From Anaerolinea sp. (GTDB lineage: Bacteria > Chloroflexota > Anaerolineae > Anaerolineales > Anaerolineaceae), in assembly GCA_029975965.1 (NCBI GenBank), contig JARKOV010000068.1, positions 1-29,849 of the forward strand: DNA of 29,849 nucleotides, given 5' to 3'. Below are positions 1 through 29,849 of this stretch, piece after piece. Every line of letters begins with the position of its first letter. Within the stretch, counting starts at the first letter, position 1. The position numbers and the translations under genes are program-made. A model generated the notes under the pieces. The model ran no database searches, had not been told where the DNA came from, and was given only the letters and a program-made list of their open reading frames with translations.

Positions 1-37
1 GAGGTGTTTGCGGGGGCTTCGCCCCCGCAAACACCTC
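1..37. repeat. Perfect G-rich palindrome
   Basis: Two 17-base arms (1-17 and 21-37) are exact reverse complements around a TTC loop. There is no T-run after it on the plus strand; the flank is A-rich and then GGGG. If it is a terminator, it would serve minus-strand transcription leaving the window, or an upstream gene in a factor-dependent way. It may instead be a dispersed palindromic unit. The stem is seen directly; its role is not. Confidence 0.6.
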
Positions 38-153
38 AAAACCGGGGACTTTTCCTCTACCCGCTGAGCAGTTAAATAGCGATTCACAATATTCGCGGCT
101 CGGTCCAATGGCAAAGGGGTGATCCTCCGACAGGCAGGTTGTGCCGAATCGCC

Positions 154-159
154 TATAAT
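154..159 (+). promoter_or_regulatory. -10 box TATAAT upstream of the SH3 lipoprotein gene
   Basis: A perfect TATAAT lies 72 bases before the lipoprotein start codon. No convincing -35 hexamer sits at 16-18 bases; the nearest GACA-like sequence, at 129-132, is too far away. Assigned from the -10 match and position only. Confidence 0.45.
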
Positions 160-231
160 TAATGGGATGATGTCTCGCACAGAAGCCGGTCGGTTTGCCG
201 GCAGGGTGGCGATGTAACCTGGAGGGAATTT

Positions 232-1455
232 ATGCGCCTGTATCAACCTGTTATGCTTCGGGTCGGGGTGGTGATTAGCCTGCTGATGTTGGCCTCCCTG
301 GCCTGCAATTTCCCTACACGGGGCAACGCAACCGAGGCCGCGCCGCTTACCCCCGCGCCGAATGAAGCGATGTACACCGAACCGGCGCCTTTGTTTCCAA
401 CACCGACTTTAGCGGCGGAGCAGCTCGTGCCAACGTCAACCCAAGCGCCGCCTCAGGGCGCCAGCGAGGTGGAGTATAACGGGGTGCGTTTTCAAAATGT
501 GGCGCCTGTATTCAGCGATGTGCGCGCTACGGTTGCCTCCATGCAGCAGGGAGAGGCGGGAATGACGGGTTGGCTGGGTTCGGCGCCTGAGCATTACCGC
601 TTCGAGCTCGTCGGCTACCCGCTGTCCGATCCCTGGATTCAACCCCAGATATTGATCTACCCGATCCAGCGCTACGCGGAGGTCAACACGTCGGCTGGTG
701 AAATCGCGGCGGACCTCGATGCAGAATTGCGCACGGTCGAGGTCAAACCAGAAAGCCGGCCCTTCTTGCCGATGTGGAACGCCGGTCAGGTGTTCAATGC
801 CCGCGTGGAGATCCTGCCCTTCCAAAACGGGCGCGGCCTGCGCTACCTGACCTGCTACGCACAATCCCTGGTGCGAATTGACAACCGCTGCCTGTTCTAC
901 ACCTACCAGGGGCTAAGCGCGGATGGGAAATATTACGTTTCTGCGATTCTACCGGTGGACCTGCCATCCCTCTATGCTGCCGAAGCCGCTACCAAGTGGG
1001 AGAAGGTCACCGGCAGCGACGATCCAAACGTATACCTGCAATACCTCGCCGACATGCGCCAGGTGTTGGCCGCCGCCAGGCCGGAGGAATTTTCTCCGAA
1101 CCTGAATGACCTGGACCTGCTGATAAAAAGCCTAGCGGTCAACCCAACCGTGCAATTGAACGCTCCACCGCTTGCCGCATTCTCCTGCTCCGGGGCGCTG
1201 GCGACTCGCCTGACGCCGGCGATGCGCGCGCGGGTGACTTTCACCGATGGCACCCCTTTGCGGGTGCGGGACGCCCCCGGAAAAAGCGCGAAAATCCTCA
1301 TCACCATCCCCGAAGGCACCGAAATGTTTATCCTCGAAGGGCCGAAATGCGCCGACAAAGGGGTCTGGTGGCGGATGCAGAATAACAACGGCAGTCTGAC
1401 AGGGTGGGTGATGGAGGGCGAAGGGGGGGTCTACTTCATCGAGCCGTGGCAGTGA
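232..1455 (+). CDS. Secreted lipoprotein with C-terminal SH3-like domain
   Basis: This 407-residue protein starts at an ATG preceded by GGAGGG seven bases upstream. Residues 9-24 form a hydrophobic export segment ending in SLAC, with Cys25 as the likely lipidated residue; Ser at -3 makes the lipobox non-canonical. A Pro/Thr/Ala-rich linker (about 30-80) follows, typical of tethered surface lipoproteins. The middle (about 80-320) is a folded region I do not recognise. The C-terminal 75 residues resemble a bacterial SH3 (SH3_3) domain: the motif TPLRVRDAPGKSAKI, the turn IPEGTEMFILEGP, then VWWRMQNN and GWVMEGEGGVYFIE. Such domains usually bind cell-wall material or act as protein-interaction modules, so an extracytoplasmic role is inferred. 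Its last 20 bases overlap the 3' end of the convergent recJ gene. Confidence 0.8.
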   Translation: MRLYQPVMLRVGVVISLLMLASLACNFPTRGNATEAAPLTPAPNEAMYTEPAPLFPTPTLAAEQLVPTSTQAPPQGASEVEYNGVRFQNVAPVFSDVRATVASMQQGEAGMTGWLGSAPEHYRFELVGYPLSDPWIQPQILIYPIQRYAEVNTSAGEIAADLDAELRTVEVKPESRPFLPMWNAGQVFNARVEILPFQNGRGLRYLTCYAQSLVRIDNRCLFYTYQGLSADGKYYVSAILPVDLPSLYAAEAATKWEKVTGSDDPNVYLQYLADMRQVLAAARPEEFSPNLNDLDLLIKSLAVNPTVQLNAPPLAAFSCSGALATRLTPAMRARVTFTDGTPLRVRDAPGKSAKILITIPEGTEMFILEGPKCADKGVWWRMQNNNGSLTGWVMEGEGGVYFIEPWQ

Positions 1456-3769
1456 CCGGCTCAATCCCCAGGGCTTGTATCTCGGCATTCCGAAAGAACT
1501 GCCGGTAAGCGGCGCTCTCATCCAGGACAGCTTTTAACCGCGCCAGCACAGGCTGCGGATCGCCGACCGGCTTGCCTGGGCCGGGCGAGATGAGCAGGTG
1601 GCCGTTCTCGGTCAGGTCAAACGTGAGGTTTCCGCGCGCAGCCAGCCAGTCCAGGCCGATGCGGGCGGCGGTTTCACGCTGGGCGAGGGCCGCCGCCAAC
1701 CGCAGCAGGCTCATCGAAGACGTTCCAGCCGGCGCCTGGTTCATGGCGAATTTGGCAAGACCCGCCAGCCGTTTCAGAAATTCCTGCAAATCGCCCGTTT
1801 CGGGTGGCAGCCCGAACAAAACGATCGTTTGCGGTTGAACAGCCTGGATCGCGGCGCGCAGCTCGGCCCGCCCCGGCGGCGCGGTCCAGATCGCCAGGGT
1901 GTTGGCCGGCCGCAGGCCGGTGCGATCTTGCCCGCCAAGCAGCTCGCGCGCTTCCCCTTCGGCCCAGATGGCCAGGTTACCGCCGCGCAGCGCTTCGAGC
2001 AGAGCGCGCGGGTGCGGCGCGTTGCGGTGGTCGACCACCTCCAGGGCGGGCGCGCTTACCAGGATTTCCTCCGCCGCGATCGGGGCGAAGTCGAGCCATT
2101 CCAGTTGCACTTCGCGCTGACCGTGGAAATTGCTGGCGCGCAACACGCAGGCCAGGTCGAACCATCCTTCCGGTATGGCAAGGCCGGCGCTGTTCCACCA
2201 TAGCGCCTTTTGACTCTGGCCGTTGCGATCTTCCAGGGTGACCAGGCGGTGCTGCTTCTCGCGCCCGATGTCTGCGGCAGCCGCCGCGCGCAGATCGCGG
2301 ATGGCAAACACCGGCGGCGGATTGCCGGGTCCGAATGGCGCGAGGCGTTCCAGGTCGGTGACCAGCTCGAGCGAGATCTCATCCAGGCGCAACTCGGCGT
2401 CGATCTGCAGCGCGGCTTCGGGCATCCCTCCGCTTTCTATGAGCTGTTTTTCGACCGCCATGAACAAGCCTCTGCGGAAGGCAGGCAGGCGCTCCGCATC
2501 GAGCGCCAGGCCGGCCGCCATCGGATGCCCGCCGAAGGATAGCAGCAAGTCGCGCTGCGCGGCGATGCAGGCGGTGATGTCGACCCCTTCGATTGAGCGA
2601 GCTGAGCCGCGCGCCGGATGGCCGGGCGGATTCGCCAGCAGGATGGCCGGGCGGTGGTAGCGTTCCACCAGGGCGCTGGCGGCGATGCCCAGGATGCCGG
2701 CGGGCCAATCGGGGTGAGCAAGGATCAGGACAGGCGACCTGGCCAGGTCGGGGTCGCGCTCGATTTGCTTTTCGGCGGCCTGGAGCACCTGGCTGGTGAG
2801 CAACTGGCGGCGAGCGTTGAGCGCTTCCAACTGCAATGCCAGGGTGCGAGCCCGCTCGTCGTCGCTGGTGGTCAACAACTCCACCGCCGGATTGGCGTCA
2901 TCGAGGCGGCCGAGGGCGTTCAAGCGGGGGGCGATGGCGTAACCGATGTGCTCTTCGCTCAGCCAATCGGGGTTGACCTCCGCCAGCTCCATAACGGCCC
3001 TCAGACCGGCACGTTGCGTGTGGCGCAGCGCTGCGATGCCGCGCTGCAACAGGTAGCGGGCATCCTGCACCTGGCGAGCAACGTCCGCGACGATGCCCAG
3101 GGCGACCAGGTCGAGCAGGGTTGACGGCTCAGCGGAGCGCCCCGCGCGATTCATCAGCGCTTCGGCCAGTTTATAGGCCACGCCGACCCCGGGCAGGGAC
3201 TCGAGCGGGTGCCCTGCGGGCAGCAGGCGCGGGGTCAGGCAGGCCAGCGCCGGAGGGATCGTCTCGCCCAGCACATGGTGGTCGGTGACGATCACATCCA
3301 GCCCCTTGGACTTCGCATAGCTTAAGGCGTCGTGCGCGGTAATGCCGGTGTCGCAGGTGATCAACAGATCGGCACCGGAGTCGAGGATTCGCTGCAAGTT
3401 GGGTATGTTGACCCCATGCGACTCGCGGGCGCGCACCGGGATGTGATAACCGGGGTCAGCCCCCAGGCCGCGCAGCACCGATACGAGTAGCGCGGTGGAG
3501 GTTTGCCCGTCCACGTCGAAATCGCCCCACACCCAGATGCGCTCCTGGCGCTCAATCGCCTGCTCGATGCGCCGGCAGGCGATCTCCATGCCCGGCAAAT
3601 CTTCCGGAGGGGCCGGGGTGTATTGGTGCGGATCGAGAAAGGCCCGCGCTGCAGCCGCGTCGCTGATCCCGCGGCGCGCGAGCAACTCGGCTACCAGCGG
3701 GCTGCCACCCGTCGCCTCGATCAAGTCGACAGGGATGTATATTGGGGAGGGAGCGATCCAGGCCGGCAT
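1436..3769 (-). CDS. recJ: Single-stranded-DNA-specific exonuclease RecJ
   Basis: RecJ degrades single-stranded DNA 5' to 3' in recombination and in mismatch and base-excision repair. The 777-residue protein has the DHH phosphoesterase core: GDFDVDGQT at 82-90, LITCDTGI around Asp140 and VTDHH at 161-165. The DHHA1 half has HPDWPAGILGIAASALVERY and the GGHPMAAG signature near residue 413. These supply the usual metal-binding Asp and His residues. About 200 further residues follow the core, as in long Bacillus-type RecJ proteins, and probably form the RecJ C-terminal domain. The ATG start has no good Shine-Dalgarno sequence; a promoter-like pair ends six bases before it, so the message may be leaderless. 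It is divergent from the membrane-protein gene at 3847 and convergent with the lipoprotein gene, overlapping it by 20 bp. Confidence 0.95.
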   Translation of the reverse strand: MPAWIAPSPIYIPVDLIEATGGSPLVAELLARRGISDAAAARAFLDPHQYTPAPPEDLPGMEIACRRIEQAIERQERIWVWGDFDVDGQTSTALLVSVLRGLGADPGYHIPVRARESHGVNIPNLQRILDSGADLLITCDTGITAHDALSYAKSKGLDVIVTDHHVLGETIPPALACLTPRLLPAGHPLESLPGVGVAYKLAEALMNRAGRSAEPSTLLDLVALGIVADVARQVQDARYLLQRGIAALRHTQRAGLRAVMELAEVNPDWLSEEHIGYAIAPRLNALGRLDDANPAVELLTTSDDERARTLALQLEALNARRQLLTSQVLQAAEKQIERDPDLARSPVLILAHPDWPAGILGIAASALVERYHRPAILLANPPGHPARGSARSIEGVDITACIAAQRDLLLSFGGHPMAAGLALDAERLPAFRRGLFMAVEKQLIESGGMPEAALQIDAELRLDEISLELVTDLERLAPFGPGNPPPVFAIRDLRAAAAADIGREKQHRLVTLEDRNGQSQKALWWNSAGLAIPEGWFDLACVLRASNFHGQREVQLEWLDFAPIAAEEILVSAPALEVVDHRNAPHPRALLEALRGGNLAIWAEGEARELLGGQDRTGLRPANTLAIWTAPPGRAELRAAIQAVQPQTIVLFGLPPETGDLQEFLKRLAGLAKFAMNQAPAGTSSMSLLRLAAALAQRETAARIGLDWLAARGNLTFDLTENGHLLISPGPGKPVGDPQPVLARLKAVLDESAAYRQFFRNAEIQALGIEPVTATAR

Positions 3770-3846
3770 AGGTTCAGTTTAACCGAAAGCGGCTTGAATG
3801 CAAGTGGGGTATACTTGGGACTCCAGCCATTCACGCCGGAACATCT
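3770..3846. promoter_or_regulatory. Divergent promoter region between recJ and the DUF6020-type gene
   Basis: This 77 bp gap must hold both promoters. On the plus strand TATACT at 3810-3815 is a plausible -10 box for the membrane-protein gene. On the minus strand TTGCAT, 16 bases, then TAAACT is a plausible pair for recJ, ending six bases before its ATG. Both are moderate matches read by eye. Confidence 0.4.
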
Positions 3847-5997
3847 ATGTCGAAACGCCCATCCTTGCTCTGGCTCATTCCCGCTCTCATCGCCGGTGAA
3901 ACATTGGCGATCGGTGTTTTTGCGCTGTTCCTCCAACCCCTGGCCGGCGACCCGATCCGCGTGGGGGCAGTGCTGGCGGTGCTGTGGGTCATCTTCACCT
4001 ACTTCGCTCACCGCGCTCTGACGCGCGTGATCTTGCCCGAACTTAACCGACGGCGGGCAGGCGCGCGCCTGGCCTGGCTCGCGGCGTGCCTGTTGGCGGC
4101 GGGTGTGGCGATCCTGGTTGTCCCGCTCCAGCCCGAGCGGATTCACTTTCTATTTCCACAGCACACGCTGCGTATTGCGCTCTTGCAGGAGCAAAATCCG
4201 CAATCGGGCGGCAGTCTGCTGCAGATTGTGCATTGGAAAGATGGCGAATCCTTCCTGTTCTCGCTGGCAGAGTTCCGCACCGGACCCGACTGGCAGATCA
4301 AAGACCAAATGCTGCAAACCAGCCAATTCACCGCTGGATCGGCGACCTGGCAGGGCAGCCTGCTGCACCGTGGATTTTTGGGGCTGCTCACCGGTCCACA
4401 GGCGGGTGTGGCGCGCATCACCTGGGACGGGGTGACGCAAGACGTGGACCTCTACACGCCATCCCCCACGCTGAAAGTCATCAAGCTGGATGGAAGTGGG
4501 CTTCCGGCGCGGCCTTTCGCCTGGCTGGCCTATGCAACCTACCTGGTCGGACTCTGGTTTACCTTTCTGGCGCTTTCGTTGGCGCTGGTGCGACTTGAGA
4601 CGCCGGCGGCGATTCCCCCGGATCAGAAACGCAGCGCCCTGCCGGCGATCATCGGGTATGCCCTGCCGATGCTGCTCACCTGGGGGCTGGCGCTGGCCAT
4701 CTTCTTTCCGGCGGTGATGTCAAGCGATTCGACGCACATCTGGCGCATGATCGCCGGCACCGACGCACTCACCGACTGGCATCCGCCGATTTACACCCTG
4801 CTCCAGTGGCTGCTCACGCGCATCTGGTTTTCGCCGGCGATGACGGCTGGTGCGCAGATCCTTTGCCTGGGACTGGTCGCGGGATGGGGAATTCGCAGCC
4901 TGGTCGAGCAGGGCATGCCGCGCTGGGTCGCGTGGGGATTAAGTTTATTATTTGCTCTTTCTCCGGTCAACCTCAGCCTGGTCATCACGATCTGGAAAGA
5001 CATTCCCTACGCCATCAGCCTGCTGGCATTGTTCGTGATGGTGTTCAAAGCCGTTACCAGCCAGGGAGCCTGGCTGGAGCGTCCAGGAAGCTGGGTCGCT
5101 TTAGGCCTGGTCGGCGCTTCGACCAGCCTGTTCCGTCACAATGGCCTGGTCGTGACGGTCGTCGTTCTGGCAACGCTCCTCCTGGCTTACCGCAGCTCCT
5201 GGCGCGGGCTGGCACGAGCGGCGGGAGCGTTCTTGATCGCCTACAGCCTGATCTCAGGGGCGGTGTACGCCCTGGCGGGTGTGCAACACACCAGTGGCGT
5301 TCTGCGCGATACGGTCTATTTGCACCATATCGCCGCGCATGTCAAAGCCGGCACGCCGCTGACCGATCTCCAGCGCGATTATTTGAACCAGCTCCGCCCG
5401 TTGGGGGAATGGGAATACAGTTACTGCCGCATCGACCCCACTTTTTTTGTTCCCGAGTTCGACCGCAGCCTGTTCGCGGCGAGCAGCGATTTGAACCGGG
5501 GCATTTTTATCGACCTGGCACTGCGCGACCCGCGCGTGGAGGTCGAACACACGCTGGGGAGCAGCTCGCCGGTCTGGCGCGTGCTGCGCCAGTGCGTTTT
5601 CCTTGACCATTTTATCAAGGTCAACGATGGCCAGGTGAGCTGGATCGAGCCAAACAACCTGGGCATCGTGGAAAGCTCGCTCATCCCTGCAGCGGTGCTG
5701 CCCCTGGCGCGGATCGTAAATGGCACAAATTCCGAGATCGGCGCGCCCTGGTTGTGGGGACCTGCGCTGTACTTCTACCTGAGCGTGTTCTGTGGGGCGA
5801 TCTTCGCGCTACGGCGGCGCTCCTGGTGGATCTTGCTGGTACTGCTGGTGCCGTTGACGCAGTCGCTGGTCATGGCGCTGCTCAGCCTGGCGGCGGATTT
5901 CCGTTACCAATATGGGGTCTACCTGATCGCGCTATTGAGCCTGGGGCTGTTGCTGTTGCCTGGAAAGAAGCCAGCGGAATATGAAGTCAACAAGTGA
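3847..5997 (+). CDS. Polytopic membrane protein, DUF6020/GT-C-like
   Basis: This 716-residue multi-pass membrane protein has hydrophobic segments at the N-terminus (about 7-30, 38-56, 76-94). A soluble, probably beta-rich, outward-facing insert of about 120 residues follows, then many more membrane helices. Motifs in the second half (SSDSTHIWRMI, DWHPPIYTLLQWLL, ITIWKDIPYAISLL, SLFRHNG) match my memory of DUF6020 proteins, which resemble GT-C glycosyltransferases that use lipid-linked sugars. A role in cell-envelope glycan assembly is therefore inferred; no substrate can be read. The Shine-Dalgarno match before the ATG is weak (GGAA). It is divergently placed from recJ and convergent with the nuclease gene ending at 6069; the 71 bp between them shows no clear terminator, only a 7 bp GCAGCGG/CCGCTGC repeat with a long loop. 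Confidence 0.65.
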   Translation: MSKRPSLLWLIPALIAGETLAIGVFALFLQPLAGDPIRVGAVLAVLWVIFTYFAHRALTRVILPELNRRRAGARLAWLAACLLAAGVAILVVPLQPERIHFLFPQHTLRIALLQEQNPQSGGSLLQIVHWKDGESFLFSLAEFRTGPDWQIKDQMLQTSQFTAGSATWQGSLLHRGFLGLLTGPQAGVARITWDGVTQDVDLYTPSPTLKVIKLDGSGLPARPFAWLAYATYLVGLWFTFLALSLALVRLETPAAIPPDQKRSALPAIIGYALPMLLTWGLALAIFFPAVMSSDSTHIWRMIAGTDALTDWHPPIYTLLQWLLTRIWFSPAMTAGAQILCLGLVAGWGIRSLVEQGMPRWVAWGLSLLFALSPVNLSLVITIWKDIPYAISLLALFVMVFKAVTSQGAWLERPGSWVALGLVGASTSLFRHNGLVVTVVVLATLLLAYRSSWRGLARAAGAFLIAYSLISGAVYALAGVQHTSGVLRDTVYLHHIAAHVKAGTPLTDLQRDYLNQLRPLGEWEYSYCRIDPTFFVPEFDRSLFAASSDLNRGIFIDLALRDPRVEVEHTLGSSSPVWRVLRQCVFLDHFIKVNDGQVSWIEPNNLGIVESSLIPAAVLPLARIVNGTNSEIGAPWLWGPALYFYLSVFCGAIFALRRRSWWILLVLLVPLTQSLVMALLSLAADFRYQYGVYLIALLSLGLLLLPGKKPAEYEVNK

Positions 5998-6068
5998 TGG
6001 GCTTCACACCTGTGGGGCAGCGGTTGGGTTGAAGAAAACCACAAGTCGGCAATAGCCGCTGCGTCTGG

Positions 6069-6935
6069 TTAGAACTGAATTTCACCGACCTGGTCGAAAT
6101 CGAGATCGAGGCCGGCGGCAAGGTCGCCTTCGATCCCGCTCTCTGCCAGCGACCCGGCCTCAGCGCCGCGCTCGCACAACGAGCGGTATACGCAGAAGCG
6201 GCACAGCCGCTCGTCCTCCGTTTTGACAAATTGCTCCGCTTGCATTTCCTCCAGGGTGCGAATCCTGCCGAGCAGGCTGCGCTCATCCCGCTGGAGCTGC
6301 TTCGCGCCGTATTCGAAGCGTTCCGGCTGGTGAGGGAAAGCGGCGAACCAGTAGATCATCTCGATCTTACCTGGGTCGAAGGCCACCCCGCCGTTCAATC
6401 CAGCGCCCGCGCGGGCGAGCAGATAGGGGTAGACGCGTGTCTGCAGGCGGTTTTCGAGCCAGGCGCGTTTCGGGCGGTTGGGCGATGTTTTCCAATCCCA
6501 GATGACCGCGCGTTTTTCGTCGGGATAGACCTGGATCAGATCGTATTGGGCCAGCAGGCGGTGCTTTCCGAGGGGCGCGCTGAGCATCAGCTCGCTGCGC
6601 TGTTTGCCCTGCTGCAAGGTGGGCAACAGGCGGGTGAAGTTGTCCCACCACGTCGCAAGGTCAGGATCGGCGTCTGCCTGAGCCAACTCGTCCAGCCGCT
6701 CAAGCGGAACGCCCGACAGGGCCTGCTGCGCCAGGCGATGAAAGCGCTCGCCGCGCCGGATATGGCGCTCGTGTTCCTGCACCGGTTCAGCCTGCGGGGC
6801 GGGCCAGGTCAGGCGCAGCAGATAGCGCAACTGGAAGCGCCGCGCGCACTCGTCGAAATCTTGCAGGCTGGCCTGGCTGAAGGCAAACGGCTGGCCGGTA
6901 TCCAGCGTCTCGCGGCGAAGCTTGCTTCTATCCAT
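6069..6935 (-). CDS. Stand-alone PD-(D/E)XK nuclease with AddB-like cysteine set
   Basis: This 288-residue protein fits the RecB/AddB-type nuclease fold. It has the opening FSQASLQDFDECARRF, a GERFH motif with His65, an Asp in LLAQYDLI near 132, and the catalytic IWDWKTS (Asp147, Lys149). Cysteines lie at 30, 245, 248 and 254. One before the fold and a C-x2-C-x5-C group after it is the spacing of the 4Fe-4S staple known in AddB and Cas4-type nucleases. In AddAB and RecBCD this domain is fused to a helicase; here it is separate. Its ATG overlaps the upstream helicase stop by 8 bp (ATGGATAG), so translation is probably coupled and the product likely works with that helicase. Cutting of unwound DNA ends is inferred from these families. 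Confidence 0.85.
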   Translation of the reverse strand: MDRSKLRRETLDTGQPFAFSQASLQDFDECARRFQLRYLLRLTWPAPQAEPVQEHERHIRRGERFHRLAQQALSGVPLERLDELAQADADPDLATWWDNFTRLLPTLQQGKQRSELMLSAPLGKHRLLAQYDLIQVYPDEKRAVIWDWKTSPNRPKRAWLENRLQTRVYPYLLARAGAGLNGGVAFDPGKIEMIYWFAAFPHQPERFEYGAKQLQRDERSLLGRIRTLEEMQAEQFVKTEDERLCRFCVYRSLCERGAEAGSLAESGIEGDLAAGLDLDFDQVGEIQF

Positions 6936-9177
6936 GGGTTGCCCCCCAGAATCGGATTAACTCCTGCAAAGCGCGCGCCGGGACGAGTTTACCGTCGCGC
7001 CCGGTGTTCCAGGTGATGACCAGCTCTCGCCGTGCCCGGGTGATGCCGACAAACAGCAGGCGCAGGCGCTCTCGGGTGTATTCGACCCGGCTGTCCTCTG
7101 TGGCGCGGCCTTCCTCGTAAAATTCATATTCGTCGTTGGTCAGCGCTGCTCTCAACTGAGCGAGCGCCTCAGCTTCCAGGTTCAGGTGGTCGCGGATGAA
7201 CCACTTCTCGGCGATGTACTGGTCGAACAACTCGCCGGAGGGGAAATCGTAATTGTTGGCTGACAGCAGGTAGACCCGGTCCCATTCCAACCCCTTCGCC
7301 TTGTGGATGGTGGCTACCACCACTTTGCCGGGATAACGGTCTGGATCGAAATTGGTGTCTTCCTGGCTGAATCCCAGAAAACGGCGCTCGTTGCGGGCGA
7401 TGACCGCCACCTCCTCACTGAGCTGATCGATCTGCCAATCGGGGTGGTCGTTCTCGCGCTGGCGGATCAGGCTGGCCATCTTATGCGCCACCGCCAGGTC
7501 AGCGGGCTCGTGGAAAATGTCCTGTGCCAGGGTCAGGACGAGTTGATCGACTGGCAGCACGGCAGCTGACTGCCAGCGGCGCAACAACTCACGGAAAGCG
7601 ACCAGCTCTGCGAAGACGGCTGGTTCGTCGCGCTGTAAAGCCGGGTCGTCGAGCCAGTCGCCGCCTTCGAGGGGGGCGAGGTAATCCTCAACCCTGCCGT
7701 TGGAATGCAGCAAACGGGCGGTGCGCTCGGCCAATGCCTTTTCATCGGCGGTCAAAGCGTTGCGTTTGCGCCAGGATTGGTATGCTTTGCTCAACCTGGC
7801 GGCAGAATGTGGTTCCGCCAGCCAGCGCTGGATCTCGCTCAGTGTGGAGGCTGCGGCGCGGGTGGCCGAGGTGCTGTTGAGCAGGCTGTCGATCACCTCG
7901 ACGCCGCGACGGCGCAACTCATCGACCATCTCGAAGCCGCGCACGTTGCGTGGGGTGAGCACCGCCACGGTGCGTGCGTGGTTGACCGGGTCTTTGATCC
8001 AGTTCGCGACCGAATTGGCAACGGTTTTGATCTCGGCGGCGGGCTCCAGGCGGGCAGCGTGCAGGAAGACCCTGTCCGGCTGGTCGGGAGGGTTGGGCTG
8101 CGGATCGTCGGCGCCGGTGGGCTGGATCTCCGGGTACGCCAGCGCGCCGGTCAACGGGTCGGGGGTCGCCAGGCTTTGCGACCAGCGGATCAGGTGATTG
8201 GCGAGGGAGATGATGCTGAGGGTGGAGCGCCCCGATTCGGGCAGGTCGCGGCGGATCACGCCGGCTTCATCGCGGAAATCGAGCAGGTATTCGGGGCTGG
8301 CGGTGGTGAAGGTCTCGTAAATGGCCTGGTTGGGGTCGCCCACGCGCACCCAGTTGCCGTCTGGGCCGGAAAGCCTGCGCAGGATCTCCTCTTGCAGGCG
8401 CGAGGAATCCTGCGCTTCGTCTTCCAGGATGTAGGGCCACTGGTAGCGCAGGCGCTCGACCAGCGATTCGTCCAGCTTGAGCGCCAGCAGCGCCAGGCGG
8501 ATCAAGTCGTCGAAGTCCACCGCGCCGCGGTAGTGCAGCGCGCGTTGGTAATCGGCGTACAACGCCCAACCCATTTCGGCCAGCGGGAGCGGCATGGGTA
8601 ACTCATCGAGCCTGAGGCGCAGGGCTTCGGGGGTCAATTCGCAGTCTTTGGCGTAGCGGATGGTTTCGAGACCGATGGCCTGCACCAATTCGGACAATTT
8701 CTCTCGGCGCACCCAATCCAGGCTGCGCTCGTCGATGTCATCTTTGAGATAGCCGGCGATGAAATCGTAGTGGGTGCGCAGCCAGGCGGCGGAGACGTCG
8801 TTGAGCACGCGCCCGGCCTCGCTTTCGTCGATAATCTGGAAATCTTCGGCCAGCCCAACCGCTTCGGGGCGCTCGCGCACGATGTCGTGCGTCAGGCCAT
8901 GCAGGGTGCGCACGCGGTATCCCAGCCCGGGCAGGAGGTGTGCCGCCCTGAGGAAACCGCTGATGCGCGCAGAGAAGTTATCCACCGCCGAATTGACCAG
9001 CGTGACCACCAGCACCTCCTGGTCGGGGGCGAGCTCACCGCGCAGCAAGATGTCGGCGGCCAGGCGAGACAGGGTAAAGGTCTTGCCAGATCCTGGCACG
9101 GCGGAAATGCCCATCCAGCCGCCGCGGTAGGCGAGGATTTCGACCTGGCTGGGGCGCAGGCGCAACTCCTCAGCCAT
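6928..9177 (-). CDS. UvrD/PcrA-type superfamily 1 DNA helicase
   Basis: The 749-residue protein has a complete set of SF1A helicase motifs. These are Walker A AVPGSGKT at 26-33, motif Ia VVTLVNSAVDNF, motif II LEDEAQDS at 251-258, motif III VGDPNQAIYETFTTA at 279-293, motif V TIHKAKGLEW near 620 and motif VI LLFVGITRARREL near 705. It should therefore be an active ATP-driven 3'-5' translocase on DNA. I start it at the ATG at 9177, not the longer frame from 9228, because MAEELRLRPSQVEIL is the family-like beginning and this ATG overlaps the preceding stop by 8 bp (ATGGCTGA). It is much shorter than AddA or RecB and lacks a fused nuclease; the next gene, also overlapping by 8 bp, supplies one. 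It is the likely motor of a three-part end-processing complex. Confidence 0.92.
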   Translation of the reverse strand: MAEELRLRPSQVEILAYRGGWMGISAVPGSGKTFTLSRLAADILLRGELAPDQEVLVVTLVNSAVDNFSARISGFLRAAHLLPGLGYRVRTLHGLTHDIVRERPEAVGLAEDFQIIDESEAGRVLNDVSAAWLRTHYDFIAGYLKDDIDERSLDWVRREKLSELVQAIGLETIRYAKDCELTPEALRLRLDELPMPLPLAEMGWALYADYQRALHYRGAVDFDDLIRLALLALKLDESLVERLRYQWPYILEDEAQDSSRLQEEILRRLSGPDGNWVRVGDPNQAIYETFTTASPEYLLDFRDEAGVIRRDLPESGRSTLSIISLANHLIRWSQSLATPDPLTGALAYPEIQPTGADDPQPNPPDQPDRVFLHAARLEPAAEIKTVANSVANWIKDPVNHARTVAVLTPRNVRGFEMVDELRRRGVEVIDSLLNSTSATRAAASTLSEIQRWLAEPHSAARLSKAYQSWRKRNALTADEKALAERTARLLHSNGRVEDYLAPLEGGDWLDDPALQRDEPAVFAELVAFRELLRRWQSAAVLPVDQLVLTLAQDIFHEPADLAVAHKMASLIRQRENDHPDWQIDQLSEEVAVIARNERRFLGFSQEDTNFDPDRYPGKVVVATIHKAKGLEWDRVYLLSANNYDFPSGELFDQYIAEKWFIRDHLNLEAEALAQLRAALTNDEYEFYEEGRATEDSRVEYTRERLRLLFVGITRARRELVITWNTGRDGKLVPARALQELIRFWGATHG

Positions 9178-11278
9178 TCTGGCCTCGCTGTAGCTGCACC
9201 TGGTAAATCGCTCGCAGGAGCATCCCACGCTGGTCGTAACCGCCCTCGCTCAATTCGCTAAAGCAGAGGTGAACCTGGCCGCGGCAGCGGCGCAGCAACC
9301 CCAGCAGCAGGCGGAAGAGCGATTCGCGGTTGGTCTCGTACTCCTCGACGGCGGTCCACAGGCGTCCCTCCGGCCAGGAGCGGCTGAGCACATACGGGTG
9401 GGTGAGGGGTTGAGACAGGCGCTCGAACCAGGCGTTGGAGCCGGCGTCCAGCCAGAACTGGTGCTCGACTGGGCGGTTGTTGAGCAAGAAGGTGTAGGCG
9501 GGGGCGATGAAAACGGCGTCCTCCGAAGGGGCCTGCCAGCTGCTCACGTAGGTGGAGGCGATCACCCCATCGCGCACCATCTCCAGGTACTCACGACCGA
9601 GCGAGCCGCCGTCCATGCCTCCGGCGCTGTCGATCGCCCAGCGGAATTTCTGCGCCGATTCGATCAGGTTAGCTGCCACCTGCCCGGCGTCGAGATGGCG
9701 GTGAAAGCCGAAACCGCGCTGGGCGAGCACCTCACCGAACAGGCGGCTGAAAAAGACGTCCAGCTCGGTTTCCGGTTGCCCGGCCACATCGACCAGCCAG
9801 TTGCGCAGGGTGTCGAAGCGGTTGCCGACGGTGTAGCTGATGCGCTCCTGCATCTCGGGCTTAATTTGGACGAACGTTCCCAATCGGGCGTCGCGCGGCC
9901 GGTAAACCACCTCGGCAAGCAGTTGGGCGCGCACCAGGTCCAGCCCGTCGATCGCCTGCATCAGGGCATGCACCACCTCGACCCGCTCGGGTCGCAGTCC
10001 CCACTGCGGGTGTGCCAGGCGGGCCAGGGTGAGCAGGCAGCGCGCGGCGGGCTCGTCGGAGAGCGAGCGCGAAGGCCGGTGAGAGCGGTAGGGCACGTCG
10101 AGCGCGTCCAGGCGGTTCATCAGCGAAAATCGCAGCGAATCGGGCAGGAACGGCGCGAGGATGGCGATCTCGCCGGGCGGCGTGCCTTTCTGGACCAAGG
10201 CGGCCACTTCGCCAGTCACCCAATCCAGCATCTGTGGGTAAAAGCGCAGCGTGTCGGGCGGGAAGACCAGCGCTTCGCTCCAATCTGCCTGACTGGCTTC
10301 GTCCAGCGGCGCCTTTGCTTCCGGCCGGTCCAACGCAGCCCCCAGGCGGATTCCCAGGCTTTCCAGCGCGGGGGACGTGGTCAGCGAGGCTTCGAAGGCA
10401 ACCTGCTCGTCGCAACCGGCTGCCAGGCGGCCGGCGCTTTCGGGGTCGGCGCCAAGGAAGCGCCGGTAACCGGCCTGCCTGTCGTAGATCAGCAGCGCGG
10501 ATTCCAGCCCGGGCAGCCAGTCCAGGAGCAGGTCGTGGGCGAAGGGGGTATCCTCTTCGACGTTGTCGGCGATCAGGTGGCGCACCGAGGCGCGCAGGTA
10601 TTCGCGGCAGAGGAGCGACGGGCGCAGGAAATCGCGGAAGACCTCGACTTGCAGCGAAAAATCGAGCAGGTTGTGCTCCAGGCAGTATTGCCGGAAGAGG
10701 CCGGCGCAGCGCTGCGCGTCGAGGTAGACGCGGCGCTGGCTGGTCTCGCCGGCCCAGGCGGCGGCGAGACGCTCGCCGATTTGCTCGACCGGGAAACCGG
10801 TCAGGGCGGCCTTGTTGAGGTTGTCGAGGATCTGGCTGTAGAGGCGGTTGCGGTCGATGCTGATCGACTCGAACAGGCCCTCGTCGAGGAGCGGGCGCAC
10901 CAGGTGAGCCATGTAATACTGGGCGGTCTCCAGGGTTAAAAAGGACGGCGGGCGCTCGGGGTGGGCAAAGCCGGCCTCGCGCGCCACCAGCGGCCAGAAC
11001 AGGTCGACCATGCGGCGCGCCAGGCCGCCCGCGGTGAGCAGGCTGACCTGACCTCCGGGCGGCGCGTCCGGCGAGCGCAGCGCTTCGGCATACGGCGCTC
11101 CCAGGGCGCGCTGCGGGACGAGCACCAGCATCTGCTCTCCCGGCACGCCTGCCTCGAGCAAGCGCAGCATGCGCCCCACGGCGGCGGTCGTTTTTCCGCT
11201 GCCGGCCGGGCCTTCGAGGAAAACCCGACTTTGCTGGGGTAGCTGAACCAGGTCACGTTGAGCGGGGGTGAGCTTCAT
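9170..11278 (-). CDS. UvrD-like helicase paralogue with degenerate motifs
   Basis: The 702-residue protein starts like an SF1 helicase (LTPAQRDLVQLPQQSRVFLE) and keeps Walker A GPAGSGKT at 23-30 and a motif Ia-like MLVLVPQRALG. Beyond that the motifs have drifted. Motif II is IADNVEED (236-243), where active enzymes have DE-x-QD. The motif III region is IYDRQAGYRRFLGADPE (264-280), not GD-x-x-QSIY. The motif V and VI regions hold APAYTFLLNN and LLRRCRGQVHLCFSELSEGG, without the KGLE and TRA signatures. It may bind ATP but probably hydrolyses it poorly, recalling the non-motor halves AddB and RecC, which scan or hold DNA. It lies 41 bp after the methyltransferase gene and its stop overlaps the helicase start. 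No clear Shine-Dalgarno sequence precedes its ATG. Confidence 0.75.
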   Translation of the reverse strand: MKLTPAQRDLVQLPQQSRVFLEGPAGSGKTTAAVGRMLRLLEAGVPGEQMLVLVPQRALGAPYAEALRSPDAPPGGQVSLLTAGGLARRMVDLFWPLVAREAGFAHPERPPSFLTLETAQYYMAHLVRPLLDEGLFESISIDRNRLYSQILDNLNKAALTGFPVEQIGERLAAAWAGETSQRRVYLDAQRCAGLFRQYCLEHNLLDFSLQVEVFRDFLRPSLLCREYLRASVRHLIADNVEEDTPFAHDLLLDWLPGLESALLIYDRQAGYRRFLGADPESAGRLAAGCDEQVAFEASLTTSPALESLGIRLGAALDRPEAKAPLDEASQADWSEALVFPPDTLRFYPQMLDWVTGEVAALVQKGTPPGEIAILAPFLPDSLRFSLMNRLDALDVPYRSHRPSRSLSDEPAARCLLTLARLAHPQWGLRPERVEVVHALMQAIDGLDLVRAQLLAEVVYRPRDARLGTFVQIKPEMQERISYTVGNRFDTLRNWLVDVAGQPETELDVFFSRLFGEVLAQRGFGFHRHLDAGQVAANLIESAQKFRWAIDSAGGMDGGSLGREYLEMVRDGVIASTYVSSWQAPSEDAVFIAPAYTFLLNNRPVEHQFWLDAGSNAWFERLSQPLTHPYVLSRSWPEGRLWTAVEEYETNRESLFRLLLGLLRRCRGQVHLCFSELSEGGYDQRGMLLRAIYQVQLQRGQNG

Positions 11279-11319
11279 GGGAAGTGGTTGGTCATCAGGG
11301 ATGCCGGTTCATCGGGAAG

Positions 11320-12408
11320 CTAGCCTTCCACGTGGTTGACTTGCTCGCGCAGCTCAGCGATCAACTGCCAGCTACCCGGATTTTTTTCGAAATACCAGTG
11401 CTCCCAGCCGTTGGCGGGCTGGCGCCCGAGCAGGTGGGCGGCAACCTGGTGGATCGAGCCGCGCAGCCCGTCCAGGGCGAGGTGCCCGTCGGCCTGGATG
11501 ATCGCCGTGCGCGCGGGGTCGCGCTCGAAGAGCAGGGGCTGTCCGGGGCGCAGCAAGCCGGCCTCGAGCAAGTTGCCGAAGGGCACTCGCGGGCGTCGGC
11601 GGCTGCGCGGAAGCTGCACGGTTTCCGGCGGGGCGGGTTGCACCGCGTCGATGCGCTCCCGCGCCAGTCGCACGTATTTCTCCTCGCGCTCGATGCCGAT
11701 CCACTGGCGACCGAGCAGCTTTGCCACGGCCCCGCTGGTGCCGGTGCCGAAGAACGGGTCGAGCACCACATCGCCCGGGTTGCTGGAGGCCAGGATCACG
11801 CGGTAGAGCAGCGCCTCGGGCTTCTGAGTCGAGTGAGCTTTCTTGCCGTTGGCGCGCACGCGCTCCGGCCCGGAGCAAATCGGCAGCACCCAGTCGGAGC
11901 GCATCTGCAGGTCTTCGTTGAGCGCTTTCATCGCGTGGTGGTTGAAGGTGTACTCGGCGTCTTTGTGCTTGACGGCCCAGATCAGGGTCTCATGGGCGTT
12001 GGTGAAGCGCACCCCGCGAAAGTTGGGCATCGGGTTGGTCTTGATCCAGGCGATGTCGTTGAGCAGCCAGAAGCTCATGTCCTGCAAGATGGCGCCCAGG
12101 CGGTAGATGTTGTGATAGGTGCCGATCACCCACAGCGAGCCGTTGTCCTTGAGCACCCGCCGGCAGCCGGACAGCCACTCGCGGCAGAAAGCGTCGTAGG
12201 CGGCGAAGCTCTCGAACTGGTCCCAGGCATCGTCCACCGCGTCCACGCGGGAGCGGTTGGGACGGAACAGCTCCTGCTGGAGCTGCAGGTTGTAGGGCGG
12301 GTCGGCGAAGATCAGGTCGACCGATTTTTCCGGTAACGTGGGCAGAATCTCGCGGCAGTCGCCGGCGAGAATCTGGTTGAGGGGCAGCGCTGGGTAGGCT
12401 GTTGCCAA
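11320..12408 (-). CDS. CcrM/HinfI-like adenine-N6 DNA methyltransferase
   Basis: The 362-residue protein is a beta-class amino-methyltransferase. It has the catalytic DPPYNLQL at 36-43, then AVDDAWDQFESF, IGTYHNIYRLGAILQD, NPMPNFRGVRFTNAHETLIW, KAHSTQKPEALLYRVI and the SAM-binding DPFFGTGTSGAVAKLLGRQ. The last ~85 residues carry the extra DNA-recognition domain typical of CcrM (VPFGNLLEAGLL, GSIHQVAAHLLG, NGWEHWYFEK). The length matches CcrM (about 358), the orphan methyltransferase that modifies GANTC in Alphaproteobacteria. GANTC specificity is inferred from this similarity. The start is TTG at 12408, with AAGGAG five bases upstream; no in-frame ATG gives a better beginning. No restriction endonuclease gene is adjacent. 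It is the first gene of the helicase/nuclease run, 41 bp ahead of the next. Confidence 0.9.
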   Translation of the reverse strand: MATAYPALPLNQILAGDCREILPTLPEKSVDLIFADPPYNLQLQQELFRPNRSRVDAVDDAWDQFESFAAYDAFCREWLSGCRRVLKDNGSLWVIGTYHNIYRLGAILQDMSFWLLNDIAWIKTNPMPNFRGVRFTNAHETLIWAVKHKDAEYTFNHHAMKALNEDLQMRSDWVLPICSGPERVRANGKKAHSTQKPEALLYRVILASSNPGDVVLDPFFGTGTSGAVAKLLGRQWIGIEREEKYVRLARERIDAVQPAPPETVQLPRSRRRPRVPFGNLLEAGLLRPGQPLLFERDPARTAIIQADGHLALDGLRGSIHQVAAHLLGRQPANGWEHWYFEKNPGSWQLIAELREQVNHVEG

Positions 12409-12428
12409 TCGTTCTCCTTAATCCAACC

Positions 12429-12469
12429 GAATCAGTCCTTTAATTGTACATCGAATTTCTAATCGATTC
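12429..12469 (-). promoter_or_regulatory. Methyltransferase operon promoter flanked by GANTC sites
   Basis: Read on the minus strand, a -10 box TACAAT lies at 12448-12443; the -35 region is weak. Two GANTC sites flank it: GATTC at 12465-12469 overlaps the expected -35 position, and GAATC at 12429-12433 lies just after the expected transcription start. If the encoded enzyme methylates GANTC, it could control its own promoter, as known for ccrM in Caulobacter. The sites are seen; the regulation is inferred. Confidence 0.5.
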
Positions 12470-12508
12470 GCCCTGGGGATTTTGACCGGAGGAGAGGAGA
12501 AGATCCAC

Positions 12509-12532
12509 CACGAAGGCACGAAGACACCAAGG
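12509..12532. repeat. Three tandem 8-bp units of the CACGAAGG type
   Basis: Three consecutive units read CACGAAGG, CACGAAGA and CACCAAGG. From general knowledge, similar CACGAAGG-rich stretches are dispersed through intergenic DNA of many Chloroflexota and other environmental bacteria. Only one cluster is visible here, so mobility or function cannot be judged. Confidence 0.6.
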
Positions 12533-12650
12533 CGATTTCGGTAGAAGGCGATGAGAAGACAGGCTAATCCGTTTATGGGATATGTTTCGGTAATTACTAG
12601 GGAGTAGATAGATTACGCAAATCTGGATGATCTTAAAAGGATGATATGGA

Positions 12651-12684
12651 TGTCATGTTGAGCCGCCTGTAGCGGTGAAACACC
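12651..12684. repeat. TGTTGAGC...GAAACA palindromic repeat remnant
   Basis: TGTT pairs with AACA and CCGC with GCGG around a CTGTA loop, with GA/GA opposed between the two stems. The pattern resembles the common dispersed unit of the form TGTCATGTTGAGC-x-GCGAAACA in bacterial intergenic regions. A single copy is visible in this window. Confidence 0.5.
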
Positions 12685-12913
12685 CTTGCGCTCCCTGGCA
12701 CTTGCATCCAGGGTAAGTGTGCCTGCAAGTGTCTCATGATCGGTAAATACCGCGGCTTTCTCTTGCGCTGGCGCGCACTCAGCGCCTGGCCGTTTGACTG
12801 GGATCGCAGCCGTTCAACGCGCAAGGCAATTTCGGCAGCGACCTCGCGCAGACCTGGCTTGCGGCGTTGGATGCAAAGTGAAGATTGGGTATGAGGAAAT
12901 CCCTCAGGCATGT

Positions 12914-12919
12914 TAAAAT
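12914..12919 (+). promoter_or_regulatory. -10 box TAAAAT for the NYN-LOTUS gene
   Basis: TAAAAT matches five of six consensus positions and lies 40 bases before the chosen start codon. No good -35 hexamer is seen at 16-18 bases. Its position supports starting the protein at 12960 and not further upstream. Confidence 0.4.
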
Positions 12920-12959
12920 AGGGATAGTAGTGGGTAGAAGAGGAGACAAGTCAATTTTT

Positions 12960-13742
12960 ATGGATCAAGAACCAGCGACCGTCCGCACCCGGCGGATAGC
13001 GATGTTAATCGATGGTGACAATGCTCAACCATCGTTGATCAGCAATATGCTGGCCGAGACGGGCAAATATGGGCAGGTGATCATCCGCCGCATTTACGGC
13101 GACTGGACCACCGCCAATATGAACGGGTGGAAAGACACCCTGCAAACTTACGCCATCCAGCCCATCCAGCAGTTTCGTTACACGATCGGTAAGAATGCCA
13201 CCGACAGCGCGATGATCATCGACGCGATGGACATCCTCTATGAGGACCGCGTGGACGGCTTCTGCCTCGTTTCGAGCGACAGCGATTACACCCGGCTGGC
13301 GACGCGCATTCGCGAAAAGGGCATCTACGTGGTCGGCATCGGCCGGCAAACCACCCCGCGGGCTTTCGTCAACGCCTGCGATGTGTTCGTCTTCACCGAG
13401 AACTTGCAGAAAAACCTGCGCAAAGAGCCGCGCGCTCCTCGGGAAAAAGAGCAGAAGAAGAAAAGCGATAAGACCAGCAAGCAGGTTGAGGAGAACGAGT
13501 TGCTCAACGATCCCTTGCCCCTGCTCAAACAAGCCTTCGACCTGGCTGTGCAAGACGACGGTTGGGCATTCTTAGGGGTGATGGGTACGCAGTTGCGACA
13601 GCTCGACCCGAGCTTTGACCCGCGCACCTATGGCTACCGCCAGTTATCGCTGCTGATGCAGGCTTACCCGGACGTGTTTGAGATGGAGATGGGCAAAAAG
13701 GGCGACGGCACCTTTAACGTGTACGTTCGCCTGGTCGAGTAA
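12960..13742 (+). CDS. NYN-domain ribonuclease with C-terminal LOTUS (OST-HTH) domain
   Basis: The 260-residue protein has an N-terminal NYN/LabA-type PIN-like nuclease domain (12-150): AMLIDGDN (Asp18), GKNATDSAMIIDAMDILY (Asp82) and CLVSSDSDYTRLATRIREKG (Asp107, Asp109), the acidic residues expected to bind the catalytic metal. A lysine/glutamate-rich linker (155-180) joins it to an OST-HTH/LOTUS domain (184-259) with FLGVMGTQLRQLDPSFDPR, YGYRQLSLLMQ and YPDVFEME. LOTUS domains bind RNA or protein partners, so a role in RNA cleavage or turnover is inferred. I start at the ATG at 12960; an in-frame TTG at 12885 lies before the -10 box. GGAG stands 14 bases upstream, rather far. A strong terminator follows. 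It is transcribed alone. Confidence 0.88.
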   Translation: MDQEPATVRTRRIAMLIDGDNAQPSLISNMLAETGKYGQVIIRRIYGDWTTANMNGWKDTLQTYAIQPIQQFRYTIGKNATDSAMIIDAMDILYEDRVDGFCLVSSDSDYTRLATRIREKGIYVVGIGRQTTPRAFVNACDVFVFTENLQKNLRKEPRAPREKEQKKKSDKTSKQVEENELLNDPLPLLKQAFDLAVQDDGWAFLGVMGTQLRQLDPSFDPRTYGYRQLSLLMQAYPDVFEMEMGKKGDGTFNVYVRLVE

Positions 13743-13763
13743 TGTCCATGCAGGTCAATCTCT

Positions 13764-13802
13764 AGCCGGGTGACCAGGGTTCCAAACCCTGCTCACCCGG
13801 CT
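13764..13802 (+). terminator. Rho-independent terminator after the NYN-LOTUS gene
   Basis: A stem of 17 pairs with one C/C mismatch (13764-13781 with 13785-13802) closes on a CCA loop and is followed by GGCTTTTCG. It starts 22 bases after the stop codon. The T-run is short, so it may double as a palindromic repeat unit. Confidence 0.7.
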
Positions 13803-13820
13803 GGCTTTTCGCTTTCATGC

Positions 13821-13826
13821 TATGAT
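13821..13826 (+). promoter_or_regulatory. -10 box TATGAT before the GT-C-like gene
   Basis: TATGAT stands 29 bases before the TTG start codon and just after the preceding terminator. No clear -35 is seen. This is a modest match. Confidence 0.35.
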
Positions 13827-13855
13827 TGATTTCATCCGTCTGTGAGGGGAATCGA

Positions 13856-15343
13856 TTGGCAACCCAGGCATCCAACCCGGCTACACGCTCGCGCGCTATC
13901 TTTTTCGCCGTCCTGGTCTTCGAGGTGGTGTTCCTGATGGCGGCGCGCACGCCGGTCGACAGCGACTTGTGGTGGCACCTGGCAGCCGGCGAGCAGACCC
14001 TGCAGGCGGGCTGGCCTGTATTGACGGATACATTTTCGTTCACCCGCGCCGGTGCGCCGTGGACCAACCACTCCTGGCTGGGAGAGGTAGCGCTGGCATT
14101 GGTTCACCGGGCCGGTGGCTGGTTTGGGCTAAGCGCGCTGATGGGTTTGCTGGCGGCCTCCAGCTTGTTGCTGGTCTATCGCCAGATGGAAGGGCCGGCC
14201 TTGTGGCGGGCGTTCTTGATCGTGCTGGTCGCGCTGGTCTGCGCGCCGGTCTGGACGACGCGCCCGCATCTGTTTTCACTGGGGATGGTGGCGGTGGTCA
14301 ACGGCATTGTGCTGCGCTTTCGCCGCACCGGTCATGCGTCCCTCTACTGGCTGCCCATCCTGTTTATCCTGTGGTCCAACCTGCACGGCGGGTACCCGCT
14401 GGGGCTGATTTTGCTGGGTTGCACCGTGGCCGGAGCACTGGTGGACCACGGGCTGCGCCGCGAGAACGCGCTCCCTCCGCGCGCCATCTTGCAACTAGGC
14501 ATGTGGAGCCTGGCTTGCATCCCGGCGGTGCTGGTCAACCCCAACGGAATCGCCATGTGGCGCATCCCCTTTGAGACGGTTGGGGTGAGCGCCCTGCAAC
14601 AGGCCATCCCTGAATGGGCCTCGCCCGATTTTCACGCCGCTTTCCAGCAGCCTTTCCTGCTCCTCTTGACCGGCTTGATCGTGGCTTTTGGCCTGAGCGG
14701 GAGACCGGTTGGCGGCGACGATCTGCTCAAGGTGATCGTTTTTGCCGCGATGGGGTTGGTGGCGCGGCGGAACTTTGGCCCCTTTGCCCTGGTGAGCGGG
14801 CCGGTGCTGGCCGCGGTCGGGTGGCAGGTGATCGAGCGGTTAACCGCCGGACCAGGTTTGCCCGCTTTGTTGCGCTCGGGTTCGACCGGCGGCGTTTTGC
14901 GACCGGGCGTGCAGCGCCTGATGAATGCGCTCATCGTCGTGCCGCTGGCGGTTGCCGGAATCGCCAAACTCTATTCGGCCAGCAGTCCACAATTGATCAA
15001 CGAATTTACCGCCGAGAATTACCCGGTCGGTGCGGTGGAGTGGCTAAAAGCCAATCGCCTGCCGGGCAACCTGTTCAATGAATATGCCTGGGGTGGGTAC
15101 CTTATCTGGTCGCTGCCCGAATACCCGGTGTATGTGGATGGGCGGACGGATCTGTTTGGCGACGAGGTGATCGGCGAGTGGCTGCAGGTGATCAACGCCC
15201 AGCCGGGCTGGCAGCAGGCGCTCGAGCGCCGGCAGGTGCGCACCTTGCTCATCAGGCCAGACCCCTGGTTGATGGGGAAACTCGATGAGGCCGGATGGGT
15301 GGAGAAATACGGCGACGCCACCGCGGTGATCTTTTCCAGGTGA
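13856..15343 (+). CDS. Multi-pass membrane protein, GT-C glycosyltransferase-like
   Basis: The 495-residue protein starts at a TTG with GAGGGG six bases upstream; a longer frame from 13826 has no ribosome site and overlaps the -10 box. After a short polar head there are about ten hydrophobic segments. The first loop carries DSDLWWHLAAGE, an acidic motif placed like the catalytic loop of GT-C enzymes, then TDTFSFTRAGAPWTNHSWLGE. Further motifs are TTRPHLFSLGM and LWSNLHGGYPLG. The C-terminal soluble part has LFNEYAWGGYLIWSLPEYP and VDGRTDLFGDEV. I recognise this as a conserved bacterial membrane family of unproven function; transfer of sugars from lipid carriers is only inferred. It lies between a terminator and the next promoter-like sequence, so it is probably monocistronic. 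Confidence 0.65.
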   Translation: MATQASNPATRSRAIFFAVLVFEVVFLMAARTPVDSDLWWHLAAGEQTLQAGWPVLTDTFSFTRAGAPWTNHSWLGEVALALVHRAGGWFGLSALMGLLAASSLLLVYRQMEGPALWRAFLIVLVALVCAPVWTTRPHLFSLGMVAVVNGIVLRFRRTGHASLYWLPILFILWSNLHGGYPLGLILLGCTVAGALVDHGLRRENALPPRAILQLGMWSLACIPAVLVNPNGIAMWRIPFETVGVSALQQAIPEWASPDFHAAFQQPFLLLLTGLIVAFGLSGRPVGGDDLLKVIVFAAMGLVARRNFGPFALVSGPVLAAVGWQVIERLTAGPGLPALLRSGSTGGVLRPGVQRLMNALIVVPLAVAGIAKLYSASSPQLINEFTAENYPVGAVEWLKANRLPGNLFNEYAWGGYLIWSLPEYPVYVDGRTDLFGDEVIGEWLQVINAQPGWQQALERRQVRTLLIRPDPWLMGKLDEAGWVEKYGDATAVIFSR

Positions 15344-15385
15344 AATTTTCTTCGCTTTGTGTTTTTCGATCTTCCCGGTTTGGAG

Positions 15386-15391
15386 TACAAT
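15386..15391 (+). promoter_or_regulatory. -10 box TACAAT before the 15427-18154 gene run
   Basis: TACAAT lies 35 bases before the start codon at 15427. The region 17 bases upstream is T-rich (TTTTCG), a weak -35. It probably drives the four-gene run that follows. Confidence 0.4.
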
Positions 15392-15426
15392 GATCTGGAA
15401 GAATGTTGCAGGGAGGTGAAGCTGCC

Positions 15427-15990
15427 ATGGTCACCGTACGCGCCGCTCAACCGGGTGACATTTGCGTGCTGCTCATGCCGGATGTGGAAGATCTCCCCAC
15501 CGTTCGCCGTGAGCAAGAAAGCCTGGTCGCCGCCTTTGGCGGCTGGAAAAGCCCGGAAGTGCACGTAACCTGCCAGCGTTTTGAGCCGTCTTCCGCGCGC
15601 TCGGTCGAAGAAGTGCTCCTCCGCCTTCGCGCCGGCCTGGGTAGAATGAGCCAGTTTCCGATCCAGGCCAGCCGGCTGATCCAATTCGAGGCGCCATTCT
15701 GGCAGACCTACGTGTTGCGCTGGGAGGTTCAACTGACGCCGGCATTCACCCAATTCGTGCAAAACCTGGACACAGCCCTGGTCGATGCGGGGATCACGCC
15801 GCATTATCCGCACGATACACCCTTCACCTGCAGTGCGGTTGACCTGGTGAAACCGGTCCAACTGGAACTGGCCCCACCGGTTCGCTATCCGCTTACATTG
15901 TTCCAGGCGCGCCGGGTTGTATTTAGCCGCGTGCTGGGTCTGAATGATTTCGAGACCATCGGGTATGCTTCATTGAAGGAAGAAGAATGA
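15427..15990 (+). CDS. Possible 2H phosphoesterase / 2'-5' RNA ligase-like protein
   Basis: The 187-residue protein starts at the ATG preceded by GGGAGG ten bases upstream; an upstream in-frame ATG at 15403 would place this ribosome site inside the gene. Two H-x-T triplets are present: VHVTCQRFE, following a strand-like stretch, and PHDTPF about 100 residues later. Paired H-x-T motifs define the 2H superfamily of cyclic phosphodiesterases and 2'-5' RNA ligases. The length and the two-lobed look (LRLRAGLGRMSQFPIQ, then ELAPPVRYPLTLFQ) fit, but the second motif is not in a textbook setting, so the call is tentative. Its stop overlaps the next start as ATGA, indicating translational coupling. 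Confidence 0.45.
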   Translation: MVTVRAAQPGDICVLLMPDVEDLPTVRREQESLVAAFGGWKSPEVHVTCQRFEPSSARSVEEVLLRLRAGLGRMSQFPIQASRLIQFEAPFWQTYVLRWEVQLTPAFTQFVQNLDTALVDAGITPHYPHDTPFTCSAVDLVKPVQLELAPPVRYPLTLFQARRVVFSRVLGLNDFETIGYASLKEEE

Positions 15991-16766
15991 ACGAATCCTT
16001 TTCGACAACCGGGCTGAAAGCCCTCTTCTCCTACCCTGTGCAGGGTAAGGAGTGGGGTCGCAAGATGCTCTACCTGGGGCTTTTCTGGGCGGCGGGCTTC
16101 TTCATTCCCGTGGTGCCCTGGCTGTTTGCGGGGGGGTACTTTGCGGCGATCGTGCGCCAGGTTGCTGCCGGCGATGGCCTGGCTGAGCTGCCGGAATGGA
16201 GCGACTGGAATCGCCTGCTGATGGATGGCATCCGCTTGCTGGGCGCTTCGCTGATCTACTTGATCCCGGTCAGCGTGTTCTTTTCGCTGGCGATCTCCTT
16301 CTACTTTGGGACCACCTTTGCCGGCATTGGTCTGAGCGAAGCGGGTATCGGGCGAGACCTGTTCACTGCCCTGATCATGCTGACAGGCACAATGGTTCTA
16401 TTCGTGGCGTCGGCTGTCGGTATGCTACTCAGCCTTGGCCTGGGCTTCCTCATCTGGCCGGCGATCACCCACATGCTGGTGCGCGAGTCGTTTGGGGCGT
16501 TGTTCCAGGTGAAAGAATGGTGGCGCGTGTTGCGCGCCAACCTGTGCGGTTATCTCATCGCCATGGTCATCCTGATTGGTTTGAGCGTGACCCTGAATAT
16601 CCTGATCCAGGTGACCATTTTCTCCGTGATCTTGTGCGCGCTGCTGCCGGTGTTGGTGTTCATTGCTATGCCGTACCTGAGCGTCATCTCGGCGGCGCTG
16701 CTGGCCCAGATTTACCGTGAAGGCGCCGGCGATGCGCAGAGTGCCAGCATCACAGAGGATCATTAA
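15987..16766 (+). CDS. DUF4013 family membrane protein
   Basis: The 259-residue integral membrane protein has an N-terminal amphipathic stretch (GLKALFSYPVQGKEWGRKML), then hydrophobic segments near 25-50, 85-115, 125-160 and two more near the C-terminus. The sequence GGYFAAIVRQVAAGDGLAELPEWSDWNRLLMDG matches the hallmark of DUF4013, in which a GY-x-x-R helix is followed by LPEW and a conserved D-x-x-x-L-x-x-DG. Function of the family is unknown. The start overlaps the upstream gene by four bases (ATGA) and the next gene begins four bases after its stop, so the three are co-transcribed. Confidence 0.75.
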   Translation: MNESFSTTGLKALFSYPVQGKEWGRKMLYLGLFWAAGFFIPVVPWLFAGGYFAAIVRQVAAGDGLAELPEWSDWNRLLMDGIRLLGASLIYLIPVSVFFSLAISFYFGTTFAGIGLSEAGIGRDLFTALIMLTGTMVLFVASAVGMLLSLGLGFLIWPAITHMLVRESFGALFQVKEWWRVLRANLCGYLIAMVILIGLSVTLNILIQVTIFSVILCALLPVLVFIAMPYLSVISAALLAQIYREGAGDAQSASITEDH

Positions 16767-16769
16767 CCC

Positions 16770-17222
16770 ATGGGCGAGCTTTTTCCACGCGTTAAGGCAT
16801 TTTTAGAAGCCGACGCCTGGCCAATCGGCCATGTCGACGACCAACCGATCATCCGCACCGGTTTTCGCGGCGACCACGGCGAGTTCACCTGTTTTGCCCA
16901 GGCGCGCGAGGAGCAAAAGCAGGTGATCTTCTACTCCATATTTCCTGCCAAGGTTCCACCGGATCGAATGACCGAAGTGGGCGAGTTCATTTTACGCGCC
17001 AATTACGGCATGATGATCGGCAATTTCGAGATCGACCTGGCGGATGGCGAGGTTCGGTACAAAACCAGCGTCGATCTCGAGGGCGTCGATGTGCAAGACC
17101 TGATCATCCGTAACCTGGTCTATGCCAACGTCCTGACCATGGATAAGTATTTCCCTGGCTTGATGCGAGTGATCTACGCCGGTGTCGCTGCCGAAGATGC
17201 GGTTCGGGAAATCGAAAGCTGA
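16770..17222 (+). CDS. YbjN-like small cytoplasmic protein
   Basis: The 150-residue soluble acidic protein has the alternating strand pattern of the YbjN / type III chaperone-like fold: an opening helix (LFPRVKAFLEAD), strands GEFTCFAQAREEQKQVIFYSIFP, a helix (MTEVGEFILRANYG), then GNFEIDLADGEVRYKTSVDLEG and a C-terminal helix (LTMDKYFPGLMRVIYAG). YbjN-type proteins bind partners or affect stress and motility regulation in other bacteria; no precise role can be given here. It begins four bases after the DUF4013 stop; AGAGGA about 11 bases upstream can serve as ribosome site. Confidence 0.6.
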   Translation: MGELFPRVKAFLEADAWPIGHVDDQPIIRTGFRGDHGEFTCFAQAREEQKQVIFYSIFPAKVPPDRMTEVGEFILRANYGMMIGNFEIDLADGEVRYKTSVDLEGVDVQDLIIRNLVYANVLTMDKYFPGLMRVIYAGVAAEDAVREIES

Positions 17223-17251
17223 TTGGTAAGAAATTCTAACTGGATATCGCT

Positions 17252-18154
17252 GTGAATGTACAAAAGATCATTAACAGCCGTTTTGGCGTAGAGACCGTGC
17301 TTTTCCTGGGTCGGTTGCTCCCGCCTCGCGCCGGCTATGCGTTGGCCGACCTGGCCGCCCGCATTCTCAGCCGGCAAAAGAACCTTGCTCCCGTCCGGGC
17401 GGTGCGCGCTAACCAATGGGTGGTGAGCGGTTTCCAGGCCAGCGCGGCAGAGTTGGATGAGCTGGTATGGCAAACCTACCGCAATGCGGCGCATTGCGTT
17501 TACGATTTCTACCACCTGCTGAGACGCAAACGCGAAATGGAAGCGCGCATCCGTATCGACCCGACCTTCGAGGCGGTGTTTCAGCGCTCGGTGGGTAAAG
17601 AAACCGGGACGATCATCTGTCTAGCGCACGTTGGCAACTTTGATTTGCTGGGAACCGCTCTCGCCTATCGCGGGATGCGCTTCCAGGCCATTACCCCGGC
17701 GGTCGATTTCAGCGGCTACCAGGCGCAGAACCGGATGCGGGCAGAAATGGGAATCGATGCCACCCCGGCTTCGCTGGAAGCGGTGCGCATGGCGACCGAG
17801 CGCTTGCGCGCCGGCGGCACCGTTGTGACCGGGGTCGACCGACCGCTGCCCGGCTCACACCACAGCCCGATCTTTTTCGGCCTGCCGGCCAGCCTGCCCA
17901 CCGCGCATGTGCGGCTGGCGCTCCGCCTTAAATTGCCCCTTTCCGTGATGGGTTCGGGCAGGGAAGGGGATGGACGCTATGCCATTTGGGCATATGAGGC
18001 ATTGCACATGCAGCATTGTGCCGACCCGGACGAGGAAATACTGGAAAATTCCAGGGCTGTTTTGCGATTGATCGAGGACAATATCCGCCGCTTTCCGGCG
18101 CAATGGAATATGACCTATCCGGTCTGGCCGCAAATTATGGCGGAAGTGCCCTGA
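17252..18154 (+). CDS. LpxL/HtrB-family lipid acyltransferase
   Basis: The 300-residue protein belongs to the bacterial lipid A biosynthesis acyltransferase family (LpxL, also phosphatidylinositol mannoside acyltransferases). The catalytic H-x4-D motif is AHVGNFD, with His126 and Asp131. Further family traits are RAGGTVVTGVDRPLPGS, a putative acceptor-binding loop, and the closing segment RRFPAQWNMTYPVWP. Because Chloroflexota are generally considered to lack lipopolysaccharide, the acceptor is more likely a glycolipid than lipid A; that is inference. The start is GTG at 17252, 29 bases after the YbjN-like gene, with only a weak GGA ribosome site. A hydrophobic patch near 14-22 suggests association with the inner face of the membrane. 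Confidence 0.82.
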   Translation: MNVQKIINSRFGVETVLFLGRLLPPRAGYALADLAARILSRQKNLAPVRAVRANQWVVSGFQASAAELDELVWQTYRNAAHCVYDFYHLLRRKREMEARIRIDPTFEAVFQRSVGKETGTIICLAHVGNFDLLGTALAYRGMRFQAITPAVDFSGYQAQNRMRAEMGIDATPASLEAVRMATERLRAGGTVVTGVDRPLPGSHHSPIFFGLPASLPTAHVRLALRLKLPLSVMGSGREGDGRYAIWAYEALHMQHCADPDEEILENSRAVLRLIEDNIRRFPAQWNMTYPVWPQIMAEVP

Positions 18155-18224
18155 CCGAAACCTGGTTTGGAGCTACACCAGGCAGGCGGGGCACAGCCGT
18201 CCGAGTACACGGGGTTAATCGATC

Positions 18225-18647
18225 ATGGTTGAGTATGACGTGGCACCCTTTTCATTGAGCGATTACGACGAGGTGATTCACCTCTGGCAAAACACGGAAG
18301 GTGTCGGCTTGAGCGCGGCCGATTCAGCCGAGCGGATTGCGATCTACCTGCTGCGCAATCCGGGGCTGAGTTTTATCGCTCGCGCAGGCGGCGGGCTGAT
18401 CGGGGCCGTGCTGTGCGGTCACGATGGACGCCGCGGCTACCTTCACCACCTGGCGGTCACCCCGGAATGGCGCGGCAAAGGGGTGGGCAAAGCTCTCGTC
18501 GGGCGTTGCCTGGACGCGCTGCGCGAAGCAGGCATCGACAAGTGCCATCTGTTTGTTTACGAGGGCAATCACGCCGGCCGGGCTTTTTGGGCGCATGAGG
18601 GCTGGCAGGAGCGCGTCGACCTGGTGTTGATGTCGCGCGATATCTAA
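18225..18647 (+). CDS. GNAT family N-acetyltransferase
   Basis: The 140-residue protein spans a full GNAT fold: the N-terminal part (LSDYDEVIHLWQNTEG), the strand pair SFIARAGGGLIGAVLCGHDG, strand 4 GYLHHLAVTPEWR, the acetyl-CoA pyrophosphate loop RGKGVGKALV, and the C-terminal KCHLFVYEGNHAGRAFWAHEGWQER. It should transfer an acetyl group from acetyl-CoA to an amine. The substrate is unknown; the pattern is like the YpeA/RimI-type branch. GGGG about ten bases before the ATG is the likely ribosome site. It lies 70 bases after the acyltransferase, may be the last gene of that run, and is followed by a strong terminator. Confidence 0.88.
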   Translation: MVEYDVAPFSLSDYDEVIHLWQNTEGVGLSAADSAERIAIYLLRNPGLSFIARAGGGLIGAVLCGHDGRRGYLHHLAVTPEWRGKGVGKALVGRCLDALREAGIDKCHLFVYEGNHAGRAFWAHEGWQERVDLVLMSRDI

Positions 18648-18656
18648 CTACTAGAT

Positions 18657-18700
18657 GTAGGGGGGGTTGCAGTGGCACAGCCGCTGCAAAACCCCCCTAC
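18657..18700. terminator. Bidirectional terminator between GNAT and ABC transporter genes
   Basis: GTAGGGGGG pairs with CCCCCCTAC. Inside, TTGCAGTGGC pairs with GCCGCTGCAA with one G-U wobble, closing on an ACA loop. A T-rich stretch (CTATTTTTGAG) follows on the plus strand. It sits between two convergent genes and probably ends transcription from both sides. Confidence 0.7.
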
Positions 18701-18726
18701 TCCGCTATTTTTGAGATGAGTTGTAA

Positions 18727-20481
18727 TTAGTTCATCGATACCGGCTCAAGTTTTTGCTGGATGGTGCAGAGGCGGTAATACAAGCCGCCGTGGGCGAACA
18801 AGGCATCGTGGGTGCCCTGTTCGACGACTCGCTTTCCTTCCAGGACGACGATTTGATCGGCGTTGCGAATGGTTGACAGGCGATGTGCAATGATCAGCGT
18901 GGTTCGACCGGCAATTAGGCGCTCGAGGGCTTGCTGAATGAGCAGTTCGGTCTCTGTGTCCACCGCCGAAGTGGCTTCGTCGAGGATCAAGATCGGCGCG
19001 TCTTTGAGCACCGCGCGGGCAATCGACAGGCGCTGTTTTTGCCCGCCAGAAAGCTTCACCCCGCGCTCGCCGATCAGCGTGTCGTAGCCGTCGGGTAGGT
19101 GGGTGATAAACCCGTGCGCGTTGGCTATTTTCGCGGCTTCGATCATCTCCGCTTCGCTCGCGCCCGGTCGCCCAAAAAGGATGTTTTCGCGGACGGTGCC
19201 ATGGAACAGAAACACGTCTTGTAAAACGATGCTGATCTGGCGACGCAGGCTTTCCAGGGTCAGGTCGCGAACATCGTGACCATCCAGGCTGATCGAGCCT
19301 TGCGTCACATCATAGAAACGCGGGATGAGGCTTGCCAGGGTCGATTTTCCGACGCCGGTGGGTCCAACCAGGGCGACGACCTGGCGGGGTGGAATATCCA
19401 GGTTGATATTCTCGAGCACCAGCTCGCCGGGGATATATTCGAAAGAGACATCCTTCAGGCGTAAGTGCCCGTCAGCCTTGCCGCGCAGGGCAACAGCCCC
19501 GCTGCGTTTCTCCAGCTCGGGTTGTTCTTCTAACAGACCGGCCACGCGCTCGGCGCCGGCCAGGGCGTTTTGAACGGCTTCCCAGGCGCCGCTCAGGTTG
19601 CGCACCGGTTGGTAGAACATCTCCAGGTAAAGGAAGAATGCCACCAGGTCGGCGATGGGCAGCACCTGGTTGAATGCCAGCCTGCCACCAAAATAGATCA
19701 CCACTAGCAGACCGATCGAGGAGGTGAACTCGATGAAGGGCTGAAAAATGGCCATCAGGCGCAGCGCTTTCAGGTTGGCGTTTTTATACAGGTCGATCCC
19801 ATTGCCGACCCGCCCGTATTCCTCCTCTTCGCGGGTGAAGGCTTTGATCTCGCGAATGCCAGAAAGGTTATCGTTCAAGATGGCGTTGAGCTCACCCAAC
19901 ACCTTCTGGCGCTCGACGAACTTGGGACGAACATAACGCGCATAAAGGCGGAGGGAAAAGATGACCAACGGGATCGGCACCAGGCTGAGCAGCGCCAGGA
20001 TCCAATTCAGGTTAAAGAGAACGGCGCTGATTGCCACCAGGGTAATCACGTTGACCAGCACATCGGGAATGGCGTGAGCGATCAATTGCTCAAACAGGTC
20101 GGTGTCGTTGATCACCCGCGACATCAACTGGCCGGTTTGCTTGTCCTCGTAGAACCGCAGCGACAGGCGTTGAAGGTGCTCGTAGATATACTTGCGCAGG
20201 TCGGCGACCACATTCCAGCCGGCGATATGCGCCATGTAACTGCGCAGGAACTGCAACACGGCCCGTGCCAACAGCACGACTACCACCACCAGGGTGAGGG
20301 TATTGATGAAATTGAGCGTCTGCGGATCGCCGCCCCCTGCGGTGACCGTGCTGATCAACTGGCGGATGACCCAGGGGATGATTAACTGAGCGCCGACCAG
20401 CGCCAGCATGCTGAAGACGGTGATGGCCAACGCTTTGGCGTAGCGACGCGCAAACATTAAGACAAGCTTGATGGGTTTCAC
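18727..20481 (-). CDS. ABC exporter, fused membrane and ATP-binding domains
   Basis: The 584-residue half-transporter works as a dimer that exports lipids, drugs or peptides across the inner membrane. The first ~310 residues form a six-helix ABC transmembrane domain ([46 protein letters not shown]). The nucleotide-binding domain has Walker [11 protein letters not shown]-loop [19 protein letters not shown], signature [14 protein letters not shown], Walker [13 protein letters not shown] and the switch AHRLSTI. All catalytic residues are present. The start is GTG, with AAAGGT about ten bases upstream. It lies 48 bp behind the HEAT-repeat gene on the same strand and is probably co-transcribed with it; the substrate cannot be told from sequence. 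Confidence 0.93.
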
Positions 20482-20529
20482 GAGAGTCTTACCTTTAGGA
20501 TCGGATGATGATTCGGGTGGTTAACAGGC

Positions 20530-22266
20530 TTATTTTACTTGAAAATCCATCCCAATGCCGGTGTCGAGGTGATACGACTCGTCACGGTGGCAATCGGACG
20601 ATCGCACACTGTCGACGTGGCTTTCGTGGTCAACGTGTTTTTCAGTGATCCGCTCTTGTTGGGCCAGGATGCGCCGTTTTTGCGCGGTATCGAGCTGGCC
20701 GCTGCGATACATATTCAGCAGGGCTTCAGCGGCATCGTGGCGCGTGTTTCGCTCGTTGGCCTTCAGCAATTGGATCAGCGGCTCGACCGCGCGCGGATCG
20801 CCAATGCCCCCCAAACCGATGGCGGCAGCCTGGCGAACCGCCTCGTTTTTCGAATCGAGCAGCTCCAGCAGGCGTTGAACAGCGCGCGTGTCGCCGATTT
20901 TTCCAAGGGCGAGCGCTGCCGGGCAGGTCAGGCGCGGGTTTTCCAGTGCGTCGAGCAAGTAGGGAGTCGCCCGGCGATCGCGGATCATGCCCAGGATGCG
21001 CGCCGCCTGCTCGTTGACGGGCGCCGGTTGGTGAAGCAATTCCACCAGGGGTTGCACCGCAGGCGAGCCAATCTTTGCCAGGATATTGGCCAGGACTTCC
21101 TGCAGCGCGTCGTCCGGTTCGCGCAGCAGCGGCAAGAGTGGAACGACAGCCGGGCCGCCAATGCGGATCAAGGATTGCGCCCCCGCATCGACCAGGTCGG
21201 TTTCGCGGCTCCGGATGGCTGCTAATAAGGATGGGACCGCACGCGGATCGCCAGAATGACCTAACGCGCGCAGCACGGCGCGGCGAACTTCTCGATTCTT
21301 ATCGCGCGAAGCGGTCAGCAGCGCCTCCAACGCTTGCGGGGCGCCCGCCTGTTCGAGCGCTTCCGCGGCAGCCCGGCGTACCTGGTTGTCTGGATCGTGA
21401 AGCGCCTGGACCAGCGGGTCGATTACCTGCGGCGAGTTCATCCGCCCAAGCGCAAGCGCAGCCGACTTCCGGACATCGGGGCTGCGATCTTGCAGGCTGC
21501 GAATTAACGGTGGGATGGCCGTGTTGCCCAATGGGGGAACGCGGTCCCAATTTTGAATGGCGATGAAATAAGCCGCCTGCTCGGCAGGTGTGGCCGGGTG
21601 CCAACCGAGCGCGTCGAGGGCTTCGGCGGTGCTTTTTCGGACGCTGACGTTTTCATCATCCAGGGTGGCAACCAGTGGTCGAATTGCGCGACCTTCACCA
21701 AGCCTGCCGAGGGCGGAGGCAACCATCTCGCGCATCTCTGGCTGCGGATCGCGCAGCGCCAGCACCAGCGTCTCCACCGGCAGTCCACGATGGGCAGCGT
21801 CGAGGCGAGCGCCGATCCGCCCGAGGGCCCAGGCTGCGGCGCGGCGGACGGGCAGACTGCTATCTTTGAGCGTCCCTACCAGCGGATCCACGGGGAGGCG
21901 CAGGTAGGCCGGTTCGTTGAGGGTCGAGCCGATGCGACCGATTGCCCTGGCTGAGCCTTCGCGGATTTTCTCGCGCGGGTCGCGCAGCGCCGTGATCAAC
22001 GGGAGAACCGCCGGTTGCCCGGCCGCGCTCAATGCCGCGACGACCGCGGTTGTCACCGCGTGGTCGCTGTCATCAAGCGCTGAGATCAACGGCTGCAAGG
22101 CCGCGGTCACACTTTCAACCGGCAAGCCCTCGACAATTTCCGACAAGGCAACGGCTGCATCCCGGCGCACGACCGCGCTTTTCTTGTACTTGATTGCCGC
22201 AAGCAAGCCTTTGATGTCGCGCTTGGCTTTCAGTTTTTCGACGTTGGGTGGTCCGAACAACCCCAT
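20530..22266 (-). CDS. HEAT-repeat (PBS lyase-like) scaffold protein
   Basis: The 578-residue soluble protein consists of more than a dozen ~31-residue HEAT-like repeats, each of the form PLI-x-AL-x-D-x-x-x-x-VR-x-AA-x-AL-x-x-IG. The run is broken near the middle by a conserved insert (GWHPATPAEQAAYFIAIQNW). Such solenoids act as protein-binding scaffolds; there is no sign of phycobilin-lyase function. The tail after the last repeat is rich in His, Asp and Glu (EKHVDHESHVD, DCHRDESYHLD). I start at the ATG at 22266 (MGLFGPPNVEKLKAKRD, typical for Chloroflexota homologues). Reading from the TTG at 22302 would place the promoter inside the gene. No ribosome site precedes the ATG, which fits a leaderless message. 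Confidence 0.88.
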   Translation of the reverse strand: MGLFGPPNVEKLKAKRDIKGLLAAIKYKKSAVVRRDAAVALSEIVEGLPVESVTAALQPLISALDDSDHAVTTAVVAALSAAGQPAVLPLITALRDPREKIREGSARAIGRIGSTLNEPAYLRLPVDPLVGTLKDSSLPVRRAAAWALGRIGARLDAAHRGLPVETLVLALRDPQPEMREMVASALGRLGEGRAIRPLVATLDDENVSVRKSTAEALDALGWHPATPAEQAAYFIAIQNWDRVPPLGNTAIPPLIRSLQDRSPDVRKSAALALGRMNSPQVIDPLVQALHDPDNQVRRAAAEALEQAGAPQALEALLTASRDKNREVRRAVLRALGHSGDPRAVPSLLAAIRSRETDLVDAGAQSLIRIGGPAVVPLLPLLREPDDALQEVLANILAKIGSPAVQPLVELLHQPAPVNEQAARILGMIRDRRATPYLLDALENPRLTCPAALALGKIGDTRAVQRLLELLDSKNEAVRQAAAIGLGGIGDPRAVEPLIQLLKANERNTRHDAAEALLNMYRSGQLDTAQKRRILAQQERITEKHVDHESHVDSVRSSDCHRDESYHLDTGIGMDFQVK

Positions 22267-22273
22267 GTAAACC

Positions 22274-22302
22274 ATTAAAGCATGGTTGTTTTTCCATGTC
22301 AA
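22274..22302 (-). promoter_or_regulatory. Near-consensus promoter for a leaderless HEAT-gene transcript
   Basis: On the minus strand, TTGACA (22302-22297), a 17-base spacer and TTTAAT (22279-22274) form an almost ideal sigma-70-type promoter. Seven bases separate the -10 box from the ATG at 22266, so transcription should begin at or next to the start codon. This explains the lack of a Shine-Dalgarno sequence. Confidence 0.8.
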
Positions 22303-22366
22303 ACGTTGTGATCGGTGAGATCATACCGGGTCGGGCGACACCTCAGATGGAGAAGGATCTTGGCGA

Positions 22367-22372
22367 TATAAT
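22367..22372 (+). promoter_or_regulatory. -10 box TATAAT for the GNAT/DUF5680/HD gene run
   Basis: A perfect TATAAT lies 30 bases before the GNAT start codon in the 136 bp divergent region shared with the HEAT gene. No good -35 hexamer is seen at the right distance. Confidence 0.5.
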
Positions 22373-22402
22373 GGTAAGGACCTGGTGGGAGGCAGGTGCA
22401 GC

Positions 22403-22966
22403 ATGGAATACGAGTTCCATCCCCTGACGGCAGATCGGTGGCCCGATTTCGAGACCTTGTTTGGGCGCTCCGGGGCATATGGCGGCTGTTGGTGCATGTG
22501 GTGGTTCCAGAACGATCGCGAGTATGGCGCGAACAAAGGGGAGGGCAATCGCCTGGCGATGAAATCTCGGGTCGAAGCCGGACCGCCTCCCGGCGTGTTA
22601 GCTTACCTGAACGGGGAGCCGGTGGGCTGGTGCGCTTTTGGCCCGCGAGAGTCTTACCCGCGCCTGGCGCGCTCGCGGGCTTTGAAACCGGTTGATGATC
22701 TTCCGGTATGGTCGGTGATGTGTTTTTATATCGCGCGTAAACAGCGCAGAAAGGGTCTGACTGCCGCATTGCTCGGCGCGGTGATCGACGAAGTGCGCCG
22801 GCGTGGTGGCAAGATCGTTGAGGGGTATCCAAAATTGCCCAAAGCCAGCGGAGAGGGTGACCCGTTCATCTTCATGGGGTTGGTGTCTGCTTTCGAAAAA
22901 GCCGGATTCGTAGAGGTAGCCCGGCCGACCGAGAAAAGGGTGGTCATGCGTTATGAAATTAAATGA
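22403..22966 (+). CDS. GNAT family acetyltransferase, GCWCMWW subgroup
   Basis: The 187-residue protein starts at the ATG with GGGAGG ten bases upstream; an earlier in-frame GTG at 22385 precedes that site. The N-terminal GRSGAYGGCWCMWWFQNDREY and the central YLNGEPVGWCAFGPRESYPRL are typical of a GNAT subgroup common in environmental bacteria. The acetyl-CoA loop is ARKQRRKGLTAALLGAVIDE, and IVEGYPKLPK with FEKAGFVEVAR ends the fold. The substrate is unknown. Its 3' end overlaps the DUF5680 start by 14 bp, indicating a tightly packed operon with the next two genes. Confidence 0.85.
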   Translation: MEYEFHPLTADRWPDFETLFGRSGAYGGCWCMWWFQNDREYGANKGEGNRLAMKSRVEAGPPPGVLAYLNGEPVGWCAFGPRESYPRLARSRALKPVDDLPVWSVMCFYIARKQRRKGLTAALLGAVIDEVRRRGGKIVEGYPKLPKASGEGDPFIFMGLVSAFEKAGFVEVARPTEKRVVMRYEIK

Positions 22967-23411
22967 TCCGGAATTTATCTCTTTCCTTATCCGCGCGAAG
23001 CGCGCCACGTATGCGGCCGGTGTGGAGACCGGCCAATCCTCGCGACCAGGTTCGCATGACTTGCCTTACCAGGAAGGGGATTGGTATTACCTGGATTCTT
23101 ACCTGGGCGGGTTGAGCTTCATCGGTGAAGAAGCGGTCTGGAATCAGGGCCGACCGGTGTGGGGGATGAATTATTACGGTTGGATGCTTTCGGGAGGAAT
23201 ACCGGAGGGCTTTTCCCAGTTTCTCAAAGACGCTTTGTTGTGCGTTCCGGAAGATGCGCCTTTCCGCGGGCCTTCTGAAATGGTCTCCGGACCATACCGA
23301 TATGCCTGTCAATGGCAGGGTGGGGTGGCGAATTTCTCGGGCAGCGAATGGATCGAGCTGGAGGGGGTCAAAATTTACGAGCTGCGCTTTCACGGCGGAG
23401 AAATCGTCTGA
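22953..23411 (+). CDS. DUF5680 domain protein
   Basis: The 152-residue soluble protein contains SFLIRAKRATYAAG, SSRPGSHDLPYQEGDWYYLDSYLGG, FIGEEAVW, GRPVWGMNYYGWMLSGG and FKIYELRF-like strands. This is the pattern of the DUF5680 family (FxIRAKxxTYA, SRPxSxDLxY, DSYxGGxxFxGEE, PVWxMNYxG). Function is unknown; the fold looks like a small alpha/beta ligand-binding protein. It starts 14 bp inside the GNAT gene, and its TGA shares one base with the ATG of the HD gene, so translation of the three is likely coupled. Confidence 0.7.
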   Translation: MKLNDPEFISFLIRAKRATYAAGVETGQSSRPGSHDLPYQEGDWYYLDSYLGGLSFIGEEAVWNQGRPVWGMNYYGWMLSGGIPEGFSQFLKDALLCVPEDAPFRGPSEMVSGPYRYACQWQGGVANFSGSEWIELEGVKIYELRFHGGEIV

Positions 23412-24001
23412 TGGAAGCCAAAGCGCCCCTGGATCTACGCTTGCTCGATTCGCTCAAGGATCACCCACTGCTGGCGGCGTACATCGAGATTACCCAGCTT
23501 AAGCGGCTGTACCGCCAGGGCTGGTTGCGGCGGGGGATTTCACGCGAGCGGTGCGAATCGGTCGCAGACCATATCTTCGGCATGGCCCTGCTGGCCTGGA
23601 TGCTGACCGGCGAAGGCTTGTTCCCGACGGTTGACCGTGAGAAGGTGTTGCGCATGGTGCTGGTTCACGAGTTAGGTGAAATATACGCCGGCGACATCGT
23701 GCCTGGCGACCAGGTTGATCCTGAAGTGAAACACCACCTGGAGAGGGAAGGTTTTGTGCGCGTTTCGGGACGTGTAGCGGCGGGCGCCGAATGGCTGGAC
23801 CTCTGGGAGGAGTTCGAGGCCGGCGAGACGCCAGAAGCGCAACTGGCCCGCCAGCTCGACCGGTTGGAGATGGGACTTCAGGCGCTGGTATATGCGCAAG
23901 GCGGGCATCCGAACCTGGAGGAGTTTTTCACCTCGGCGAGCAGCGGATTGCAAAGCGATGTACTGGTACGCCTGTTTAACACAGCCTTGAGGATGCGCTG
24001 A
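23411..24001 (+). CDS. HD-domain phosphohydrolase, YfbR/HDDC2-like
   Basis: The 196-residue protein resembles 5'-deoxynucleotidases of the YfbR/HDDC2 group, which dephosphorylate deoxynucleoside monophosphates. Motifs are ESVADHIFGMALLAW (His54), VHELGEIYAGDI (His86-Glu87) and QLDRLEMGLQALVYAQG (Asp150). The central doublet is His-Glu where most family members have His-Asp; Glu could still bind metal, so activity is plausible but unproven. The ATG is joined to the upstream stop as TGATG, with GGAG about a dozen bases upstream. The longer frame from 23312 runs inside the DUF5680 gene and was not used. It is the last gene of the run. Confidence 0.8.
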   Translation: MEAKAPLDLRLLDSLKDHPLLAAYIEITQLKRLYRQGWLRRGISRERCESVADHIFGMALLAWMLTGEGLFPTVDREKVLRMVLVHELGEIYAGDIVPGDQVDPEVKHHLEREGFVRVSGRVAAGAEWLDLWEEFEAGETPEAQLARQLDRLEMGLQALVYAQGGHPNLEEFFTSASSGLQSDVLVRLFNTALRMR

Positions 24002-24085
24002 CCGCTACCGAACCCTGATAGGCGCCCTGCGTATTTGATATGCTTCTTCAATCTTTGCTTGCATAGCATTTTTAGAAAATTTGTA

Positions 24086-24091
24086 TATAAT
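24086..24091 (+). promoter_or_regulatory. -10 box TATAAT in the AT-rich gap
   Basis: TATAAT is embedded in an AT-rich stretch (TTGTATATAATAAAAATAG). TAGCAT 16 bases upstream is a poor -35. The predicted start, near 24098, falls just before the hairpin at 24102, so either a small RNA or a 270-base leader for the gene at 24368 would begin with that hairpin. Confidence 0.45.
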
Positions 24092-24101
24092 AAAAATAGC
24101 G

Positions 24102-24142
24102 CAATATATGGTGGTGACTCAGGTGAGTCTCCCCATATATTG
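24102..24142 (+). other. Long hairpin at the predicted 5' end of a transcript
   Basis: CAATATATGG (24102-24111) pairs exactly with CCATATATTG (24133-24142). Inside, GG pairs with CC and GACTC with GAGTC around an AGGT loop, with small bulges. Placed directly after a TATAAT, it could stabilise an RNA 5' end, or act as DNA as an operator palindrome (inner GACTCAGGTGAGTC). There is no T-run for termination. Confidence 0.5.
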
Positions 24143-24155
24143 GCATGAATCGATC

Positions 24156-24244
24156 ATTTCGCCTGGGGTTGTGTTTCAATTTTTCTGTAAAATGTGGGCT
24201 ATGCCCCACATTTTACAGAAAATAAATTGAACGATTTCGCCTGG
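24156..24244. repeat. Small palindromic element flanked by 11-bp direct repeats
   Basis: ATTTCGCCTGG occurs at 24156-24166 and again at 24234-24244. Between them lies an 18-bp perfect inverted repeat (24181-24198 with 24205-24222) with a 6-base loop. It extends outward imperfectly through GTTTCAATT / AATTGAAC. This looks like a MITE-sized insertion with target duplication, or a structured leader. It carries no coding capacity. Confidence 0.5.
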
Positions 24245-24367
24245 TGAGCATCCGGTAAGGGAGGGAAGCATTCATCCATTGCATTGGGTAGAGACCGGAA
24301 ATTGCCCAGGCGCTCCGAATAGGTGCATGTTGTGTAAAGATCTGGTAACCCCATAGGGGTCTGGGAA

Positions 24368-25060
24368 ATGTGGCGCAGCGTTATCAGCGGGCTTATTTCC
24401 AGCCCACTCTACCGCGATTTTCGATTCCAGCTCCGCCTGGTCGTCATGGTCAGCGCGTTGTTCGTGTTCATTTTTCCCAGCCTGGTGGGGATGAGCCTGT
24501 TTTACCTGGACCTTTTCACCGAGCACCCTGAGTTGCAAGGCTTTCCGCAACAACCAGCAGCTTTCGAGGCTTTCTGGGTTTTGGCAAACGACGCGGTGGC
24601 GCGCGAGGTGGTGCTGGGGTTAATTTTCTCGATCGGGCTGAGTTTTGTTCTAGGCGCCACCCACGCGGAGCCCCGGCTGGCGCCGGTCTTGGATGCGCTT
24701 GGCTTGCTGCTTGTGATGCATTCCCTTTTTTTCTTGCTGGTGGCAACCGACCGCTGCGTGCCGTCGCTGGGCTGTAGCCGGGAGTTTTTCCTCACCGCGG
24801 TGGTGCTGGCCTTTGCTTCCGGCCTGGCAGGCGTGTTGGTGCCGCGCGCCTCGCGGCGAATGGCAGGCTGGCTCTCCTTGCCCTACATTTCCATTTTGAT
24901 CTACCAGAGCTTTCTGTGGTTGGTGGCGCTGGCTCGAACGCCGCGCATTCTGGTGGATTGGGATACCACCCACGCCATCTTGCTCGTGTTCGCCACCATG
25001 CTGTTGCCGGTGCTCATGGCATCGATCGGTTTTTCGGCCAAAAAAGACCGGAATCTGTAA
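24368..25060 (+). CDS. Unrecognised six-helix membrane protein
   Basis: I do not recognise this 230-residue protein. It has about six hydrophobic segments (near 24-50, 82-100, 105-125, 138-160, 168-190, 200-220). Two cysteines lie in a short loop (TDRCVPSLGCSREF), possibly forming a disulphide outside the cell. A basic C-terminal tail (FSAKKDRNL) probably faces the cytoplasm. The ATG is preceded by AGGGG at a suitable distance. It lies 366 bp after the HD gene, behind a hairpin-rich AT-rich gap, and 197 bp before glgP, which has its own promoter, so it seems to be a single-gene unit. Real coding is supported by length, ribosome site and helix pattern. Confidence 0.6.
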   Translation: MWRSVISGLISSPLYRDFRFQLRLVVMVSALFVFIFPSLVGMSLFYLDLFTEHPELQGFPQQPAAFEAFWVLANDAVAREVVLGLIFSIGLSFVLGATHAEPRLAPVLDALGLLLVMHSLFFLLVATDRCVPSLGCSREFFLTAVVLAFASGLAGVLVPRASRRMAGWLSLPYISILIYQSFLWLVALARTPRILVDWDTTHAILLVFATMLLPVLMASIGFSAKKDRNL

Positions 25061-25102
25061 GGTTTTTTGGAACGCTCCTGCGTAAGGTCGAAAGTCGAGC
25101 TA

Positions 25103-25111
25103 TGGTATAAT
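25103..25111 (+). promoter_or_regulatory. Extended -10 promoter for glgP
   Basis: TGGTATAAT combines a TG extension with a perfect -10 box. No clear -35 is visible, as is common for extended -10 promoters. It would give a 5' leader of about 140 bases before glgP. Confidence 0.6.
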
Positions 25112-25146
25112 CCGCGCGTCCTTCCTGGTAGAATGTTTGTACTCGT

Positions 25147-25237
25147 CCACTTGTTGGTAGTGGGGACATCGCGGTCGGAGAGGCGTTGCGCCAGCGTGAC
25201 GAACTTCGGTTGCCGATCGGGTAACACCTGTATCAGG
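25147..25237 (+). other. Structured glgP 5' leader
   Basis: Several helices can form in the leader: CCACT/AGTGG (25147-25163), then CGGTCGG/CCGATCG (25172-25178 with 25213-25219, one G-U) enclosing GGCG-TTG-CGCC, and CCTG-TAT-CAGG (25227-25237). I do not recognise a known riboswitch. It could be a regulatory leader or chance folding in GC-rich RNA. Confidence 0.3.
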
Positions 25238-25257
25238 GGATATAAAGGAAAGGTCCA

Positions 25258-27483
25258 ATGACATACGTTCGAGAAACCCCTAACCATTTCAGTCTTCCGA
25301 GGCGCATTTTCCGCTTGAGCGAGCTGGCTTACAACCTGTGGTGGGTATGGAACCCGGATGCGCAGCGTCTTTTCTCGCAGATCGACCGCACCTTGTGGGA
25401 GCTGGTTTACCATAACCCCGTCGCCTTCCTCCGCAAAGTGGAGCGGGCCAACCTGAACGCCGCGACCAACAACCGCTACTACCTGGAGCTATATGATCGC
25501 GTCTTCCGCGAATTCGACCAGTATATGAGCGGTGAGACTGCCTGGTACAAGCAAAACCAACCTGCCTGGTCTGACCAACTCGTCGCATATTTCTCGTTTG
25601 AATTTGGTCTGCACGAATCGCTGCCGGTTTATGCCGGTGGCCTGGGCGTGCTCTCTGGCGATCACCTCAAAGAGGCCAGCGATATGGGCCTGCCGCTGGT
25701 CGGCATCGGTTTTTACTACACCCAGGGGTACTTCTCCCAACGCATCACCGAAGACGGCTGGCAAGAGACGCGCAACCTGATGCTCAATTTTGAGGAGCTG
25801 CCCGTGACCATGTTGGCCCGCACCGACGGGAACCCGCTAATGGTGTCGGTCACCCTGGCGGGGCGCAAGGTGTATGCCCGCGTGCTGCAACTGCAGATCG
25901 GACGGGTGCCCCTTTACCTGTTGGACACCGATGTTGAGGTGAACAACCCCGCCGACCGTATGCTGACTGCTCGCCTGTATTCCAGTGACCACGAGGTGCG
26001 CATCTCCCAAGAGATTTTGCTGGGCATCGGAGGGGTGCGCGCGTTGCGCGAGCTGGGTTACAAGCCGACGGTCTGGCATATGAATGAAGGCCATTCGGCC
26101 TTCCTGATTATCCAGCGGATGCGCGAGATGGTCTCTGCGGGATCGACGTTCGAGCAGGCCATGGAACAGGTGCGGCACACCAACGTGTTCACCACGCACA
26201 CGCCGGTGCCTGCCGGCAACGATGAGTTCGCTACCTGGTTGATCGACAAATACCTTGTCCACGCCTGGGAGGAGCTTAAGATCGACCGCGACCAGTTCAT
26301 CGACCTCGGTCGCCACATTCAAGATTGGGGCGAGACTTTCAGCATGCCGGTGCTGGCGTTGCACCTTTCTGAGCGATCCAACGGTGTTTCAGAGCTGCAC
26401 GGGCGCGTTTCGCGCAAGATGTGGCATAAACTGTGGCCTGACCGGAAGGAAGAGGATGTGCCCATCACGCACATCACCAACGGCGTGCATGCGCCCACCT
26501 GGATGGCGCGCCGCCTGCAGCTCCTTTTGGACCGTTATTTTGGTCCGGAGTGGAAGGAGAACATCGACGATCCCGAAATGTGGTCGATGATCGACAACAT
26601 CCCGGATGCAGAGCTGTGGGCTGTCCGCCGGCATTTGAAGAACAAGCTGGTCAATTACGCCATCGAGCGCGCCCGCAAACAGTGGGTGGCGGGCGGTTTT
26701 CATCCCGTCCAGGTGGTGGCGGGAGGCGTATTGCTCGAGCCCTATTCGCTCACGCTTGGGTTTGCCCGCCGGTTTGCGACGTATAAACGGGCTAACCTGA
26801 TCATGCGGGATGTCGACCGCTTCATCCGCATCGTCACCAACCAGACCAGACCGGTTCAGGTGATCTTTGCCGGAAAGGCGCACCCGGCCGACGAACCGGG
26901 CAAGATGCTCATTCAGCAAGTGTATCGCGAGGTGAAAGATGCTCGTTCCGGAGGTCGCCTGGTTTTCCTCGAAGATTACGACATGAACCTCGCCCGCCAC
27001 CTCGTTCAGGGGGTCGATGTATGGGTCAACACACCCCGGCGTCCGAACGAAGCTTCTGGCACGTCTGGGATGAAAGCGGCGATGAACGGCACGTTGAATT
27101 TCTCCGTGCTGGATGGCTGGTGGCGAGAGGGATTTAACGGCAACAACGGTTGGGCCATTGGCGACGACACCGAATACGACGACACCGAGCAGCAGGATGA
27201 CGCCGACGCCGCCGACCTGTACAACAAGCTCGAGAATGAGATCATCCCGCTTTACTATGCCAACCGCGGTGGCGACGAGTTGCCGCACGGCTGGATAGAG
27301 CGCATCAAGGAATCGATGCGCACCCTGGCGCCGCAGTTTTCCACCCGCCGTATGCTCAAGGAATACCTCAACCAGGCGTATCTGCCTGCCATGCAAGCGG
27401 ATGCAGCCAGCAGGCAGGCATCTCCGCGCGGTTCGGTGTCTTCGCATCCAAAGGGGTCTGAAGTCGCGGATAAGGCAAAATGA
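25258..27483 (+). CDS. glgP: Alpha-glucan (glycogen/maltodextrin) phosphorylase
   Basis: This enzyme releases glucose 1-phosphate from glycogen or maltodextrin using phosphate and pyridoxal phosphate. The 741-residue protein is the short type with an N-terminal DUF3417 domain (about 9-120: LSELAYNLWWVWNPDAQRLF). The GT35 core has FGLHESLPVYAGGLGVLSGDH, VWHMNEGHSAF, FTTHTPVPAGND, THITNGVHAPTWMA and FARRFATYKR. The cofactor site is EASGTSGMKAAMNG, with Lys606 as the expected pyridoxal-phosphate anchor. AAAGGAAAGG ends four bases before the ATG. It has its own extended -10 promoter and a 140-base leader, and is followed after 45 bases by rnz on the same strand. Confidence 0.95.
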   Translation: MTYVRETPNHFSLPRRIFRLSELAYNLWWVWNPDAQRLFSQIDRTLWELVYHNPVAFLRKVERANLNAATNNRYYLELYDRVFREFDQYMSGETAWYKQNQPAWSDQLVAYFSFEFGLHESLPVYAGGLGVLSGDHLKEASDMGLPLVGIGFYYTQGYFSQRITEDGWQETRNLMLNFEELPVTMLARTDGNPLMVSVTLAGRKVYARVLQLQIGRVPLYLLDTDVEVNNPADRMLTARLYSSDHEVRISQEILLGIGGVRALRELGYKPTVWHMNEGHSAFLIIQRMREMVSAGSTFEQAMEQVRHTNVFTTHTPVPAGNDEFATWLIDKYLVHAWEELKIDRDQFIDLGRHIQDWGETFSMPVLALHLSERSNGVSELHGRVSRKMWHKLWPDRKEEDVPITHITNGVHAPTWMARRLQLLLDRYFGPEWKENIDDPEMWSMIDNIPDAELWAVRRHLKNKLVNYAIERARKQWVAGGFHPVQVVAGGVLLEPYSLTLGFARRFATYKRANLIMRDVDRFIRIVTNQTRPVQVIFAGKAHPADEPGKMLIQQVYREVKDARSGGRLVFLEDYDMNLARHLVQGVDVWVNTPRRPNEASGTSGMKAAMNGTLNFSVLDGWWREGFNGNNGWAIGDDTEYDDTEQQDDADAADLYNKLENEIIPLYYANRGGDELPHGWIERIKESMRTLAPQFSTRRMLKEYLNQAYLPAMQADAASRQASPRGSVSSHPKGSEVADKAK

Positions 27484-27528
27484 TCGCGTTCCCTTCGGCA
27501 GGCAGCTGGTAATCACGGGGGATGGCGG

Positions 27529-28446
27529 ATGTTTGAAATCGTCTTCCTCGGCACATCGGCCTCGGCTCCCTCGGTTCGGCGTGGGTTGTCCTCGCTGTTG
27601 GTCAAGCACGAGGAATACCGTTTCCTGATCGACTGTGGAGAAGGGACGCAGCGCCAGATCCTCACCGCCGGGATCGGTTTCAAAAAGCTCAACCAGATCC
27701 TGATCACCCATGGGCACCTGGATCACATCCTGGGTCTGGCGGGTCTGCTCTCGACCTTTATGCGCTGGGAGACGATCGACAGCTTACAGATTTATGGTCC
27801 GCGTTCTGCCCTGGAGCGCATCGACGACCTGCTGACGAGGGTCGTCTTGCGGGGAGCCACTCCGCCCATGCCGATTGAGCTCATCCCGCTGGTGCCGGGA
27901 CCATTTTTCGAAGGGGGCGATTTGACCATCACGGCTTTCCCGGTGCGTCACCGCGGCAGCGAAAGCCTGGGTTACCTCTTCGATGAAAAACCTCGCCAGC
28001 CATTCCTGGCTGATAAGGCGGATGCGTTAGGGGTGCCGGCCGGCCCGGTGCGGCGCGATCTGGTCCTCGGCAAGGCGGTTACCCTGGCCGACGGGCGAGT
28101 TGTCCAGCCGGCGGAGGTGCTTGGCGAGGTGCAGCGCGGCACCCGCTTCGTGCATGTGGGCGACTGCGGCGAAACCGAGAGCCTGGTGGAGATCGTTCGA
28201 GACGCCGATGGGCTGGTGATCGAGGCCACCTACCTGGAAGAAGAGCGCGAGATGGCGCGCCAGTATTCCCACCTCACGGCGCGCATGGCAGCCGAGCTGG
28301 CCAGGAAAGCAGGCGTCGGACGGCTGTTCTTGACACACCTGTCGCGACGTTACCGTGAGAAGGACGTTCTCGCCGAAGCGCAGGCCGTTTTCCCCGAAAC
28401 CGTGGTAGCCCGTGACCTGGACGCTTATACCGTGAAACGGAGCTGA
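27529..28446 (+). CDS. rnz: Ribonuclease Z (tRNA 3'-processing endonuclease)
   Basis: RNase Z cuts tRNA precursors 3' of the discriminator base. The 305-residue protein is a metallo-beta-lactamase-fold enzyme of normal short-form length. It has FLGTSASAPSVRRGLSS, IDCGEGTQRQI, the zinc motif THGHLDH (61-66), FPVRHRGSESLGYLF, the RNase Z-type stretch ADALGVPAGPVRRDLVLGK, VHVGDCGET, EATYLEEE, SHLTARMAAELA and FLTHLSRRY. Many bacterial enzymes have THLHGDH and GDT; here these are THGHLDH and GDC, both still compatible with metal binding. GGGGGA a few bases upstream supports the ATG. It lies 45 bp behind glgP and is probably co-transcribed. Confidence 0.92.
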   Translation: MFEIVFLGTSASAPSVRRGLSSLLVKHEEYRFLIDCGEGTQRQILTAGIGFKKLNQILITHGHLDHILGLAGLLSTFMRWETIDSLQIYGPRSALERIDDLLTRVVLRGATPPMPIELIPLVPGPFFEGGDLTITAFPVRHRGSESLGYLFDEKPRQPFLADKADALGVPAGPVRRDLVLGKAVTLADGRVVQPAEVLGEVQRGTRFVHVGDCGETESLVEIVRDADGLVIEATYLEEEREMARQYSHLTARMAAELARKAGVGRLFLTHLSRRYREKDVLAEAQAVFPETVVARDLDAYTVKRS

Positions 28447-28469
28447 CAGATTGCGAGCCGCTGTTTGCT

Positions 28470-28498
28470 TTGACAGCCGAAACGTCTTGTGATATGAT
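28470..28498 (+). promoter_or_regulatory. Consensus promoter for the SAM-riboswitch/metK transcript
   Basis: TTGACA (28470-28475), a 17-base spacer and TATGAT (28493-28498) give a near-perfect sigma-70-type promoter. Transcription should start near 28505, about 25 bases before the riboswitch. Confidence 0.85.
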
Positions 28499-28528
28499 CC
28501 TGCTTAACAATTGCATAGCCTCTTACGG

Positions 28529-28649
<121 letters not shown>

Positions 28650-28676
28650 GGCAGCCGCACGACCTGATGATCCATG

Positions 28677-28709
28677 CCCCTCGTGTAAATCCGTGAGGGG
28701 ATTTTTTTA
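28677..28709 (+). terminator. Riboswitch-controlled intrinsic terminator
   Basis: CCCCTC (28677-28682) pairs with GAGGGG (28695-28700), extended by G-U pairs, and is followed by ATTTTTTTA. It forms when SAM stabilises P1 and stops transcription before metK. Confidence 0.92.
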
Positions 28710-28727
28710 TCTAAGGAGAATTGCTGT

Positions 28728-29849
28728 ATGTCTTTAACCTTCATGAACACGCCGCGTTACCTGTTTACATCCGAATCGGTGACCGAAGGGCACCCCGACA
28801 AGATCTGCGATCAGATCAGCGACTCCGTGCTGGATGCCTGCCTCGAACAGGACCCGCTCTCGCGGGTGGCTTGCGAGACTGCGACCAAGACCGGTTTCAT
28901 CATGGTGCTGGGCGAAATTACCACCAATGCCTTTGTCAACTTCGATGAGCTTGTGCGCGATGTGGTGCGCGGAATCGGTTACGATAACACCGATAAAGGC
29001 TTTGATGGCAACACATGCGCGGTGCTCTCGGCGATTTGCGCACAGTCGGGCGATATTGCCATGGGTGTGAATAAGGCCCTTGAAGCCAAGGCCGGTGAGA
29101 TGACCGACGCGCAGATCGAAGCGATCGGCGCCGGAGACCAGGGAATGATGTTCGGGTACGCTTGCGATGAAACCCCCACCCTGATGCCGACGCCGATTTA
29201 TTTTGCGCACAACCTGTCGCGCAGGCTGGCGACGGTGCGCAAGAACGGCACGCTGCCCTGGCTGCGCCCGGATGGCAAGAGCCAGGTGACCATCGAATAC
29301 CAATACGGCAAGCCGGTGCGCGTGGACACGGTTTTGATCAGCACGCAGCACTCCCCCGATGTGTCTCATGCGGAAATTCGCGAATCGGTGCTCGAGCACG
29401 TGATCCTGCCGACGCTGCCGGAAGCCATGGTGGACGACAAAATGAAGGTGTTCGTCAACCCCACCGGTCGCTTTGTCATCGGTGGACCGATGGGCGACGC
29501 CGGGGTGACCGGGCGCAAGATCATCGTCGACACCTACGGCGGCATGGGCCGCCACGGCGGCGGAGCCTTTTCAGGCAAAGATCCGACAACGGTGGACCGA
29601 TCTGGGGCGTATGCGGCGCGATGGGTGGCGAAGAATGTGGTCGCCGCCGGGTTGGCTTCGCGCTGTGAAGTGCAGGTGGCCTATGCGATCGGCGTGGCAC
29701 GCCCGTTGAGTATCAACGTGGAAACGTTCGGCACCGGTCACATCCCGGATGAAAAAATCGCCGCACTGATCGGCGAAAATTTTGACCTGCGCCCCGGCGC
29801 GATCATCCGCGACCTGGACCTGCGCAAGCCGATATATCGGAAAACAGCG
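28728..29849 (+). CDS. metK: S-adenosylmethionine synthetase, 3'-truncated by window end
   Basis: MetK makes S-adenosylmethionine from methionine and ATP. The 374 codons present are in frame to the last base; full-length enzymes have roughly 400 residues, so only the last part is missing. Signatures are [19 protein letters not shown] (ATP and metal site), [59 protein letters not shown] and the late [16 protein letters not shown] nine bases before the ATG is a strong ribosome site. It is governed by the SAM-I riboswitch and terminator just upstream, so its product feeds back on its own transcription. Its SAM also serves methyltransferases such as the one at 11320-12408. Confidence 0.97.

Follow-up and report, generated by a model that had tools for sequence, protein, structure and literature searches.

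A conserved set of pseudo-helicase, UvrD-type helicase and stand-alone Fe-S-type nuclease genes in Chloroflexota as a candidate DNA-end-processing machine

Layout of the locus

Four minus-strand genes follow one another closely between positions 6069 and 12408 of the window (the whole 29,849-nucleotide stretch of DNA analysed here), and a gene for RecJ lies farther downstream on the same strand, behind a single inserted gene of plus-strand orientation. The features, in the direction of the minus-strand genes, are the following:

12885-13742, divergent: NYN + OST-HTH/LOTUS protein, upstream of MT
11320-12408, minus strand: MT, CcrM-like orphan adenine methyltransferase, TTG start preceded by AAGGAG
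9170-11278, minus strand: PH, full-length SF1A pseudo-helicase, 702 aa
9170-9177, minus strand: PH/HEL coding overlap, 8 bp
6928-9177, minus strand: HEL, UvrD-type SF1A helicase, 749 aa, ATG start at 9177
6928-6935, minus strand: HEL/NUC coding overlap, 8 bp
6069-6935, minus strand: NUC, stand-alone Fe-S-type PD-(D/E)XK nuclease, 288 aa
3847-5997, plus strand: membrane-type protein, 716 aa, between NUC and RecJ
1436-3769, minus strand: RecJ, 777 aa, TIGR00644 match

The first four minus-strand genes are real, and the coordinates and calls given to them by an earlier, sequence-only reading stand; that reading identified the genes correctly but overlooked RecJ on the same strand. MT is separated from PH by 41 bp, and both 8-bp overlaps previously described at the two junctions that follow are likewise real, given a HEL start at the ATG at 9177, which the PH/HEL overlap presumes and upstream of which the mechanical ORF list has a GTG at 9228. 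The PH/HEL junction is also -8 in five relatives (L001-L005, with L001 being the cultured Anaerolinea thermolimosa) and the HEL/NUC junction is -8 in L001, an agreement that is only partly independent, as the relatives’ starts were chosen by nearness to those of the window. In a domain scan MT returned N6_N4_Mtase and RAMA, PH a UvrD-like N-terminus only, HEL a full UvrD and NUC a PDDEXK_1 domain, and a sigma-70 promoter and terminator scan of positions 5900-13000 gave nothing exceeding shuffles.

RecJ matches TIGR00644 with 491 bits (cut-off 397) and belongs to the conserved neighbourhood. The 716-aa gene that precedes it is matched in L001 and L002 and not in L004, where NUC and RecJ lie 2 bp apart; it is probably a derived insertion and no part of the machine proposed below. 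Elsewhere, at loci L167 and L171 (genomes G013 and G180), a RecJ-like gene 37-40% identical to that of the window adjoins a CcrM-like methyltransferase.

A putative motor, a silent helicase and a separate nuclease

HEL carries the motifs PGSGKT, DEAQD, GDPNQAIY, HKAKGLEWD and GITRA, all of them intact in 35 aligned sequences, and as judged from these motifs it is an intact SF1A motor. The domain scan detects neither a nuclease domain nor a PDDEXK match in this chain, so that an assembly built on it would have one nuclease site instead of AddAB’s two. The HEL model aligns to UvrD/PcrA, AdnB and AddA structures, as well as to those of GajB, and by profile PcrA is slightly better than AddA, the two being about equal. 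A quick 36-row tree, which includes AddA rows from Chloroflexota and has a midpoint root for drawing only, sets HEL apart as a long-branched group (support 100) that lies outside the rows of AddA, AdnAB-like chains and PcrA.

PH retains the P-loop GPAGSGKT, with G28-K29 invariant in 58 aligned sequences, while its motif II reads DNVEE (DN-x-EE vs. the usual DE-x-QD), the motif II Glu being replaced by Asn in 58/58, and the Gln of motif III is lost. By analogy, such a combination suggests a protein that would bind nucleotide without hydrolysing ATP. A whole SF1A fold is predicted (model pLDDT 87.8), for which structure comparison gives UvrD-type chains the top Z, and the model aligns with AdnB over 617 residues at 3.8 A and with AddB over 612 residues at 5.7 A; no RecC chain is found among the best 50 rows listed by Foldseek and VIA, an absence that carries no evidential weight. 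By profile, AddB (E 8.4e-10) and PcrA (E 3.4e-9) match about equally and an AdnA-like profile reaches merely E 0.001, and the domain scan detects no PDDEXK match in PH.

In NUC, four cysteines (C30, C245, C248 and C254) are invariant in 43 aligned sequences together with H66, E115, D132, D147, K149 and Q165, by which NUC reads as an intact Fe-S-type nuclease. By profile it comes closest to the AddB nuclease domain, in a match that spans 235 columns and takes in the Cys cluster (E 2e-9); AddA and two AdnAB-like profiles, the latter being small (4 and 3 sequences), are matched less well. The earlier description of HEL as an intact UvrD-type helicase and of NUC as an Fe-S-type PD-(D/E)XK nuclease thus holds, with all HEL motifs kept and the NUC catalytic residues and four cysteines invariant across the respective alignments. 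The term ‘decayed’ that had been applied to PH is misleading: 5526 database proteins match it at E <=0.001, the best 120 of these being 55-100% identical, and together with the invariant P-loop these matches rule out a decayed pseudogene.

Co-occurrence and gene neighbourhood in Chloroflexota

A strong PH match is present in 60 of 399 Chloroflexota genomes, as counted at E <1e-20, with the 81 weaker of 141 matched genomes treated as carrying unrelated helicases. NUC was found in 55 of the 60 PH genomes, a count that excludes a match in G114 (E 4e-11, within a 1022-aa frame), and in 0/339 PH-negative genomes. HEL was found in 59/60 and in 0/80 randomly drawn PH-negative genomes, a negative result for which the same search in the PH genomes serves as positive control. 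The searches thus leave five PH genomes in which NUC, and one in which HEL, was not found, and each of the three genes usually has a single locus per genome.

Gene order was followed in the best 80 of at least 461 relatives; all 80 loci are from Chloroflexota, as are the few named database matches. Where at least 9 kb is available downstream of PH (42/80 loci), HEL follows in 35/42, NUC in 29/42 and RecJ in 20/42, with none of the three in 7/42, and none of the best matches lies on the strand opposite to PH. Twenty deep-branch loci, some of which end at contig ends, hold PH-HEL-NUC in ten cases (L127 and L135-L143, with RecJ also present in L137 alone), PH-HEL in three and PH alone in seven. 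Across the 55 genomes with both PH and NUC, the two lie within 3.5 kb of each other in 17, always at 2.2-2.5 kb, which is the length of HEL; in 11 a wider gap, of up to 1.2 Mb, separates them on a single contig, and the separation exceeds 80 kb in six genomes and 1 Mb in G305 and G329. In a further 27 they are on different contigs, many of the assemblies being fragmented.

PH, HEL and NUC are therefore a genuine co-occurring unit. The presence counts and the conserved order and strand bear out the sequence-only reading in that the motor, the non-motor and the nuclease belong to a single set but are encoded as distinct chains. The same reading had held that finding these genes apart in relatives would speak against the set; PH and NUC do lie far apart in some genomes, but both are still kept there, and this retention in the same genomes even after order has been lost favours joint function over accidental neighbourhood. 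Separate action, in which HEL would be an accessory helicase of UvrD type, NUC would cut on its own, PH would regulate and co-inheritance would reflect a shared repair pathway, would accommodate the scattering of the genes in many genomes and a HEL that is as near PcrA as AddA by profile, but we consider it unlikely, as the near-complete co-occurrence and the short or overlapping junctions at many loci better suit a stoichiometric complex and a helicase that is silent could be expected to depend on another protein.

A role in anti-phage or anti-plasmid defence, where the co-inherited set would act in the manner of the Gabija helicase and nuclease and repair would be secondary or absent, appears quite improbable. 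Only some half of the genomes in the class have the set (HEL at E <=1e-100 in 77/150 genomes of G001’s class) and HEL aligns to GajB structures, as would befit defence, and a PADLOC defence-library scan that covered the PH, HEL, NUC and MT proteins returned GajB and DRT helicases as the best HEL matches and Cas4-like nucleases among those of NUC, all of them generic; yet the distances of PH, HEL, NUC and RecJ correlate with one another (r 0.69-0.89; 8 genomes, 6 for RecJ), those of PH, HEL and NUC correlate with a PcrA housekeeping control (r 0.57-0.67; 5-6 genomes, few points), and there is usually one locus per genome with RecJ as a frequent neighbour. GajA is absent from the complete PADLOC matches of PH (7) and NUC (8), HEL and MT having at least 25 each, and the adjoining nuclease is of the PD-(D/E)XK type, unlike the ATPase-TOPRIM nuclease GajA of Gabija (GajAB).

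The remaining gene of the run, MT, carries PF01555 and PF18755 (an N6-adenine methylase with a CcrM/RAMA C-terminal domain). It resembles CcrM in its match to NF050803 over nearly the whole length (553 bits) and to the solved CcrM 6pbd (E 6e-137), but falls short of the 830-bit equivalog cut-off, and no restriction endonuclease family was detected among the nine window genes scanned, both MT neighbours included. PMC3973325 already makes mention of some Chloroflexi homologues that have the C-terminal domain of CcrM. MT is widespread in Anaerolineae: it is present, mostly in single copy, in 22 of 25 PH genomes and was not found in the other three, and it occurs in 42/61 genomes of G002’s family.

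The sequence-only reading had linked this methyltransferase to the helicase and nuclease genes, and a function within the machine, marking self DNA against end degradation, would agree with its place in the window, directly upstream of PH and in the same orientation, and with an upstream position relative to PH in L002 and L003 as well. These two are, however, the only ones of the 80 loci where MT is near PH; among loci with at least 2 kb upstream the count is 1/55, and PH stands beside MT in 1/36 MT loci checked (28 + 8, two surveys). MT distances also track those of PH, HEL, NUC and RecJ less well (r 0.23-0.54, or 0.29-0.54 for PH, HEL and NUC alone; small samples), and together with the three PH genomes in which MT was not found these results make such a function very improbable. 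We judge MT to be a local neighbour and not a machine component, the latter being rejected on comparisons of synteny, presence and distance, and the proposed link is not supported.

The window holds 68 GANTC sites vs. 118 expected from a dinucleotide shuffle. The idea that this shortfall signals an active CcrM-like mark was dropped: GANTC is only the sixth most avoided of 16 XYNY’X’ palindromes, and seven relatives, some having MT and others lacking it, display no consistent difference. The densest GANTC cluster of the window, four sites within 12345-12469 (125 bp), covers the MT start and the sequence upstream of it, where self-regulation of MT is possible on what are weak statistics.

Relation to known machines and a proposed role at DNA ends

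To our knowledge, the nuclease is joined to a helicase chain in all three described RecBCD-type machines (AddAB, RecBCD and AdnAB). Both AdnA and AdnB have a nuclease of their own, and RecBCD consists of three chains, with one silent helicase-like chain (RecC) and one nuclease; shuffling of RecBCD/AddAB is reportedly the subject of a 2009 paper in JB. With AddAB the present set would share one active SF1A motor beside a helicase-like chain with a retained P-loop, a nuclease closest by profile to the C-terminal Fe-S nuclease of AddB and a PH that spans ~612 residues of AddB. It differs in that the nuclease is a gene of its own, whereas AddAB has a C-terminal nuclease on both subunits, in that HEL groups apart from the Chloroflexota AddA rows of the quick tree, and in that AddB-AddA pairs occur alongside the set in some of the same genomes. 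The likeness to AdnAB lies in the alignment of PH to AdnB, but AdnAB is a pair of motor-nuclease fusions and neither PH nor HEL has a fused nuclease. As in RecBCD, there are three chains, with a silent helicase-like chain as the RecC analogue and one nuclease; unlike RecBCD, the set has no RecC family member and no second motor, and its nuclease is not fused to the motor.

Descent as a ‘split AddAB’ is unsupported, with PH tied between AddB and PcrA by profile and HEL placed outside AddA; the PH tie, taken with the near-tie of HEL between PcrA and AddA, leaves kinship with AddAB in particular without support. The best reading is of a set that, as far as its sequences indicate, resembles AddAB in parts and layout.

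Whether genomes with the set lack the known machines, as the sequence-only reading had proposed to check, was approached through a fusion proxy for AddAB and AdnAB (PF12705 matched at E <=1e-8 inside open frames no shorter than 900 aa, counted by eye). Long PDDEXK_1 fusions are found in 15/60 PH genomes, including G048 on an AddA-like frame alone, vs. 42/80 PH-negative genomes (Fisher p 0.0016), and 11 of 12 fusion loci contain an AddB-AddA pair, the other, L091, being one long frame. The related genomes G001-G003 have no fused PDDEXK_1 frame at E <=1e-5. Since the proxy catches RecB poorly (that of E. coli is detected at 1e-5 and missed at 1e-6), the PH genomes were also searched for RecC (PF04257), which is present in 0/60 at E <=1e-5 with a positive E. 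coli control and has no match among the nine window proteins scanned. The lack of known machines is thus seen in the 45/60 carriers without an AddAB/AdnAB-type fusion and in the RecC result, but not in the 15 carriers with an AddAB-type fusion, on account of which replacement by the set is partial and not a simple one.

In light of the co-occurrence, gene order and predicted folds, we lean toward PH, HEL and NUC forming a single helicase-nuclease with a housekeeping role in processing double-strand DNA ends for recombination, an AddAB/RecBCD-like machine made from three chains. HEL would be its single ATP-driven motor, unwinding in the 3'-to-5' direction from DNA ends, while PH beside it may act as a nucleotide-binding, non-hydrolysing scanner or guide of one strand, in the manner of the helicase-like portion of AddB, and could perhaps recognise a Chi-like sequence. 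That portion of AddB scans for Chi, and binding of ATP at the second site makes the Chi complex more stable, as described in PMC4824097. NUC would dock to the complex as its only Fe-S nuclease and cut in trans, and RecJ, which is often encoded next, may finish resection of the 5' strand.

Taken further, the set could tentatively be viewed as a fourth class of bacterial RecBCD-type machine, seen so far in Anaerolineae and possibly extending to related Chloroflexota, in which a motor, a binding-only scanner and a detachable Fe-S nuclease would be joined by RecJ from the same operon for 5' resection, with an origin independent of AddAB and with AddAB replaced in most carriers; we hold this broader claim to be somewhat short of even likelihood. 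A literature search, with most subscription journals outside it, returned no title or abstract describing such a set. With separate genes for motor, silent motor and nuclease, each activity could be reconstituted and swapped alone, and such a set would directly test what a silent helicase contributes; it would also fill a gap in break repair in a large environmental lineage, given the 45/60 carriers without known fused machines.

Fused machines of another kind are also encountered in the phylum: at L093, L094 and L096, in PH-negative Chloroflexota, AdnAB-like pairs of about 1050-1250 aa carry PDDEXK_1 on both chains. AdnAB is reported only in Actinobacteria in PMC6452273.
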